Shown here: one piece after another, positions 1 to 64,000 of the stretch
Layout: the number at the start of each line of letters is the position of its first letter
How positions within the stretch are numbered: position 1 is the stretch's first letter
Source: Occallatibacter gabretensis
GTDB taxonomy: Bacteria > Acidobacteriota > Terriglobia > Terriglobales > Acidobacteriaceae
Length of the DNA stretch: 64,000 nt
Direction of reading: 5' to 3'
Assembly: GCF_001449115.1 (NCBI RefSeq)
Contig: NZ_LAIJ01000001.1
Location: 1 to 64,000 of the forward strand
Notes under the pieces: generated by a model
Seen by the model: only the letters and a program-made list of their open reading frames with translations
What the model was told of the DNA's origin: nothing
The model's database searches: none
Position numbers and translations under genes: made by a program

Positions 1-560
1 TCCATATGACGGAGGCCGAGTTCGAGCAGACCGGCCGTGCCGGTGCGCACATCTGCTCCTGTCCCACAACCGAACGAAATCTCGGTGACGGCATCTTCCC
101 CGCCGATCGTGCTGCACGTCTCGGTATTCCTATCTGCCACGGGACCGACAGCCAGGCCCAGATCGACATTCTCGAAGATGCCCGCCAGACCGAATATCAT
201 CTACGCTTGCTCCATCATGAGCGCGGCATCCTCGATGCCAACGGCAACATAGGCTCGTACCTGTTCCATTGCGCCACGGCATGGGGCTACAGTGCCCTGG
301 GCCTCAATGGAGGGCTGCTTCACCCCGACTTGGGCCAGCCTGCCGACTTCTTCACCGCAGACCTTAACGACCTTGCACTCCTCGGTGCAGACAAGCAATC
401 GCTCGCCGCGCAAGCCGCATTCGCTCTCGGCCGCCCCGCCATCCGCGACGTCGCAGTCGCCGGTAAACTCGTCCTCGTCGATGGCCATCACCCGCACGAA
501 GAAGCCATCCGCACCCGCTACCAGTCCATTCAGCGTCAATTCGCGCAGGAGGCCCCATGA
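1..560 (+). CDS. hutF: Formimidoylglutamate deiminase, C-terminal part (5' end outside the window)
   Basis: About 185 residues are readable, roughly the last 40% of a usual HutF (about 450 residues); the reading frame is open through the left edge, so the true start lies upstream. HutF is an amidohydrolase-superfamily enzyme of the cytoplasm that turns N-formimino-L-glutamate into N-formyl-L-glutamate and ammonia in histidine degradation. What I see: a '[15 protein letters not shown]' block typical of HutF, and 'CHGTDSQ' near residue 44, whose Asp would be the metal-binding Asp at the end of the barrel. The stop codon overlaps the start of hutU by four bases (ATGA), so the genes are translationally coupled. 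Identification is strong because of the motifs and because hutU and hutI follow directly. Confidence 0.9.
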
Positions 561-2221
561 ATCTCACCGAAGCTCGCATTATCCGTGCCCCTCGCGGAAC
601 CCAACTCCGCTGCAAAGGCTGGCAGCAAGAGGCCGCGCTCCGCTGCCTCATGAACAACCTCGATCCCGAAGTCGCCGAGCGTCCCTCTGATCTAGTCGTT
701 TATGGTGGCATCGGCCGCGCCGCGCGCAACTGGGAGTCCTATCACGCCATCGTCCGCGAGCTTGAGCAGCTCGGCAACGAGGAAACTCTCCTCGTCCAAT
801 CCGGCAAGCCCGTCGCCGTCTTCCCCACGCACGATCTCGCCCCGCGGGTCATCATCGCCAACTCCAATCTCGTCGGCAAATGGGCCACTTGGGAGCACTT
901 CCATGAGCTCGACCGCAAGGGCCTCATCATGTATGGCCAGATGACTGCCGGCAGCTGGATCTACATCGGCACGCAGGGCATCCTGCAGGGAACATTCCAG
1001 ACCTTCGCCGCTCTCGCGGACCGTCACTTCGGCGGTTCCCTGAAAGGCAGGCTCGTCGTCACCGGCGGTGTAGGGGGCATGGGCGGAGCGCAACCACTCG
1101 CCGTCACACTCAATGACGGCGTCGTCCTTGCCATCGACGTGGACCGCTCGCGCATTCAGCGGCGCGTAGACACACGCTATTGCGACACCCTCACCGAAGA
1201 TCTTGACGAAGCCCTTACTCTCTGTGAAACCGCCCGACGCGAAGGCCGTCCGCTCTCCGTCGGTCTCGTCGGAAACTGCGCCGAAATCCTTCCTGAAATC
1301 GTTCGTCGAGGCGTAGTCATTGACGTCGTCACCGACCAGACCTCCGCCCACGATCCGCTCAACGGCTATGTTCCGCAAGGCTTCTCGCTTGAGCAGGCCG
1401 CACAACTCCGCACCGGCAATCCTGAAGAATACGTGCGCCGCTCCACCGAAACGATGGTCGTTCACGTCAACGCCATGCTCGCCTTGCAGCGCGCCGGTGC
1501 CATCACCTTTGATTACGGCAATAACATCCGCCGCTTCGCCTTTGACGCTGGCTGCACTGATGCATTCCTCATTCCCGGCTTCGTGCCCGAGTACATTCGT
1601 CCGCTCTTCTGCACCGGCTCTGGTCCCTTCCGCTGGGTCGCACTCTCTGGCGACCCTAAGGACATTGAGCGCACCGACCAACTTGCCCTTGAGCTCTTCC
1701 CGGAAAATGAAATCCTTACTCGCTGGCTGCGCCTCGTTCGAGGCCGCTTCGCTTTCCAGGGTCTGCCTGCGCGCATCTGCTGGCTTGGCTACGGCGAACG
1801 GCAGCGTATGGGCGAAGCGATAAATGACCTTGTTCGCAAAGGTGAGCTTGCTGCCCCCGTTGCTATCGGACGCGACCATCTCGACACCGGCTCGGTAGCC
1901 AGTCCCTACCGCGAAACTGAAAAGATGCTTGATGGCTCTGACGCTATTGCCGACTGGCCGCTCCTCAACGCGCTGCTCAACACGGCATCCGGAGCCACCT
2001 GGGTCAGCTTCCATCACGGTGGAGGAGTCGGGATGGGCTATTCGCTTCACGCCGGCCAAGTCACCGTCGCTGACGGCACAGACAATGCTGCCAAACGCAT
2101 CGCCCGCGTTTTGAACAATGATCCTGGCATCGGTGTCGCCCGCCACGTCGACGCTGGTTACGATCTGGCCAAACAAACCGCCAGCGAACGCGGCATCCAC
2201 ATACCCATGGCAGGGAAGTGA
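557..2221 (+). CDS. hutU: Urocanate hydratase (urocanase)
   Basis: A full-length urocanase of 554 residues, the usual size. It hydrates urocanate to 4-imidazolone-5-propionate in the cytoplasm, the second step of histidine use, with a tightly bound NAD+. Visible family blocks: '[14 protein letters not shown]' near the N-terminus, the glycine-rich '[15 protein letters not shown]' near residue 171 (NAD site), '[16 protein letters not shown]' around residue 352 (the region of the conserved Cys), '[18 protein letters not shown]' and '[17 protein letters not shown]' near the C-terminus. The ATG overlaps the hutF stop by four bases, and the stop lies one base before the GTG of hutI, so hutF-hutU-hutI is clearly one operon. 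Nothing looks broken. Confidence 0.97.
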
Positions 2222-2222
2222 C

Positions 2223-3473
2223 GTGTCCCAAGCGCTCGCCATTGTCAACATCGGTCAGCTCGTCACGCTCTTCGGGCCATCGCATCCGCGCGTGGGAAGG
2301 GAGCTGGGCGAGCTTGGCATCATCCCCAACGCTGCCATCCTTATCGAAGATGACCTCATCACGGCTACAGGTACATACGCCGACCTCAGGCTGCAAATTC
2401 CGCCCGACGCAGCCATCATTGATGCCGAAAGCCGTTGTGTTACGCCCGGTTTCATTGACGCTCACACCCATCTAGTCTTTGCCGGCAACCGCGCCGCCGA
2501 ATTTGAGCAGCGTATCGCAGGCGAGACCTATCAGCAGATCGCAGCCGCTGGCGGAGGCATTCTCTCGACTGTCCGCCAGACTCGCGCATCCAGCGAAGAA
2601 GATCTTCTCGCCGCTGCCTGCGTTCATCGCAACTGGATGCTTCGCACAGGCACCACCACCATCGAAGCCAAGTCCGGCTACGGCCTTGATCTCGACACGG
2701 AACTCCGCATCCTCCGCGTCCTAAAGCGCCTCCACGAAGAAGGCCCCACACACATCCTGCCCACACTCCTCGCCGCACACACCGTGCCGCCGGAGTTCAC
2801 GCAGAATCGTGCTGAATACATCCAGCTCGTAGTCGAAGAGATTATCCCCGCAGCCGCATCGCAACGCCTCGCTCGCTACTGCGATGTCTTCTGCGACGAT
2901 TATGCTTTTACCGTCGAAGAATCCCGCATCATTCTCGAATGCGCTAAGCGTCACGGTCTTGGCCTTCGCATTCACGCCGAGCAGTTTCGTCCCGGCACCG
3001 GGGCCTCTCTCGCAGCCGAACTCGGCGCAGCTACGGCCGATCACCTTGAAACTGTTACTGAAAACACACTCCAACAACTCAAAGCAGCAGGCGCGCAGCC
3101 TGTCCTGCTTCCCGGCTCTGTCTTCGCACTCAGCCGCACGCAATACCCGCCCGCTCGTGCCATGATCGAGCTCGGCCTTCCAATCGTTCTCGCCACGGAT
3201 TTTAACCCCGGCTCTTCGCCCGTCACATCCATGCCGTTTATTCTCTCGCTGGCTTGTCTGCAAATGCGCCTCACGCCTGCGGAAGCCCTCACCGCCGCCA
3301 CCATCAATGCCGCACACAGCCTCGACCTCGGCGCACGCATCGGTTCTCTCGAAGCTGGCAAGCAGGCCGACCTTCTTATTCACGGATTTCACGATTATCG
3401 CGAACTAGCCTACTTCATCGCCGCGCCCGCACGCCCTCGCGTTTTCATCGCAGGCAAGGAAGTCACAACATGA
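2223..3473 (+). CDS. hutI: Imidazolonepropionase
   Basis: A metal-dependent amidohydrolase of 416 residues that opens the imidazolone ring of 4-imidazolone-5-propionate to give N-formimino-L-glutamate, the third step of histidine degradation. I chose the GTG at 2223, one base after the hutU stop; the longer open frame upstream lies inside hutU. Visible sites: the 'DAHTHLVFAG' HxH metal motif, followed by the 'AGETYQQIAAAGGGI' block typical of HutI, a later 'RIHAEQF' metal His, and 'LATDFNPGSSP' carrying the metal Asp. The last codon overlaps the start of the next gene (ATGA), so four genes are coupled here. Length and motifs match the family. Confidence 0.96.
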   Translation: MSQALAIVNIGQLVTLFGPSHPRVGRELGELGIIPNAAILIEDDLITATGTYADLRLQIPPDAAIIDAESRCVTPGFIDAHTHLVFAGNRAAEFEQRIAGETYQQIAAAGGGILSTVRQTRASSEEDLLAAACVHRNWMLRTGTTTIEAKSGYGLDLDTELRILRVLKRLHEEGPTHILPTLLAAHTVPPEFTQNRAEYIQLVVEEIIPAAASQRLARYCDVFCDDYAFTVEESRIILECAKRHGLGLRIHAEQFRPGTGASLAAELGAATADHLETVTENTLQQLKAAGAQPVLLPGSVFALSRTQYPPARAMIELGLPIVLATDFNPGSSPVTSMPFILSLACLQMRLTPAEALTAATINAAHSLDLGARIGSLEAGKQADLLIHGFHDYRELAYFIAAPARPRVFIAGKEVTT

Positions 3474-4597
3474 ATGCCGCAGAAATTCTCCGTGAGCTTG
3501 TAGCGATTCCGACTCCCTCTGCTGTTTCTAATCTTCCGCTGATCGATTGGGTGGTGAATTATCTTCAAACGCGAGGCTGGCAAGCCAGCCTCTTTCCCTA
3601 CACAGATGAAAGCGGAATAGATAAGGCCAATCTCGTCGCGCGCCCATCGGGAACGTCGACGCAGGCGGCCATCGCTCTTGCATTCATCTGTCACACTGAC
3701 ACCGTACCGTTCTCAACTTCCTGGACTGAAGCGCTTCAACTCCGCCAGGAAGGCCAGTTTCTTCATGGCTGTGGCGCTTGTGATGTGAAAGGCTCTCTAG
3801 CCTGCTTTCTCGCAGCTGTTGATTCCATCAGCGCACAGCAAACGCGTTACGATATTGCTCTCATCCTCACCGCCGACGAAGAAATCGGCTGCAAAGGTAT
3901 GGAGCGCCTGCTTGCACAGACAAATTTGCACATCCGCTCAGCAATCGTAAGCGAGCCTACCTCTCTGCGCCCCGGTATTGCCGGCAAAGGCTACGGCCTT
4001 GCCCGCATCACTGCTCGCGGAGCCGAAGCTCACTCCGCTTTTCCATCTGAGGGCAGTTCCGCCATTGTTGCAGCTGCCGAGCTTATTGTCCGTATTCAAC
4101 AACTTGAAACCGTCCGCCAGCAGCCGCCTGACACCCTCTTCGACCCGCCCCACACAACGATCAACGTGGGCACCATACATGGCGGCACGGCTAAGAATAT
4201 TGTTGCTGGGGAATGTACATTTCTCGTCGAGTGGCGTCCCACGCCCGATGATCCGTCACAAGCAGTACTGCAAGCTTTGCAATCACTCGCCGCATCTGCC
4301 GAAACCGCGAACCCCCGCATCCATATTCAAGTTGAACTGCTTCGCGCCGAGTCGGGTTTTTCTCCATCTGCGTCAGGTCCGTTACGCCAGCGTCTCGAAG
4401 CTCTTGCCCCTCGTACTGCTATCGGTATCAGCTTCGGTTCAGAAGCCACCCGAATCGCCCGCGTTGCGCAGGAAGTTATCGTCATCGGTCCGGGCGACAT
4501 GCACACAGCGCATTCCGATCGCGAATGTGTTCCAGTGGCAGAGCTTGATGAGTGGACTGCAATCCTGCGCTCATTGATTACACGCGTGGAGTCATAA
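3470..4597 (+). CDS. M20 family metallo-deacylase (ArgE/acetylornithine deacetylase-like), fourth gene of the hut operon
   Basis: A cytoplasmic M20 amidohydrolase of 375 residues. All the expected di-zinc and catalytic residues are visible: 'CHTDTVPF' (His, Asp), 'GACDVKG' (Asp), 'TADEEIG' (general-base and metal Glu pair), 'SEPTS', 'AEAHSAFPSEG' from the dimerisation lid, and a C-terminal 'HTAHSDREC' metal His. By sequence alone it would be called acetylornithine deacetylase. It starts at an ATG overlapping the hutI stop by four bases, and a longer upstream frame is inside hutI. Its place, where hutG is expected, suggests it may remove the formyl group from N-formylglutamate, the product of HutF; that is inference. 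It converges with the permease on the other strand with a 9-base gap. Confidence 0.85.
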   Translation: MNAAEILRELVAIPTPSAVSNLPLIDWVVNYLQTRGWQASLFPYTDESGIDKANLVARPSGTSTQAAIALAFICHTDTVPFSTSWTEALQLRQEGQFLHGCGACDVKGSLACFLAAVDSISAQQTRYDIALILTADEEIGCKGMERLLAQTNLHIRSAIVSEPTSLRPGIAGKGYGLARITARGAEAHSAFPSEGSSAIVAAAELIVRIQQLETVRQQPPDTLFDPPHTTINVGTIHGGTAKNIVAGECTFLVEWRPTPDDPSQAVLQALQSLAASAETANPRIHIQVELLRAESGFSPSASGPLRQRLEALAPRTAIGISFGSEATRIARVAQEVIVIGPGDMHTAHSDRECVPVAELDEWTAILRSLITRVES

Positions 4598-4606
4598 CAC
4601 CGCACG

Positions 4607-6016
4607 TCAAGCCGCAGACACAGCCTTCCTTTGTTTTCGCTGCTCCAGCAGAAACACCACCACGCCCGCACCCATCAGCACTGCACATCCGCCGACCACT
4701 TTTACGACTGCCAGAAGCTTGTTTGGCTCATCTTCAGCGGGAATCGCAGAAAGCACGATCGTTGCCGCTGTACTCACTAGCCCAAGTCCTGCCAGCGCAA
4801 TCGCTACCGGCTTTCCGCCAGGTACGCGTCGCACCTCCGGCCCTGCGGGCCTCGCCTGCAGCCGGATCATGGCGCCGAACAGAAACAAATACGGCACAAA
4901 ATAGGAGAGAAATCCCATTGCTACCAGCACGTCATAAGCCCCGCGAACACTGGTTCCCGCTTGCCCTAACAGAGCCACCACAATCCCTGCCAGTCCGTAC
5001 ACCCCAATCGCTACCCACGGCGTCCGGTATCGCGGATGAATCTTTGCGAATGCCTCCGGTAGATACCGGTCAATCCCCGCCACAAATGGTAACCGCGAAG
5101 TTGACGAGAGATACGCTGCTGCTCCTCCCACTGCATTCAATGCCACCAGCAGAGCCACCGGCGCTACGAGCCATCCCATGCCCAGCTTTCCACTCAGCAT
5201 GTGAATTCCATTCACAAACCCATCTGGTCCACCTACCGCATCGCTGGGTAGAGCCACCAGCAGAGCGGAAGTTCCCGCCATGTATGCAAATGCCAGGATG
5301 CTTCCCCCCGTCAGGATCGCCAGGGGAATGGTCTTTCGCGGATTCACGATCTCATCGCCCATCGAGGAGGCCGATTCGAATCCACCAAACGCAAAAAACA
5401 CGCTGGACCAGAAGATTGCATTATTCAGGGTCCAATGTGGTATCAGCGCAGCACGGTTAAAGTGCGTTACCGAGCCAAACCGCAGATACGCAATCACACC
5501 CAGCACGAGCAGAATGCCCATCGGAATAAGGGTGCCAATTGCGGCAGTGTTGTTCAGCCACTTGCCCACATTTACACCGACAATGTTCGCAAGCGTGATC
5601 ACTGCCAGCCATACTGCAGCAAAACAAAGATAGTAAACCGCACTTGCACGTAAGCCCTGAGCCCGAGTTCCAAACGCAAACAGTACGCTCGCCGCGCCAA
5701 AGTACAGCACGCCGGAAAAATACGGCAGGTTGCTCATCCAGTAGGTCCAGGCCGTAATAAATCCTGCGAAGTCTCCAAAGGCCTCGCGAGCCCAGATATA
5801 GATTCCACCTTCTTCCGGATGCCTGGACGAAAGCTCCATCACGCTCGCTGCCAACGGGACAAAAAATCCAACCAGCGCTGCCACCCAGACGATCAGAATG
5901 CTCGGCCCAGCGGCCGCTGCTGTCGCCGTCCAGCGGATGCTCATTCCGCTCATTACATAAAACAGCACCAGGTCGCGGAAGCGAATGCCGCGTTTCAGGG
6001 TAGGAGCCGTGGCCAT
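4607..6016 (-). CDS. APC-superfamily amino acid permease
   Basis: An integral inner-membrane transporter of 469 residues with about 12 hydrophobic segments, typical of APC amino acid permeases. The start at 6016 opens directly on the family N-terminus ('RGIRFRDLVLFYVMSG'); the longer upstream frame runs into the preceding gene and has no family character. Visible: 'GGIYIWAREAFGDFAGFITAW', the region of TM2-TM3 usual for glutamate/GABA and cationic amino acid carriers, and a middle 'FFAFGGFESASSMGDEI' block matching the TM6 'GxE' region. It lies 41 bases downstream of the FAD oxidoreductase gene on the same strand, probably one transcription unit with pckG. The substrate cannot be read; its position tail-to-tail with hut makes histidine or glutamate a guess only. 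Confidence 0.85.
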   Translation of the reverse strand: MATAPTLKRGIRFRDLVLFYVMSGMSIRWTATAAAAGPSILIVWVAALVGFFVPLAASVMELSSRHPEEGGIYIWAREAFGDFAGFITAWTYWMSNLPYFSGVLYFGAASVLFAFGTRAQGLRASAVYYLCFAAVWLAVITLANIVGVNVGKWLNNTAAIGTLIPMGILLVLGVIAYLRFGSVTHFNRAALIPHWTLNNAIFWSSVFFAFGGFESASSMGDEIVNPRKTIPLAILTGGSILAFAYMAGTSALLVALPSDAVGGPDGFVNGIHMLSGKLGMGWLVAPVALLVALNAVGGAAAYLSSTSRLPFVAGIDRYLPEAFAKIHPRYRTPWVAIGVYGLAGIVVALLGQAGTSVRGAYDVLVAMGFLSYFVPYLFLFGAMIRLQARPAGPEVRRVPGGKPVAIALAGLGLVSTAATIVLSAIPAEDEPNKLLAVVKVVGGCAVLMGAGVVVFLLEQRKQRKAVSAA

Positions 6017-6057
6017 ATATTCAGCGCAGCATAGCAGAGCGAGCTTAGAGCGCGAAT

Positions 6058-7650
6058 CTAGATCGTATGAAGATCCTTCAGAACCGCCATTGCCGCATTG
6101 CGCCCATTCACGCCGATCACGCTTCCACCCGGATGCGTGCATGCCCCGCAGAGATAGAACCCCGACATTGGCGTTCGTGCCGTCAGCCGCCTGTGCCACA
6201 TGTATGCAGGCAGGCACTCGCCCTGAAAGATATGACCACCTGTCAGACCTACCTTCTCTTCAATATCAGGTGGTCCCATCACCTGCGCGTCAATCACCGC
6301 TGTATCGATATTCGAGCAGAATCGCCCTAGTGATCCTAGAGCCAGTGCCCGCACTTCATCGCGCCGCGTATTCCAGTTACCGCTTGCAAAGGTGTATGGC
6401 ACATACTGCGCGAAGACGCTCATGGTATGCGTTCCTTTTGGCGCGATGCTCGCATCATGCACGCTCTGGAAATACAGCTCACACCACAACTGCTCCGGCA
6501 GTTCTCCACGCTTTGCCGCTGCGAAGCCTGCCTTCCACTCATCCTTCGTCAGCGGCGCATTGATCTGGCCATAATGATGCGCCTCATTTGTTCCGGGTCT
6601 AGCTGTAAAGTTCGGCAGTTCGCGCAAGTGCACATTCAGTTTCACCGTGCAGCCTTCAATGGGGACCTGTTCAATGCGTCTGCGCCACTCTGCATTTGCC
6701 TGCGCGCCCAGCAGCGACAGGGTTCTCACCGGGTCTGCATTCGATACGACCGTTCGCGCTGCAATCCACTCGCCGCCTTCGAGGCGGACTCCCTCGCCGG
6801 GCACAATCTCCGCGACTGGTATGCCGGAAATTACTGTCGCGCCCGCTTCCTGTGCCGCATCGCAAAAGTAGAACGACACCATTCCCATGCCGCCCTTGAC
6901 GTAGCCCCACATTCCCGGCATTCCGCCCAAGCGGCCCGACGAATGATGAAACCGGATCGATGCCGTCCCTTTATCGAACGGGCTTGCATTCGTGCCAATC
7001 ACGCCCTGTCCCAGATAGGCGGTCTGCAGCCGCTCATCGCTGAGGTACCGTTCTACAAGCTCTGCCATTGACCAGTCGAACAGCAGCCCGCGTGTCTCTT
7101 CGTCGGAACCCAGCCGTTGCTCAATCTCTTCCTCGGTCGGCGCATCGTTCAGCCAAAGATCACCATCGCCGGCGGGTCGTAGTGTATCTCTCAGCCTGCG
7201 AATTATGTCGTTCATTGCTTTCCAACCATCCACATCGCCGGGAGCAAGCGCGCGCACCTCTGCTTCGCAGCGTGCGTCATCGTCCCACAGCTGGATGCTT
7301 GTTCCATCCAGAAACGGCACAAAGAGACCATTCACCGCCGGAGTCCAGTGGAACCCCCGTCGCATTAACCCAAGATCTTCAATCACGCGCGGATGCAACA
7401 GTCCTGCCAGGTAGGCGCACGGCGACATCCTCACGCCGGGAAATGGTTCTTCAATCGTGCAGGCGCCACCGACGCGCTTTCGGCTTTCAATTACCAGCAC
7501 GCGCTGCCCCGCCTGGGCGAGATAGGCCGCACATGCCAGGCCATTATGCCCAGCGCCAACAACGATTACGTCCCAGGTTTTCGCAGCCAGTTCGCGCACT
7601 GGGACCGGCAAGCCGATTTCGCCCAGGACTGCGGCAGTCGGTGAACCCAT
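6058..7650 (-). CDS. FAD-dependent oxidoreductase, phytoene-desaturase/PYROXD2-like
   Basis: A flavoprotein of 530 residues. Near residue 30 there is a classic Rossmann motif 'VIVVGAGHNGLACAAYLAQ' followed by 'LVIESRKRVGGACTIE', and at the C-terminus 'GFYLCGACTHPGGSVIGVNG', the second FAD-binding block of the carotenoid desaturase/amine oxidase class. This is the sequence type annotated as NAD(P)/FAD-dependent oxidoreductase or PYROXD2; the substrate is unknown. No crt genes are nearby, so a carotenoid role is unsupported. The start has a GGGGAG ribosome-binding site about four bases upstream. It starts 11 bases after the pckG stop, so it is very likely cotranscribed with pckG and the following permease. 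Confidence 0.85.
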   Translation of the reverse strand: MGSPTAAVLGEIGLPVPVRELAAKTWDVIVVGAGHNGLACAAYLAQAGQRVLVIESRKRVGGACTIEEPFPGVRMSPCAYLAGLLHPRVIEDLGLMRRGFHWTPAVNGLFVPFLDGTSIQLWDDDARCEAEVRALAPGDVDGWKAMNDIIRRLRDTLRPAGDGDLWLNDAPTEEEIEQRLGSDEETRGLLFDWSMAELVERYLSDERLQTAYLGQGVIGTNASPFDKGTASIRFHHSSGRLGGMPGMWGYVKGGMGMVSFYFCDAAQEAGATVISGIPVAEIVPGEGVRLEGGEWIAARTVVSNADPVRTLSLLGAQANAEWRRRIEQVPIEGCTVKLNVHLRELPNFTARPGTNEAHHYGQINAPLTKDEWKAGFAAAKRGELPEQLWCELYFQSVHDASIAPKGTHTMSVFAQYVPYTFASGNWNTRRDEVRALALGSLGRFCSNIDTAVIDAQVMGPPDIEEKVGLTGGHIFQGECLPAYMWHRRLTARTPMSGFYLCGACTHPGGSVIGVNGRNAAMAVLKDLHTI

Positions 7651-7661
7651 CTTTCTCCCCG

Positions 7662-9503
7662 TTACAGTCTGCAGATCAGCAATTCGCGCTCGTAAATCAT
7701 TTCCGGCGGTAAGTGATCATGCAGATCGATAAACAGTCCTTCGTGATCGATCACTTCCTTGCGCCACGCAGCATGGTCTACCTTCATGAGCTCGTCAAAT
7801 TCCGCCCGTTCAAACTTTAAACCGCTCCAATCGATATCTTCATATCGCGGAACCCACCCGATCGCTGTCTCACGGCCATGGGTGTGTCCTTGCACCCGTT
7901 CCACGATCCATCGCAGGACGCGCATATTCTCGCTGAATCCCGGCCATAGAAACTTGCCGTTCTCATCCTTGCGGAACCAGTTCACATGAAAGATTCGCGG
8001 CGTTGTGTCGAGCCCTCGCTGCATCTTCAGCCAGTGCCGGAAATAGTCCCCCATGTGATATCCGCAGAAGGGAAGCATTGCCATCGGATCGCGCCGCACA
8101 CGTCCCACAGCGCCAGTTGCAGCTGCTGTCGTTTCTGATCCCATCGTCGCGCCGATGTAGACGCCACTGCTCCAGTTGAATGCCTGGTACACCAGCGGCA
8201 GCGTGGTGCTTCTACGGCCGCCAAAAATAATTGCACTGATTGGCACGCCCACCGGCGACTCCCAATCTTTATCCATCGTTGGGCACTGTGCAGCCGGCGC
8301 CGTAAACCGCCCATTCGGATGAGCGGCTGTACGCCCGGTCGTTTCGCCGATCTCGGGCGTCCACCGTTCACCGCGCCAGTCTTCGCATTCCGCGGGAGGC
8401 TGGTCTGTCATGCCCTCCCACCACACGCCGCCTTGCGGCGTGAGTGCCACATTGGTAAAAATAGAGTTCTTGCTCAGGGTTGCCATTGCTGCCGGATTGG
8501 TCTTCGCGCTCGTGCCCGCTGCGACGCCGAAAAATCCTGCCTCCGGATTGATTGCTCTCAGTTGCCCGTTGGCATCCGGCCGGATCCACGCAATATCATC
8601 GCCCAGCGTTGATACTTTCCAGCCCTTCATGGCTTTGGGCGGAATCATCATTGCGAAATTCGTCTTTCCACACGCCGAAGGAAACGCCGCTGCTACATAC
8701 GTCTTCTCGCCATCAGGGCTCTGCACGCCTAGGATCAGCATGTGCTCAGCCATCCAGCCTTCGTCGCGAGCGATATTCGAGGCAATGCGCAGCGCAAAAC
8801 ATTTCTTGCTCAGCAGCGCATTGCCGCCATATCCCGAGCCAAACGACCAGATCTCGCGCGTTTCCGGAAAATGTGCAATGTACTTCTCGTCGTTGCAGGG
8901 CCATGGCACATCTTCGTCGCCCGGCTCCAGCGGCATGCCTACGCTGTGCATGCAGGGGACTACGCGCTTGATATCTTTATCAATCTCTGCAAAGACCGGC
9001 GAGCCAATCCGCGCCATGATCCGCATGCTCACCACAACATAGGGCGAGTCCGTCAGCTGCACGCCGATTCCTGACATCGGCGAGCCCACTGGCCCCATGC
9101 TGAAGGGCAGCACATACATCGTTCGCCCGCGCATGCAACCCTTGAACAACTGCTTCAGCTTCCGACGCATTGCATATGGGTCTTCCCAGTTGTTCGTTGG
9201 TCCCGCCGCGTCTTTAGAGAGGGAACAGATGAACGTGCGGTCCTCCACCCTTGCTACATCGCTCGGAGCAGACCGCGCCAGAAAACATCCGGGCCACAAT
9301 TTCTGGTTGAGCCGGCGAAACGTCCCGGCCTCTACCAGGCGGTCGCATAGAAACTCATACTCAGCCTGAGAGCCATCTACCCAGTGGATCGCGTCGGGGC
9401 GGCAAAGCTCTGCCATCTTCTCCACCCAGCGGATCAGATGTTTATTGGTTGTGAGAGTTTTTGTTCCAAAAGAAGGGCGGCGGGCAGGGGAAGCAACTTT
9501 CAT
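7662..9503 (-). CDS. pckG: Phosphoenolpyruvate carboxykinase (GTP)
   Basis: A full-length GTP-type PEPCK of 613 residues, the usual length. It converts oxaloacetate and GTP to phosphoenolpyruvate, CO2 and GDP in the cytoplasm, the first committed step of gluconeogenesis. Visible: the kinase-1 loop '[13 protein letters not shown]' with the reactive Cys of the GTP class, the metal-binding '[11 protein letters not shown]' block, '[19 protein letters not shown]', and '[14 protein letters not shown]' for the nucleotide side. The start is an ATG with GGAG about 12 bases upstream. It is first in a minus-strand unit followed after 11 bases by an FAD oxidoreductase and then an amino acid permease, which fits growth on amino acids. 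Confidence 0.97.
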
Positions 9504-10016
9504 TGGTGCGATAAGCTCCTGCAGAGCATTTTACGCGCCGCGCCGTCGTCTTATCGCGAGCCCGAGGCTAGCTCTTCCATACTGTCAGCGATCACGATGA
9601 ACATGCGCGACTATGGCTGTTGTCCAATAGGTGCATCGCAATGTGATACGCAGGGCAATGCAGGGCGGGGAATGTGGTTCCTTGTTGGCCGAAGGCGCCG
9701 GTACAGAAGTACAGAATTACAGAGTTAATACTCAAAAAATAGCGTTTTTCTTTTAATTTTTCGTTTTTAAGTATAATTGAATCAACTATTTAAATGCGAA
9801 ATTAAGTGTGCGAAAATACGTCCAAATCCCGGTGAAACTGCATCTTTTGTGACGGTTTTCAGGCTACTTCCTGACGAATGAGAAGGTTGTGGAATTTCGC
9901 TATGGTTTTAGTGTGGCAGAATCCGCGAATTAATGTGCAAATTATCTGAAAGAAAATTTGAGTGAGACAGTCTCTGACGAACCGAGTGGTTACTTTCTCG
10001 ATTCGTCAGAGATTGA
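9504..10016. other. Non-coding gap between pckG and an esterase gene, with an AT-rich core
   Basis: No convincing gene in 513 bases. The part next to pckG (9504-9700) must hold its leader. From about 9720 to 9960 the DNA is strikingly AT-rich for this genome, with T- and A-runs. On the plus strand TATAAT stands at 9772-9777, and the overlapping minus strand reads TATACT, but neither has a clear -35 partner, so I do not call a promoter. The right end carries the hairpin listed separately. Confidence 0.6.
9971..10012 (-). terminator. Hairpin just past the esterase stop, probable terminator
   Basis: An 11-base perfect inverted repeat (TCTCTGACGAA at 9971-9981 and TTCGTCAGAGA at 10002-10012) with a 20-base loop lies four bases beyond the stop of the minus-strand esterase gene. 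There is no tight T-run after it on that strand, only a T-rich stretch about 15 bases on, so it may act as a weak or factor-dependent terminator or protect the 3' end. Confidence 0.5.
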
Positions 10017-11723
10017 CTAGTACCGCCAGCTCGTCAAATCTGACCCTGCTGGAGCTGTCTTCTGAATTTGCTCCAGTATCTTCGGCAGATACATGGTGTT
10101 GTAGTGCAGACGCGAAAGCGCGTTTGGCAGCGTGGGATCGCCATTCCAACAATGCTCAGCCCGCGGCCCATACGTCACTTCGCCGCCATAGGGAGGGTTC
10201 TTTGTGTCCTTGAGGAAATCCTCCATCCGATATACCGCGTTATTCAGAAAATAGGTATCGTCTGACCCCACATAGATGTGAATCTTGCCTGTGAGCTTCG
10301 GTCCGTTCGTTGCCCACTCCCGCTCAAGCTTCGCCTCCAGGTCATAGTGCTCGCGCCAGTAGTCAGCTACCTTGTGGTCGATCTCGCCTGTCTCTTTGTT
10401 AAAGATCGGCTGCGGATAGCCATCCTCGCCTACAGGTCCATAGACCGCCTGCCATATATCGAACTGCTCTCCGCTGCGCCCGTGGTCGCCCAGCGCCAAC
10501 TCATAAGCGTTGTTGTCTTCTGTGGTGATCAAGGTGTGTCCGAGATAGTCGCGCATGGCGGGCTGTGCCACGCGCTTATGTGCGCCCTGGAGATAAAACG
10601 CATTCTTGTCGTTGTAGAGGTCGATATTCATATATTCGTGAAAATCAATCGGGTCCGGGCAGGCAGCAAATGCGCCGTTGTAGTGGTCCGGATAAAACTC
10701 CTGCACCGCCAAGGCCTCCCACCCGCCTGTGGAGCCGCCATACGCAAACCGCGCCCAGCCTTGACCGATTCCGCGAAACTTCTTTTCGATAGCAGGAATC
10801 AGCTCATTCTCGATTGCGTCGCCATACGGTCCAACGTTTGCTGAGTTCACTGCATACGAATCGTCATAAAACGGGTTTGCATGTTGGATCTTCACGATCA
10901 GCACGCGAGGAAATTTTGGCGAAATCCACTGCTGATAAAACTTGTACGCTTCTTCCTGCTGAATCCGGTTGTACCCGGCCAGGTGAAAGCGCTGGCTGTA
11001 GTCCGGCTTCAGATTCGGGTCTGGTGGCGTGGTGCGGAAGTCATCGAAACCGCTCACAAAATGATCGTGGAAGATGATCAGCGGAAAATGCGCTTCCGAG
11101 TGCTGATCGAAGCCTTCAGGCACCAGCACAACTGCGCTTACAAACATGGGTCGGCCCCAAAACTTTGTCAGCGCCTCGCTCTGGATGCGAATGTGGCGGA
11201 TGTACTTGGTGTCAGCCTTGTTCGGAATTGGCGGAATCGTCTCCGTAAGCGCAACAGAAATCGGCGCTCCGTCTCGTCCAACGTGCACCTTTACTGGCTT
11301 CGAGTAGAGATTTCCCGGTGAAATGTTCCAGTGCTGTCCTTCGCCCTGGTCCATGTGCAGCTTTACTGTTTTTCCGTCGGCGCGATGAAAGGTTTCGTAC
11401 TTGTTCAGCACGGCCTGCAGGGTGTAATCGCCCGGTGGCACATCCTTCAGGCTTTGTATCGGATAGCCCCATGCTGTTGCATCGACCGTTGCAGCCTCGC
11501 CCGGCTTCCATGCATCTACCGTCAGCCCGAAGACCATCTGCGATCGCGGCGTATCGTTGATCTGGTTACGCGGCTCATCGCTGGGATCGGTCGAAAGCAG
11601 TAAAAGCAGCCGCCCATCGAGCGGCTGCGAGCTTACTTCTTTGGGAAATGTCACGGTGAATGTTTGCGCCAAAGCAGAAAGCGGCGCAATCAGAAGCATC
11701 AGGGCCAGTGCTGTGCGATTCAT
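10017..11723 (-). CDS. Secreted alpha/beta-hydrolase, putative esterase (enterochelin-esterase-like fold)
   Basis: A predicted exported protein of 568 residues. The start at 11723 gives a clean signal peptide ('MNRTALALMLLIAPLSALAQ'). The N-terminal half has beta-rich sequence; the C-terminal half contains the esterase (PF00756-like) core with 'ARFAYGGSTGGWEAL' around residue 340, whose Ser in GGSTGG would be the nucleophile, and 'HIYVGSDDTYFLNNAV', likely around the acid residue. The family hydrolyses esters such as siderophore or carbohydrate esters; the substrate cannot be told. No siderophore genes are nearby. It is the last of four consecutive minus-strand genes for exported proteins and is followed by a hairpin. 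Confidence 0.75.
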   Translation of the reverse strand: MNRTALALMLLIAPLSALAQTFTVTFPKEVSSQPLDGRLLLLLSTDPSDEPRNQINDTPRSQMVFGLTVDAWKPGEAATVDATAWGYPIQSLKDVPPGDYTLQAVLNKYETFHRADGKTVKLHMDQGEGQHWNISPGNLYSKPVKVHVGRDGAPISVALTETIPPIPNKADTKYIRHIRIQSEALTKFWGRPMFVSAVVLVPEGFDQHSEAHFPLIIFHDHFVSGFDDFRTTPPDPNLKPDYSQRFHLAGYNRIQQEEAYKFYQQWISPKFPRVLIVKIQHANPFYDDSYAVNSANVGPYGDAIENELIPAIEKKFRGIGQGWARFAYGGSTGGWEALAVQEFYPDHYNGAFAACPDPIDFHEYMNIDLYNDKNAFYLQGAHKRVAQPAMRDYLGHTLITTEDNNAYELALGDHGRSGEQFDIWQAVYGPVGEDGYPQPIFNKETGEIDHKVADYWREHYDLEAKLEREWATNGPKLTGKIHIYVGSDDTYFLNNAVYRMEDFLKDTKNPPYGGEVTYGPRAEHCWNGDPTLPNALSRLHYNTMYLPKILEQIQKTAPAGSDLTSWRY

Positions 11724-11789
11724 GCTCGCTACTATACACAACGCTGGCCCATTTGCTTCAGATCCGTCGTGCTTAGTTTGAAAAGCATA

Positions 11790-11866
11790 CCTCAGGGGCT
11801 AAAGCCCCATCATTTTTGCTCCCTGGGGAGCCGAGGATAAATCCCCGGCCTACCTGCCGAGCTTGT
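11790..11866. repeat. Short dispersed palindromic repeat, copy 1
   Basis: The 19-base core CCTCAGGGGCTAAAGCCCC (11790-11808) folds as GGGGCT-AA-AGCCCC. It is followed by a second, imperfect fold where CTGGGGAGCCGAGGAT faces AATCCCCGGCC. The same core occurs at 62576-62593. It sits in the 170-base gap between the esterase start and the S10 peptidase stop. I recall this 'CAGGGGCTAAAGCCCC' element as widespread in acidobacterial intergenic DNA. Confidence 0.7.
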
Positions 11867-11892
11867 TACAGAACAATTGAAATTTTTATGTC

Positions 11893-13518
11893 TTACTTTG
11901 TATCCGCTACTGTGCGGCGGATGAAGTCAGCCACTCTGTCATGCAGCTGCTTCAGACTCGGGTCGTTCACATAGACCATATGTCCTGACTCATACCAGGA
12001 GTATTCAATGTTCTTTGCCAGGCTTTGCGGAATCGGTAGATGTTTATCCTCGTACTGCGCAATAAAGAACGGCGTAGCCAGGTCGTAGTAGCCACCATTC
12101 ACCATCACCTTGAGCCGCGGGTTTGTCTTCATCGCCTCAGCCAGATCGTTCGCCACATTCACGGCCACAGGATTCCCATTGTGTTTGAAATCCCACTGCG
12201 CGCCGCCAAACAGCGCCGATGGCAAATATGTTTGATCTTCCCCATACTTCAAATCGCGCCGCACGTAATCGTTGAAGAGTGACACATATGCCGAAGAGAT
12301 CGCCGAGCTTTGCGGATCGTACTCTGCGCCTTCACTTAGCGGATTCAGGTTTGGCCCGGAGTAGCGTGTATCCAGCCGCCCTGTCGTGAGGTTCTCATCG
12401 TCCTGCAGCGTCTTCTCAAACTGTCCGCCACTCACGCGCAGATTCGCCTTGATCCAATATGCCGCCGGTATCCCTGTATAACTGTGCAGCTTCTCTGCCA
12501 CAGCCTGCTTCTCGTCCTGCGTTATATCTGTTCCCAGAGCCAGCGCGTGCTGATAAGGCCCCATCGCAAACTCTTCCACTTCCTTCAGAAATGGTTCCAG
12601 CGCCGCAGGCTGAGAAGGAACCTTCTTGTGATACCAGGCCGTCGCCGCGTACGTCGGCAGTCCCAGGGTGTAGGGTAAATCCACTCCCGGGTTTCCAGAT
12701 GGACCATCAATATCCGTTGTGAAGTTGAAGATCTGCGAGAGGAGAATCACGCCGTTAATGTCGAGTGAGTGGCTATTCTCCAGAATGTCTACAAGCACCG
12801 ACGACCGCGTAGTTCCATAGCTTTCGCCGAAGATGAACTTCGGAGAGTTCCACCGGTTGTACTTTGTGATGAACCGTTGAATGAATCGCGCAAACGCATT
12901 TCCATCCTGGTCGATGCCCCAGAACGCTTTCTCCGGATCCTTGCCCAGCAAGCGCCCAAAGCCCGTTCCCGGCATATCGATAAACACCAGATCGCTTGTA
13001 TCGAGCAGCGTGTATGGGTTATCCGCCAGCTTGTACGGGGCTGCAGGCAGATGCTGGTCTCCAGGTGTCGGCACGTGCTTGGGCCCGAGCGAACCCATGT
13101 GCAGCCAGACGGTCGAGCTGCCCGGGCCGCCGTTGTAGAAGAAGGTAATCGGGCGGTCTTCGGCCTTGGCGTCCTTCTTGAAGTAGGCCACGTAAAACAT
13201 GCGTGCTGTTGGCGGTGCGTCTTTTGGTTTCTCCGGCGCATTCAGCGCGAGCGGGCTGCCTGGCTCAGGCTTGCCGTCCAGTCCAAGCTGCGCGTCTTCG
13301 ATATCCGTGGCACCCACGGTGATCGTGCCGGCTACGGAGCTATAGTTGATCTGCTGGCCGCCTACGCTGATGGTGCCGGTCGTCGTGACCTCAGTTGGCG
13401 CAGGCTTGTCGGCAGGTTTGTCAGACTTCGATTTATCATCCTGCGCGCATAGCATCGCAGGCACAGAGAACAGGGAAGTGGCGATTGCAGCCACTTGAAA
13501 AGCGCGACTTACACGCAT
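11893..13518 (-). CDS. Exported serine carboxypeptidase-like peptidase (S10 family)
   Basis: A protein of 541 residues with a signal peptide ('RVSRAFQVAAIATSLFSVP'). S10 peptidases remove residues from peptide C-termini, usually at acidic pH. Visible: 'FFYNGGPGSSTVWLHMGS' forming the oxyanion region, 'FGESYGTTR' with the nucleophile Ser near residue 240, 'MVNGGYYDLATP' with the likely catalytic Asp and 'YESGHMVYVND' with the catalytic His. The region before the catalytic part is rich in Lys, Pro and Asp and looks like a linker. I chose the ATG at 13518 because it begins the signal peptide; a TTG seven codons upstream is open but less likely. It is one of a set of exported hydrolases on this strand. 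Confidence 0.88.
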   Translation of the reverse strand: MRVSRAFQVAAIATSLFSVPAMLCAQDDKSKSDKPADKPAPTEVTTTGTISVGGQQINYSSVAGTITVGATDIEDAQLGLDGKPEPGSPLALNAPEKPKDAPPTARMFYVAYFKKDAKAEDRPITFFYNGGPGSSTVWLHMGSLGPKHVPTPGDQHLPAAPYKLADNPYTLLDTSDLVFIDMPGTGFGRLLGKDPEKAFWGIDQDGNAFARFIQRFITKYNRWNSPKFIFGESYGTTRSSVLVDILENSHSLDINGVILLSQIFNFTTDIDGPSGNPGVDLPYTLGLPTYAATAWYHKKVPSQPAALEPFLKEVEEFAMGPYQHALALGTDITQDEKQAVAEKLHSYTGIPAAYWIKANLRVSGGQFEKTLQDDENLTTGRLDTRYSGPNLNPLSEGAEYDPQSSAISSAYVSLFNDYVRRDLKYGEDQTYLPSALFGGAQWDFKHNGNPVAVNVANDLAEAMKTNPRLKVMVNGGYYDLATPFFIAQYEDKHLPIPQSLAKNIEYSWYESGHMVYVNDPSLKQLHDRVADFIRRTVADTK

Positions 13519-13589
13519 CAAAAATGCCTCCACGAACAAAATGCTGAAATACTAATTGGCGTTACGGCTCTTCTTCGGCAGGAGTTCCC

Positions 13590-14921
13590 TTACTTCTTTA
13601 CCGGTTTATCGAATGGCTGCTTGTCTGTAATCTTTGGCCGGTCCTCTGCCTGCAATTGCTTTGAGACTTCCTGCACCTGCTTGAACACTCGGATCAGATT
13701 GCCGCCCAGAATCTTGCGGCAGTCTTCTGCCGAGTAGCCCCGCTTCATCAGCTCCGCAGTAATCTTCGGCAGATCGGCCACCGAATCCATTCCCTCCGGC
13801 AGCTGTCCATCTACGCCGTCAAAGTCTGAGCCGATGCCCGTATGATCGACGCCCGCTACCTTGGCTATGTGATCGATCTGATCGATCAGTGCCGACAGCG
13901 GCGGCCGGGGAATCCGGTCAGCGTATTCGCGTTGAATCTTCGAGATCTGCTCGTAGTTCACTTCTTTGCCTTCAGATTTTGCCTTGTCTTTGAAGTCCTG
14001 GATTGCCTTATCGACTTCGGGTTTCTGCGCTATCTGCGCATCGCGATAGGCCTGCGAAACAAAGGCAGAGAAGAAGTTCACTTGCACCACGCCGCCATTG
14101 ATGGCTACCTGGCGGAGCATATCGTCTGTCATATTGCGCGGCGCATCGCTGAGCGCCCGAGCGCCGGAGTGCGAAGCAATCACTGGAGCCCGCGTAATCA
14201 CCAATGTGCGATAGAAGGTCTTGTCCGCTACGTGCGAGATGTCCACCATCATTCCCAGGCGGTTCATCTCATACACCACATCCTTGCCAAGCTCTGTAAG
14301 CCCGGAATCGGTATGCGGAATTTTCGGATCGTCATAATCGCCTGAGCTGTCTGCCCAACTTGTTGAATTCGACCAGGTCAGCGTCATGTAGCGGACGCCG
14401 AGCGCGTAATACTGCCGCAGGAGAGCCAGCGAATCCTCAATGGAGTGTCCGCCCTCAATGCCCATCAGGATTGCGGTCTTGTGCTCCCGGTGCGCTTTCT
14501 CAATGTCCTCGGGAGAAGTCGCAAACATCAGTTGATCCGGATGCTTGTCCACCTGCTGCTTCACAGCGTCAATCAGCACCAGGGTTCGCCGCGCAAACTG
14601 ACCCTTATATAGCGAGGGCTCTACCCAGATCGAAAAGAACTCCGCGCCCAGGTTACCCTTTTTCGCGGATTCCAGATTCCAGTTGCCGCCCTTGAGGGCA
14701 TCGCCAAGGTCGTAGTTTTCATCCACAAACCGCTGCGGCGTGTCGGCATGCGAGTCGATCACGATTGCGGAGCGGTGTACTTCTTCCGGCGTCAGTTTCG
14801 TTGTCATCTTTTTTGTGGTGGTGGGTGTAGGGGATTGGGAGGCAGGCTTCGCAGTGTCCTGGGCCATCATCATACCCGGCAAAGCTGCAAACAATGTAAG
14901 AGTCAATACCTGGTTGCGCAT
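13590..14921 (-). CDS. Exported membrane-dipeptidase family protein (renal dipeptidase, M19)
   Basis: A 443-residue zinc dipeptidase with an N-terminal signal peptide ('MRNQVLTLTLFAALPGMMMAQ'). M19 enzymes cleave dipeptides, including those with a D-residue at the C-terminus. Metal ligands are all visible: 'VIDSHADTPQRF' (HxD), 'GIEGGHSIED' (bridging Glu), 'VDISHVAD' and 'IASHSGARAL' (His pair), and 'HTGIGSDFDGVDG' (Asp). Length matches the family. It is 71 bases upstream of the S10 peptidase, same strand, so the two may be expressed together as a peptide-scavenging pair. No lipobox, so it is likely periplasmic or secreted rather than a lipoprotein. Confidence 0.93.
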   Translation of the reverse strand: MRNQVLTLTLFAALPGMMMAQDTAKPASQSPTPTTTKKMTTKLTPEEVHRSAIVIDSHADTPQRFVDENYDLGDALKGGNWNLESAKKGNLGAEFFSIWVEPSLYKGQFARRTLVLIDAVKQQVDKHPDQLMFATSPEDIEKAHREHKTAILMGIEGGHSIEDSLALLRQYYALGVRYMTLTWSNSTSWADSSGDYDDPKIPHTDSGLTELGKDVVYEMNRLGMMVDISHVADKTFYRTLVITRAPVIASHSGARALSDAPRNMTDDMLRQVAINGGVVQVNFFSAFVSQAYRDAQIAQKPEVDKAIQDFKDKAKSEGKEVNYEQISKIQREYADRIPRPPLSALIDQIDHIAKVAGVDHTGIGSDFDGVDGQLPEGMDSVADLPKITAELMKRGYSAEDCRKILGGNLIRVFKQVQEVSKQLQAEDRPKITDKQPFDKPVKK

Positions 14922-14983
14922 AGGCTTGGCGTAAGTATAGCCCGCCGTCGCACAGACTTGGCCCGGATAGAGGTAATACGCGG

Positions 14984-16066
14984 CTATTCTCGTCTTTTCC
15001 GCGCGGACTTCTTATGCGCCGCCGTTGCGTGTCCTTTTTTCAGGCTGGCCTGTCGCACCGTGCCGCCGCTTGCCCCACGCCCGTGCCGTCTGGGTGGCCG
15101 CAGCACTGCACTTATTCGACGCTCTGCGCCTGTTGGGCTTGTCGCGTAGCGTGGGTCGAACATTGCAATCACTGCTGTTGCCCGCTCACGGTAGAGCCGC
15201 GCCCACTGGCTCTCTACCAGGCTCTTCTGCACATCGTGCCAATACTCGGCGCCTGGTCTAACCGCAACGGGGTTGCCAAGCTCATCCAGGCTCTGCCGGT
15301 TGATCAGCCCAAGAAACGTGCTGAACTCTTCCAGATTCACGCCCATCTGATACACCAGCTGCGTTAATCCCATCTGCTGCGCGGCAGTCAATCCATCAAA
15401 ATACCGGCAATACGCCCTGGCATTGATTGCCGCCTGGATAATCCCGATGCGGAGCAGCGCATTCGCATCCCCAGGCGTAATCTGCGGTTCCATTGCTGTC
15501 ATCTGGGAGCGAAACCCGTACTTTGACAACGTGTCCAGGCGCCCATGAAACTCCCCGAGAACTACTTGCAGCCGCTCCGGTGGAAGTCCCGCTGCCTGCC
15601 AGAGGTCTGCCGAGGACGGTTCCAGAAACGCATTCGCATTCAATGGGTCATGCTGCAGGTGCTCGCGGGCAGGAAGATCCAGGCTGAACCCCGCGCCGAT
15701 CAGCGGCTGCGCTGTCTTCGGATCGGGATACGCAGTGAGCACCCAGCCCTCATGCCGCTTGTCGCGCAGAATGTCCATCAACTGCTCAACGCCAAACTTC
15801 ACGTCCGACTCGTGAAAGGACAGTAGCCGCTCCACATCAGCTGAAGCCGTAGCTTCCCGCGCGGTCGTTTTCGCAATCTGTGCAGGTATTGTCGGAGCCT
15901 GAGTTGTAGCTGGAAGCGCGGGTGCAGGGATCGCCGGATTCTGTGGGGACGTGGGCGGAGTGTTCGGATACGACGGCAAGGACTGCCCACGGGCGGGGAT
16001 GGCTGTCGCTGCCATCAGAACGGCCGCTGCAATCTGTACTCGTCCTCGCGTAAAAGCTGCCTTCAC
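14984..16066 (-). CDS. Exported protein, possibly lysozyme-like (GH24 pattern)
   Basis: A 360-residue protein of uncertain function. The GTG at 16066 is chosen because a strong AGGGGAG site lies five to six bases before it and a signal peptide follows directly. A Pro/Thr-rich linker covers residues 30-75. The middle reads 'HEGWVLTAYPDPKTAQ' then 'IGAGFSLDLPAREHL': a Glu followed nine residues later by Asp, with Gly after the Glu and Tyr before the Asp, which is the T4-lysozyme (GH24) active-site spacing, although the third catalytic Thr is not where expected. The end is basic and rich in Arg, Lys and His. It could cut peptidoglycan or be a non-catalytic relative; I would not go further. Confidence 0.5.
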   Translation of the reverse strand: MKAAFTRGRVQIAAAVLMAATAIPARGQSLPSYPNTPPTSPQNPAIPAPALPATTQAPTIPAQIAKTTAREATASADVERLLSFHESDVKFGVEQLMDILRDKRHEGWVLTAYPDPKTAQPLIGAGFSLDLPAREHLQHDPLNANAFLEPSSADLWQAAGLPPERLQVVLGEFHGRLDTLSKYGFRSQMTAMEPQITPGDANALLRIGIIQAAINARAYCRYFDGLTAAQQMGLTQLVYQMGVNLEEFSTFLGLINRQSLDELGNPVAVRPGAEYWHDVQKSLVESQWARLYRERATAVIAMFDPRYATSPTGAERRISAVLRPPRRHGRGASGGTVRQASLKKGHATAAHKKSARKRRE

Positions 16067-16255
16067 GCATCTCCCCTTGCAATAACGATGCCGCAAAATC
16101 AGCCCTTAGACAACCTGTAATTCAGCGAACACTCATAAAGGTAATCAGAAAGACCACAGGAAGCTGACTCGATCTTAAACCAATTTCGTCCCCTGATTTC
16201 CTCATCCCGCTCCGCCTCCTCCAATCTCGAAGAGAACTAAAATCGATATATCGCC

Positions 16256-19200
16256 ATGTCTGAGTTCACTCATCTCCATCTGCACACTGAATACTCCCTC
16301 CTCGATGGCGCTTGTGATATCACCAAGCTCATTGACCGCGTCGCTGCCCTTGGTCAGAAGTCCGTTGCTATGACGGACCATGGCAACATCTACGGCGCGG
16401 TCCACTTTTTTGGCGCTGCAAAGGCCAAAGGCATCAAGCCTATCCTGGGCTGTGAGCTCTACGTGTGCAAAAACGAGGATCATCGGGCCCCCGCACAGGG
16501 CGATGATTACAACCACCTCCTCGTCCTGGCCGAAAACGAAGAAGGTTATCGCAATCTCATCCGTATTACGTCGGAAGCGTCGCTCCACGGGTTTTATCGC
16601 AAGCCCCGCATCTCCAAGCGCTATCTCGCGGAAAACTCCAAAGGTCTCATCGCCACCTCAGGCTGCCTCTCCGGCGAGCTTTGCGAAATCCTCTCCGGTG
16701 AAGCACCGGGAGGATACGAAAAAGCAAAAGCAGTTGCACAGCAATATCAGGACATCTTTGGCCGTGGCAACTTTTATCTGGAAATCCAGGACCAGGGCCT
16801 TGAAGCCGAACTCAAAATTCAGAAGGATCTCTTCCGGCTTGAGCAGGAACTTGATATTCCCATGCTCGCCACCAACGACTCGCACTATCTCTGCGGTGAC
16901 GACTCCCACGCGCACGATGTGATGCTCTGTGTGCAGACTGGCGCAAAGGTACATGACGCGAACCGCTTCAAGTTTGACTCTGATCAGTTCTTTGTCAAAA
17001 GCGCAGATGAAATGGGGCGGCTTTTTCCGGACCACCCCGGCCTTCTCACCCGCACGATGGAGATCGCCGAGCGCTGCAACCTGAAGCTCAACGCCGTCGA
17101 GAATCCCTTCCCGCAATTTGACGTCCCCGCCGGAGAGACCATTGACAGCTTCTTCGAGCAGGTCTGCCGCCAGGGCCTGCAGAAACGCATCGATACATCG
17201 ATCCGCCAATTACAGGAACGCGGCCAGCTCCGCAAATCCATTGCCGAATACGAAGCTCGTCTGAACTACGAGATTGGCATCATCAAGCAGATGAAGTACG
17301 CCGGCTACTTCCTCATCGTCTGGGACTTCATCAAGTATGCCCGTGATAACGGCATCCCCGTCGGGCCCGGCCGCGGTTCCGCCACCGGTTCCCTTGTTGC
17401 CTACTGCATGGAGATCACCAATATTGATCCCATGCAGAACGTTCTCCTCTTCGAGCGGTTCCTCAATCCCGAGCGCGTCACGATGCCTGACGTTGACGTG
17501 GACTTCTGTATGAACCGCCGCGGCGAGGTCATCGATTACGTCACACGCAAATACGGCCGCGAGCAAGTAGCGCAAATCATCACCTTCAACACCATGGCCG
17601 CCAAGGCTGCTATCAAAGACTGCGGACGCGCACTTGACATGCCTTATGGCGATGTCGATCGCATTGCCAAGCTCATCCCTGCCACCGTGGGCATGACCAT
17701 CGACAGGGCGCTCGAAGATGTTCCCGACTTAGCCAAGATTTATAACAGCGAGCCACAGGTTCGCGAGCTGATCGACACGGCGAAGAAGCTGGAAGGGCTG
17801 GTGCGGGGCGCAGGCGTGCACGCCTCAGCGGTGGTCATTGCGCCGCGGCCGCTCACGGAGCTGGTGCCGCTGAACAGGACTAAGAATGACGAAATTGTAA
17901 CCGCGTACGACATGAAGGCCGTCGAGAAGATGGGCCTGCTCAAGATGGATTTCCTGGGTCTGGCCACGCTGACAGTCATCAACGACGCGGTCAAGCTGAT
18001 TGAGCAGACACGCGGCCAAAAGGTCGACATTGAGATGATCCCCGTGGATGACTCGGAGACATTTCGGCGAGTCTTCCATACCGCTCTCACCTCAGGTGTC
18101 TTCCAGTTTGAATCCTCCGGCATGCGAGACATTTTGCGGAGATATAAGCCGGACACGGTTGAGGAACTGACGCAGTTGAATGCGCTCTATCGTCCCGGGC
18201 CGATGGATATGATCGACGACTTCATCGAGCGCAAATGGGGGCGCAAGAAAGTCGAGTACCTGCTACCTCCCTTAGAGGAAATCCTGAATGACTCCCTCGG
18301 CGTCATCGTCTATCAGGAGCAGGTGATGCGCATTGCGAACGTGCTCGCAAGCTACTCTCTTGGCGAAGCCGACCTGCTGCGCCGCGCTATGGGAAAGAAG
18401 AATGCGCAGGCAATGGCGGAGCAGCGCGAGCGATTCTTGAGCGGCGCAGCAACGCTGGGTTATGCAAAGGGGCCGGTGGAGGAAATCTTCGAGCTGATGG
18501 CGAAGTTTTCCGGCTACGGATTCAACAAGTCGCATTCGGCGGCCTATGCGTGGGTCGCATACCAGACGGCGTACCTCAAGACGCATTACCCGGTCGAGTT
18601 CATGGCAGCGCTGCTTACCTCGGAAACCTCAAAGCCCGAAAATGTCGTCAAGTATATCGGCGAATGCAGGGAACTGGGTATCCACGTTCAGCCGCCGGAT
18701 GTGCAGCTCTCGGGCGCGCAGTTCACCCCATACGGCGACGCCATCCGCTTCGGCCTTGCTGCGGTCAAAAATGTCGGTGGCAATGCTATCGACTCGATCC
18801 TGCAGGCACGCGAAGCCGTCGGGGGCCAATTCAAAACTCTCTGGGAGTTCTGCGAGAAGGTCGATCTGCGCGTTATGAACAAACGCGTCATTGAATCTCT
18901 CATTAAGTCCGGCGCGCTTGACTCCCTCGGCAAGCGCGGCCAGCTCTTCGCCGCCGTCGATAAAGCCATGGAGCGCGCGCAGAAGGCTCAGAAGGACGCC
19001 GCGCAAGGGCAGGCCGGCCTTTTCGGCCTCTTTGATGACGCACCGGCTGCGCACATTGCCGATGATCTACCAAAAGCTCCCGACTGGGAAGAATCCGAGC
19101 GCCTTGCCAATGAAAAAGAGGTCCTCGGCTTTTTCGTTTCCGGCCATCCGCTCGACAAATACGCCGAAAAACTTCGCAACCTCTCCGGCGTCATCCCGAT

Positions 19201-19765
19201 CTCGGAAGCCCTTGAACGCAAACCCGCTGAGCGCCGCTGGGGCAGGGAATCGGACCCCGCTGACGAGCTTCAGATCGCCGGCATGATTCACGGCCTCAAA
19301 GTGCAGAAGAGCAAGCGCGATCAAAAGCTCTATGCCCAGGCCGGGCTCGAAGATGCGACGGGCAAGATCGAACTCATCGCATTCAGCCGCGACTATGAGC
19401 GACTTGCTGAGCAACTCAAAACTGAAGCTCCCGTTCTCATCCGCGGTACGCTCATGGGCGAAGAAGACTCCGCGCCCAAGCTGTCCATTATCTCCATCCA
19501 GGCGCTCGATTCCGTGCAGGTCAAGCTTCCCTCCGGCATTCGCATCCGTATCAGCCTGGACCGCGCTACGGAAGAGATGCTTTCCACGATCCGTTCAGCA
19601 GCCGACGCCGCGCCTGGCCCCGGTAAAGTCATGCTTCATCTCGAGAAGAAAGGCGAGTACGCGATCATCCTCGAGCCTGAGCAGATGTCTGTCGCCGCCG
19701 ACAAGGGATGGATCGAGCGCGTCGAGGAACTCACCGGCAAAGGAACTGTCCAGATCGTTGGCTAG
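16256..19765 (+). CDS. dnaE: DNA polymerase III alpha subunit
   Basis: The replicative polymerase catalytic subunit, 1169 residues, normal for DnaE (the E. coli type has 1160). Order: N-terminal PHP domain ('HLHLHTEYSLLDGAC', then 'MTDHGNIYGAVHFF'), the polymerase palm with 'PVGPGRGSATGSLVAYC' and the catalytic 'MPDVDVDFCMNRRGEV', fingers with 'GRALDMPYGDVDRIAKLIP', then the helix-hairpin-helix region ('LIKSGALDSLGKR') and a C-terminal OB fold ('LQIAGMIHGLKVQKSKRDQKLYA'). It follows a 189-base gap after the divergent lysozyme-like gene and has no obvious operon partner. The PHP metal residues look intact, so an intrinsic proofreading or phosphatase activity is possible but not shown. Confidence 0.98.
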   Translation: MSEFTHLHLHTEYSLLDGACDITKLIDRVAALGQKSVAMTDHGNIYGAVHFFGAAKAKGIKPILGCELYVCKNEDHRAPAQGDDYNHLLVLAENEEGYRNLIRITSEASLHGFYRKPRISKRYLAENSKGLIATSGCLSGELCEILSGEAPGGYEKAKAVAQQYQDIFGRGNFYLEIQDQGLEAELKIQKDLFRLEQELDIPMLATNDSHYLCGDDSHAHDVMLCVQTGAKVHDANRFKFDSDQFFVKSADEMGRLFPDHPGLLTRTMEIAERCNLKLNAVENPFPQFDVPAGETIDSFFEQVCRQGLQKRIDTSIRQLQERGQLRKSIAEYEARLNYEIGIIKQMKYAGYFLIVWDFIKYARDNGIPVGPGRGSATGSLVAYCMEITNIDPMQNVLLFERFLNPERVTMPDVDVDFCMNRRGEVIDYVTRKYGREQVAQIITFNTMAAKAAIKDCGRALDMPYGDVDRIAKLIPATVGMTIDRALEDVPDLAKIYNSEPQVRELIDTAKKLEGLVRGAGVHASAVVIAPRPLTELVPLNRTKNDEIVTAYDMKAVEKMGLLKMDFLGLATLTVINDAVKLIEQTRGQKVDIEMIPVDDSETFRRVFHTALTSGVFQFESSGMRDILRRYKPDTVEELTQLNALYRPGPMDMIDDFIERKWGRKKVEYLLPPLEEILNDSLGVIVYQEQVMRIANVLASYSLGEADLLRRAMGKKNAQAMAEQRERFLSGAATLGYAKGPVEEIFELMAKFSGYGFNKSHSAAYAWVAYQTAYLKTHYPVEFMAALLTSETSKPENVVKYIGECRELGIHVQPPDVQLSGAQFTPYGDAIRFGLAAVKNVGGNAIDSILQAREAVGGQFKTLWEFCEKVDLRVMNKRVIESLIKSGALDSLGKRGQLFAAVDKAMERAQKAQKDAAQGQAGLFGLFDDAPAAHIADDLPKAPDWEESERLANEKEVLGFFVSGHPLDKYAEKLRNLSGVIPISEALERKPAERRWGRESDPADELQIAGMIHGLKVQKSKRDQKLYAQAGLEDATGKIELIAFSRDYERLAEQLKTEAPVLIRGTLMGEEDSAPKLSIISIQALDSVQVKLPSGIRIRISLDRATEEMLSTIRSAADAAPGPGKVMLHLEKKGEYAIILEPEQMSVAADKGWIERVEELTGKGTVQIVG

Positions 19766-19822
19766 TTATTGCCGGCCCCAAATTTCTAGCCAGCCTCTCG
19801 AAGACGTGAGATAATTTGCGCG

Positions 19823-19853
19823 CTGATGGCTTAACTCTGGGGCTTGCCATCAG
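19823..19853 (+). promoter_or_regulatory. Leader hairpin before the S53 protease gene
   Basis: CTGATGGC (19823-19830) and GCCATCAG (19846-19853) form a perfect 8-base stem with a 15-base loop, about 75 bases before the protease start. A smaller TTCCT/AGGAA hairpin at 19896-19909 holds a purine-rich stretch upstream of the ribosome-binding region. There is no T-run, so it is more likely a leader structure or a weak dnaE terminator; its role is unknown. Confidence 0.4.
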
Positions 19854-19926
19854 TACGTTTCGCTACAAACTGTTCCGCCACAAAATTTTGCCGATTTCCT
19901 CATAAGGAAAGGTCGAAGGCATTTCT

Positions 19927-22900
19927 ATGCTCCGTTCGCGTCTTGTCTCTCTGGGTGCAATCGCTACAGTTCTGTTTGCTTCCATGCTGCTTAAGGCTCA
20001 GCAGTCCGTGGTTTCTCCGCGTATAGTCGCGCCCATCGATGAGTCAAAACTCATTGCGCTTCCGGGCGGCGTGCCATTGCTCGCCCGTTCAGAGTTTGAT
20101 CTCGGACGTGCGTCCGCCAGCACGCAGATGACCTCCGTGCGCCTGGTTCTCTCTCTCTCGCTTCAGCAAGAGGCAGCACTCAAGAAATTTATGGCAGAGC
20201 AGCTCGATCCGGCCTCGCCGAACTACCGCAAATGGCTTACACCGGATCAATTCGGCAAGCTCTATGGGGCTTCGGACACGGATATTCAGGTCCTCGTTAC
20301 CTGGCTTGAGTCGCAGGGCTTCACGGTGCAGCCCGTTCCCCAGGGTCGCGTGAGCATTTCCTTTTCTGGTTCCGTCAGTGAGATCGAGGCTGCGTTCCAC
20401 ACGGAGATTCACTCCTTTCGTGCGAACGAACAGGAGTTTCTGTCCAACATTTCCGCTCCCAGAATTCCTTCCGCGCTCGCGCCGGTTGTCTCTGGTATTG
20501 CGGGGCTCAATACGATTAAGCCCCGCGCGCACAACGCTTCAGCCACCTCTGGCACATATGATCCAAAGCAAAAGCGTTTCATTCCAGCGGATAGTGACGC
20601 CTCAGGGCCCAGGCCTTTCTTAACCATTGGAAGCGCTACTTCCGGGTATAGCTTCTATGTTGTTCCCGCGGATGCGGCCACCATTTACAACACGCCCAAC
20701 AGCTTCAATACCAGCTTTAGTAGCGGAAGCAGCTATACAGGGTCGGGCGTTACCATCGGCATCGGCGGAGATGCGCCCATTCAAGCGGGCACTGTCGCCA
20801 GCTACCGCTCTCAATTCCTCGGCAACTCTACCCAGATCACCATTACGACCGTAGGCACTGCTCCTACCAGCACAAACGACACGGATGAAGCCTACATCGA
20901 TACGGAGCTTTCCGGTGGCCTGGCTCCCGGAGCCACTATCAACTTCTACACTGCCATTAACCTCAGCGATGCCATTAACCAGGCGATTGAGGACAACAAG
21001 GTAGATATCTTCAGCCTCAGCTTCGGCAATTGCGAGGCCAATTTAACCACCGCCGACAATCAACTCATCAACAGCTGGTGGCAGCAGGCTGCCTCTCAGG
21101 GGATTGCCGTTACGGTCTCCACCGGCGACTCCGGGGCAGCAGGTTGCGACAACGACAACACTGAGGAGGTCGCGCAGTTCGGCCTCCAGGTCAATGGTTT
21201 TGCCTCCACGCCCTTCAACATTGCTGTTGGCGGCACGGATTTTTCAGCCCTTTTGAGCAATTTTGGTTCGTATGTAAGTACCAGCAATGGAACTTATTAC
21301 GAAAGTGCTGTAAGTTACATTCCGGAATCCACCTGGAACGATTCAGCGGTCACGGATGGCCTGCTTGCGCAAAATACGCCCTACGAAAACTCCAAATTAC
21401 AAACCGACATTGGCGGCGGCAGTGGCGGCGCAAGCTCCTGTTCCACAAACGCGAATAATGCGACAAACACGACTATCGCCACCTGCACCAGCGGCTACGC
21501 CAAGCCGTCATGGCAAACCGGAGCCGGAGTGCCTTCGGATGGCGTTCGTGATCTGCCTGACATATCCCTTTTCGCCAGCAATGGCTTTGATGGAGCAGCC
21601 TGGCTTGTGTGCACAGACGGCACTTTTACTCAAAACGGCGTCACCTACACGACGAATTGCGAAACACAGAGTGGCGGGGGTTTTTCTTTCACAGGCTACG
21701 GCGGAACTTCCACCTCGGCGCCCGCCTTCGCCGGCATTCTGGCTCTTGTTCAGCAGAAGACAGGCAGTCGCCTCGGTCAGGCTGCCAAGAACCTGTACGG
21801 CCTCTATAACGGGCCCAATGCCTCTGCGGTCTTTCACGACACCACCACCGGCAATATTTCAGTGCCATGCAACTCTGGCACGCCCAACTGCAGCAAGAAC
21901 ACCGCGGGCTACTACTTCCTTACTGGATACAACACCACTACTGGATACGATCTCGCTACAGGTCTTGGCAGCGTGAATGTGACTAACCTTGTTAACTACT
22001 GGGGCGCGGCCACCGGCACCAACAAGGCCACGGTCTCGGTGACGCCGGGGTCATCTTCCATCACAACAAGTCAGTCTCTGACTGTTACAGGCTCGGTCAC
22101 TGGTACCGCGGGCACGTCTACGGGCACCGTCACACTCACCTCCGGGACCTACACTTCAACAGCAGCCACGCTCAACGGTAGTGGTAACTACAGCATCACC
22201 GTTCCCGCCGGCTCGCTGATTGCCGGTACGGATACGCTCACGGTTAGCTATAGTGGTGACTCCAACTACGCCACTGCCACGGGCACGGGCAGCGTTACGG
22301 TCGCCAAAGCCACTCCTGCGCTGACGGTATCGCCGGCCAGCACAGTCGTCACCGGTGCTATTACCAACCTGAGCGTCACTATCACGGTGAACGGAGGTTC
22401 GGTCACACCTACGGGCACAGTCACCCTCTCCGCAACCGGCGGATATTCCGGCAGTCCATGCACTCTCGCCGCTGGAGCCTGCACCTTTTCTGTTCCCGTC
22501 TCCTCGCTGCCGCAGGGCACGGTTACTCTTACCAGTTCGTACAGTGGCGACAGCCTTTTCAACTCCACCTCAAATACCGCAACCATCACGGTAAACATCT
22601 ATCAGCCCAAAATTAGTTTTACCCTGCCTTCAAACGTCACCACCACTTCTACATTGCAAATCCCCGTCACAGTCACCGGGGTTTCCGGCGAGCCAGTTCC
22701 GACCGGCGGGGTGATCTTGTCTGGTTATTTCGGCGACTACGGAGATGGCGTCAATCTCGCCAACGGAACTGCTACCTACTCTTTTGCTCCCGGCAACTTT
22801 GACGGTGGCACACTCACGCTCAGCTTCGCTTACTCTGGCGATACTTATTACAGATCAACTACTGTTACCGGAACCATGACAGTGAGCAAATCCGCTGCTA

Positions 22901-24063
22901 CGCTCACCATCGTTCCAAGTTCCACGGCTATCCAGACTAACCAGGCTCTTACTGTCACAGGCAGCATTTCCGGAGGAGCCGGAATCCCGAGTATTCCCGG
23001 CACCGTCATCATTTCCGGAGGGGGCTATACATCTTCGGCAATGACCCTCCTTGTCACGAACGGCACGTACTTCGTCACGATCCCTGCAAACAGTCTCAAA
23101 GCCGGCGCAGATACATTAACTGCCACATTTAGTGGCGATGACTTCTACAACTCTGCCACTAGCTCCGCAGCTGTTACTGTTACTACTCCACCTACACCCA
23201 CGATCACCGTTACCCCCGCATCCTCCACCGTTGACAGCGGACAGTCCCTGGCGGTCGTCATCAATGTCGCTGGAATTTCCGGTTTAGCTGCACCTACCGG
23301 CACGGTTATCCTCACCGCAGGCAGCTACACCTCCAGCGCAACGTCGCTTTCCTCGGGAGCGGCCAACTTCACCATCCCTGCAAACAGTCTTTCCGCCGGT
23401 ACCGACAGCATTTCTGCTGCATACAGCGGAGATGCTGTTTACTTATCCGCCAGCGGTTCAGCTTCAGTCACAGTCACGGCCTCGGCCTTCTCGCTCAGCA
23501 GCACTACGCCGAGTTCTGTTTCGCCTGGCACGGTGACCCAAGCCACTATCACTGTCAGCAGCAGCACCAATTACAGCGGGAGCATTTCTCTTTCCTGTTC
23601 TCTCACCACCTCGCCCACGGGTGCGGCCAATGGGCCCTCCTGCTCGGTCACGGGGTCCCCGGTAACACTGAGTTCTTCCACGACCAGCGGCACTGCCACA
23701 GTCAATTTCTCCACGACGGCAGCCTCCGCGGTTCCCGGCCAGGTCGCAAGACTTGGCTCCGGCAGGCCGGACCCAGGGAAGTCAGGCTGGACTAAAGCAG
23801 GAGCGGCCACATTGCTCGCCTTTCTTGTGTTTCTGGGCATTCCTGCACGTCGCCGGGCGTGGCGTGCTGTCGTTGGAGTGCTCGTCCTTATTGCAGCTCT
23901 CGGAACCCTTTCCGCTTGCGGCGGCGGAAGCAGTAGCGGAGGAGGGGGTGGTGGCGGCAGCACTGGAACCACGGCTGGCGCGTATACATTCACAGTCACA
24001 GCCACTGGAACTCCGGCCGTGTCCCCAGCGCCCACGGCGACCATTACCCTCACGGTCAACTAA
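19927..24063 (+). CDS. Secreted pro-kumamolisin/sedolisin protease (S53) with tandem Ig-like repeats
   Basis: A 1378-residue acid-type serine protease. Order: signal peptide (1-25), pro-domain (about 35-200, 'MAEQLDPASPNYRKWLTPDQF' region), S53 catalytic domain (about 230-700), then five Ig-like repeats of about 95 residues each (coding 22024-23478), a beta-rich segment, a hydrophobic segment near residue 1290 followed by Arg residues, then 'LSACGGGSSSGGGG' and a short tail. Catalytic residues seen: Glu and Asp in 'TDEAYIDTELSG', oxyanion Asp in 'VSTGDSGAAGC', Ser in 'YGGTSTSAPAF'. S53 proteases are acid-active and self-processed; the repeats probably hold it at the surface or bind polymers. 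It is followed by a strong terminator. The gene is intact. Confidence 0.93.
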   Translation: MLRSRLVSLGAIATVLFASMLLKAQQSVVSPRIVAPIDESKLIALPGGVPLLARSEFDLGRASASTQMTSVRLVLSLSLQQEAALKKFMAEQLDPASPNYRKWLTPDQFGKLYGASDTDIQVLVTWLESQGFTVQPVPQGRVSISFSGSVSEIEAAFHTEIHSFRANEQEFLSNISAPRIPSALAPVVSGIAGLNTIKPRAHNASATSGTYDPKQKRFIPADSDASGPRPFLTIGSATSGYSFYVVPADAATIYNTPNSFNTSFSSGSSYTGSGVTIGIGGDAPIQAGTVASYRSQFLGNSTQITITTVGTAPTSTNDTDEAYIDTELSGGLAPGATINFYTAINLSDAINQAIEDNKVDIFSLSFGNCEANLTTADNQLINSWWQQAASQGIAVTVSTGDSGAAGCDNDNTEEVAQFGLQVNGFASTPFNIAVGGTDFSALLSNFGSYVSTSNGTYYESAVSYIPESTWNDSAVTDGLLAQNTPYENSKLQTDIGGGSGGASSCSTNANNATNTTIATCTSGYAKPSWQTGAGVPSDGVRDLPDISLFASNGFDGAAWLVCTDGTFTQNGVTYTTNCETQSGGGFSFTGYGGTSTSAPAFAGILALVQQKTGSRLGQAAKNLYGLYNGPNASAVFHDTTTGNISVPCNSGTPNCSKNTAGYYFLTGYNTTTGYDLATGLGSVNVTNLVNYWGAATGTNKATVSVTPGSSSITTSQSLTVTGSVTGTAGTSTGTVTLTSGTYTSTAATLNGSGNYSITVPAGSLIAGTDTLTVSYSGDSNYATATGTGSVTVAKATPALTVSPASTVVTGAITNLSVTITVNGGSVTPTGTVTLSATGGYSGSPCTLAAGACTFSVPVSSLPQGTVTLTSSYSGDSLFNSTSNTATITVNIYQPKISFTLPSNVTTTSTLQIPVTVTGVSGEPVPTGGVILSGYFGDYGDGVNLANGTATYSFAPGNFDGGTLTLSFAYSGDTYYRSTTVTGTMTVSKSAATLTIVPSSTAIQTNQALTVTGSISGGAGIPSIPGTVIISGGGYTSSAMTLLVTNGTYFVTIPANSLKAGADTLTATFSGDDFYNSATSSAAVTVTTPPTPTITVTPASSTVDSGQSLAVVINVAGISGLAAPTGTVILTAGSYTSSATSLSSGAANFTIPANSLSAGTDSISAAYSGDAVYLSASGSASVTVTASAFSLSSTTPSSVSPGTVTQATITVSSSTNYSGSISLSCSLTTSPTGAANGPSCSVTGSPVTLSSSTTSGTATVNFSTTAASAVPGQVARLGSGRPDPGKSGWTKAGAATLLAFLVFLGIPARRRAWRAVVGVLVLIAALGTLSACGGGSSSGGGGGGGSTGTTAGAYTFTVTATGTPAVSPAPTATITLTVN

Positions 24064-24074
24064 TCTCCAAACGC

Positions 24075-24114
24075 AAATCGGCCCGTCCATTGTGGACGGG
24101 CCGATTTATTTTTG
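24075..24114 (+). terminator. Rho-independent terminator of the S53 protease gene
   Basis: A 14-base perfect stem (AAATCGGCCCGTCC at 24075-24088, GGACGGGCCGATTT at 24094-24107) with a five-base loop, followed by ATTTTTG. It starts 12 bases after the stop codon. The A-run on the left arm could also let it work on the other strand, where the next gene (a response regulator) ends 79 bases away. Confidence 0.92.
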
Positions 24115-24192
24115 CAGTACTTCAAGAACATGAGAGAGCAGGGAATCGGAACCAGTCTTCTGGTTCCAGTGCCCGGATCTCTTTTCCGGTTT

Positions 24193-24570
24193 CTACTTCA
24201 CGCTTCGCAGTTTATTCAGCAGATCCTGCGGATGCACAGGCTTGGCAAGAATCTCAAAGTCGTATCCTTGCGCTCGCGCCTTTTCCAGCAGATCGGCCGT
24301 CGCCGCCTGGCCGGAAAAGAGCAGAATCTTAATGCTGGGCAGAAGCTCGCGAATCTTGATTGCGGCGTCAATACCGTTCAGGTCCGCCATAATTACATCC
24401 GAAATCAGCATCTCCGGCTTAAATTCCGGCGCGAGTTCCAAGGCCTTTTCGCCGGTATATACCGCGCGCGCCTCAAAGCCGCTCTGGTTCAGAATCATGG
24501 CCAGCGTATCGGCGATAACTCGTTCGTCATCGGCGACAAGAACTTTGGGTTTGGGGGATGGTTCGGGCAT
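24193..24570 (-). CDS. Stand-alone response-regulator receiver domain (CheY-like)
   Basis: A 125-residue single-domain receiver. The start at 24570 is supported by AGGAGA five bases upstream; a longer upstream frame has no such site. Visible: acidic pair in 'VLVADDERVIADT', phospho-accepting Asp in 'LISDVIMADLNG' near residue 57, the Ser of 'KILLFSGQA', and the conserved Lys in 'EILAKPVHPQDLL'. There is no output domain, so it must act through protein contacts, or as a phosphate sink. No histidine kinase is adjacent; the partner is unknown. It is divergent from the ABC transporter genes. Confidence 0.9.
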   Translation of the reverse strand: MPEPSPKPKVLVADDERVIADTLAMILNQSGFEARAVYTGEKALELAPEFKPEMLISDVIMADLNGIDAAIKIRELLPSIKILLFSGQAATADLLEKARAQGYDFEILAKPVHPQDLLNKLRSVK

Positions 24571-24910
24571 AGTCTCCTGTATTTCGGGTCGATTTGCTGT
24601 CCACTTCAGAATCAATCAAACGCAAGCGGAATCATGGCGGATGTCCTGCTTTGACAAACCCGTGCAGCGAATGAGACGTTTAACCCAATGATACGCTGAT
24701 TCCAGGGAACGCAAAGCAAAAGGTTCGGCAACGCAAATTCACAATCTGGCAAACGCAATCCATCCGGGGTTTCTCCCTCGTGATGTCTAAATTCACTCGT
24801 CTGCAACTCTGTCATTCTACACTCGCAACATCGTTTGCAGTTGAATTTTCATCTTGAATGCTGACACCCCCACCGGGCCTCCTGAGGGCTCTGCAATCGG
24901 AGATTCGCGT
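24571..24910. other. Divergent gap between the receiver gene and the ABC transporter operon
   Basis: About 340 bases with promoters expected in both directions. I see no hairpin, no T-run and no -35/-10 pair I would defend. An open TTG start at 24854 could extend the ATPase gene by 19 codons into it, but lacks a ribosome-binding site. Confidence 0.5.
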
Positions 24911-26293
24911 ATGACCTCAGCCACCACTCCCGCGCTCCCCCAGGCTCCGGCCGGCGAAGCGATCATTCGTGCGGAAAAGATAGAGAAATACTATTCGCAG
25001 CCCAGCGAAAATCGTATCCAGGTCATTTCCGCAACCGATCTTGAGATCGTTCCTGGCGAAATTCTCGCTCTCCTCGGCCCCTCCGGCTCCGGCAAATCCA
25101 CCATGCTCCGAATGCTTACCGGCCTTTCACGTCCCTCCGCCGGCCAGGTCTACTGGCATGAGAAGCCCATCGCCGAAGCCCAGATCAACGTCTCCATTGT
25201 CTTCCAGAGCTTCGCACTCTTCCCCTGGCTTACCGTTCTTGAAAACGTAGAAGCTCCGCTCCAGGCCCGCGGCGTCTCGCCTGATGGGCGCCGTGAGCGC
25301 AGCCTCCGCATGCTCGATACCGTCGGGCTGGCCGGTTTTGAAGCGGCTTACCCCAAGGAACTTTCCGGCGGCATGCGCCAGCGTGTCGGTTTCGCCCGAG
25401 CGCTCGTCGTCGAGCCCGAAGTTCTCTTCATGGATGAGCCATTTTCAGCCCTGGACGTCCTCACCGCCGAGAACCTCCGCTCCGAACTCCTTGAACTGTG
25501 GGCTAACAAAACCATGCCTACCAAGGCCGTCTTCATCGTCACCCACAACATTGAAGAAGCCGTTCTTCTGGCCGATCGCATTATCGTCCTGGGCCGCAAT
25601 CCTGGGCATATCCGCACCGACTTCCGCGTGCAGATCCCACAGCCTCGTGACCGTAAAGCCGAGGCCTTCACGCAACTCGTCGACTACATCTACAAGGTCC
25701 TCACTCGTCCCGACGTCGTGCCGACGGAAATTCCCACCCATCCTGACGGCAAAAAAGTTCGCGACCAGCGGCAAATGCGCTACCAGATGTTGCCGCATGC
25801 CCGGCCCGGGGGCGTCGCGGGACTCCTCGAACTGGTCCTCGACAAGGGCGGGCGCGACGACATCTACCGCCTCGCCGATGATCTCGCCTTCGAAATCGAC
25901 GATCTGCTTCCTATCGTCGACGCCGCTCAGCTTCTCGGTTTCCTCAAGGTTGAGGAAGGCGACGCTGCCATCACGGAATCCGGAGCTGAGTTCGCTAACT
26001 CTGAAATCCTCCATCAGAAGGAGCTCTTCCGCGAAGCAGCCACAGCCAACGTCCTGCTTCTGCGCCAGATCGTGCGGGCGCTCGAAGCCAAAAGCGACCA
26101 CTCCGTGCCGGAAGACTTCTTCCTCGACATGCTCGACGAACAATTCTCCGACGAAGAAAGTCTCCGCCAGCTTGAAACCGCCATCACCTGGGGCCGCTAC
26201 GCTGAACTCTTTGACTTCGACGCAGCGCGCCGCCGCTTCTTCCTGCCAAAAGAAGAGGAAGAGGAAGCCGAAGCCGCCGGAGGCGTCGAGTGA
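24911..26293 (+). CDS. ABC transporter ATPase of the nitrate/sulfonate/taurine type with a C-terminal AAA-associated domain
   Basis: A 460-residue ATPase. I prefer the ATG at 24911, with CGGAGA eight bases upstream, over a TTG at 24854. Residues about 25-255 form the nucleotide-binding domain: Walker A 'LLGPSGSGKSTML', Q-loop 'VFQSFALFPW', signature 'ELSGGMRQRVGFARAL', Walker B 'VLFMDEPFSALD', and H-loop 'IVTHNIEEA'. After it comes an extra domain of about 180 residues ('DDIYRLADDLAFEIDDLLPIVDAAQ'), matching the AAA-associated C-terminal domain found on some such ATPases, ending in a Glu-rich tail. Its stop overlaps the permease start (GTGA). Substrate is unknown, and no periplasmic binding protein gene is adjacent. 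Confidence 0.88.
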   Translation: MTSATTPALPQAPAGEAIIRAEKIEKYYSQPSENRIQVISATDLEIVPGEILALLGPSGSGKSTMLRMLTGLSRPSAGQVYWHEKPIAEAQINVSIVFQSFALFPWLTVLENVEAPLQARGVSPDGRRERSLRMLDTVGLAGFEAAYPKELSGGMRQRVGFARALVVEPEVLFMDEPFSALDVLTAENLRSELLELWANKTMPTKAVFIVTHNIEEAVLLADRIIVLGRNPGHIRTDFRVQIPQPRDRKAEAFTQLVDYIYKVLTRPDVVPTEIPTHPDGKKVRDQRQMRYQMLPHARPGGVAGLLELVLDKGGRDDIYRLADDLAFEIDDLLPIVDAAQLLGFLKVEEGDAAITESGAEFANSEILHQKELFREAATANVLLLRQIVRALEAKSDHSVPEDFFLDMLDEQFSDEESLRQLETAITWGRYAELFDFDAARRRFFLPKEEEEEAEAAGGVE

Positions 26294-28032
26294 AGATTTA
26301 CCATCCCTTCGCCCGCTCGCTCGTCACCGTTCGCAGCTGGCCTTTTTTCATTGATCTCGGGGTGGCGTTCTGCGGCCTCGCGCTCTTCTTCTGTGTTCTG
26401 AACACGGCTCGTTACTGGATGACCACGGCTACCCCCGTCATCCCCATCTCGCACTCCATCAGTGCGCTGCCGATGTACGCCGTCTACTCCGTCGTGCGTA
26501 TCGGCATCGCATATCTGCTCAGCCTGGTGTTTGCCATCGCCTATGGCTACACCGCTGTCTATAACCCGCGCATTGAAGGCTGGATGGTGGCTGTCCTCGA
26601 CATCCTGCAGTCGATCCCAGTTCTCAGCTTCCTTCCACCCATTGTTCTTGCCATGGTCAGCCTCATCCCTGGCCGCCAGCTCGGTATTGAGTTAGCAGTT
26701 ATCTTCCTCATCTTCACTGGCCAGGTCTGGAATCTTGCGTTCAGCTTTTACTCCTCGCTCAAGAGCATTCCGAAGGAGATGACCGAGGCTTCGCGCATCT
26801 ACCGCTACTCGCCCTGGCAGCGCTTCTGGCAGCTTGAAATGCCCTATGCCGCTATAGGCCTGGTGTGGAACTCCATTGTCTCGGTCGCCGGTGGATGGTT
26901 CGCCCTGATGCTCTGCGAAATGTTCACCATGGGTGACCGTAACTTTCAGCTTCCCGGCCTCGGCAGTTACATGCAGTCTGCGGCAGAATCCGGCGATATA
27001 ACTGCCCTTTTCAGCGGCATCGGCGTAGTCGTTCTCATCGTTGTTGCCACCGATCAGCTTGTCTGGCGCCCTCTTATCGTGTGGAGCGACAAGTTCAAAT
27101 TCGAGCAGGTAGAGTCCGCCGACCGGGCCACCTCGCCCATCCTTGAACTTCTCCGCCGCTCGCGCCTCTCTTTGCTGCCGGGTCAGCTGTGGGCTCGTAT
27201 TGAGGAACCGGTCTACCGCCGTCTCGCCCACACCCGCGCCTGCCAAGTTGTAGAACCTATCGACGACGACAGCAGCAAACGCAAAGGGGCCGTTCTTTTC
27301 TGGGCTCTCGTTGTGGCTATCGTCATCGCCGGCGCGTGGGCCGTCATGCAGGCTCTCGTGATGCTTCGCACAGTCAGCTGGGCGGACCTTCGCGGCCTGC
27401 TGGCGGGCGCTCTGGCCACCTTCCTGCGCGTCAATGCCGCTCTGCTCATCTCCGCTGTCTGGACTATCCCCGCGGGCGTTGCTATCGGGTTCAACCAGCG
27501 GCTTGCACGCATCGTGCAGCCCGTCGCGCAGGTTCTCGCTTCTGTACCCGCTTCAGCCTTTTATCCGGTGCTTCTGCTGGGCCTGATGAAAATTGGCGGA
27601 GGGCTCGGCATCGGCTCCGTTGCGCTCATGCTTCTCGGTACGCAGTGGTACATCCTGTTCAACGTCATCGCCGGAGCCATGTCCATTCCGTCTGATCTCA
27701 AAGAGGTCACGCGGCTTTATGGCTTTACGCGCTACCAGCGCTGGACGCGTCTCATTCTGCCGGGAATTTTTCCTTATCTCATTACCGGCATGGTCACAGC
27801 CTCTGGAGGCGCCTGGAACGCCTCCGTAATGGCCGAATACGCGCACGTAAAAACAGGCATCATCCAGACTGTCGGGCTGGGCGCAGAGATCAGCTCAGCC
27901 ACAGATGCGGGCAAGTTTCCGATCATCCTACTGGCCACCATCCTGATTTCGCTCATGGTTGTCACCATGAACCGTCTGATCTGGCGCCGTCTCTATCGCC
28001 TGGCTGAAACCCGCTACAAGCTCGAAGGCTAA
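26290..28032 (+). CDS. Fused two-domain ABC transporter permease (SsuC/TauC-like halves)
   Basis: A 580-residue membrane protein starting at a GTG that overlaps the ATPase stop by four bases. It carries two copies of the binding-protein-dependent permease fold: about residues 1-275 and 340-580. Each half has an EAA-like cytoplasmic loop, 'MTEASRIYRYSPWQRFWQLEMP' in the first and 'KEVTRLYGFTRYQRWTRLILP' in the second, both meant to dock with the ATPase. A charged linker near residue 330 joins the halves. A single chain supplying both membrane halves matches a subset of nitrate/sulfonate/bicarbonate-type systems. With no solute-binding protein next to it, the transport direction and substrate remain open. 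Confidence 0.88.
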   Translation: MKIYHPFARSLVTVRSWPFFIDLGVAFCGLALFFCVLNTARYWMTTATPVIPISHSISALPMYAVYSVVRIGIAYLLSLVFAIAYGYTAVYNPRIEGWMVAVLDILQSIPVLSFLPPIVLAMVSLIPGRQLGIELAVIFLIFTGQVWNLAFSFYSSLKSIPKEMTEASRIYRYSPWQRFWQLEMPYAAIGLVWNSIVSVAGGWFALMLCEMFTMGDRNFQLPGLGSYMQSAAESGDITALFSGIGVVVLIVVATDQLVWRPLIVWSDKFKFEQVESADRATSPILELLRRSRLSLLPGQLWARIEEPVYRRLAHTRACQVVEPIDDDSSKRKGAVLFWALVVAIVIAGAWAVMQALVMLRTVSWADLRGLLAGALATFLRVNAALLISAVWTIPAGVAIGFNQRLARIVQPVAQVLASVPASAFYPVLLLGLMKIGGGLGIGSVALMLLGTQWYILFNVIAGAMSIPSDLKEVTRLYGFTRYQRWTRLILPGIFPYLITGMVTASGGAWNASVMAEYAHVKTGIIQTVGLGAEISSATDAGKFPIILLATILISLMVVTMNRLIWRRLYRLAETRYKLEG

Positions 28033-28047
28033 GCTCCGGCAGCTGGG

Positions 28048-28731
28048 CTATTTGCCCTTGTAATCGAAGAAGAGGTCAGGGAACTCCTTCTTCAGCGCTT
28101 CGATCTTTGGCCGGTCACAGACCAGGATGTAAGGGTTGTTGGGGTTATTCAGCGCATAGTCCTGGTGATAGGACTCCGCATCGTAAAAGCCCTTCAATGG
28201 CGTCACTTGCGTCACAATCGGTTTCGGAAAGACGTGGGCCGCATCGAGCTGCGCAATGTACGCGGTGCTGATCTTCTTCTGCTCGTCTGTCAGATAAAAA
28301 ATCGCGGAACGATAAGAGCTTCCTATGTCCGGTCCCTGCCGATTCAGCTGCGTCGGGTCATGCGCCACCGAGAAGAAAATCTGCAGCAGCTTTCCATACG
28401 TAATCTTCGAGGGGTCATAGATGACCTTGACTGACTCCGCGTGCCCAGTCATCTCTGTACCCACCTGTTGGTAAGTCGCAGTATCCGCCGTGCCACCTGA
28501 ATAACCAGCCGTCGTCGAAGTCACGCCCTTGACCCGCTCAAAGACCGACTGAATGCCCCAGAAGCATCCTCCAGCAAAAACAGCCTCCACTTTTCCACGC
28601 GCATTGGCAAGCGGCGCGTCCTGCTGCGGAGCCGGAACCCCGAGGCGGGTTTGTGCCGGCGAGCAACCTGCGAGGGCGAGCACGAGGACGGCAGTTGAAA
28701 TGGTCCAGCGGACGGAAAGGGAGCGAATCAT
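28048..28731 (-). CDS. msrA: Exported peptide-methionine (S)-S-oxide reductase
   Basis: A 227-residue MsrA, converging on the transporter gene with a 15-base gap. The start at 28731 has GAGG five bases upstream and opens a lipoprotein-like signal: 'STAVLVLALAGCSPAQ', with the Cys after 'ALAG' as the likely lipidated residue. The catalytic domain has 'VFAGGCFWGIQSVFERVKG' with the reactive Cys, 'GYSGGTADTATYQQV', 'GHAESVKVIYDP' and 'FFSVAHDPTQLNRQG'. Most MsrA proteins are cytoplasmic; this form would repair methionine oxidation in envelope proteins and needs an external electron source. No msrB is adjacent. Confidence 0.94.
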   Translation of the reverse strand: MIRSLSVRWTISTAVLVLALAGCSPAQTRLGVPAPQQDAPLANARGKVEAVFAGGCFWGIQSVFERVKGVTSTTAGYSGGTADTATYQQVGTEMTGHAESVKVIYDPSKITYGKLLQIFFSVAHDPTQLNRQGPDIGSSYRSAIFYLTDEQKKISTAYIAQLDAAHVFPKPIVTQVTPLKGFYDAESYHQDYALNNPNNPYILVCDRPKIEALKKEFPDLFFDYKGK

Positions 28732-28834
28732 GAAAACCTCCAGGCACTGCATCTTATATACGCTTCAACAAGCATAGAAGTTACGCCAGGTCATGTCTTT
28801 GGCTGGTTTACTCTTTCTTCAGAGGGCCTTCTCC

Positions 28835-29890
28835 ATGATTCGCGTCGGTTTAGTCGGCTTTGGTCTCGCTGGCCGTGTTTTTCACGCCCCGCTACTCGCC
28901 TCAGTCGATGGCTACGAACTGGTTTCTGTCGTTGAACGCACCACCAACGAGGCTGAAACCCGTTATCCAGGGATTCAAACGGTCCGGAGTTTCGATGACC
29001 TGCTGGGCGATTCCTCGCTCGACCTCGTCGTCATTGCCACGCCCGGCGGCACGCACTTCGATTTCGCCCGCCGCGCTCTTGAATCCGGCAAGCACGTCGT
29101 CGTCGACAAGCCGATGGCGCTTCATTCGGCGGATATAGCCCGGATCGCCACCTTCGCTACTTCGCGAAAACTGCTCGCCGTGCCGTTTCAGAGCCGCCGC
29201 TGGGACAGCGACTTCCTGACACTTTCTCAAGTGATACATGAAGGTTCGCTGGGCCGTATCGTGAGCCTCGAATCCCGCATGGACCGCTGGAGTCCCGGCG
29301 CAACGCGCAAGCCCTGGAAGAACATACCGGAAGAAGGAGGCATTCTTCTCGATCTTGGCACGCACCTCGTCGATCAGGCTCTTGTCCTCCTCGGTAAACC
29401 TCTTGGAGTCTCCGCGGAAGTCGACCGCGAACGCTCGGGCGAAGGTTCAAACGACGCATTCACTATCCGCCTCCGCTACGCCACCTACCGCGTCACCCTC
29501 GGCTCCAATGTGCTGTCCTCGATCCCTGGCTTCCGCTATAGCCTGCGCGGCACGAAGGGGAGCTTCCGCAAGCACGGTATCGATCCGCAGGAAGCTGCTC
29601 TGGGCAAAGTCACTCGCATTGCGAGCGCCACCTGGGGACATGAGCCGATGCATGACTGGGGAGTGAAGCATATCGACCTCGATGGCGGCATTGACACGGA
29701 AACCGTCGAATCCATCCCTGGGGACTATCGCCAGTTCTACATCCGGCTACGGGAGGCCATTGCCAATGGTGCTCCGCCGCCGGCTATTCCGACTGAAGCC
29801 TGGCGCACTGCGCGCGTGCTTGAGTGGGCTGCGCAAAGCTCTGCCGAACGCCGGGAAGTTGAATGTGACTGGGATGGCGAACCGGCCTGA
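28835..29890 (+). CDS. Gfo/Idh/MocA family oxidoreductase
   Basis: A 351-residue NAD(P)-dependent dehydrogenase of the sugar/inositol family. I start at the ATG at 28835, which begins right on the Rossmann strand ('MIRVGLVGFGLAGRVFHAPLL') and has AGAGGG upstream. Further marks: 'VIATPGGTHFDFARRALESG' and 'HVVVDKPMALHSADI', whose Lys belongs to the EKP-type catalytic motif, then the C-terminal beta-sheet domain with 'GGILLDLGTHLVDQALVLLG', where the conserved Asp and His act on the substrate. These enzymes oxidise or reduce sugars or related polyols; this one's substrate cannot be told. It stands alone, converging with recR with six bases between the stops. Confidence 0.88.
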   Translation: MIRVGLVGFGLAGRVFHAPLLASVDGYELVSVVERTTNEAETRYPGIQTVRSFDDLLGDSSLDLVVIATPGGTHFDFARRALESGKHVVVDKPMALHSADIARIATFATSRKLLAVPFQSRRWDSDFLTLSQVIHEGSLGRIVSLESRMDRWSPGATRKPWKNIPEEGGILLDLGTHLVDQALVLLGKPLGVSAEVDRERSGEGSNDAFTIRLRYATYRVTLGSNVLSSIPGFRYSLRGTKGSFRKHGIDPQEAALGKVTRIASATWGHEPMHDWGVKHIDLDGGIDTETVESIPGDYRQFYIRLREAIANGAPPPAIPTEAWRTARVLEWAAQSSAERREVECDWDGEPA

Positions 29891-29896
29891 GAAACC

Positions 29897-30496
29897 TTAC
29901 AGCTCCCGTCGCCCTTCCATTGCTCGCGCCATTGTTACTTCGTCGGCGTATTCAATGTCGCTGCCTGCTGGAACTCCTGTTGCAATCCGCGTGATTCGCA
30001 CCGGTGTGCTTTTCAGCGCGCTGGCCAGCCACGACGCCGTTGCTTCACCTTCGAGGGTTGGGCTAGTTGCCAGGATGACTTCGTCAATCTCTCCGGCTTC
30101 CACGCGCTTTACCAGTCCTGCCGCTCGCAACTGATCCGGTCCCACGCCGTGCAGCGGGGAGAGTGTCCCATGCAGCACGTGATAAACGCCCATGTATCCA
30201 CGCGTGCGCTCAACTGCCGCGATGCTCGTGGGTTCTTCCACTACGCAGACCAGCCGTTGATTGCGTGCAGGGCTGGCGCAATACACGCATGGGTCCACAT
30301 CCGTCACGTTGTTGCAGATGGAGCAGAGGCGCAAGCTGTTCTTCAGGCCCTCGACGGCTTCGGCCAATGCTTTGGCGTCTGCATCTGAACCGCGCAGAAT
30401 ATGAAACGCGAAACGCTGAGCGCTCTTGGTGCCCACGCCGGGCAGCTTCTTCAGTTCCTCAATGAGCCTCGCCATGGGTTCCGCGTAACGTGACAC
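29897..30496 (-). CDS. recR: Recombination mediator protein RecR
   Basis: A 199-residue RecR, normal size, starting at a GTG with AGGGGCG upstream. RecR works with RecF and RecO to load RecA on single-stranded gaps. Visible: helix-hairpin-helix near the N-terminus ('LKKLPGVGTKSAQRFAFH'), a four-Cys zinc finger ('CSICNNVTDVDPCVYC') and the Toprim domain ('RLVCVVEEPTSIAAVERT', then 'YHVLHGTLSPLHGVGPDQL') with the C-terminal Walker-B-like segment. Last gene of dnaX-ybaB-recR, nine bases after ybaB, the order widely conserved in bacteria. Confidence 0.97.
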   Translation of the reverse strand: MSRYAEPMARLIEELKKLPGVGTKSAQRFAFHILRGSDADAKALAEAVEGLKNSLRLCSICNNVTDVDPCVYCASPARNQRLVCVVEEPTSIAAVERTRGYMGVYHVLHGTLSPLHGVGPDQLRAAGLVKRVEAGEIDEVILATSPTLEGEATASWLASALKSTPVRITRIATGVPAGSDIEYADEVTMARAMEGRREL

Positions 30497-30505
30497 GCCG
30501 CGCCC

Positions 30506-30832
30506 CTATCCCAATCCCGGTATGTTCAGCCCGCCGAGCAGGCTCTTTGCGCTGGCCTGCATGGCATCCTCGGCGCGGCGACCTGCGTCGTTGACTGCAG
30601 CTACGACCAGGTCTTCGAGCATCTCCACATCGGCTTTGGAGCCGCTCAGGCTCATGACAGCCGAGGGATCGATCCGGAGCTTGAGCAGCTGTTTCTTGCC
30701 GTTCATGGATGCCGTGACTGCGCCGCCGCCACTTGAGCCTTCTACGACGATCTGCTCCAGCTTATGCTGCATCTCGTCCTTCATTTTGTTGGCCTGCGAC
30801 AGCATCTCGGCCATCTTCAGCGGATTCATCAT
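30506..30832 (-). CDS. ybaB: YbaB/EbfC family nucleoid-associated protein
   Basis: A 108-residue small DNA-binding protein, the usual size. 'QANKMKDEMQHKLEQIVVEG' near the N-terminus is the family's helical start, followed by a glycine-rich turn, 'VTASMNGKKQLLKLRIDP' and a C-terminal helix with 'DLVVAAVNDAGRRAEDAM'. It forms dimers that bind DNA with little sequence preference. AGGGAG lies ten bases before the ATG. It starts 12 bases after dnaX and ends nine before recR, all on the minus strand, which makes the annotation very secure. Confidence 0.96.
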   Translation of the reverse strand: MMNPLKMAEMLSQANKMKDEMQHKLEQIVVEGSSGGGAVTASMNGKKQLLKLRIDPSAVMSLSGSKADVEMLEDLVVAAVNDAGRRAEDAMQASAKSLLGGLNIPGLG

Positions 30833-30844
30833 GGCAAATACTCC

Positions 30845-32752
30845 CTACTTGGTCCGCAAATCCACTACACTGCGAACCTCGGCGTTGAAAATCTCCTTCG
30901 CCTTCTGCACCAGAGGATGATTCATGGCCTCTTCCTGGATGCTTCCGGCCAGCGGTACGGCTGAAACCGGCGCCCCAGCGGATCCGCCTTCGCCCGGCAC
31001 CACCATGAAGCGGGCCGGTCCGCCAAGCCTCTGGAGCTCTCCGCGAATAATCTTCTCTGCCGGCTGATTCACTGTCAGCGCCAGCATCTTCTTGCCGAGA
31101 CCTGCTGCTTCGATGCGGAGATTTCCTGCATCGAGAATCCAGTTTGCCGCGCCCAGCAGCGTGGCCGCCGACTGGTGCCCGCCACTGGCCAGCGCCTGCA
31201 CGACCGCGCTGCGAAGCGCGTCCACGCTCGGTGCTTCTCCGGTTGTCGAAACCGCTTCTGGCCGCACTGCCGGCGCGGGTGCCTCTTCCACTGCTTCTTC
31301 CGGAACTGCCGCACCTACCAGGAATGGCATGGGCGCTTTGGCAGGCTCTGTCGCAGGCTCTTTGGGAGCGGTTACGGCAGCAACGCTGCTCACTGCAGTT
31401 GTCGTCGCGCTCTGCTTCATCACCGATCCGCTGTTACCCCAGCTTCCACTTCCTCCAAACGGTGAAAGGGAAGGCGTGGCACTTGGAGCTGCGGTTGGGC
31501 TCGAAGCTGGAGCGGAAGATGCTGGCCTTGGAGTCGAGGCGGGAGCAGGTCTGGATGTTGGACTGGGTGCTGAACCTTTTACCGGGATGCCCGCTGCAAC
31601 GCCGCTCAGGAACTCTTCGAGCGGCAAGAGGCGCTGCGCGTGGACGAGCTTTAGAAGGCCGAGCTCGAGGTGGAAACGCTGCTCTTGCCGGAAATTCAAA
31701 TCATCAAAGGTCCGCAGAACAATCTGTAGATTGCGTGTGATCTCTTCTTCTGTAAACAGCGCTGCTGTCCGGGCCGCGCGCGTGCGCTCGTCTGCTGAAA
31801 TCTGCAGCAACTCCGTCTCCGCGCCGCCCAGCTTTGCCATCAGCGCATTGCGCAGGTAGCGGACCATCTGACGCGCGAGCGAGAGCGGGCTATGGCCCGC
31901 ATTCAGCAACACATGCAACTGCTCCATCAGCGGCGCGGCCTGTCCTTCGGAAACCGCTTCCAGCAGTCGCTCAAAGACGGCATTCGGAACCGATCCCATC
32001 AGGTCCCGAATCTGCTCCGTCGCCAGCTTCGGCTTCCCATTTTCCAGGGGAGCCGACGCAATGGCCTGATCCATGATCGAAAGCGCATCGCGCATCGACC
32101 CGTCGCCTGCCTCGGCGAGCAATGCCAGCGCTGGCTCTTCGGCATCTACACTTTCGGCGGTGGCGATGGTCTTGAGCTGGGTGAGAATGTCTTCAAACTT
32201 CACGGCATGGAAGCTGAAGTGCTGGCAGCGCGACCGTATGGTCTGTGGAATATTCTCCGGCTCCGTCGTCGCCATCATGAAGACCACGTGCGAGGGGGGC
32301 TCTTCCAGCGTTTTGAGCAGGGCGTTGAAGGCTGCGTCTGTGATCTGATGGGCTTCGTCGAGGATGTAGATTTTGTATTTATCGCGCGCCGGGGAGTAGC
32401 GGGCGGCATCCCGCAGTTCGCGGATTTCGTCGATGCCGCGGTTGGTGGCTGCGTCGATTTCGATCACGTCGACGGCGTTGCCCTGGCGAATCTCGATGCA
32501 GGAGTCGCAGGTTCCGCATGACTCCGGTGTTGGCCGATTCTTGCTCCCAATTGCCGTGCGGCAATTCAGCGCACAGGCAAGAATTCTCGCGATTGTTGTT
32601 TTCCCGATTCCGCGATGTCCGCTGAAGATGTACCCATGGGCAATGCGGCCCTGGCTGAGCGCATTCAGAAGCGTCCGCGTTACATGGTCCTGGCCCGCCA
32701 CATCGGCAAACCGCTGCGGACGATACTTTCTGGCCAGAACCTGATACCCCAT
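30845..32752 (-). CDS. dnaX: DNA polymerase III subunits gamma and tau
   Basis: A 635-residue clamp-loader ATPase. The first 370 residues hold the AAA+ part: 'GHRGIGKTTIARI' (Walker A), the zinc module starting 'CALNCRTAIG' and ending 'SCGTCDSCIEI', 'YILDEAHQITDAAFNALLKTLEEPP' (Walker B and beyond) and 'ATTEPENIPQTIRSRCQ' (sensor 1 and the SRC arginine finger). A Pro/Ala/Ser-rich linker spans about 395-490, then a C-terminal domain expected to bind the polymerase and DnaB. An AGGGAG site precedes the ATG. No slippery A-run followed by a strong hairpin was obvious, so I do not claim a programmed gamma frameshift. Confidence 0.96.
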   Translation of the reverse strand: MGYQVLARKYRPQRFADVAGQDHVTRTLLNALSQGRIAHGYIFSGHRGIGKTTIARILACALNCRTAIGSKNRPTPESCGTCDSCIEIRQGNAVDVIEIDAATNRGIDEIRELRDAARYSPARDKYKIYILDEAHQITDAAFNALLKTLEEPPSHVVFMMATTEPENIPQTIRSRCQHFSFHAVKFEDILTQLKTIATAESVDAEEPALALLAEAGDGSMRDALSIMDQAIASAPLENGKPKLATEQIRDLMGSVPNAVFERLLEAVSEGQAAPLMEQLHVLLNAGHSPLSLARQMVRYLRNALMAKLGGAETELLQISADERTRAARTAALFTEEEITRNLQIVLRTFDDLNFRQEQRFHLELGLLKLVHAQRLLPLEEFLSGVAAGIPVKGSAPSPTSRPAPASTPRPASSAPASSPTAAPSATPSLSPFGGSGSWGNSGSVMKQSATTTAVSSVAAVTAPKEPATEPAKAPMPFLVGAAVPEEAVEEAPAPAVRPEAVSTTGEAPSVDALRSAVVQALASGGHQSAATLLGAANWILDAGNLRIEAAGLGKKMLALTVNQPAEKIIRGELQRLGGPARFMVVPGEGGSAGAPVSAVPLAGSIQEEAMNHPLVQKAKEIFNAEVRSVVDLRTK

Positions 32753-32860
32753 AGCACTCGCTCCCTGTCATGTTCTCAAGCGATTGTATCGTTCCAGCCT
32801 AAGCGAATTTTTCACATGATTGCTACCATGCCGAGTGCGGCGCAGGATCTGCTGCCAGTC

Positions 32861-33292
32861 TTACTTCTTTGCTTTTTTCCGCTTTTTCACTTCTTCCACG
32901 GAAAACATTGTCCCCTTGCACTTTGGCGCTCCGCAGTTGCAGATCTGCTCATCGTCGTCGCCGTCGTAGAGGTGGTAGTCGTAGGTAATCTCGGTCCCCG
33001 CAGCAATCTCCTTGATGGCCTTGATCCACACGCGGCCCTGCACTACTTCCGTCTCGCAATTTGGCTCACAGCTATGGTTAATAAACATGGCCGTGCAGTG
33101 GCCGTCTATAACGACATCGCCTTTTCCGAGTCCAAAGAGATAGGTGAGCGGCGCGTCCTGGTACATCTCGTCCGCCTCGTCTTTGCTGATGCGCGGGCCA
33201 GTGTACTCGGCAATGCGTCTGCCCCTGCCAATGCGTGTTGTTGTGTAGCAGCCGGCGGCGTGAATTGCGGATGAGCGGACGATGAGTGCCAT
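32861..33292 (-). CDS. SET-domain protein (putative lysine methyltransferase)
   Basis: A compact 143-residue protein that is almost entirely a SET domain. Visible: 'GCYTTTRIGRGRRIAEYTG' at the N-side, 'AMFINHSCEPNCET' (the pseudoknot-forming NHSC motif for S-adenosylmethionine), 'EITYDYHLYDGD' (catalytic Tyr region) and a complete post-SET zinc cluster, 'CNCGAPKCKG' together with the Cys of 'NHSCEPNC'. Bacterial SET proteins of this kind exist in several phyla and probably moved between eukaryotes and bacteria; their protein targets are mostly unknown. It ends 108 bases before dnaX on the same strand and is divergent from the TPR gene. The Lys-rich C-terminus ('KKRKKAKK') may aid nucleic-acid or protein contact. 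Confidence 0.9.
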   Translation of the reverse strand: MALIVRSSAIHAAGCYTTTRIGRGRRIAEYTGPRISKDEADEMYQDAPLTYLFGLGKGDVVIDGHCTAMFINHSCEPNCETEVVQGRVWIKAIKEIAAGTEITYDYHLYDGDDDEQICNCGAPKCKGTMFSVEEVKKRKKAKK

Positions 33293-33401
33293 GCGATTGT
33301 GCGATGCTTTCCTTAGGGTGAATTTTCCGGTTGCAGACTGGACCGTATGGAACGCATCCTAACATTGATTCGCTGGTTGTAAAGGAGCAGTTGCAGTTGT
33401 C

Positions 33402-34193
33402 ATGAATCAGCGGCATACACATCGCGCCGTTTTTGCCCAAAGATCCTGTGTATCTTTGATCGGCTTTGCGTTGTTTTTGCTGGCCGCAGGGAAGGGAATT
33501 GCCGCACAGCAGGCGCCCGCGCCCGCGCAGCAGCCCCAGCAGGCTCAGCCTCAAAAGCCTGCCGGCAACAATGATTTCCCTGAGGACACGAATAGTGTCC
33601 CCGTTGTGCCGTCGAATGGCATCAATCCTGCGGGCAACGCGTCGAACTCCGCGCCCGGCTCCGCTTCTGCTCCAGTCCCCGTTATGGCTCCGTCTGCGCT
33701 GCCCGGTGAGGATGCCGATCCTGTCCGCTCCCCCGAGGACCCGGTTGCTGAGGGACCTGCTGCGACGGGAGATGCCTCCAGCTCCAGCAGCACTGCGGGC
33801 TTAGGCCGCGCCCTTAGTCCGCCCGACGAAGATACTACCCCCCTCAACCCGGATATTGACCAGGGGAAACGCCGCCGCGGCCGCAACGCGGCGCCCCAGC
33901 CGGCTGAGCACAAAGAAACCGCTAAGGAAGACATCGACGTCGGCAATTACTACCTCAGCACCAAAAACTGGAGAGCCGCGCTCTCGCGCTTTCAGTCCGG
34001 CGTGATCCTGGCTCCGGAAGAGCCTGATGTCTACTGGGGACTTGCGGAAGCGCAGCGGAATCTTAAGGATTATGCCTCCGCCAAGGCTAACTACGAGAAG
34101 ATGCTCGACTACGACCCGGATAACAAGCACGCTAAAGATGCCCGTAAGGCGCTGAAAGATCCCGATGTGGCTAATGCTACGCCGCAGAAGTAG
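33402..34193 (+). CDS. Exported tetratricopeptide-repeat protein of unknown function
   Basis: A 263-residue protein with an N-terminal signal-like stretch ('SCVSLIGFALFLLAAGKGIAA'), a long low-complexity middle rich in Ala, Pro, Gln and Ser (residues 35-165) and two TPR-like units near the C-terminus: 'VGNYYLSTKNWRAALSRFQSGVILAP' and 'DVYWGLAEAQRNLKDYASAKANY'. It could be a periplasmic adaptor. The stop codon is immediately followed by the stop of the prepilin peptidase gene on the other strand, with no base between the two. Confidence 0.7.
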   Translation: MNQRHTHRAVFAQRSCVSLIGFALFLLAAGKGIAAQQAPAPAQQPQQAQPQKPAGNNDFPEDTNSVPVVPSNGINPAGNASNSAPGSASAPVPVMAPSALPGEDADPVRSPEDPVAEGPAATGDASSSSSTAGLGRALSPPDEDTTPLNPDIDQGKRRRGRNAAPQPAEHKETAKEDIDVGNYYLSTKNWRAALSRFQSGVILAPEEPDVYWGLAEAQRNLKDYASAKANYEKMLDYDPDNKHAKDARKALKDPDVANATPQK

Positions 34194-35051
34194 CTAGAAG
34201 CCTGCCCATCGCAGATATGTTGCAATGATCTGCTGGCCCCACAGGCTGCTTACGATTCCGCCGATGCACAGGAAAGTTCCCAGCGGTAGTTTGCGGGTGG
34301 CCCAGGCTTCGTCATTACGCTTTGGCATTAGCAGCATTGTTACTCCCATCCCTGCGCCTATTACTACGCCGATGAAGAGCGCCAGCAGTGCTCCCGGAAG
34401 CCCGAGCCATGCTGCGAGCATTGCCATGAGCTTGACGTCGCCGAGGCCTAGGCCTTCTTTGCGGCGGATTAGCCAGTAGAGCCAACGGATGAGCAGAACC
34501 AGCGCTGCGGCAAGAAGGGCGGCGAGCAGCCGACTCAAAAGCTCTCGAAGTGGTCGAGCGGGCGTATCAAAATGCCATGCCAGCTCTTCATAAGTTGCCG
34601 CATAGACAAGCCCCAAAAGGATCGCTGGATACGTAATCAGATCGGGCAGCCATAGATGTTCGGCATCGAGTACAGCAAGGCCGACAAGAATGAAAGAAAA
34701 AATAGCGCTTCCGAGAGCGGCGACGATTGCAGCATTTTGAAATTTAGGCAAGTCGGAAATATGGACGAAGAATCTGCTGCATGCAATGCCCCACCCCCCC
34801 CCCACTGCCAGCTCCACCACCACATACCGCGCGCCAATCCACGCTCCGCATATTCGGCACCTGCCGCGCAGTGCCAGCCAGCTTACTACCGGCACATTTT
34901 CCCACCACGTCAGCGTTCTTCCGCACGCACGGCAGCGAGAGCGCGGCTTTACCACGCTCTCGCCTTCCGGCCAGCGGCTCAGGCAGACGTTGAGAAAGCT
35001 GCCAAAGACAAGTCCGAAGAGGCCGGCAAAAATTGTTCCCAGAATTCGCAT
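34194..35051 (-). CDS. pilD: Prepilin peptidase (A24, type IV pilus/type II secretion)
   Basis: A 285-residue polytopic inner-membrane aspartic protease that cleaves and N-methylates prepilin-like proteins. I start at 35051 ('MRILGTIFAGLFGLVFGSFL'), the usual beginning of this family; the frame continues upstream but without family features. Visible: the zinc module 'CRACGRTLTWWENVPVVSW' and 'CRICGAWIG', the first catalytic Asp in 'LAVLDAEHLWLPDLITYP' and the second in 'EGLGLGDVKLMAMLAAWLG'. A run of ten C (34794-34803; ten G in the coding sense) lies within the gene and encodes 'VGGGWG', in frame. The stop abuts the TPR gene's stop. Confidence 0.92.
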   Translation of the reverse strand: MRILGTIFAGLFGLVFGSFLNVCLSRWPEGESVVKPRSRCRACGRTLTWWENVPVVSWLALRGRCRICGAWIGARYVVVELAVGGGWGIACSRFFVHISDLPKFQNAAIVAALGSAIFSFILVGLAVLDAEHLWLPDLITYPAILLGLVYAATYEELAWHFDTPARPLRELLSRLLAALLAAALVLLIRWLYWLIRRKEGLGLGDVKLMAMLAAWLGLPGALLALFIGVVIGAGMGVTMLLMPKRNDEAWATRKLPLGTFLCIGGIVSSLWGQQIIATYLRWAGF

Positions 35052-35073
35052 TGCAGAGAGTCGAGTATAACCA

Positions 35074-35102
35074 CCCCACGCGACAAAGTTCATCGCGTGG
35101 GG
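35074..35102 (-). terminator. Strong hairpin between the pyrophosphatase gene and pilD
   Basis: A 10-base perfect GC-rich stem (CCCCACGCGA at 35074-35083, TCGCGTGGGG at 35093-35102) with a nine-base loop. It lies 49 bases past the minus-strand phosphodiesterase stop and 23 bases before the pilD start. No T-run follows, but the minus strand reads TTATACT directly after it, which could be a -10 for pilD. Terminator or leader structure; undecided. Confidence 0.5.
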
Positions 35103-35150
35103 ACCCCGTCTACGTTCTAACGACGCATACCCGTCCTCATCCGCTTAGCT

Positions 35151-36533
35151 TTACGGCTCGATGTGTAGCTTGGGTTGCTTGGCCGCAGGCAGGTTCACGC
35201 CCATAATCCCTGCTACTGTCGGCGCAATCTGCCGCATGTCGATCACGCCCAGGTCGCGCCCCTTCGCTAAGCCCTGACCCATCGCGAAAAACGAGGCCCG
35301 CATCTCCGGCATCAGTGGCCAAAAGCCGTGTGTTCCATGCACCGTCGTCTGCTCCACCACCATTCGCCCGCTGGTCGCCGCGCCTGCCACATATCCCGGC
35401 TTCATGACCACGAGAAAGGACGCGTTCGGAAACCCGCCGTGTTCGGAAACCTGTTTGTCATCGAACACCTGGTCAATCCCGTTTGCCTGGTCCGCGGCCA
35501 GCTTGTCGAGAACAGCTTTTACCTGCTCGCGTGTTGCCGTGTCCATCTTGTCCTTAAGAATGACTGCAGTCATTCCGCCGGAAGACCAGAACTGGGCTTT
35601 CCACGTAGCTGCTGGCCCAGCTGGCGTTAAATCCATCAATCCGGCCTGCGCAAAGGGGATTCCGAGATTCACGCTGTGGGTTACGTTCAGAAATCCGTGG
35701 TCGGAGACAATCACAATCTTCGTCGTTGGATCGTTCTTCAGCGCTGCTGCCATCAGTCGCGCCACCATTCCGTCTACTGCCTCTAGCGTCTTTGCCGCTT
35801 CCGCACTGAAAGCCCCGTGCTCATGTTCGGAATCATCCATCGCGCTGAGATGGATGGTCATGAATCCGGGCTTGCGGCGCCCTATAATATCGAGCGCGTA
35901 CTTGGTGCGGATCTCGTCGCCGCCCTCGACTGTCGTGTTGTTACCCAGCATGTAAGGCCCAAGCCGCTGTTCCATCTCATCTAGCGCGCCCACCGGGCGA
36001 GAAATAGCGTTCATCAGGTAGCGGTCCTGTGGGTTCGTACCGCCGCCCACATTTGTTGCCCGCCAGTACTCGGGAATCAACGAATCCACGCTCGTCGCAT
36101 TCACGCTGACCGGCCAGCTCACGCTGGCTGTACCGATGCCTGCCTGGTGCGCTACATCCCAGAGTGTGGCTACCTTGATGCTTTCGGCGTACCAGTACCA
36201 CGCTCCGGAAAACTTCTTTTCAGGGTCAAAGAGCTGATTGTTCAAAATTCCATGTTCCGCCGGCCAGACGCCCGTAATCAGTGTTGTGTGGCTTGGATAC
36301 GTCACTGTCGGCAATACGCCCACCACGCCGTCCGCGTACACGCCCTCGGTCATGAAACGCCGCAGTGTTGGAATCCGCAGCCCATGCTCATCCGCGTGGG
36401 TCACATACTCGGGCTTCAGACCGTCAATGGAAATCATCAGGACCGGAGCGGCGGCCCATGCCGTGCTGGCTGCAAATACGGCGTAGGCGAGCGCAAAAAG
36501 ACGAACCACACGAAACAGCTGGCTTTGCATCAT
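35151..36533 (-). CDS. Exported type I phosphodiesterase/nucleotide pyrophosphatase-family protein
   Basis: A 460-residue alkaline-phosphatase-superfamily enzyme with a signal peptide ('RLFALAYAVFAASTAWAA'). Visible metal and catalytic motifs: 'VLMISIDGLKPEYVTHAD' (Asp), 'TYPSHTTLITGVWPAEHGI' with the nucleophile Thr in 'SHTTL', 'IHLSAMDDSEHEHG' (Asp, His), and 'VIVSDHGFLNV' (DH pair); a late 'VHGTHGFWP' supplies a further His. The order matches ecto-nucleotide pyrophosphatases, which split phosphodiester or pyrophosphate bonds outside the cytoplasm. Substrate is unknown (nucleotides, lipids or phosphonates). Two Met codons stand side by side at the start; which is used does not matter for the signal. 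Confidence 0.87.
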   Translation of the reverse strand: MMQSQLFRVVRLFALAYAVFAASTAWAAAPVLMISIDGLKPEYVTHADEHGLRIPTLRRFMTEGVYADGVVGVLPTVTYPSHTTLITGVWPAEHGILNNQLFDPEKKFSGAWYWYAESIKVATLWDVAHQAGIGTASVSWPVSVNATSVDSLIPEYWRATNVGGGTNPQDRYLMNAISRPVGALDEMEQRLGPYMLGNNTTVEGGDEIRTKYALDIIGRRKPGFMTIHLSAMDDSEHEHGAFSAEAAKTLEAVDGMVARLMAAALKNDPTTKIVIVSDHGFLNVTHSVNLGIPFAQAGLMDLTPAGPAATWKAQFWSSGGMTAVILKDKMDTATREQVKAVLDKLAADQANGIDQVFDDKQVSEHGGFPNASFLVVMKPGYVAGAATSGRMVVEQTTVHGTHGFWPLMPEMRASFFAMGQGLAKGRDLGVIDMRQIAPTVAGIMGVNLPAAKQPKLHIEP

Positions 36534-36633
36534 GAGACTGATTGAAACGTCTGTGATCCCTGGTTCGCTTGAAAGCCGGATGAAAAAAGTTTCGTCAACG
36601 TCTCTCTGCGGCTCCGATGGTTAGGGCTTGACG

Positions 36634-37458
36634 TCAAGATGGATTAATAGGCTCGGGAGGATGGCAGGCTATAAGAAATTGCACTGCGTAGGAGGACAGG
36701 TAGAAATGTTCTCCTGAGGTACGGCCGCGTTCGATACTCCACATCTGGAAGCGGGTCAGCTCATCCATGATGAGGGCGAAATTTTGTCTGTCTAATTCGT
36801 CCTGAGCAATCTCTTCCGGAAGGGAACTGCTGGTAATGAGCGTGTCCGGCGGGAACACAGTTGCTCCGATTTGTCCAAAGAGGTTGAAGAGGCCGTCGTA
36901 GTTGCCCAGATCACTCAGTGTGACTGTGCGGATACGCATGCTGCGAGGTGGGACCGCGAAGATTCCTTTGCCGGTGTATTCAATGCCCAATTCGCTTGCT
37001 TTTGCCGTGATGGCCGGTTGCTTGCTGGCTTTTGAAAACACGGCATCGAGAAATCGCGCAACCTCCGGAGTCATGAGCTTGAGCGTATCTGCAAACGAAG
37101 GACGCACGGAGCCTTCTGCGTCTGGATTTGCGGCGTTGGCCAGTAAGGCAGCCCATTTGTCGTGCAGGTCTTCGTTTTCTTCAAGCGATGCGCCTTCAAG
37201 GAGCGAAAAAAGCAGCTTGGTTGAAACTGCCTTTGGTGTAAAGCCCGCGTCAACAGCCATTTGCTCAGCTTTCTTCAAAAGCGATAGCTGTCGTCCATAG
37301 CGGTAAATGCGGATTTCATCGCGCACACGTTCTGCAATCTCGTCCGCCGCCGGCCCGAGAATTTTCTTCACGACAGCCGTAAAGGGGATCGCCATGCCAA
37401 CCGCCGAGCCTGCTTTCACGAGGTCTGCGCTGTGGCGAAATATCTCGCTTGGGTCCAT
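36634..37458 (-). CDS. DUF4393/Abi-alpha-like protein
   Basis: A 274-residue soluble-looking protein. The opening (helix with 'GMAIPFTAVVKKILGPAADEIAERVRDEI') and the centre ('LLEGASLEENEDLHDKWAALLANAANPD') match what I know of DUF4393, called Abi-alpha because some members are linked to abortive infection; the 'DLHDKWAALLANA' block is its most typical piece. No enzymatic motif is visible. The gene stands alone, divergent from mazG with 63 bases between the starts. A defence role is possible but unsupported by neighbours; no toxin, nuclease or restriction gene is nearby. The stop overlaps a CTTGACGTCAAG palindrome, probably by chance. Confidence 0.7.
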   Translation of the reverse strand: MDPSEIFRHSADLVKAGSAVGMAIPFTAVVKKILGPAADEIAERVRDEIRIYRYGRQLSLLKKAEQMAVDAGFTPKAVSTKLLFSLLEGASLEENEDLHDKWAALLANAANPDAEGSVRPSFADTLKLMTPEVARFLDAVFSKASKQPAITAKASELGIEYTGKGIFAVPPRSMRIRTVTLSDLGNYDGLFNLFGQIGATVFPPDTLITSSSLPEEIAQDELDRQNFALIMDELTRFQMWSIERGRTSGEHFYLSSYAVQFLIACHPPEPINPS

Positions 37459-37521
37459 AGTTTTTTAATCATACGCCGAAGGTTAAGAGCGCCAGCCGGC
37501 CCGCTTCGATCGCAAGTTAAA

Positions 37522-38451
37522 ATGAAACCAATGGACGATGTACGAAGCACAGGTAGTCCAAAACCTTCTCCTGCTGCATCAGATTCCCCACTGACTACAG
37601 ATCATGGGCGGGCGGCGGCTTTATTTGAGGAATCTGTCTCCATCATGGCGCGGCTCCGTGCGCCCGATGGCTGCCCCTGGGACCGCGAACAGACTTTCGA
37701 CACCATCCGCAAGTACACCCTCGAGGAAACCTACGAGGTTTTCGACGCTATTGAGCGGCGCGATTTTCCGCATCTGGCTGAGGAGCTTGGCGATCTCCTG
37801 CTACAGGTGCTCTTCTACGCCGAAATGGCTGCGAATGAAGGGCACTTCACAATCGCCGATGTGCTGGATCACCTGAACCGAAAGCTGATTCGGCGGCATC
37901 CGCATGTCTTTGGTGAGGAAGCGTCTCGCGCTGCTGGGAATCAAGCCTCTGTGGACTCCAACGCTGAGAATTCCACGCAGGTTCTGCGGAACTGGGAAGA
38001 AATTAAAGCTGCCGAAAAGGCCGCTGCTAACAAAGCCGAAGATTCTCGCCTCGACAGCGTCAATCGAGGGCTGCCGGCACTGGCTGAGGCCGCTAAACTC
38101 GGCTCTAAAGCCGCAAAATCCGGTTTTGACTGGCCTAACTGGCGCGATCTGTTACCCAAAATTGCTGAGGAGACTGCGGAGCTTGAGGTCGAAGCCAATG
38201 CCAATCCGTCCGACAAACAGAGGGTCGAATCCGAGCTGGGCGATCTTCTCTTCACCGCCGTCAATCTGGCCCGGCATCTTGGCGTCGATGCTGAGATGGC
38301 CCTTCGCGGCTGCAACCTCCGCTTTCGTCAGCGTTTTGCGGAAATGGAGCGCACTGCCTCCGGGCCTTTAGAAGAACTTTCTCCTGCAGAACTTGAAGAT
38401 CTCTGGTCTAACGCAAAGAAAACATTGGCGAAAGCCAAAATCGAGCCATGA
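37522..38451 (+). CDS. mazG: Nucleoside triphosphate pyrophosphohydrolase
   Basis: A 309-residue two-domain MazG. The upstream frame to 37432 is not family-like; I chose 37522, though the ATG nine bases on is also possible. The first domain has 'GCPWDREQTFDTIRKYTLEETYEVFDAI' and 'LAEELGDLLLQVLFYAEMA' (EExxE and ExxD metal sites); the second has 'EETAELEVEANA', 'VESELGDLLFTAVNLARHLG' and 'CNLRFRQRF'. MazG degrades NTPs to NMP and PPi and clears abnormal nucleotides. An extra Ala/Ser-rich insert around residues 135-175 lengthens the linker. The stop overlaps the GNAT start (ATGA), so it leads a three-gene operon. Confidence 0.95.
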   Translation: MKPMDDVRSTGSPKPSPAASDSPLTTDHGRAAALFEESVSIMARLRAPDGCPWDREQTFDTIRKYTLEETYEVFDAIERRDFPHLAEELGDLLLQVLFYAEMAANEGHFTIADVLDHLNRKLIRRHPHVFGEEASRAAGNQASVDSNAENSTQVLRNWEEIKAAEKAAANKAEDSRLDSVNRGLPALAEAAKLGSKAAKSGFDWPNWRDLLPKIAEETAELEVEANANPSDKQRVESELGDLLFTAVNLARHLGVDAEMALRGCNLRFRQRFAEMERTASGPLEELSPAELEDLWSNAKKTLAKAKIEP

Positions 38452-39272
38452 CCCAACAAGCAGACTCTATCCTCATCCGCTCCTGCCAGGGCCGCGATGA
38501 ATTCGAAGCCTGTGTCCGGCTCCAGATTGAGATCTGGGGCTACGACCCTGCCGACCTTATCCCCAATCGATCCTTCATGCTGGCCCAGAAGATCGGCGGG
38601 CAGGTGATGGGAGCCTTTGATACCTCGCTCCCTGGCGCGCCCGAGCAGGGGAGTGCCGCTTCGCTTATCGGCTACGCCTATGCCATTCCGGGAATCAAAC
38701 CCAATAGTGAAGGCCCGCAGAGCTATCTTCATTCCCACATGCTGGCTGTCAGTGCCGCGTATCGCAACCGTGGACTCGGGGTCAGGCTCAAGCTCTCCCA
38801 GCGTCAGGAAGCCCTTTCCCGCGGTCTTCGCCACATGGAATGGACCTTCGATCCATTGGAGATCAAGAACGCTTTCCTCAATATCCACAAGCTAGGGGCC
38901 ATCATTCGCCGTTATTATCCAGATTTTTATGGTGTATCCTCATCTCGTCTCCAGGGTGGGCTCCCAACTGACCGCCTGGTGGCCGAGTGGTGTCTGGATT
39001 CGCCTCATGTGATGGCAGCCGTTGAGGGCAAAGCCGGTGCCCAGTACAGAGTTGAGGAACGCATCATCGTTCCGGCTTCCATCTACCAGTGGAAGGCATC
39101 GGACAAAGACCGGGAACGCGCCGCGGCGGTTCAGCTTGAAAACCGTGGCAGGTTTCAGCAGGCCTTTGCGCGCGGGCTGGCCGTGACTGGCTTTGACCGC
39201 GACGCCGAAGGGAACGGAATCTACGAGCTTACGCAACTATCCCAAGTTGAAACGCGTATTCCATCTGTATAA
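38448..39272 (+). CDS. GNAT-family acyltransferase (COG3375 type), possible amino-acid N-succinyltransferase
   Basis: A 274-residue GNAT protein, longer than most because of a C-terminal extension. 'CVRLQIEIWGYDPADLIPNR' near residue 20 and 'HSHMLAVSAAYRNRGLGVRLKLSQRQEAL' around residue 105 (the acyl-CoA pyrophosphate loop, R-x-x-G-x-G-x) are visible, then 'MEWTFDPLEIKNAFLNIHKLG', typical of the COG3375 group. Its start overlaps the mazG stop and it ends 15 bases before the enolase-superfamily gene. Enzymes of this group next to an N-succinylamino acid racemase act as amino-acid N-succinyltransferases in the D-to-L amino acid conversion known from Geobacillus; I infer the same here. Confidence 0.8.
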   Translation: MTQQADSILIRSCQGRDEFEACVRLQIEIWGYDPADLIPNRSFMLAQKIGGQVMGAFDTSLPGAPEQGSAASLIGYAYAIPGIKPNSEGPQSYLHSHMLAVSAAYRNRGLGVRLKLSQRQEALSRGLRHMEWTFDPLEIKNAFLNIHKLGAIIRRYYPDFYGVSSSRLQGGLPTDRLVAEWCLDSPHVMAAVEGKAGAQYRVEERIIVPASIYQWKASDKDRERAAAVQLENRGRFQQAFARGLAVTGFDRDAEGNGIYELTQLSQVETRIPSV

Positions 39273-39287
39273 GGACTTATCCAGATC

Positions 39288-40412
39288 ATGAAAATTGACG
39301 GCATTGTTCTCCGCGAACTTCATATTCCCCTTCTTCGTCCCTTTGAAACCAGTTTCGGCGTGACGCGCGATCGTCGCGTGCTGCTTGCGGAAATCCGTTC
39401 GGAAGGCCTGACCGGCTGGGGCGAATGCACCGCGGGTGAGCATCCGCACTTTTCCTACGAATCCACTGACACTGCGTGGCACATCTTACTCCACGAGCTC
39501 GGACCTTCACTCGCCGCGGCCGAACAGGTTGAGCATGGTGGTGAAATTCCAACGATCTTCAAGCTTGTCCGCGGCCACCGCATGGCCAAGGCCACGCTTG
39601 AAAACGCCATCTGGGATCTCGAAGCCCAGCGTGAAGGAATTACGTTGGCGAGCCTTCTTGGGGGCGTGCGGGATATCATCCCCTGCGGTGTCTCGCTCGG
39701 CATTCAGAAAAGCATTCCCGATTTGCTCGCCGTCATTGAAAAAGAGCTCGCCGCCGGTTACCAGCGCATCAAGCTCAAGTGCAAGCCCGGCTGGGACGTG
39801 AAGGTCTTCGAAGCTGTGCGCAATCGATTTCCGGGGATTACTCTCAGCTGCGACGCCAATTCCGCTTACCGCCTCCGCGATGCCGATCACGTCGCTACCT
39901 GGGATGCCTTCGACCTGCTGATGATTGAGCAGCCGATGTGGCACGACGATTTCTTCTATCACTCCATTTTGCAGAAAAGACTCAATACGCCCATCTGCCT
40001 CGATGAGTCCATCAACAACCGCCGCGATGCTCTGGCGGCTATCGAGAATGAGTCCTGCCGCATTATCAACATCAAGCTTGGGCGCGTGGGGGGATTCTCT
40101 GAGGCTATCGCTGTTCACAACGCATGCCTCGAGCGCGGCGTGCCTGTCTGGTGCGGTGGAATGCTCGAGTCGGGTATTGGTCGCTCGCACAATATTGCTA
40201 TTTCTTCGCTTGAGAACTACTCGCTGCCTGGGGATGTTTCGGCTTCTGCGCGGTACTGGAAAGAAGACATCATCGAGCCCGAGGTGACTGTTACGCCGCA
40301 GGGCGAGATTATCCTGCCGGATACGCCAGGGCGTGGGTATGAGGTTCGGTACGACCTGATTGAAAGGCTTACCGTCCGTAAGGAAATTGTACGTTCCTTA
40401 GTCACCGTCTAG
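39288..40412 (+). CDS. menC: o-Succinylbenzoate synthase / N-succinylamino acid racemase (enolase superfamily)
   Basis: A 374-residue enzyme of the muconate-lactonising subgroup with all catalytic residues visible: the KxK pair in 'RIKLKCKPG', metal ligands Asp ('LSCDANSAY'), Glu ('LLMIEQPMWH') and Asp ('ICLDESINN'), the opposite Lys in 'IINIKLGRVGG', and the N-terminal capping domain ('RELHIPLLRPFETSFG'). Proteins of this sequence type can make o-succinylbenzoate for menaquinone, racemise N-succinylamino acids, or do both. AAGGA lies upstream of the ATG. No other menaquinone gene is nearby, while a matching GNAT gene is directly upstream, so racemase activity is at least as likely. The symbol is given for family only. 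Confidence 0.88.
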   Translation: MKIDGIVLRELHIPLLRPFETSFGVTRDRRVLLAEIRSEGLTGWGECTAGEHPHFSYESTDTAWHILLHELGPSLAAAEQVEHGGEIPTIFKLVRGHRMAKATLENAIWDLEAQREGITLASLLGGVRDIIPCGVSLGIQKSIPDLLAVIEKELAAGYQRIKLKCKPGWDVKVFEAVRNRFPGITLSCDANSAYRLRDADHVATWDAFDLLMIEQPMWHDDFFYHSILQKRLNTPICLDESINNRRDALAAIENESCRIINIKLGRVGGFSEAIAVHNACLERGVPVWCGGMLESGIGRSHNIAISSLENYSLPGDVSASARYWKEDIIEPEVTVTPQGEIILPDTPGRGYEVRYDLIERLTVRKEIVRSLVTV

Positions 40413-40446
40413 ACAGGCCATTTCTGTTCAGTGTCACTCGTAGCCT

Positions 40447-40477
40447 GCGGAATGGGAACCTTCGGTTCCGATTCCGC
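40447..40477 (+). promoter_or_regulatory. Very stable hairpin with a UUCG tetraloop downstream of menC
   Basis: GCGGAAT-G-GGAACC (40447-40460), TTC, then GGTTCC-G-ATTCCGC (40464-40477): two stems separated by one G-G mismatch, closed by C(UUCG)G. It lies 35 bases after the menC stop and about 100 bases before the DUF2076 gene. There is no T-run, so it is a transcript-end stabiliser or a factor-assisted terminator rather than a classical one. Confidence 0.55.
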
Positions 40478-40532
40478 GTACACTATCCCGGCAGGGCAAC
40501 TTCCGCCGCAAATCTGCGTCTCAATCCGGAGA

Positions 40533-40567
40533 GGCAGATTGTGCAGCAAGTCAGTATCTGCCGGAGG
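40533..40567 (+). promoter_or_regulatory. Hairpin next to the Shine-Dalgarno site of the DUF2076 gene
   Basis: GGCAGAT (40533-40539) and ATCTGCC (40556-40562) can pair; the right arm touches the GGAGG ribosome-binding site at 40563-40567, ten bases before the GTG start. A CCGGA just left of the stem could extend pairing into the site. This could limit ribosome access, but it may be chance. Confidence 0.35.
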
Positions 40568-40577
40568 AAAACCTTAA

Positions 40578-41546
40578 GTGACTCCCCAGGAACAGCAACT
40601 CCTGACCCAGCTTACCCAGCGCATCAACCAGACCCAGCTCCAGGACAAGGATCCCGACGCCCAGAATCTTTTGGGCAAGGAGCTTGGCGCCAACCCTGAC
40701 GCGCTCTATATCCTGGCGCAGACCGCCCTGATACAGGACATGGCGCTGCAGCGCGCCAACTCTCACGTTGCCGATCTCGAGAAGCAGATACAGGATCTGC
40801 AGCAGCAACTTGAGGAAGATGAGCAGCAGATTGACCAGCTTCAGCAGGTGCAGCAGCGGCAAACTCCGGCGAAGCCGACGAGCTTCCTTGGCCGGCTATT
40901 TGGTGATCCGCAGCCCGCTCCTGCGCAAGCTCAATATCAGCCCGTTCCGCAGCCCCAGCAGGGTTCACCTGCATATCAGCCTGTGCAGTATGCGCCTCAG
41001 CAGGCGCAATACGCTCAGCCGCAGTATGTTCAGGCCGTACCGATGCCGATGGGCGGTCCTATGATGGGCGGCCCGATGATGGGTGGTCCTGGCATGATGG
41101 GCGGCCAGCCGAGCTTCCTTCGTTCTGCCATGCAGACGGCGGCGGGTGTTGCTGCCGGAACGCTGGCGGTTGAAGGCATCGAATCGCTCTTCCATGGCGG
41201 GCATTCCGGCTTCGGCGGCTACGGCGGTGGTTTTGGTGGTGGCTTTGGTGGCGGCGAGCGCCCTGTTGAAGAGGTCGTCAACAACTACTACGGCGATTCT
41301 CCTGAGGACGAACGCCACGAGGGCGGCGGTGGTGATCGCTACGAAGGGGAACATCGGGAAGGCGGTGAGCGCTTCCACGACGCCAGCTATGAGACTTCGG
41401 GCAACTATGACCGGGGTGACGATCGGGGCAACGACCGCAACTACGACAGCAGTCTCAGCGACGATACTGCCGCCGCCGACGACAGCGTCTCCGATGTGCA
41501 GCTGGACGACAGCGGCAGCTACGACGACAACAGCAATGTGCAGTAG
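40578..41546 (+). CDS. DUF2076 family protein with Met- and Gly-rich stretch
   Basis: A 322-residue protein starting at a GTG after a good GGAGG. The first 95 residues match DUF2076: 'MTPQEQQLLTQLTQRINQTQ', 'DPDALYILAQTALIQDMALQ' by position, then a Gln-rich coiled coil ('IQDLQQQLEEDEQQIDQLQQ'). A Pro/Gln/Tyr-rich linker follows, then repeated 'PMMGG' units, a segment 'QTAAGVAAGTLAVEGIESLFHGG', a Gly-rich run, and a long acidic Asp/Ser/Gly/Tyr tail. The function of the family is unknown; Met repeats may bind metal and the low-complexity tail may self-associate, both guesses. Its last 28 bases overlap the 3' end of the glycosyltransferase gene. Confidence 0.78.
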   Translation: MTPQEQQLLTQLTQRINQTQLQDKDPDAQNLLGKELGANPDALYILAQTALIQDMALQRANSHVADLEKQIQDLQQQLEEDEQQIDQLQQVQQRQTPAKPTSFLGRLFGDPQPAPAQAQYQPVPQPQQGSPAYQPVQYAPQQAQYAQPQYVQAVPMPMGGPMMGGPMMGGPGMMGGQPSFLRSAMQTAAGVAAGTLAVEGIESLFHGGHSGFGGYGGGFGGGFGGGERPVEEVVNNYYGDSPEDERHEGGGGDRYEGEHREGGERFHDASYETSGNYDRGDDRGNDRNYDSSLSDDTAAADDSVSDVQLDDSGSYDDNSNVQ

Positions 41547-42820
41547 GCTTGTCGCAACAGCACTGCTTCGATAGCGTCGCAGGCGGAAGCTCTACCATCT
41601 TCCGCCTGCATCGCCTGCTGCATTTCGCCGGCCCGCCGCGTAAATGATTCCTCTTCCAGCAATCGTTTCAGCGCCTTTGCCGCTCGTTCCGCTGAATAAT
41701 GTTTACGCGAAATCGTAAGCCCCGCGCCGGCGCGCACAATCCGTGCCGCCTGATCCGGCTGATCCCATCCATACGGAACAATCAGCATCGGCTTTCCCAT
41801 GCGCATCGCCATCCCCGTCGTTCCCGCGCCGCCCTGGTGCACGATTACCGCGCAGCGCGCAAACACCTGCGAGTACGGCGCGTATCGCGTCACAAATACG
41901 TCCGGCGCCGTGGCGTGCTGGGACTCATCTGCCCCCACCAACAGCGCGCGCCGTCCAAGCTTTCTGGCAGCCTGAATGCTCTCCGAGTAAAAACTGCCGG
42001 GGTTATACACCGCTGTCGATCCCTGCGTAAAGGCAATCGGCGGCGCGCCATTTGCAAGAAAGCTCTCCAACTCACTTGAAAGCGTCTCTCCGGCGCTCGA
42101 TTCGTCATGAAACATAAACCCCGGCTGCACCGTATTCACAGGCCAATCCGGCTGCGGCGCGGCCAGCTGCTGCGAAAACAGCGCCAGCACCAGCTCCGAC
42201 GAAAACTTGTCCGCAAACAGCGGATTGCGTCCCGGCCGCAGGCCTTCCTGCTTGCGCAGGTCGCGAATCGGCTTCCACCAGTGGTTGATCGCCACCGTGC
42301 CCATACGCAGCATCGCGCGATGCGCTCGCGGCCCCATCCAGCGCAGATATTGGAGCTCCGGCACATTGGGCAGCACGGGAGGGTCATACACGGAGAAGAG
42401 TGTGCAGGGCGAAAGAATCACCGAAGCCCATGTCAGCCGCAGTTTTTCCGCTACCAGCGGAGCGGGGTACACCATCTCGCCCGCAATCATCATGTCCATC
42501 CCGTCGGCAGCTGCCAGCAGATCGGCGTATGTATCGCGCAAATGCGGCAACACCAGCTTGCGCAGCAGAATCTCCGTTCCGCGCCGCATGTCTTCGCATT
42601 GCGCTATCAGCTCCGTGTCCTGCGGATTCCAGTCTGGCCGCAACGGCCGGAATCCAAGGCCTAATCCCTCGATCTTCTCGCGGTAAAACGGCGTGCTGGC
42701 AATGTAAACGATGTGGCCACGCTGCTTCATCTCCAGTGCTATTCCAATCACTGGATGCAGATCACCCAACGAGCCAAGGCTCGTGAACAAAATTCGATAT
42801 TGAGATCTCTCTATGGTCAT
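41519..42820 (-). CDS. Glycosyltransferase of the UGT/MGT family (GT1)
   Basis: A 433-residue cytoplasmic GT-B enzyme. The start at 42820 places 'YRILFTSLGSLGDLHPVIG', the typical N-terminal GT1 strand with its catalytic-region glycine loop, near residue 8. The C-terminal donor site is clear: 'VIVHQGGAGTTGMAMRMGKPMLIVPYGWDQPDQAARI', the HxGGxGT and DQ pattern that holds the sugar nucleotide. Such enzymes decorate sterols, macrolides, flavonoids or glycolipids; the acceptor here is unknown. It overlaps the end of the DUF2076 gene tail-to-tail. A GT1 enzyme without biosynthetic genes around it often serves hopanoid or glycolipid modification, but nothing here confirms it. Confidence 0.87.
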   Translation of the reverse strand: MTIERSQYRILFTSLGSLGDLHPVIGIALEMKQRGHIVYIASTPFYREKIEGLGLGFRPLRPDWNPQDTELIAQCEDMRRGTEILLRKLVLPHLRDTYADLLAAADGMDMMIAGEMVYPAPLVAEKLRLTWASVILSPCTLFSVYDPPVLPNVPELQYLRWMGPRAHRAMLRMGTVAINHWWKPIRDLRKQEGLRPGRNPLFADKFSSELVLALFSQQLAAPQPDWPVNTVQPGFMFHDESSAGETLSSELESFLANGAPPIAFTQGSTAVYNPGSFYSESIQAARKLGRRALLVGADESQHATAPDVFVTRYAPYSQVFARCAVIVHQGGAGTTGMAMRMGKPMLIVPYGWDQPDQAARIVRAGAGLTISRKHYSAERAAKALKRLLEEESFTRRAGEMQQAMQAEDGRASACDAIEAVLLRQAYCTLLLSS

Positions 42821-42984
42821 AGCTAATTCAGTGCGTGCTTGTCGTTGCGTCCGTTGCATCAGAGCTTGTAGTCACAGCCCCTCAGTTCCGGCGTCGCCCA
42901 GTCCCCGTCCTCTTTGTTATACTTAGAGGGTTTGGCGCACAGCTGCGCTTCATATAATTACCAACACGTACTCGAGGTTTTCCC

Positions 42985-43725
42985 ATGTCCGGCCATTCGA
43001 AATGGGCGACAATCAAACACAAAAAGGGCGCGCTCGATGCCAAGCGCGGCAAGACCTTCACCCGCCTGATTAAGGAAATCACCATTGCCGCCAAAGGTGG
43101 CGGCGGAGATCCTGACGGCAACCCGCGACTTCGCACAGCCGTCCTGGCGGCCAAAGCTGAAAATATGCCCGCCGACAACATCAAGCGCGCCATTCAGCGC
43201 GGCACAGGCGAGCTGGAAGGCGTCAACTACGAGGAAATCACCTTTGAGGGCTACGGACCCGGCGGCGTGGCCGTTGTCGTTGATACTCTCACCGACAACC
43301 GCAACCGTACCGTCAGCGAAATCCGCCACACGTTCTCGAAGAATGGCGGCAATCTCGGTTCCACCGGTTCGGTTCTGCACATGTTCTCGAAGAAGGGTCT
43401 CATCGCCATTGAAAAATCCGCGGCGGATGAAGATGCCCTGATGAACATCGTCCTTGAGCACGGTGGCGAAGACCTTAACGATGAGGGCGATAGCTGGGAG
43501 ATTCTTACCGATCCCGCCTCCTACGAGTCCGTATCGGAAGCCATCAAAGCTGCCAAGATTGCCACTGTCGCCAGCCAAGTCACCATGATCGCCTCCACCT
43601 ACACCAAGCTCGAAGGTGCGCAGGCCAACGCCATGATGCGCCTGCTCGACGCTCTTGAAGACTTCGACGACACTCAAAACGTCTACTCGAACTTCGACAT
43701 GGATGAGGTCGAGGTCGCAGACTGA
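42985..43725 (+). CDS. yebC: YebC/PmpR family protein (translation/transcription regulator)
   Basis: A 246-residue protein with the full family signature: '[28 protein letters not shown]' at the start, '[28 protein letters not shown]', '[26 protein letters not shown]' and '[17 protein letters not shown]'. Known members (TACO1, YebC) help ribosomes through proline-rich stretches, while others have been reported as DNA-binding regulators. Three structural domains are expected. It is a single gene with its own terminator; an upstream TATACT at about 42918 could be a -10, but I find no good -35. Confidence 0.96.
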
Positions 43726-43750
43726 GCCGTTTCTTCAAACCAGTGAAGAA

Positions 43751-43780
43751 AGGCCGCCTGCATCCCCGGGCGGCCTTTTT
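43751..43780 (+). terminator. Rho-independent terminator of yebC
   Basis: AGGCCGCC (43751-43758) pairs with GGCGGCCT (43769-43776) around a ten-base loop, followed by TTTTT. It starts 26 bases past the yebC stop. Confidence 0.92.
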
Positions 43781-43818
43781 CATGAGATGCTGAGGTCCAT
43801 ACCTTGCGGAGAACTACG

Positions 43819-44538
43819 TTGAAACCATTTCGAAATCTGCTTCTGCTCGTGCTTGCGCTTCTTCCCCTGAATCTCGCCGCTCAGGCCGCTGATCCCGTGA
43901 ATCCCGTCGCAGAGGTTCGCTCGGAGAAGCCCTGGGGATTTACCCCGTTTCTCAACTATGGCAACGGCGTTGCTGACCGCTCCGACTACCGCTTCCTCAT
44001 CGGCGGCGTTGAAGTGACAAAGCCCATTACGCCCGTCGTCCATGCCGGGCCGCTCAGTGGCCAGTTTGAGTTCGGCGGCAGCATTATTCCGCTTTGGCAG
44101 GCTTTTACTCCTGCGCCGCATGTGCAGACTTACAACCCGTGCCCGATTCCACTTCCTACAAACCCACAAGGAGGCTGCGAGCTGGAGGTTGGCGGCGGAC
44201 ATTACACCGGTTTCAGTGTTGTTCCTGTCATCTTCCGCTGGGATTTTCTGACTCATTCGTCGCGGTTTCAGCCGTGGTTCCAGGCTTCTGCGGGTGTCAT
44301 CTACACCACGCACAAGTTTCCGCCGGATTACCTGGTGCCACATGGATACACCGCCGGTACTTCCGTCTGGAATTTTTCGCCTCAGGGCGGCATCGGCATC
44401 CGTTACTTCACGCGTTCCCGTCGTTCGATCGACTTTGGCGTGAATGCCGTGCACATCTCCTCCTCCTCGCTGGGTGACAAGAACCCAGGCGTCAACGCCA
44501 GCATCCAAGTTCAAGTTGGTTACACCTTCTGGAAATAG
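43819..44538 (+). CDS. PagL-like lipid A 3-O-deacylase (acyloxyacyl hydrolase family)
   Basis: A 239-residue outer-membrane beta-barrel candidate with signal peptide ('NLLLLVLALLPLNLAAQA'). I choose the TTG at 43819, because GGAG lies seven bases before it; another in-frame TTG at 43804 has no such site. Alternating hydrophobic strands and a final Phe-Trp-Lys end fit a barrel. Near the C-terminus 'GVNAVHISSSSLGDKNPGVN' matches the PagL 'H-x-S' active site. PagL removes the 3-O acyl chain of lipid A in the outer membrane and tunes immune or envelope properties. Lipid A enzymes are also represented by lpxD at 57.6 kb. Confidence 0.75.
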   Translation: MKPFRNLLLLVLALLPLNLAAQAADPVNPVAEVRSEKPWGFTPFLNYGNGVADRSDYRFLIGGVEVTKPITPVVHAGPLSGQFEFGGSIIPLWQAFTPAPHVQTYNPCPIPLPTNPQGGCELEVGGGHYTGFSVVPVIFRWDFLTHSSRFQPWFQASAGVIYTTHKFPPDYLVPHGYTAGTSVWNFSPQGGIGIRYFTRSRRSIDFGVNAVHISSSSLGDKNPGVNASIQVQVGYTFWK

Positions 44539-44621
44539 AGAAACAGTGATTCGTGGTCAGTAAACGCACTGGCATTAGCACTGACCACGAATCCCTAAGC
44601 ACGCATCACTACCCACTGTTG

Positions 44622-45551
44622 ATGAGCGAAGCGAATCCTATCGTCGAGTGTGTCCCCAACTTCTCTGAGGGAGCGGATTCGCGCAAGGTCGAGGCTATTG
44701 TCTCCGCCATGCGCGTCGATGGCGTGCATCTACTCGACTGGTCTCTGGATCCCGACCATAATCGCTCTGTTGTTACTATTGCCGGTCCGCCTTCAGCAGT
44801 TATCGAATCCGCCGTCCGTGGAGCAGGGAAGGCTGCCGAGCTCATTGACCTCACTGTCCAGCAGGGCGTTCACCCTCGCATTGGCGCGGCAGACGTCATC
44901 CCTTTCGTCCCCATCTCTGGCATCAAGCTTGATCAGTGTGCTTTGCTTGCCCGCCAGGCCGGTATGGAGATATGGCGGCGTTTTGGCGTTCCCGTCTACT
45001 TCTATGAAGCCGCCGCTTCGCGTCCGGATCGCTCCAACCTTGAGGATGTCCGCAAAGGTCAGTTTGAAGGCTTGCGCGATGTCGTTCGCAAGGATTCCTC
45101 GCGCCGTCCCGACGTCGGCGGTCCCACTCTCCATGCCACCGCCGGAGCCTCTGCAGTAGGCGCTCGCAAATTCCTTGTCGCCTACAACATTTTCCTCAAC
45201 ACTTCAGATGTCGCTATCGCCCGTGCCATCGCCAAAGATATCCGCGCCTCTGCCGGCGGCCTCAAAGGCGTCAAAGCCCTCGGAGTTCTGGTCCATGGCC
45301 GCGCCCAGCTCACGATGAACATCACGGACTTTGAGGTTACGCCGATCTCGCGCGTCCATGCTCGTGTTACTGCCCTTGCTGCACGCCATAAAACCGCCCT
45401 TGCTGAAGGCGAAATCATAGGCCTGGTCCCCAACGCCGCTTGCGAGCATAACTCCGACTGGATGGGGCAACTCGGCCACTTCGATCCCGCCACTAAAATT
45501 CTCGAGCGGCGCCTCGAAAACCCGCTCCCATGGCCAAATGGCGCCAGATAA
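44622..45551 (+). CDS. ftcD: Glutamate formimidoyltransferase (stand-alone)
   Basis: A 309-residue enzyme that moves the formimino group from N-formimino-L-glutamate to tetrahydrofolate, giving glutamate. 'IVECVPNFSEGADSRKVEAI' opens the protein, and 'LLDWSLDPDHNRSVVTIAG', 'HPRIGAADVIPFVPI' and 'GPTLHATAGASAVGARKFLVAYNIFL' are FTCD-type blocks; the His of 'DPDHNRSV' is the likely general base. I start at the ATG at 44622; the longer frame begins in the gap behind the PagL-like gene. Only the transferase domain is present; the cyclodeaminase domain of the animal enzyme is missing. It lies 42 kb from hutF, which acts on the same substrate. Confidence 0.93.
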   Translation: MSEANPIVECVPNFSEGADSRKVEAIVSAMRVDGVHLLDWSLDPDHNRSVVTIAGPPSAVIESAVRGAGKAAELIDLTVQQGVHPRIGAADVIPFVPISGIKLDQCALLARQAGMEIWRRFGVPVYFYEAAASRPDRSNLEDVRKGQFEGLRDVVRKDSSRRPDVGGPTLHATAGASAVGARKFLVAYNIFLNTSDVAIARAIAKDIRASAGGLKGVKALGVLVHGRAQLTMNITDFEVTPISRVHARVTALAARHKTALAEGEIIGLVPNAACEHNSDWMGQLGHFDPATKILERRLENPLPWPNGAR

Positions 45552-45643
45552 ACCTTTCCGCGGCAGCATTTATGAGCGGCTAAAGTAGCCGTCGCGTCTT
45601 ATTTGGTAGAACGGTACAATAAGTATCAGAAGGAAACCTGCTC

Positions 45644-46600
45644 TTGCGTAACTCTTTTAAAATCATTCCCGCCCTCGTCCTCGCGCTGTGTGCTGCAGCT
45701 TCTCATGCCGCCCAGCTCTCCTCGGACGCGCGCGCTGCCATTCCCCGCGACGTTCGCCAGCTCGTTGTCATTGACTATCGCGCCATGCAGAACTCCGACA
45801 CGGCCATGCAGCTCCGCGACCGTGTCATGCCCCCCGAACTCAAGCAGTTCGACGAGGCGCTTCGCAAGTCCGGCCTCAATGACAACCACGATGTCGATCA
45901 GCTTGCCTTTGCGCTCTTCCATGCCGCCAGCAGCAAGGATGCCGACGAAAATGTCACCCTAGGCATCGCCCAAGGCCAATTCGATACGGATACCGTCATT
46001 GCCGGCTTCAAAAAGCGCGCGGTCAAGCCCCAGCTCATCCGCACGAACAAGATCTACCCCATGGCCAAGTCCGGCATGATGCTCTGCTTCCTCGATCAGT
46101 CCACCATGATCTTTGGCGGGATTGACGCCATCAAGGCATCTCTGGATGCGCATGACGGGAATCAGCAGAGTCTGCTTGCCAACCAGGCCCTCATGGATGC
46201 GATGCACTCCACTGACTCGGAAGCTCTGTGGAGCGTCCTTGACGCAGCGGGCACGCAGAACATGATGAAATCGGTTCTCGGCGAAGCCGGGTCCGTCGCT
46301 GACTACGAATCTGTCCGTAAGCGCCTTCAGGTCTCCTGGTATGGCATGGACTTTACCCATGGCGTCAAGTTCAATCTCACTATTGTGACCGGCGACAGCT
46401 TTGCCGCCGCAACCATCTCCTCGCTGCTCAACGCCGCCGTCCTTTACAAGAAGACCACTGGCGATACCACGGAAAAGGTAGCTCTGGCCGACACCAACGT
46501 CACCTCCAGCGCCGGTAAGCTCCTGGTCTCGTTCTCCGCTTCAGACTCGGACTTCGCCAGCCTGCTTAAATCCTCTCTCTTCCAGAGCATGGTTCGATAA
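45644..46600 (+). CDS. Exported protein of unknown function
   Basis: A 318-residue protein that I do not recognise. The start is a TTG at 45644, with AGAAGG about 12 bases upstream, opening a signal peptide ('SFKIIPALVLALCAAASHAAQ'). The body begins 'PRDVRQLVVIDYRAMQNSDTAMQLRDRV' and is otherwise rich in Ala, Asp and Ser with no catalytic motif. The composition suggests a soluble alpha/beta periplasmic protein with substrate-binding potential. It is monocistronic and ends in a clear terminator. Confidence 0.7.
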   Translation: MRNSFKIIPALVLALCAAASHAAQLSSDARAAIPRDVRQLVVIDYRAMQNSDTAMQLRDRVMPPELKQFDEALRKSGLNDNHDVDQLAFALFHAASSKDADENVTLGIAQGQFDTDTVIAGFKKRAVKPQLIRTNKIYPMAKSGMMLCFLDQSTMIFGGIDAIKASLDAHDGNQQSLLANQALMDAMHSTDSEALWSVLDAAGTQNMMKSVLGEAGSVADYESVRKRLQVSWYGMDFTHGVKFNLTIVTGDSFAAATISSLLNAAVLYKKTTGDTTEKVALADTNVTSSAGKLLVSFSASDSDFASLLKSSLFQSMVR

Positions 46601-46621
46601 ATCCGAGAGAACGGAATCGAA

Positions 46622-46661
46622 AACCCAAGCCTCGCGGATCATGGTGAGGCTTTGGTTTTTT
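46622..46661 (+). terminator. Rho-independent terminator after the exported unknown
   Basis: AACCCAAGCCTC (46622-46633) pairs with GAGGCTTTGGTT (46646-46657, one mismatch) around a 12-base loop and is followed by a T-rich tail, TTTTTGTG. It starts 22 bases past the stop of the preceding gene. Confidence 0.88.
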
Positions 46662-46793
46662 GTGTCTGGGATGGACTTTATGGTTTTGTTTTTATCTATA
46701 GCGAGATTTCCATTTCTTCGGTTCCTCGCCTCGCGTGTTACTGTGATTCCTTAGATACATGGGCGCCGAATTCGACACTAGATTCTTGAAGCA

Positions 46794-49700
46794 ATGAGCT
46801 CACCTGCGGAGCAGCTTTTCAGCCAGGCCATCGATATGTCTCCCGAGCAGCGCGCGGAGTTTCTCGCAGCCGCCTGTCAGGGTGATCCTGCGCTCCGCCA
46901 GACTGTAGAAACTCTCCTCGTCGAAAATGATCGGCGTGAGAATCCTTCCGTTACTCCGCTGCTTGATAGCAATGCCACTGCGCCTCCGGTCGATTTTCTC
47001 GCCGACGGCAGCCGCATCGGCCGCTACACCATCGTCCAGCCGATCGGCATGGGCGGCATGGGCGTTGTCTATCGCGCCCGCGATGAAAAGCTCGAGCGCG
47101 AAGTTGCCATCAAAATGCTTTCTCCCGGCGTGCTGTCGAATAGTGAAGCCCGCCGACGCTTCCGCATTGAAGCTCTCGCCCTGGCCCGTCTTAATCATCC
47201 TCATATTGCCGCCGTCTATGACGCGGGCGAACAGGACGGCCAGGATTACATCGTGATGGAGCTGGTTCACGGCGAGACGCTCTCAAACCGCCTTCGCAGC
47301 CGTGGCCCACTCGACATCTACACTGCCTCGCAGATCGTGCTCGAAGTTTTGGACGCTCTTCGAGAAGCTCATGCTCAGGGCGTCGTGCACCGGGACCTCA
47401 AGCCGGGCAATATCATGGTTAACTCCCGCGGCCATGCCAAGGTCCTCGACTTCGGCCTGGCCCGCATACTCCAGGCCGACCCGAGCGCCACGCAAACCCA
47501 GGGCATTGCCGGTACGCCGATGTACATGTCGCCCGAGCAGGCCCTTGGGACGCCAGTGGACGCCCGCACAGATCTCTGGAGTCTGGGCGTTATCTTCTAC
47601 GAAACCCTCACCGGCCAGCCGCCCTTTCGCTCAGAGAGCACTCTCGGCCTTCTTCGCGCCATCACGCAGTCCCCGCTTACCCACGCGCGCCAGCTCCGCC
47701 CTGATCTCCCGCCCATTGCCGACGCCATTCTCACCCGTGCGCTTGAAAAAGATCCCGGTAAGCGCTATCAGTCCGCTGAAGAGATGCATCGCGATCTCGC
47801 GTCTCTGGTCAAGCCGCCTGAGGCTGTAGCCCGTCCTCGCTGGCAGCAGCCGAAGTGGATGCTTGCGGGCTTCGCGCTCATTCTTGTCGCAGCAGCCATC
47901 GGCGGGTGGGTCCTTTGGCGTCACGTTGCAGAGCAGCGTTGGGCGCGCGACGAGGCTCCTGCACAAATCGAGGCTGAGTTCTCCGCCTGGCATCCGCTCG
48001 AAGCGCAAGCCTTGCTCGCACGCGCGCAGAAGGCGCTGCCCTCTGATCCCGTGCTTCAGCAGATCGAAGAGAAAAACACGCTCCTTGTAACTGTTACTTC
48101 CGATCCCGCCGGAGCCACCGTCGCCATCCAGGACTACGTTCTTCCGCAAAGTCCATGGAAGACACTCGGACCCACGCCGCTCACGAAGATCCGCATCCCC
48201 AAAGCACAATTCCGCTGGAAGCTGACCGCGCCCGGTGGGCAGGAAACCATCCTCGCCCCGCCAACGGATGAAGCGATGAACTTCCCGCTTGCCAGGATCT
48301 CCGCCGCGCCTGCCGGCATGGCTTACGTCCCGGCTGGAAACTTCGCGGACTACGTTGTATTTCTCGGCTGGCTTGCTCCAGCACCGCTGCCCGCCTTCTA
48401 CATCGATCGGACAGAAGTTACCAATCGTGCTTATCAGCAGTTCGTCGATGCCGGGGGCTACTCCAACGCAAAGTACTGGCCCGTGCAGATTGAAAAAGAT
48501 GGCCGCTCGATCCCATGGAGCGTTGTTGCCGCTGATTTCACGGATGCCAGCGGCCGCCCCGGTCCCGCAACATGGACCGCCGGTCACTACCCGGAAGGAC
48601 AGGCCGATAATCCCGTTGCCGGTGTCAGTTGGTATGAAGCCGCAGCCTACGCCGCATGGGCCGGCAAGAGCTTGCCCGTGCTGAGCCAGTATTACCGCGC
48701 CTCACCGCCGGAACTCACAGGCCCCACAGCCGCCATGAGCAATCTCGGCGGATCCGCAGTCGCACCCGTCGGCACATTCAAAGGCCTCGGTCCGTACGGC
48801 ACCCTTGATATGGCCGGCAATGTCCGCGAGTGGATCGCCAATACCGTCGACGACCAGCTGCGCTTCGCCCTCGGAGGTTCATGGCAGTCCGCGGCCTACA
48901 TGTCGAACGAGCCGGAGGCTTTCTCGCCTCTCGATCGCACTGCGGGCACAGGATTCCGCTGCGTGCGTAACCTCGGGCCGCTTCCCGATTCCGCAGTCAG
49001 GCCTTTCCACCGCACTTTGCGTGATTTCTCCGCTTACAAGCCTGCCAGTGACGACGTCTTTCGCGCCTACAAAGTCATGTACGACTACATCAAGACGCCG
49101 CTCACCCCGCAAGATCTCGGCATTGTGAAAGAGACCGCCGACTGGCGCGAAGAGAAGATCGTTATCGACACGGCGTACAACGGCGAGCGCATGGCCATCT
49201 ACCTCTTTCTGCCCAAGCGCGTGCAGCCGCCCTATCAGACTGTGCTCTTCTTTCCCAGCGCGCGCGTCTACTTTCAGCCGCCGGATTCTGCTGACCTCGG
49301 AGATATCCAGTTCTTCGATTACGTTGTGCAGAGTGGCCGCGCTGTCGCTTATCCCGTTTATGAAGATACCTATGAGCGCCGTCTCAAGTACTCGATGCCG
49401 GGCGGCTCACAGGCCCTCGCCCTCACCGCCGATTGGTACAAGGACGCGGCGCGCACCCTCGACTTTCTCGAAACCCGCAAAGACATCGATTCCAGCCGCC
49501 TGGCCTATCTAGGCGTAAGCATGGGCGCAGCAGATGGCGTCATCGTATCCACGCTTCTGCAGGACCGGCTCAAAGCCGTCGTCTGGCTCGACGGCGGCTA
49601 CTTCATCGAGCATCCACCTGCCGGCGGCGACCAGGCCGACTTCGCCCCGCGCATGAAGAAGCCCGTGCTCATGGTCAACGGCAGGTATGATTACGACTTT

Positions 49701-49868
49701 CCGCTTGATCAGGCGCAGACCCCGCTCTTCAACATGCTCGGCACGACTGCCTCGGATAAAAGCCATGTCGTTATGGACACTCCGCACGATGTCACGGAAA
49801 ACCGCCCCGTCCTTGTGCATTCGGTGATTGCCTGGCTGAATAAATACCTCGGCAAGATCTCCGAGTAG
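46794..49868 (+). CDS. Membrane Ser/Thr protein kinase fused to FGE/sulfatase-modifying-factor and alpha/beta-hydrolase domains
   Basis: A 1024-residue receptor-like protein. Residues about 80-345 form a Hanks-type kinase: glycine loop 'IGMGGMGVVYRARDE', Lys in 'EVAIKML', 'VVHRDLKPGNIMVN', 'VLDFGLAR', 'GTPMYMSPEQA'. One membrane segment follows (about 354-377), then a PEGA-like stretch ('TVTSDPAGATVAI'), an FGE/SUMF1-like domain (about 505-725: 'YVPAGNF', 'IDRTEVTNRAYQQF', 'NPVAGVSWYEAAAYAAWAGK', 'DMAGNVREWI', 'GTGFRCVRNLG') and an alpha/beta hydrolase (about 785-1024) with nucleophile 'GVSMGA', acid 'NGRYDYDF' and His in 'DTPHDV'. The FGE copper-site Cys pair is not seen. It should sense or act outside and signal inside. 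Start and length look natural. Confidence 0.9.
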   Translation: MSSPAEQLFSQAIDMSPEQRAEFLAAACQGDPALRQTVETLLVENDRRENPSVTPLLDSNATAPPVDFLADGSRIGRYTIVQPIGMGGMGVVYRARDEKLEREVAIKMLSPGVLSNSEARRRFRIEALALARLNHPHIAAVYDAGEQDGQDYIVMELVHGETLSNRLRSRGPLDIYTASQIVLEVLDALREAHAQGVVHRDLKPGNIMVNSRGHAKVLDFGLARILQADPSATQTQGIAGTPMYMSPEQALGTPVDARTDLWSLGVIFYETLTGQPPFRSESTLGLLRAITQSPLTHARQLRPDLPPIADAILTRALEKDPGKRYQSAEEMHRDLASLVKPPEAVARPRWQQPKWMLAGFALILVAAAIGGWVLWRHVAEQRWARDEAPAQIEAEFSAWHPLEAQALLARAQKALPSDPVLQQIEEKNTLLVTVTSDPAGATVAIQDYVLPQSPWKTLGPTPLTKIRIPKAQFRWKLTAPGGQETILAPPTDEAMNFPLARISAAPAGMAYVPAGNFADYVVFLGWLAPAPLPAFYIDRTEVTNRAYQQFVDAGGYSNAKYWPVQIEKDGRSIPWSVVAADFTDASGRPGPATWTAGHYPEGQADNPVAGVSWYEAAAYAAWAGKSLPVLSQYYRASPPELTGPTAAMSNLGGSAVAPVGTFKGLGPYGTLDMAGNVREWIANTVDDQLRFALGGSWQSAAYMSNEPEAFSPLDRTAGTGFRCVRNLGPLPDSAVRPFHRTLRDFSAYKPASDDVFRAYKVMYDYIKTPLTPQDLGIVKETADWREEKIVIDTAYNGERMAIYLFLPKRVQPPYQTVLFFPSARVYFQPPDSADLGDIQFFDYVVQSGRAVAYPVYEDTYERRLKYSMPGGSQALALTADWYKDAARTLDFLETRKDIDSSRLAYLGVSMGAADGVIVSTLLQDRLKAVVWLDGGYFIEHPPAGGDQADFAPRMKKPVLMVNGRYDYDFPLDQAQTPLFNMLGTTASDKSHVVMDTPHDVTENRPVLVHSVIAWLNKYLGKISE

Positions 49869-49891
49869 TCGCCGTCCCTGCATTGATCTGC

Positions 49892-49934
49892 AAAAAATTC
49901 GGCGGACTGCAAATCAAAGTGATTCGCAGCCCGC
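49892..49934 (-). terminator. Terminator of the isoamylase gene (minus strand)
   Basis: Two 15-base arms (49902-49916 and 49920-49934) with a 3-base loop pair fully in RNA of the minus strand, two of the pairs being G-U, and are followed there by CGAA and six T (the A-run at 49892-49897). It ends 24 bases past the isoamylase stop. On the plus strand the two wobbles become A-C mismatches, so it suits the minus-strand gene better. Confidence 0.85.
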
Positions 49935-49957
49935 TGAGTCGAGTACCATCCTGCCGT

Positions 49958-52309
49958 TTATTTTGAAATCAGCAACAGGAGCGACTGGCCGCACTGTCCG
50001 TAGGTTGTGCCCGCAGGGCCAATCAATGTTTCGTTGCCCGGCGTGACAAACGTGTTAGGCCCGTCATTCCAGTCGCAGGTATCGGTCACGCGATACCAGT
50101 TGGTGCCCGTAGGCGGCTGGGGCAAAGTGAAATTCATTGAAGCGGACCAACCGTTATACGCGATGTACATCGCGTTCGAATCTCCGAAGGACGACCCGTT
50201 CACGGTGTAAGCAATCGCGTAGTTTGAAGTGTTGTTCCAGTAGCTGCTGTTAGCTTGCGTGCCACCTGGCTCCCACCACTCCACCTGGCTTGACGTGTAC
50301 CAAGTCACAGGCCGCAGCGCCGGATGCGCACGCCGGAAGGCGATTAGCCGCGACGCGTAGTTATCGAAGTTCTGCTGATTCGTGCTCCAGCTCCAGTTGA
50401 GCCAGTTGCCGGGCGAGTCTAGATTGTAAGCATTGTTGTTGCATTGCAGCGTGCGCAAGAACTCATCGCCGCCCTGCATAATAGGTGTTCCCGCAGAAAG
50501 CATCGTAAAGGCTAGTCCCGTGCGTGCCGCGCGGCGTTGATCATACGCAGTGCCGGTTCCAGCGCTCAGGCCCTGGTCCCAGCTGTAATTCGTGGTGGTG
50601 CCGCCGTCAGATGGTCCCCACGGCCACGCCTGTGAATTATTTGAGCCGTTGCAGGAGTACACATCATTCAGCGTCAGCCCGTCGTGAATATCGATAAGGT
50701 TGGTCGAGTTCCATGGCGAGCGGCCGCTTGCCTGAAACAGATTCGACGATCCTGTGAAATCATTCGCATCCTGCGTAATGTAGATCGTTGTAGTACCTAG
50801 TTCGTTCTGCGCCTGGCGCAACGAGTCGCGGAACTGGCCATTCCACTCTGACCAGCCGTACGGAAAATCTCCGAGCTGATAAGCGCCGTTGCCGCTCGCA
50901 GCCCACGGCTCTGCGTAGAGATCCAATCCGCGGCCGCCCGCAGCCGGACGCACCGTAAAGTTGGCGAGAATGCGGTTGATGGCGACATTCGGATCAGAAG
51001 CATCAAAGTTGAATCCACCACCCGGACAGTTGGGCGCAGCCGCTTCATACGATTGATTAAGGCAGTTGTTGCCAAGCACCGCGCCCAGATCGAAGCGGAA
51101 GCCATCCACTCCCATGGTCTGGTTCCAATAAGCCAACGAGTCGATAATTAGATTCTGCGCAACGGCATTATAGGTGTTGTAATTCGCGCCCGTTCCCGTG
51201 TTGTCGTAGTAATACTGGTTGTCCGATGTCAGCTCGTAGTACGTAACGTTATCCAGCCCACGCCAGGAGTAGACATTGGCGGTCGTCGGGTCCGATGAGT
51301 TCCACAGCGCGCCCTCGCCCGTGTGGTTATAAACCACATCCATGTACACCTTGATGCCCACGTTGTGAAAAGCCTGCACCATCGCCTGAAATTCCTGCGT
51401 TGGTCCGCCCGCAGACTTGTTATGAGCATAGCGGCGGTCTGGAGCGAAGAAGTCTTCCGTCGCATAGCCCCAATAGTTCTGATTCGCATCGGAGTTGGGC
51501 GTCACATCGTTCGCATCATTCTGCGTTTCCATCACGGGCAGAAACTCCACTGCCGTAACGCCGAGGCCCGCGAGGTAGTTGGCCTTCATTGCAGCGCCCG
51601 CGTATGTTCCCTGGTATGCCGTCGGAACCGACGGGTCCTGCTCCGTCAATCCGCGCACATGCACTTCATAAATTACGTCGTCTTTTTGCGCCCGGGTCGG
51701 TTTGGTCCCGGTGCTCTGGCTGCTTACTGCAAGCACAACTCCTTTGGGGGCATAGGTTCCGCTGTCAATCGTCCGGTAAGTTGCGCCGGAGGCAAAGATG
51801 CCGCCGTTGGTCGGGTTCTGTGGATTCAGCGGGTCCTGGCTGATCTCGCGTGCATATGGGTCCAGCAGCAGCTTGTTCGGATTGAATCGATTACCGTTCG
51901 CATCTACATCGGAAATAAATCCAGCCGACGATCCCTTCGTCCAGCTCGGGCTGTAAGGCCAGTTAGGTCCCCATGCGCGATAGCCGTAATACACTGCGCC
52001 GGTAATCCCCGCATTTTGAATGTCGGAAACTGAAACCGTGGTCTGCCACACCAGATCGCTGCCCTGCGTCATCGGATAAACCGCGAATTCCTGCGCGCCA
52101 TATCCGGAAGAGTAAAGGTAAAGACTCACTTGCGTGGCCTGCGAGGAATACACACGGAAAAGAATGCTCGATCCGCCTGTACTATATTGCGCGCCCAGGT
52201 TCATGCTGTTGATTTGGGCATGGAGAGGACTTGCGGCTGCTGCCAGGCCTCCGCATACGAGCGCAGCGGCTAAAAGGCCCTTCCAGATTCGCGTTACTTT
52301 GCGTTTCAT
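49958..52309 (-). CDS. Secreted isoamylase (glycogen/starch debranching, GH13)
   Basis: A 783-residue exported debranching enzyme. The start at 52309 has GGAAACGGAA before it and gives a signal peptide ('GLLAAALVCGGLAAAASPLHA'). Order: N-terminal CBM48-like module (about 30-190), then the GH13 barrel with 'VYMDVVYNHTGEG' (region I), 'VDGFRFDLGAVLGN' (nucleophile Asp, region II), 'DLYAEPWAAS' (acid Glu, region III) and 'LIDIHDGLTLNDVY' (region IV, HD), and a C-terminal beta domain. Length and the 'DIHDG' type match secreted bacterial isoamylases (EC 3.2.1.68) rather than cytoplasmic GlgX. It would debranch external starch or glycogen; neighbours add no glycogen genes. Confidence 0.9.
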   Translation of the reverse strand: MKRKVTRIWKGLLAAALVCGGLAAAASPLHAQINSMNLGAQYSTGGSSILFRVYSSQATQVSLYLYSSGYGAQEFAVYPMTQGSDLVWQTTVSVSDIQNAGITGAVYYGYRAWGPNWPYSPSWTKGSSAGFISDVDANGNRFNPNKLLLDPYAREISQDPLNPQNPTNGGIFASGATYRTIDSGTYAPKGVVLAVSSQSTGTKPTRAQKDDVIYEVHVRGLTEQDPSVPTAYQGTYAGAAMKANYLAGLGVTAVEFLPVMETQNDANDVTPNSDANQNYWGYATEDFFAPDRRYAHNKSAGGPTQEFQAMVQAFHNVGIKVYMDVVYNHTGEGALWNSSDPTTANVYSWRGLDNVTYYELTSDNQYYYDNTGTGANYNTYNAVAQNLIIDSLAYWNQTMGVDGFRFDLGAVLGNNCLNQSYEAAAPNCPGGGFNFDASDPNVAINRILANFTVRPAAGGRGLDLYAEPWAASGNGAYQLGDFPYGWSEWNGQFRDSLRQAQNELGTTTIYITQDANDFTGSSNLFQASGRSPWNSTNLIDIHDGLTLNDVYSCNGSNNSQAWPWGPSDGGTTTNYSWDQGLSAGTGTAYDQRRAARTGLAFTMLSAGTPIMQGGDEFLRTLQCNNNAYNLDSPGNWLNWSWSTNQQNFDNYASRLIAFRRAHPALRPVTWYTSSQVEWWEPGGTQANSSYWNNTSNYAIAYTVNGSSFGDSNAMYIAYNGWSASMNFTLPQPPTGTNWYRVTDTCDWNDGPNTFVTPGNETLIGPAGTTYGQCGQSLLLLISK

Positions 52310-52516
52310 TTCCGTTTCCCTTCTCGATGGACTGGATAGCACGCTTGTAGAGCGGCAGCACGGAGAGTCCTCCGATTAGTGAGATCAGGGCAATCGTTAT
52401 TTCATCTTTTTCTTCACAATTTGTGTTGAACAGATATATGGTTTGTTTTCAGTTCGCTGCTGGCATTCTTCTTCAGCTCTGGAACTGTGCATAATGAAGG
52501 ATGCAGAAAGGGCCTA

Positions 52517-53941
52517 ATGAACAACATGCCTGACAACTTCGAGAACGAACCTGTGGAGCAAGCCGGCGATGATTGCATCCTGCTCGACCGCAGGAGTTTT
52601 TTGCGGCTTGGCTCCGCCGCCGCCGCAGTTTCCGCATTGGAGAAGAATCGCGCACACGCGCAGGGAGGCGCACAGATGGGTAATGTTCCGCGCGAGAACT
52701 GGAGCAGCACTTTGCGTTATCACACCGACCACGTCTTTCAACCGGAAGACATTGCCGCAGTGGTCAAAGACGTCACCTCAACTGCTCACCTCCGCGCGTT
52801 GGGAACCCGGCACTCATTCAACGCGATTGCGGATTCCAACTCTGCGCAGATTTCCATGCTGGGTCTCAAAACAGTCGAGGTCAATGCCGCTGCTCACACT
52901 GTTAGGGCCGGCGCAGGGGTTCGCCTCGGTGATCTCGCCATTGAAATCGACAGACAGGGCTGGGCTCTGCATAATCTACCCTCGCTGCCGCACATTTCGC
53001 TCGCCGGCTGCATCTCTACCGGCACTCACGGCTCAGGCATTCATAACGGCAATATCTCTACGGCAGTGCGTGAGGTCGAATTCGTGGGTGCGGATGGCAA
53101 GCAGCACAAGCTCTCACGCGAGCATGACCCTGCAACCTTTCCCGGCGCGGTCGTGGCCTTGGGAGCCATCGGCGTGATCACGCATCTCACGGTGGACGTG
53201 CAGCCTCGATTTGAAGTAGCGCAGGTTCTCTATGAGAATCTTTCGTTCGACGCCCTCGAATCGCATTTGACTGACATCATGGGGGCAGCTTACAGCGTCT
53301 CGCTCTTCACACATTGGCAGGGCAACAAGGCAGATCAGGTGTGGCTCAAGCATCGCGTTGCTCAGGGAGCTAAACCGCCCATGCCCGCCACTTTTCACGG
53401 CGCAACCTTGGCGGACAAAAAGCTGCATCCTGTGGGCAGGGAAGTGGACGCTACCCCATGCACAGAGCAGGAAGGCGCCATCGGCCCATGGTATGAGCGG
53501 CTACCGCACTTCAAGCTGGCTTTCACGCCCTCCGTCGGACACGAAATTCAAACTGAATACTTTGTTCCGCTCGACAAGGGTTATCAGGCTATTCGTGCCG
53601 TCGAGACTCTACGCGACCGCATCACGCCGCATCTTCTCGTCACTGAACTTCGTACCATAGCTGCCGATGATCTCTGGCTCAGCATGGCTTATCAGCGTCC
53701 CTCGCTGGCAATTCATTTCACATGGAAGCCCGAAGAAGCTGCCGTGCAGGAACTGCTTCCTCAGATTGAAGCCAAGCTTGCGCCGTTTGATCCGCGACCG
53801 CACTGGGCCAAGGTCTTCACGATTCCGAAAGAGCAACTCCAACGTACTTACGTCCGCTCGAATGACTTCCGCAAGCTCGTGCAGACCTACGATCCGAACG
53901 GCAAGTTTACGAATGAATTCCTGCGGCGGTTGATTCTTTAA
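52517..53941 (+). CDS. FAD-linked alditol oxidase/gulonolactone-oxidase family protein with a Tat-like signal
   Basis: A 474-residue flavoprotein of the vanillyl-alcohol-oxidase superfamily. I start at 52517 with AAAGGG before it. Near residue 25 'DRRSFLRLGSAAAAVSALE' is a twin-arginine-type signal, so the protein is likely exported folded. 'ALGTRHSFNAIADSN' holds the His that in alditol oxidase binds FAD covalently; 'LHNLPSLPHISLAGCISTGTHGSG' is the second FAD loop, and the C-terminal 'HWAKVF' block is typical of the AldO/ALO family. Such enzymes oxidise sugar alcohols or lactones to acids and make H2O2. It is divergent from the isoamylase gene. Confidence 0.85.
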   Translation: MNNMPDNFENEPVEQAGDDCILLDRRSFLRLGSAAAAVSALEKNRAHAQGGAQMGNVPRENWSSTLRYHTDHVFQPEDIAAVVKDVTSTAHLRALGTRHSFNAIADSNSAQISMLGLKTVEVNAAAHTVRAGAGVRLGDLAIEIDRQGWALHNLPSLPHISLAGCISTGTHGSGIHNGNISTAVREVEFVGADGKQHKLSREHDPATFPGAVVALGAIGVITHLTVDVQPRFEVAQVLYENLSFDALESHLTDIMGAAYSVSLFTHWQGNKADQVWLKHRVAQGAKPPMPATFHGATLADKKLHPVGREVDATPCTEQEGAIGPWYERLPHFKLAFTPSVGHEIQTEYFVPLDKGYQAIRAVETLRDRITPHLLVTELRTIAADDLWLSMAYQRPSLAIHFTWKPEEAAVQELLPQIEAKLAPFDPRPHWAKVFTIPKEQLQRTYVRSNDFRKLVQTYDPNGKFTNEFLRRLIL

Positions 53942-54239
53942 CGAACAGAATCATTCTTCTGATGCGTTCAAGACTGAGTGCTCAGGAGTGTCGCTGTGAA
54001 AAATGCGTGCCCTAGCTCCGTTATCCTGTATGAGCCAGAAAAATCTATGGTTTATAGCGATCCCCAAAGCATGATTCATCTTTTAAGTTTGATCCAGAAG
54101 AAATTTAGTTCACATCTGCGGATTCGGGATTTTGCAATATCATGCTATATTTCGTGTGCCGCAAGTTGGCAGGCTCTCTGTCATTCTGAAAAAATCGACT
54201 CTATCGGGGTAAGGCGTTGGCCAGAATTGTGAGGTTCCC
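53942..54239. other. Gap before the FG-GAP protein gene
   Basis: About 300 bases of lower G+C than the neighbours. An open frame at 53978-54232 lacks codon character and similarity to anything I know. I see no riboswitch class, terminator or clear promoter; a TATATT at about 54149 has no -35 partner. Confidence 0.45.
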
Positions 54240-57204
54240 ATGTGCACTTCTTTCACGGGCCCCAGAATCGTCCTTCTGCGTTCGTCTCTCTTCAAGAGCT
54301 TTTTTGTTATAGCAGCTTTTGCGCTGGCGCTCGCGATCAGCAGGCCAGCCTTTGGTCAGGCTGTGACCACCACGACGTTATCGGTGACCACCGGCGGCAG
54401 TGCGACCACGTCCGTTCAAGCTGGTACAGTGATTACCCTGACGGCGACGGTTGTGTCAGGATCTACACCGATTATGCCTGGTCAGGTAGCATTCTGCGAT
54501 GCGTCGGTGAGCTATTGTACTGACATTCACCAGGTTGGTATCGCGCAACTCACAACCAACGGGAAAGCAGTGTATAAGTTTCGTCCCGGCGGCGGTAGCC
54601 ATAGCTACAAAGCCGTATTCCTTGGCACCCATATCTATGCGGGAAGCTCTTCCAGTGCCTCATCGCTCGACGTAACAGGGCCGTTCATAAGTGTAACGAG
54701 CATCTCGGCCGCTGTAACCAATGGAGACGATTGGGTTCTGAATGCCAGGGTATCGGGCGGCGTCTCGTTTTCGGGATCATCTTCACCCACAGGCACGATA
54801 TCTTTCCTGGACACCAGCAATTCTGATGCTGTTCTGGCAACTGCGCCACTGGCTGCGAGCACACAGGAACTGGGCTTTGCCTCAAGCTACTCTCCGTCGC
54901 CACAACCAGAGGCGATAGCGGACTTTAATCTCGATGGAATACCGGATATTGTGGATGCTTACGGCAACGTCTTACTGGGTAAAGGAGACGGAACATTTTC
55001 TCCAGACCCCGGCGAGAGTAGCTTCAATAGTAACTTCTATGGCGTGAATGCTATCGCGGTTGCGGACTTTAACCTCAAGCGGCAACCCTGGAATAGTCGA
55101 GACGCTTGGAACGGAAAGTTACAACCTGCTGATGCTTCCCGGCAATGGAGATGGAACATTTGGCGTGGGCCAGATGACAGATATCGGGTGTGAAGCCAAC
55201 AGTCAGGGTTTGGGTTGTGGCCCGTTGTCCATAGCCACGTCTGATTTCAACGGAGATGACATTCCAGATCTGATTCTTGCTTACGGTGGCTACCCGTATG
55301 TCTATAACAGCGAGATATTGGTCATGCTGGGCAACGGCGATGGAACATTCAATGGCTCGTGGGGGCACTCCTTGGCCATCGAGAGCAGCCCCATTTACGT
55401 TGCCATCGGGGATTTCAATCATGATGGCATTGCTGATCTGGCGGTGACGGATTTTTTCAGCAATGCTATCGATATTTTTCTCGGGAAAGGGGACGGGACC
55501 TTCCCCGATTCTCCAAATAGCACTCTTCCATTTTTCTCAACTGGTGTTACGACGAATCCGGCGCTCGTCGTCAGTCCTCAATCCATCGCAGTCGCGGACT
55601 TCAGAGGAAACGGAATACTGGATCTCGCCGTGGCCAACGGCGGCAACAACAGTATTTCCATTTTTCTGGGCCAGGGAGATGGAACCTTCACTGCGGGGCA
55701 GACGATGCCAGTCAGCGCCGGCGTGGACTCCGTTGTTGCGGGGGATTTCAATGGAGACGGCATCGTGGACCTTGCCGTCGGGACTGGCAGTAGCACCAGT
55801 GTAACGATTCTTCAGGGCAAGGGCGATGGCACGTTTATCGCGGTAAACGTTCTTGGACCAAGCCAGAGCGTAAGTGGTTTGGTCTCCTCAGCTGACTTGA
55901 ATGGCGATGGCGTGTCTGATCTAACCAGCGCGGGTGCAGTCGTGTTGACGCAATCAGGTCATACAGCGGCAGCGTCCAGTTCTGTGGCCACCGGTAGCGG
56001 AGTTCATCTGGCTGAGGCCAGTTTTCCCGGAGATAGCAATTACGGTCCCAGTACGTCAGGGACCGTCAACGTTGCGCCGGTACAGCTTGCTGCGATGATT
56101 TCGCCCGTGCCGGGCAGCGTGCTTCCGGGGTCTGCCGCCCAATTCTCCTGGACTGCGGGCAGCAATGTGACCGCATACTCACTCTCTGTCGGAACTACAG
56201 GACCGGGCTCCAACAACATCATAGGCCTGCCTCCTCTTACCTATACTTCCACCCATGTCTCAGGCCTGCCGGAAAATGGAGCTACCCTCTATGTAACACT
56301 GAGCTCGGAGGTCAACGGGGTCTGGGAACCCCAATACTACACCTATACGGAAGCCACATCTGTTGTGCCTCCGATGCTGACATCTCCCGTGCCCAGCAGC
56401 CAACTCTCCGGATCTACCGTCACCTTTACGTGGGCTGCTGGAACTGATGTAACAAACTATCAGCTTTATGTTGGTTCGAAGTGGCCCGGCAGCTATGACA
56501 TCTATGCTTCGCCGATCAGTGCATCCACTTCGGTCACAGCGACCGGCCTGCCCGCGGATGGAGTCATTCTTTATATCACTCTCCGGTATCAGATGAATGG
56601 CACCTGGGGCGCGATCAATTACACCTATACGGCGTCTGGTTCTCCTACACCTCCAGCGCTGACAACGCCTGCGCCGAACACTCACCTTGGGAGTTCTACT
56701 GTTACCTTCCAGTGGTCGCCAGGCAATGGGCCTACCGCGTATCTGCTGAACGTAGGAACCAAATGGCCGGGTTCAGATGACATCTTCGGATCAGGTGTTA
56801 CGACGGCGACCTCAGCTACTGTTTCGGGCCTGCCTACCGACGGCGTCACCATATATGTGATGCTGCGCTATGAGATCCAGGGCGTCTGGAGCACTCTCAA
56901 CTACACCTACACAGCAGAGGGTTCTACCGCTCCGCCGGTGATGACGACTCCCGCGCCGGGCAGCGTGCTTCCCGGTTCCAACGTCACGTTCCAATGGACA
57001 CCGGGCAGCGGCGTTACGGCATACGCGCTCTCTGTAGGGACATACGGGCCGGGCTATTTCAACATTGGTGGTTCGCCAACCCTCACAACGACTTCGTTCA
57101 CGGTGCCCAACATTCCAACAAACGGCAAGCCTGTTTATGTCACGCTCCGGTATCAAATCGATAGCGTTTGGCAAACTACTTCTTACACCTACACCGCGCA
57201 ATGA
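54240..57204 (+). pseudogene. Exported FG-GAP/VCBS and Ig-like repeat protein, interrupted by a one-base frameshift
   Basis: Two overlapping frames are one gene. The first frame (54240-55193) has a signal peptide ('SFFVIAAFALALAISRPAFGQ'), an Ig-like (Big_3 type) domain and FG-GAP repeats up to 'GVNAIAVADFNL'; the second continues with 'SGNPGIVETLGTESYNLL' and 'LPGNGDGTFGV'. Removing one A at 55077-55078 joins them into a perfect FG-GAP repeat of the form ADFNLxGxPDIV, for about 987 residues. Further FG-GAP units ('DFNGDDIPDLI', 'DFNHDGIADLAV', 'DFNGDGIVDLAVG') follow, then four 94-residue repeats (56086-57204). The product is probably a surface or secreted protein; either the gene is broken or the base is an assembly error. 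Confidence 0.88.
56086..57204 (+). repeat. Four tandem 282-base coding repeats (94 residues each)
   Basis: Units begin at about 56086, 56368, 56650 and 56932; the last is slightly shorter because it meets the stop. Each has the same plan: Pro-rich start, 'TSPVPxSxLxGSTVTFTW', 'VTAYxLxVGTxxPG', 'DGVxIYVxLRYxxxGxW' and 'YTYTA'. The exact 282-base spacing of the last three implies duplication, with sequence since diverged. Confidence 0.9.
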
Positions 57205-57265
57205 GGCTTGCGCGGGTGCCCATATCCCTGTTTTTGAGGACATAGTGCACCACAACAGCCCATTT

Positions 57266-57619
57266 CTACCGCAGACGAAAATCCGCCTTGTCACCCGGCA
57301 GTAGCACAATCGCGAGTGTGCCTTCCTGCTTCTCTACAAGTGCAGGTCCTGTAATTTGCGCCTGGTGCCGATCCGGAGCTGTGTACTCGATCTTCACTTC
57401 TCCCGAGCCCTGCACCTGGATGCTCGAATGCACTATCTGCCCTGCCGCCATAGAGTTCACGCCAAAGCTTGCACTTGGGTAGTCCACCTCCAGCAACCGA
57501 ATCTCCGCTCCGCTCCGGTTCTCCACTGTGATCTCAACGTGATGCGACCTGCATCCCGCAAAGCCCATGAAGAAGGGAAGGGAAGCTACGGCAAACAGAG
57601 TTTTTATATAAATTTTCAA
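57266..57619 (-). CDS. Putative lipoprotein, 117 residues
   Basis: A small exported protein whose lipobox is 'FMGFAGC' near residue 23. The rest ('VEITVENRSGAEIRLLEVDYP' to 'IVLLPGDKADFRLR') looks like one beta-sandwich domain without catalytic residues. Its start overlaps the lpxD stop by four bases (ATGA), so it is translated together with lpxD and may be an envelope lipoprotein linked to outer-membrane assembly. I do not recognise the family. Confidence 0.75.
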   Translation of the reverse strand: MKIYIKTLFAVASLPFFMGFAGCRSHHVEITVENRSGAEIRLLEVDYPSASFGVNSMAAGQIVHSSIQVQGSGEVKIEYTAPDRHQAQITGPALVEKQEGTLAIVLLPGDKADFRLR

Positions 57620-58629
57620 GCCTTTTCTCCCAGCTTTTTTTCCAACCTGTCCAGCCGCTTCAAAAGCTCCGGCAACCGCTGGAAGACCGTGACTGCTCGC
57701 AGCCAGAGCCGATTATCAAACGCCGGCGACCCGGAAATCATTTTTCCCGCCGGCACACTATGGGAAACCCCCGATTGCGCCGTCAGAATTACCCCGTCGC
57801 CCAGTTCACAGTGGCCCGCCACGCCCGTTTGCCCGGCCAGAATTGCTCTTGAACCCACGATAGACGACCCGGCTAGTCCCGCCTGCGCGCACAGCATCGT
57901 GTCTTCACCAACCCTCGATCCATGGCCGACCTGGACGAGGTTGTCTACCTTCGTTCCCGCGCCGATCTCCGTCGCGCCCACCGTTGCACGGTCGATACAA
58001 GCGTTGGCCTGCACATCCACCCGGTCACCGATCAGCACCGGCCCCGACTGCGGGATCTTCTCCCACTGGCCCAGGTCGTTCTTGGCAAACCCGAAGCCGT
58101 CCGCTCCGATGATGACTCCATTTTCGAGCGTTACGTGATCGCCCAGCACGCATGCCTCGCGCACTACGGAATGAGCATGAGCAAAGAAATGGTTTCCGGC
58201 CCGCACTCCCGGATAGAGCACTACGTGCGGCAGAAGCGTCGCACGCAAGCCAAGCTTCACACAGGCTCCGATAACGGCATACGCACCAATATGCGCGCCT
58301 TCGCCGATTTCGGCCGTCGGATCAATGACAGCGGTCGGGTGAATTCCCGGCGGATACGCTGGAGGCTGGTAAAAGAAGCCCAGTGCGCGGGCAAAAGCAT
58401 AGTAGGGATTCTTGATTCGCAGCGTTGCTGTTGCAACCTCTGGAAATTCCGGTTCGACCAGAACTGCTGCCGCACTCGTCGTCTTAGCCAGCCCCGCATA
58501 ACGCGGGTTGGCTACAAAGGTTATCTCCGAGGGGCCTGCTTCTTCTATTCCGCGTACACCTGTGATTTCAAGCAGAGGATTGCCGCGCAGTTCCGCACCG
58601 AGCCGATTTGCCAGTTCGCCTAATTGCAT
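57616..58629 (-). CDS. lpxD: UDP-3-O-acylglucosamine N-acyltransferase
   Basis: A 337-residue LpxD, normal size, a cytoplasmic enzyme that adds the second hydroxy-acyl chain in lipid A synthesis. The N-terminal UDP-binding domain starts 'MQLGELANRLGAELRGNPLL', then 'ITGVRGIEEAGPSEITFVANPRY'; the left-handed beta-helix follows from about residue 100 with hexapeptide repeats ('IHPTAVIDPTAEIGEGAHIGAYAVIG'). 'GTKVDNLVQVGHGSRVGEDTML' near residue 235 includes the catalytic His. It leads a pair with the lipoprotein gene. The usual fabZ-lpxA-lpxB neighbours are not present, so this may be a separate copy. Confidence 0.94.
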   Translation of the reverse strand: MQLGELANRLGAELRGNPLLEITGVRGIEEAGPSEITFVANPRYAGLAKTTSAAAVLVEPEFPEVATATLRIKNPYYAFARALGFFYQPPAYPPGIHPTAVIDPTAEIGEGAHIGAYAVIGACVKLGLRATLLPHVVLYPGVRAGNHFFAHAHSVVREACVLGDHVTLENGVIIGADGFGFAKNDLGQWEKIPQSGPVLIGDRVDVQANACIDRATVGATEIGAGTKVDNLVQVGHGSRVGEDTMLCAQAGLAGSSIVGSRAILAGQTGVAGHCELGDGVILTAQSGVSHSVPAGKMISGSPAFDNRLWLRAVTVFQRLPELLKRLDRLEKKLGEKA

Positions 58630-58686
58630 CGTGCTCGATTGTAAATGGCCGGTAGTAAAGATGAGGATCAGCCGCGGCTTGCCGGT

Positions 58687-60204
58687 TTAGTCGTACTCAA
58701 TCTCAAAGCAGTTCTGATAGGTCTCCACGCGGTTACGTCCCGCGCGTTTGGCCGAATAGAGAGCCCTGTCTGCGAATTGGATGAGATCTGTTTCATCTTT
58801 TCCAGCGTCCGGAATCATAGCGGCTACGCCAATGCTCACGGTAACGATTCCCGGCGTGTAGGGCATATGAGAGATCTGCGCGTCTGCTACAAGCTGCCGT
58901 ACGCGCTCGGCCAGTGTTACGGCTCCCTGCGCAGAGACGCGCGGCAGAATTACGGCGAACTCCTCGCCTCCATAGCGGGCTACCAGATCGCTGGTTCGCA
59001 GAGATGCACTGGCGAGAATGGATGCGATGCGCCGCAGGCAGTCATCGCCGGCCAGGTGTCCGTAATGGTCGTTGTACAGCTTGAAGTGGTCGATATCAAG
59101 CATCAGCAGCGCCAGGCTGGTTTGCTGGAGCGCAGCGTTCTGCCATTCCAGTGCAAGGTGGCGGTCAAAACTGAACCGGTTCGCAAGACCTGTGGCATGA
59201 TCCTGAGTTGCCAGCGCATCAGCTTCATGAAACGCCGCTGTAATTTCCTGGTGCATTTTGTCGCGCACGCCGAGCGCGGTATTCACGGCGTAGACAATCA
59301 CCAGATTGACGCAGAGAAAGAGCTGCAGGATGAAAAATCCGTGCTGCGCGAGCGTTGCGCCGGAGAGCATGAATGCGCCATGCGCCCGTTCCGTCATGTA
59401 AACCGCAGGAGCAGCCATGAGCAGGATGCCAATTGCCGCCCCGGTAGCGCGCAGCCGGAAGACCGCCACTAGAAGCACGGGAATGACAAGGAAATCGATG
59501 GGCAGGCCAGTCTGTGTGAAGATAAGGATGGAGACGAGCGTAATCGCGGTCCAAATAGCAACGGTCTCCCATCGCTTTTGGGGCGCGAAGAGCGCTTTCA
59601 GTTCCGTTTTATCGATGGCCAGGAATAGCGGCGCCATCAGAGCCATTCCCATCACATCACCGGTGAACCAGTTTGCCAGCAACTCTGGATGCCGCGGATA
59701 GGTCCACACAGCCAGAATCATCTCCAAAAAGCCTGTAGAAGCGAGCGGAGCAAGGAACACTCCGAAGAATAGAAATCGCCCCAGAGTGCGGAAATTTGTC
59801 AGGTCCGGCTTGCGATTGTCCTTAGTGGCCAGTAGAGAAACGGCGATGATGACTTCAACTGTATTCGCCGATGTAAACAGGATGGCGCGGCCCGGCGAAA
59901 AGCCGAATGACATATGCACCGCGATGTTTACGAGGATGCTCGAAGTCAGGTAGACGGACCAGTAGCGCCTGGATGTGGATAGCAGGAATGCGAGCAGCAT
60001 TCCATTCGCAGGCCAAATCAGGTCCGCCACTGCGGGCGTGCGCGTAAGCGCATTCCCGCCCCAGGAGGCGCCAATGTAGAGCAGCATGACAATAGCAAAG
60101 CGGGAAATGGAGTCAGGGAGGACCACTTCAAGGGCGCGCGCCAGGAATGGAGAATCAGAAGGACTGGCTGGGTCCGCATCCACGGCGGGGGAGAATGCCT
60201 TCAT
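58687..60204 (-). CDS. MASE1-GGDEF diguanylate cyclase
   Basis: A 505-residue membrane signalling enzyme that makes cyclic di-GMP. The first 310 residues form a MASE1-type sensor with about eight membrane segments ('GNALTRTPAVADLIWPANGMLLAFLLS', 'ILVNIAVHMSFG'). The last 170 form the GGDEF domain: 'LALLMLDIDHFKLYNDHYGHLAGDDCLRRIA', then 'RTSDLVARYGGEEFAVILPRV'. The GGEEF active site is intact, and RTSD five residues before it matches an RxxD inhibitory site, so product feedback is expected. No EAL or HD-GYP partner is adjacent. Reads as a stand-alone gene. Confidence 0.94.
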   Translation of the reverse strand: MKAFSPAVDADPASPSDSPFLARALEVVLPDSISRFAIVMLLYIGASWGGNALTRTPAVADLIWPANGMLLAFLLSTSRRYWSVYLTSSILVNIAVHMSFGFSPGRAILFTSANTVEVIIAVSLLATKDNRKPDLTNFRTLGRFLFFGVFLAPLASTGFLEMILAVWTYPRHPELLANWFTGDVMGMALMAPLFLAIDKTELKALFAPQKRWETVAIWTAITLVSILIFTQTGLPIDFLVIPVLLVAVFRLRATGAAIGILLMAAPAVYMTERAHGAFMLSGATLAQHGFFILQLFLCVNLVIVYAVNTALGVRDKMHQEITAAFHEADALATQDHATGLANRFSFDRHLALEWQNAALQQTSLALLMLDIDHFKLYNDHYGHLAGDDCLRRIASILASASLRTSDLVARYGGEEFAVILPRVSAQGAVTLAERVRQLVADAQISHMPYTPGIVTVSIGVAAMIPDAGKDETDLIQFADRALYSAKRAGRNRVETYQNCFEIEYD

Positions 60205-60508
60205 TGGGAGCTGTCAGCCTCCGCAGCAAGATATGCTGCGCCTGGCAGCATTTGTTAATAACCAAGGAAGAGCATGTGTCCAACCTACCTTGCAGGCTAA
60301 TCGTTTTCGAAGTTCAAACATGACGGTTCGAGTCACGATCCCAGTGGCTAACCTCGCCATGTTCCTGGTTTTCAAGTCCTGTATTTACATTCAGGATAGC
60401 CGGAATTCATGCACAATGGAAGGCAAATCGGCAAACAGGTCTCATCCGAAAGCGACCATAGCAAAACGTTGTTATGCGAAATGAATACGGCCCTTTTGAT
60501 CGCTGCGA
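60205..60508. other. Gap between the M28 peptidase stop and the cyclase start
   Basis: About 300 bases on the tail side of the peptidase and the promoter side of the GGDEF gene. I see no hairpin with a T-run and no credible gene; the cyclase promoter should be here but is not recognisable. Confidence 0.45.
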
Positions 60509-62017
60509 TTACCTCGGCGCCGGTTCTGCGGAGTCAGCCAGTGCATATGCCAGTACTGTCATCACGGTCGCGTTCTGGTTCAGGTGGACGAAATCGATCT
60601 TGTCAAAGGTGTCCGCCGGCGTGTGGTGGTAGTTGAAGTAGAACCGGCTATCCTGAATCGGCGCGAAGCTCGGTACGCCGTTCTCGGTCAGCCCGTTGAT
60701 ATCCTCGCCGGTCTCGGGCGAATCCTTCAGGACTTCTGCTCCGATTGGTTCCAGGATCGCTGAGAGCGGCCGTAGATACGCTCCCAGTGCTGGTTTGCCC
60801 GCATAGTAGATGCCCGTAGGATGATCAGCGCCCAGATCGCTCTCAATTGCGCCAATGTGGTTGCTGAATTCCGCCTTATGTTCTGCCATATATGCGGCAG
60901 CGCCCTGCGACCCTTCTTCTTCACTCATCCACGCCACGAAACGGACCGTCCGCTTTGGATGAATTCCGAGCTCTTTGAGCATGTGAATCGCCTGCATGGA
61001 AACCGCAACGCCAGCCCCATCGTCAATCGCGCCTGTGCCGAGATCCCAGGAGTCCAGATGGCCGGAGACAATGACGACCTGCTCGGGATGTTCGGTTCCT
61101 TTCCAGTCGGCGATGACGTTAAAGCTCGGCGCGTCCGGCAGGGTCTGGGGCGTCAGCGTGAGGTGAAGCTTGATCGGTCCCTGGCCGGCCAGATTCTTCA
61201 GCAGCTCCGCGTCCTCGGCGGTGACTGCGGCGGCGGGAATCTTTGGCGTTCCCGGGGCGTACTCCGTCATGCCTGTGTGCGGAATGCGGAAGTCAGCGCC
61301 GCCGACCGAGCGCACCAGCACCGCCGCGGCTCCGGCGGTGGCTGCGAAGATGGGTCCTGCGCCGCGATAGACGACTCCATTGCCGTATGCGTTCAAGCCA
61401 TCGCCATTTGCTGCCAGTTCTTTATCAAACTTGTGGTTGAAGAGCAGGATTTTGCCCTTGACGGCTCCGGCGGGCAGAGCCTGGAGCTGCTGGAAGTTCT
61501 CGACTACAACAACTTCAGCGGTAATTCCATCCGCGGGTGTTGCTACGCTGCCGCCGAGCGCAGTTAAAACTACCTTCTGCGTGGTTCCGGGAGTCTGGCC
61601 CGGCCAGCTTACCAACTGGGCGGTTTCCTCGCCGCGAACCCAGTGAGGCACCATTGCTTTTTCGAGCGTTACCTCTGCGCCTAGCGCGCGCATCTCTGCC
61701 GCTACGTAGTCCACTGCCTGCTGAGCCTGCGGAGACCCGCTCAGGCGCGGGCCGATGTTGTCCGTCAGGTGATGCAACTCGTTGTATGCGTACGGGTCTT
61801 TCATCGCTGCATCGCGCAGCCGTTCCATCGTGGCCAACTGCTCAGGAGTCCATGCGCTCTTTCCGCCCGTTCCAAGGAAGGCGTTCAGGCGGTCCATCAT
61901 GCTTGTTGGAGCGGCGGGAGATGGCTGCTGCTGGGCCTGTGCCGGAACGCAAGCCAATGCGGCGGCAGCACACATGGAGGCAGCTGCAAGTGCAGGTGTC
62001 CTGAAATGGAAGGTCAT
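60509..62017 (-). CDS. Exported M28 family aminopeptidase/carboxypeptidase with PA domain
   Basis: A 502-residue zinc exopeptidase with signal peptide ('AAASMCAAAALACVPAQAQ'); I start at 62017, since the frame upstream has no signal. A PA-type insert ('VVVENFQQLQALPAGAVKGKILLFNH') lies near residues 160-260. The M28 core has 'VIVSGHLDSWDLGTGAIDDGAG' (His, Asp), 'VAWMSEEEGSQGAAAY' (catalytic Glu pair), 'AIESDLGADHPTG' (Asp) and 'YFNYHHTPADTFDKIDF' (His). It cleaves residues from peptide ends in the periplasm or outside. It joins the S10, M19 and S53 enzymes of this window in peptide use. Confidence 0.92.
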   Translation of the reverse strand: MTFHFRTPALAAASMCAAAALACVPAQAQQQPSPAAPTSMMDRLNAFLGTGGKSAWTPEQLATMERLRDAAMKDPYAYNELHHLTDNIGPRLSGSPQAQQAVDYVAAEMRALGAEVTLEKAMVPHWVRGEETAQLVSWPGQTPGTTQKVVLTALGGSVATPADGITAEVVVVENFQQLQALPAGAVKGKILLFNHKFDKELAANGDGLNAYGNGVVYRGAGPIFAATAGAAAVLVRSVGGADFRIPHTGMTEYAPGTPKIPAAAVTAEDAELLKNLAGQGPIKLHLTLTPQTLPDAPSFNVIADWKGTEHPEQVVIVSGHLDSWDLGTGAIDDGAGVAVSMQAIHMLKELGIHPKRTVRFVAWMSEEEGSQGAAAYMAEHKAEFSNHIGAIESDLGADHPTGIYYAGKPALGAYLRPLSAILEPIGAEVLKDSPETGEDINGLTENGVPSFAPIQDSRFYFNYHHTPADTFDKIDFVHLNQNATVMTVLAYALADSAEPAPR

Positions 62018-62253
62018 GCCGGATGTTACCACGTAACCTCTGGGTGATTCAGCCGTCGCAGAGAGGTGGGCGGATTTTCGATTTCGGTATAAATGCATGA
62101 GTCATCTGTGCAGGGGTGATTTCGAAGTGGTTTAGTTTTAGCGTGTTGCGGACTTCCGCACAGTTCTTACGTAAATCTTTATGCGATCTTTATTTCGGGG
62201 CTGTGCAACCGGACTGTACTGCATTACGGCTTTTGCACTGATTCTGGTGCAGT

Positions 62254-62275
62254 GGGGATGGGGGAGGGGGAGGGG
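62254..62275 (+). other. G-quadruplex motif
   Basis: Four runs of 4-5 G separated by loops of AT, A and A. Such short loops favour a very stable parallel quadruplex in DNA or RNA. It precedes the orphan hairpin by about 20 bases. Confidence 0.75.
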
Positions 62276-62286
62276 TCCTTCCCTTA

Positions 62287-62341
62287 CAAAAACGGCCACG
62301 GCCCGAACCAGTGGAGGCTCGAGCCGTGGCTGTTCTTCTCT
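62287..62341. terminator. Orphan terminator-like hairpin, possibly bidirectional
   Basis: GCCACGGC (62295-62302) pairs with GCCGTGGC (62323-62330) around a 20-base loop. On the minus strand the stem is followed by CG and TTTTTG (the A-run at 62288-62292); on the plus strand by TGTTCTTCTCTT. It lies between the divergent M28 and htrA genes, where no annotated gene would end. Confidence 0.65.
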
Positions 62342-62575
62342 TGATTATAAGTAGAGCACAAACGAGGTTAATAGTACGCAAAGTTTCCGCGAGAGATGGG
62401 GTTACGAAAGGACAATGGACGAAAGTAATGTGCGGGTGGAGCGGGGACAGGAAAAGTGAAGGCGTACCCGTCCATTACGTACAGAGATGCTTCTGAGGAA
62501 ATGCGTCCGACCGGATGGAGAATTGATACGTCTATAACATTGTGGGTAGTGGGTCAGTTCGGATAAAAATCTTCC

Positions 62576-62640
62576 CCTCAGGGGCTAAAGCCCGATTGAT
62601 TCAGAGGCGTTTTTTGATGTACAGGCTGAAGCCCGTACCC
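62576..62640. repeat. Short dispersed palindromic repeat, copy 2
   Basis: CCTCAGGGGCTAAAGCCC (62576-62593) matches copy 1 at 11790. It is followed by a second small fold, GGCTGAAGCC flanked by GTAC on both sides (within about 62619-62637), a layout I recall for this acidobacterial repeat family. It lies about 120 bases before htrA. Confidence 0.7.
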
Positions 62641-62759
62641 TTCAAACTGAATCACTATCTAATAAGGCCGTGCGACGGACAGCAAAGGCGCATGCTGGCT
62701 ATACTGATGAAATGACAGACCCAGCCGCAGGCTGGCAATAGAACGAGGTTCTGACACTG

Positions 62760-64000
62760 ATGAAATCTTTTCTTGAACGGCTGCGCACACGCCGTCTCGC
62801 AACGGCATTTGTGGTGTTGGCCGGTCTTTCGGCGGCAATTCTTTGTATCTCCTATGCCGCGCATGGTGTCAGTGGGCAGGAGATGCAGAACGCGAGCAGC
62901 GATGCGACACCACTGAAAGTGTCCAACTCGCCTGTCGCTGCGCCGAATGAGTTTGTCAAGATCGCCAAGCAGGTTGGTCCGGCTGTGGTGAATATCAATA
63001 CGCAGACCCTTCCCAAGCAATCCAGCAGCCGCATGCCGCATCGCCTTCCGCATGGCAGGACTGCGCCCCAGCCGCAGAACCCGGACGATCAGGACAGCCC
63101 GGACGGCGGTCAGGGCGGAGGGCAGGATGGCCAGGGCGGCTTCCAGGACTTTTTCAATCATTTCTTTGGCGGACAGGGGCAGGATGGCGAAGGGGATGAT
63201 GGCCAGGTGCGCGAGTCGCTAGGATCGGGCTTCATTGTCGATTCCAAGGGATACATCATTACCAACAACCATGTCATCGAGAAGGCCGACAAGATCTTCG
63301 TCAAGCTCTCGACCGACCCCGATACCCAGGACCTGGGACGTCCGGCGCGCGTGATTGGCGTGGATAAAGCCACCGATATCGCGGTCATTAAAATCGATAT
63401 GAACACGCCGCTTCCGACTGTGAAGCTGGGCAACAGCGACAATACCCAGGTGGGTGACTGGGTTGAGGCGATTGGCAGCCCCTTCGCGCTGGCGCAGACG
63501 GTTACCGCGGGCATCATCTCCGCCAAGAACCGCACCATTGAGCCCGGGCAGCAGGGCCAGTTTCAGCACTTTATTCAGACCGATGCCGCGATCAATCCAG
63601 GCAACTCCGGCGGACCGCTGCTGAATATGAACGGCGAAGTGATTGGCATGAATACTGCCATTTACACGCAGAGCGCGGGCTACCAGGGTATTGGCTTCGC
63701 GATGCCTTCAAACACCATCGTGGACATTTACAACGACCTTGTCAGTCCCAGCCATAAGGTGGTGCGTGGTTCTATCGGCATCAGCTTCAAGCAGGGACTC
63801 CCTGGCGCTGTGAACCGCATGTATGGCTTCAAGAGCGGAGTGTTGGTGCAGTATGTGCAGCCGGGCGGTCCTGCGGAGAAGGCCGGGCTGCAGCCGGGCG
63901 ACATTATTGTGACCATTGATGGCCGCTCCATCAAGGATGGCGATGACCTGGTCAACGACATTGCCGCGCGCCGGCCTGGTTCAAGCGCGCGCCTGGGCTA
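62760..64000 (+). CDS. HtrA/DegP-type periplasmic serine protease (3' end outside the window)
   Basis: At least 413 residues, still open at the right edge. It starts at the ATG at 62760 and has an N-terminal membrane segment ('LATAFVVLAGLSAAILCISY'). A low-complexity Gln/Gly/Asp linker covers about 80-140. The trypsin-like domain has His in 'IITNNHVIEKAD', Asp in 'ATDIAVIKID' and Ser in 'AINPGNSGGPLLN'; the first PDZ domain follows ('GSIGISFKQG', 'VQPGGPAEKAGLQPGDIIVTIDG'). HtrA proteins degrade or refold damaged envelope proteins. Usual full length is about 450-520, so only the end, perhaps a second PDZ domain, is missing. Confidence 0.95.
   Translation, partial: MKSFLERLRTRRLATAFVVLAGLSAAILCISYAAHGVSGQEMQNASSDATPLKVSNSPVAAPNEFVKIAKQVGPAVVNINTQTLPKQSSSRMPHRLPHGRTAPQPQNPDDQDSPDGGQGGGQDGQGGFQDFFNHFFGGQGQDGEGDDGQVRESLGSGFIVDSKGYIITNNHVIEKADKIFVKLSTDPDTQDLGRPARVIGVDKATDIAVIKIDMNTPLPTVKLGNSDNTQVGDWVEAIGSPFALAQTVTAGIISAKNRTIEPGQQGQFQHFIQTDAAINPGNSGGPLLNMNGEVIGMNTAIYTQSAGYQGIGFAMPSNTIVDIYNDLVSPSHKVVRGSIGISFKQGLPGAVNRMYGFKSGVLVQYVQPGGPAEKAGLQPGDIIVTIDGRSIKDGDDLVNDIAARRPGSSARLG

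Follow-up and report, generated by a model that had tools for sequence, protein, structure and literature searches.

A dispersed repeat between the M28 peptidase and htrA genes of Occallatibacter gabretensis, probably the remnant of a mobile small-gene cassette that lost its gene

Introduction

Among the short repeats that populate bacterial genomes, miniature inverted-repeat transposable elements (MITEs) such as the Correia elements, SPRITE and BOX are characterized, in the passages of PMC10969869 that concern them, as short, intergenic and high-copy sequences with promoter- and terminator-like parts. The REP/BIME sequences that go with RAYT transposases are portrayed in sections of PMC2817692 as dispersed and palindromic, with complementary changes in the palindrome. 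At the level of operators, parts of PMC4415409 give the PHO box as two units repeated every 11 bp and name amtB among the targets of PhoP in Streptomyces.

Here we analyse an intergenic region of Occallatibacter gabretensis (contig NZ_LAIJ01000001.1) in the light of these systems. The window, i.e. the whole stretch of 64 000 nucleotides that was analysed (positions 1–64 000), contains near its right end an M28 peptidase gene on the minus strand (start taken as 62017) and an HtrA-type protease gene on the plus strand (start 62760), divergent neighbours, as an earlier note on this DNA had said, that are separated by 742 bp. That note had proposed the gap as an undescribed structured RNA with a quadruplex and a terminator, possibly regulating htrA or the M28 gene.

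Results

Anatomy of the window copy. The feature proper occupies about 350 bp of the gap (62078–62430, ends judged by eye from aligned copies), less than the 62018–62759 that had been taken before, and is identified by genome matches as one of at least 97 copies of a dispersed element, here in minus orientation with respect to the putative cassette. The left extension (TTCGATTTCGG... in this copy, 62078–62098) is present in approximately 16 copies, counted by eye, and is followed by a type-1 distal block running from GAGTTATCCTGTGC... to CTGTGCA (62099–62207). This block holds the core TCTTTATGCGATCTTTAT (62176–62193, plus strand), an 11-bp direct repeat resembling a response-regulator box, and around it an inverted repeat, GCACAG (62158–62163)/CTGTGC (62201–62206), which is the first of two smaller hairpins already reported; the second, TGCAC..GTGCA (62234–62251), is represented by its motif in 20 of the 97 copies, no more than 420 nt to the left of the stem. 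The other parts described earlier could likewise be read directly from the letters: the G-rich tract GGGG-AT-GGGGG-A-GGGGG-A-GGGG (62254–62275, plus strand) and, 20 nt past it, the 8-bp stem (GCCACGGC, 62295–62302; GCCGTGGC, 62323–62330) of a terminator-like stem-loop (62295–62330) flanked by T-runs on either side, namely an A-run at 62288–62292 (a T-run on the minus strand) and TGTTCTTCTCTT after the stem on the plus strand. The minus strand then carries a promoter-like TTAACC-16-TATAAT (62344–62371; 10 of 12 matches) and a box, TTTGCGTACTATT (62370–62382), agreeing at 9 of 11 positions with TTTGCANANAATT, a motif that also occurs upstream of small genes in the genus. The remainder of the tail (62383–62430) ends in ...TACGAAAGGACAATGGACGAAAGTAATG. 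This copy is imperfect, as the −35 hexamer and the box deviate and the plus-strand T-run is broken. Elsewhere in the gap, 62581–62633 is a REP-type pair (GGGGCTAAAGCCC ... GGCTGAAGCC) belonging to a separate family unrelated to the element and found in 32 of the 60 genomes searched (own genome included), with up to 25 exact matches per genome.

A dispersed family. Searched as DNA against its own genome (5.35 Mb, 19 contigs), the gap gave at least 50 matching pieces, mostly 68–80% identical, that merged into at least approximately 40 places, one of which matched the REP-type part only; scoring covered 40 of 109 candidates. From aligned copies we built a model of the stem plus tail, i.e. the right half of the element (hereafter R1), and its search of the genome, with 150 of 1273 candidates scored, gave at least 117 matches (E ≤ 0.01), reverse matches of the palindrome included. 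A second R1 pass over 98 loci produced 124 rows, of which 97 were kept as copies; the 27 dropped rows were 24 short reverse matches of the palindrome, two that overlapped a kept row on the opposite strand, and L142, a partial copy that is genuine but short. Copy numbers are lower bounds because only part of the candidates was scored, and the figure of 97 also leaves out copies lacking the right half (such as L025), a half that all 97 share by construction of the search. The core motif TCTTYATGCGATCTTYAT was found at 53 sites in the same genome at up to two mismatches, and its reversed control at none. Left halves, assigned by regular expressions, comprised 48 of type 1 (the type of the window copy), 22 of type 2, six each of two others and 15 unassigned; the 34 full type-1 copies span 256–631 nt, 32 of them 256–429 nt. 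Copies are scattered over the contigs rather than arrayed, an observation that bears on integron-type cassettes. The recurrence of the element in at least 97 dispersed places overturns the idea of a one-off local RNA. Our literature searches, whose scope lay outside subscription papers and preprints, returned no description of such a family, and within the searches named here the element is apparently undescribed.

Some copies show further features in their surroundings. The right flanks of L010, L026, L040, L108, L109, L111, L112, L114, L123 and L128 contain similar sequences of the kind AAAAGCAGGTCCTTC, in many cases preceded by low-complexity DNA resembling GGGACTGA. In L093, from the congener G020, an inverted tail-like piece (GTTACTAAAGTCCAATGGTCC) adjoins a GCAC..GTGC hairpin, an arrangement that suggests module shuffling, and L101 is similar but less clear.

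Absence from relatives. R1 was searched in 60 genomes, i.e. the window's own and 59 others, 35 of which belong to the same genus. No match was obtained in 58 of these 59; the exception, G020, had 17 weaker matches, 10 of which covered only part of the model. The exact tail pattern was found neither in genome_contigs nor in viral_contigs, and a DNA search with one copy gave no match in phages and plasmids, all of these being collections that may omit the window's own genome. The best protein relatives of the M28 peptidase in named genomes came from assemblies of Acidobacteriaceae and Acidobacteriales, one of which bears the label Terracidiphilus. Comparison of 32 named loci showed that the M28/htrA pair is kept in 24, with gaps of approximately 144–439 bp vs. 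742 bp in the window, and is not syntenic in eight; an R1 scan of 27 named loci, including 23 of the 24 syntenic ones (all but L233), gave no match. In eight congeners, which belong to the genomes without an R1 match, the two genes still lie side by side in divergent orientation, approximately 186–352 bp apart as computed by hand on the assumption of an unchanged N-terminus length. Across relatives, alignment of the gap is limited to its gene-proximal ends. These short gaps without the element indicate that it arrived in the window's lineage and is not part of the gene pair. The htrA site of G020, which does carry the family, is uninformative in this respect because only weak M28-like fragments lie beside htrA.

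The suggestion that the structure may regulate htrA or M28 did not survive this comparison, one that the earlier note had itself listed as a way to refute it, given that relatives sharing the flanking genes (24 syntenic, 23 of them scanned) have no such stem. A cis-regulatory RNA of either gene, to which the position of the element would point, is very improbable when the pair exists with short gaps in 24 named relatives (no match in the 23 scanned) and eight congeners, and when the genome holds at least 96 further copies at other places; that the element controls htrA or M28 is likewise unlikely.

The stem and its terminator-like character. The 61-nt stem region folds at −29.6 kcal/mol on the plus strand and −38.3 kcal/mol on the minus strand (z −4.8 and −7.6; none of 200 shuffles equal), and the 145 nt before the stem, with two hairpins and the G-run, reached only z −2.4 (four of 200 shuffles equal). 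Pattern scans over 1.8 kb barely exceeded shuffles, both for terminators (2 vs. 1.5 ± 1.2) and for promoters (2 vs. 0.8 ± 0.8). In 31 copies, 98.2% of stem cells pair, and five of 13 stem pairs are changed on both sides in 25 cells, vs. 7.4 in shuffles (0/500 reaching the observed value) and 0–4 in slid controls, while in all 97 copies 1046 of 1101 ungapped pair cells are Watson–Crick. The strongest long-range values of mutual information fall on the stem pairs. Beyond the stem no base-pair-like covariation was detected, the weaker associations between tail columns (such as 120–138 and 146–184) being not pair-like, and RNAalifold on block A returned only weak pairs (−0.26 kcal/mol). Of the RNA proposed in the earlier note, the stem is real and conserved, and the absence of pair-like covariation outside it makes a larger structured RNA unlikely.

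A T-run (at least four T in the 8 nt past the stem) is present on the plus strand in 61 and on the minus strand in 50 of the 97 copies, the control rates being 10% for random places and 25% for element DNA close by, and the median stem energy is −26.5 kcal/mol. A GC-rich stem followed by a U-run, as in intrinsic terminators, is therefore found at the sequence level in both directions and, with the stem kept by compensatory substitutions across copies, the terminator recognized in the earlier note is real as far as sequence can tell. Since the promoter-like TTAACC-16-TATAAT lies just before the stem, the minus strand could plausibly give rise to a short RNA with its end near 62288.

These data bear on another explanation, in which the elements form a multi-copy small-RNA family whose product is a short terminated hairpin RNA from the minus strand, the gene-bearing copies being by-products. 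The strong stem with its compensatory changes, the promoter-like hexamers directly before it and the better fold of the window copy on the minus strand all agree with this explanation, yet wobble-type cells favour neither strand clearly (G–U on minus in 25, on plus in 17, p 0.28, not significant), base-pair-like covariation is confined to the stem, and Rfam gave no match above the gathering score in 60000–64000, where three sub-threshold matches were seen. On balance we regard it as rather unlikely.

The G-rich tract. The earlier note had put forward conservation of both stem and quadruplex as a check, and here the two part company: the stem is kept by compensatory changes, whereas a four-run quadruplex pattern within 150 nt left of the stem is found in only seven of the 97 copies, the window copy included. 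A G-rich tract as such recurs: at up to one mismatch, GGGGGAGGGG was found in 46 of the 97 copies in the 420 nt to the left of the stem, and by a strict pattern a C-rich arm comes after the tract in 12 of the 25 copies whose G-rich arm is near the stem. The window copy has TCCTTCCCTT in place of the C-rich arm, and its G-run is longer. Given its rarity among copies with a recurrent G-rich tract, the window quadruplex is a copy-specific variant, namely a G-rich arm whose C-rich partner changed, and is incidental.

Ends and flanks. No terminal inverted repeats were detected in the 34 full type-1 copies, the inward end match averaging 4.1 and 4.6 (for two assumed left ends) vs. 4.6 in shuffles. 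Neither was there a target-site duplication in the flanks of the 34 copies, where 3570 tests against shuffled pairing reached at best z 4.1. With genes called by a crude codon-bias ORF caller, the orientation of neighbours is biased on the tail side, 64 of 95 copies having a gene there that points towards the element (p 0.0009), and unbiased on the other side (50/96).

A MITE, i.e. the non-autonomous relic of an insertion sequence, would share with our element a short length, mostly intergenic placement, high copy number (97 copies) and lineage restriction, as well as the promoter-like and terminator-like parts that known MITEs have in the passages of PMC10969869. However, the ends match inwardly no better than shuffles, the flanks give no duplication signal, and one right half is shared by different left halves; we did not file the element as a MITE because of the missing inverted repeats and target duplications, and judge this origin unlikely. 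An even lower probability is given to a DNA element of the BIME kind, retained because it binds protein or helps to form mRNA 3′ ends, in which position and hairpin matter rather than mobility. Such a role is suggested by the orientation of tail-side genes and by the T-runs on both sides of the stem, but a housekeeping function does not fit absence from 34 of the 35 congeners searched.

Promoter-like sequences, box and small-gene cargo. Among the 68 of 97 copies in which the tail is readable, CATAAT is found on the minus strand in 56 and at least four T in the 10 nt past CGGGCC in 62, counts made with no shuffle control. Seven of the 97 copies bear a small minus-strand gene, located between left block and stem, preceded by a GGAG-type ribosome site and, by eye, with a T-tract past the stem in the direction of the gene in all seven. 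Six of these genes encode ribbon-helix-helix-like (RHH-like) proteins, that of L069 apparently truncated, and the seventh (L149) an unrelated 126-amino-acid protein. The gene is lost in the window copy, where a search for an RHH relic gave chance-level matches only. The four of six RHH-like proteins scanned against Pfam resemble DUF6364, DUF6290 or CopG_antitoxin below the curated cut-offs (best DUF6364, 23.9 vs. 27.3 bits). A single weak match was obtained in the PDB (antitoxin 7e4j, E 0.68), and NCBIfam and PADLOC gave nothing useful for the four proteins searched in each.

A profile built from the six RHH-like proteins recovered all six in their own genome with no other strong match and a weak seventh, and gave two strong matches in G020. 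Both G020 genes have the promoter box upstream, lie on contigs that are not among the R1 matches listed and, by eye, show no stem between box and gene; the attenuator is thus not general, and at the sequence level the association of promoter and gene extends further than the hairpin does. In the 126-amino-acid family, 18 of 29 genes have the box TTTGCANANAATT (at least 9/11) upstream (vs. 1.7% of shuffles; 30 loci given), as have eight of 21 RHH genes (vs. 1.2%; 30 loci given), two of these eight being elements of the window's genome, but the counts are only descriptive because the consensus was picked by eye partly from loci that were then scored. In three congeners (four loci), the 126-amino-acid gene comes after a tyrosine-recombinase-like gene, and the one of these four recombinase-like genes that was scanned matched Pfam Phage_integrase; we take this neighbour as a lead for a mobiliser, no more. 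A multi-copy small-protein family (IRDFIACV..LLYAAQVA; L304, L305, L317, L302), with no Pfam match, occurs in 17 of the 37 genomes searched (own included) and comes after a tyrosine-recombinase-like gene in three congeners.

The distal block and its core repeat. Spacing in type 1 is rigid in the 32 copies that have all landmarks, with 76–77 nt from head to core and 13 nt from core to CTGTGCA; the window copy is outside this set, its head being altered (GAGTCATCTGTGC). L017, L035, L037 and L070 have two tandem cores exactly 99 bp apart, and in the second of them the half-sites have changed places (TCTTCAT..TCTTTAT type). The core is seldom met outside elements: 58 other congeners contained six single-mismatch sites, of which two lie before amtB, one before a DUF4118 protein, two before proteins that by eye resemble outer-membrane receptors, and one in an unclear context. 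In the own genome, one core site (two mismatches) precedes a glutamine-synthetase-type gene and another adjoins a gene with a carboxypeptidase-regulatory domain. A core score of at least 14/18 was reached in 15 of 30 amtB upstream regions (29 congeners plus the own genome; two of the 15 known from the earlier core scan) vs. 1/900 mononucleotide shuffles, and the own genome's amtB, at 12/18 only, has no good core. The kdp promoter was considered as an origin of the core and rejected, with no site at up to five mismatches in the kdpA locus. The 11-bp spacing fits boxes of the OmpR/PhoB family as given in parts of PMC4415409, and the repeat looks like the operator of a host response regulator.

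Discussion

We propose that the window feature is probably what remains of a mobile small-gene cassette after loss of its gene, a lineage-restricted element of high copy number that inserted between M28 and htrA. Read in the minus orientation, the cassette would begin with a promoter (62382–62344), followed directly after the expected start site by a hairpin terminator (62330–62288), then by the place of a small RHH-like gene, kept in six other copies and lost in this one, and finally by a distal block whose 11-bp direct repeat is host-operator-like. Such an element would spread as a mobile cassette with a working promoter, the hairpin presumably ending most transcripts before the gene (attenuation) and stopping read-through both ways, and a host regulator may bind the 11-bp repeat. 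The likely present effect of the window copy would be that of a bidirectional terminator combined with a terminated minus-strand RNA of approximately 50 nt. Against a cassette speak the lack of terminal inverted repeats and target-site duplications, the presence of the gene in only seven of 97 copies and RHH matches below the Pfam cut-offs.

More tentatively, and with appreciable doubt, the members of the family could be small mobile gene cassettes of a new class within Acidobacteriaceae, defined by a box, a self-silencing terminator, a small protein and exchangeable operator blocks. Members of this class would have a shared promoter box, a promoter-proximal terminator silencing their own gene and an RHH-like or other small protein, their exchangeable distal blocks would carry operator repeats spaced by 11 bp, and they would settle preferentially behind genes by a mechanism free of inverted repeats. 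If this is true, an amtB-operator-like site copied approximately 50 times may re-wire or titrate a host nutrient regulator. An isolated oddity becomes a testable genome-wide family in a soil bacterium, raising the questions of how repeats without inverted ends spread in bacteria and of whether a mobile element can bring its own attenuator and a host operator to approximately 50 new sites. It also carries a warning: before a structured gap in a single genome is called an RNA, one should look for copies of it dispersed elsewhere.

Compared with the known systems, the element is like Correia, SPRITE and BOX, as far as the cited passages describe them, in being short, intergenic and high-copy with promoter-like and terminator-like parts, and unlike these MITEs in having no terminal inverted repeats or target-site duplications, a small gene in its fullest copies and several left halves. 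It shares with REP/BIME, in the sections cited, dispersal and a palindrome with complementary changes, but measures approximately 350 bp vs. a few tens of nucleotides and has promoter and gene parts. The cargo proteins resemble, below cut-off, the RHH families of orphan CopG/VapB-like antitoxin genes; unlike at those genes, there is no room for a toxin, since the distal block follows directly after the gene in the three copies having both gene and head (L039, L069 and L074), the frame of L069 even entering the block. Finally, although its core sequence differs from that of PHO-box-type tandem operators (OmpR/PhoB family), the element resembles them, on the parts of PMC4415409 cited above, in core units 11 bp apart and in having amtB among the candidate targets.
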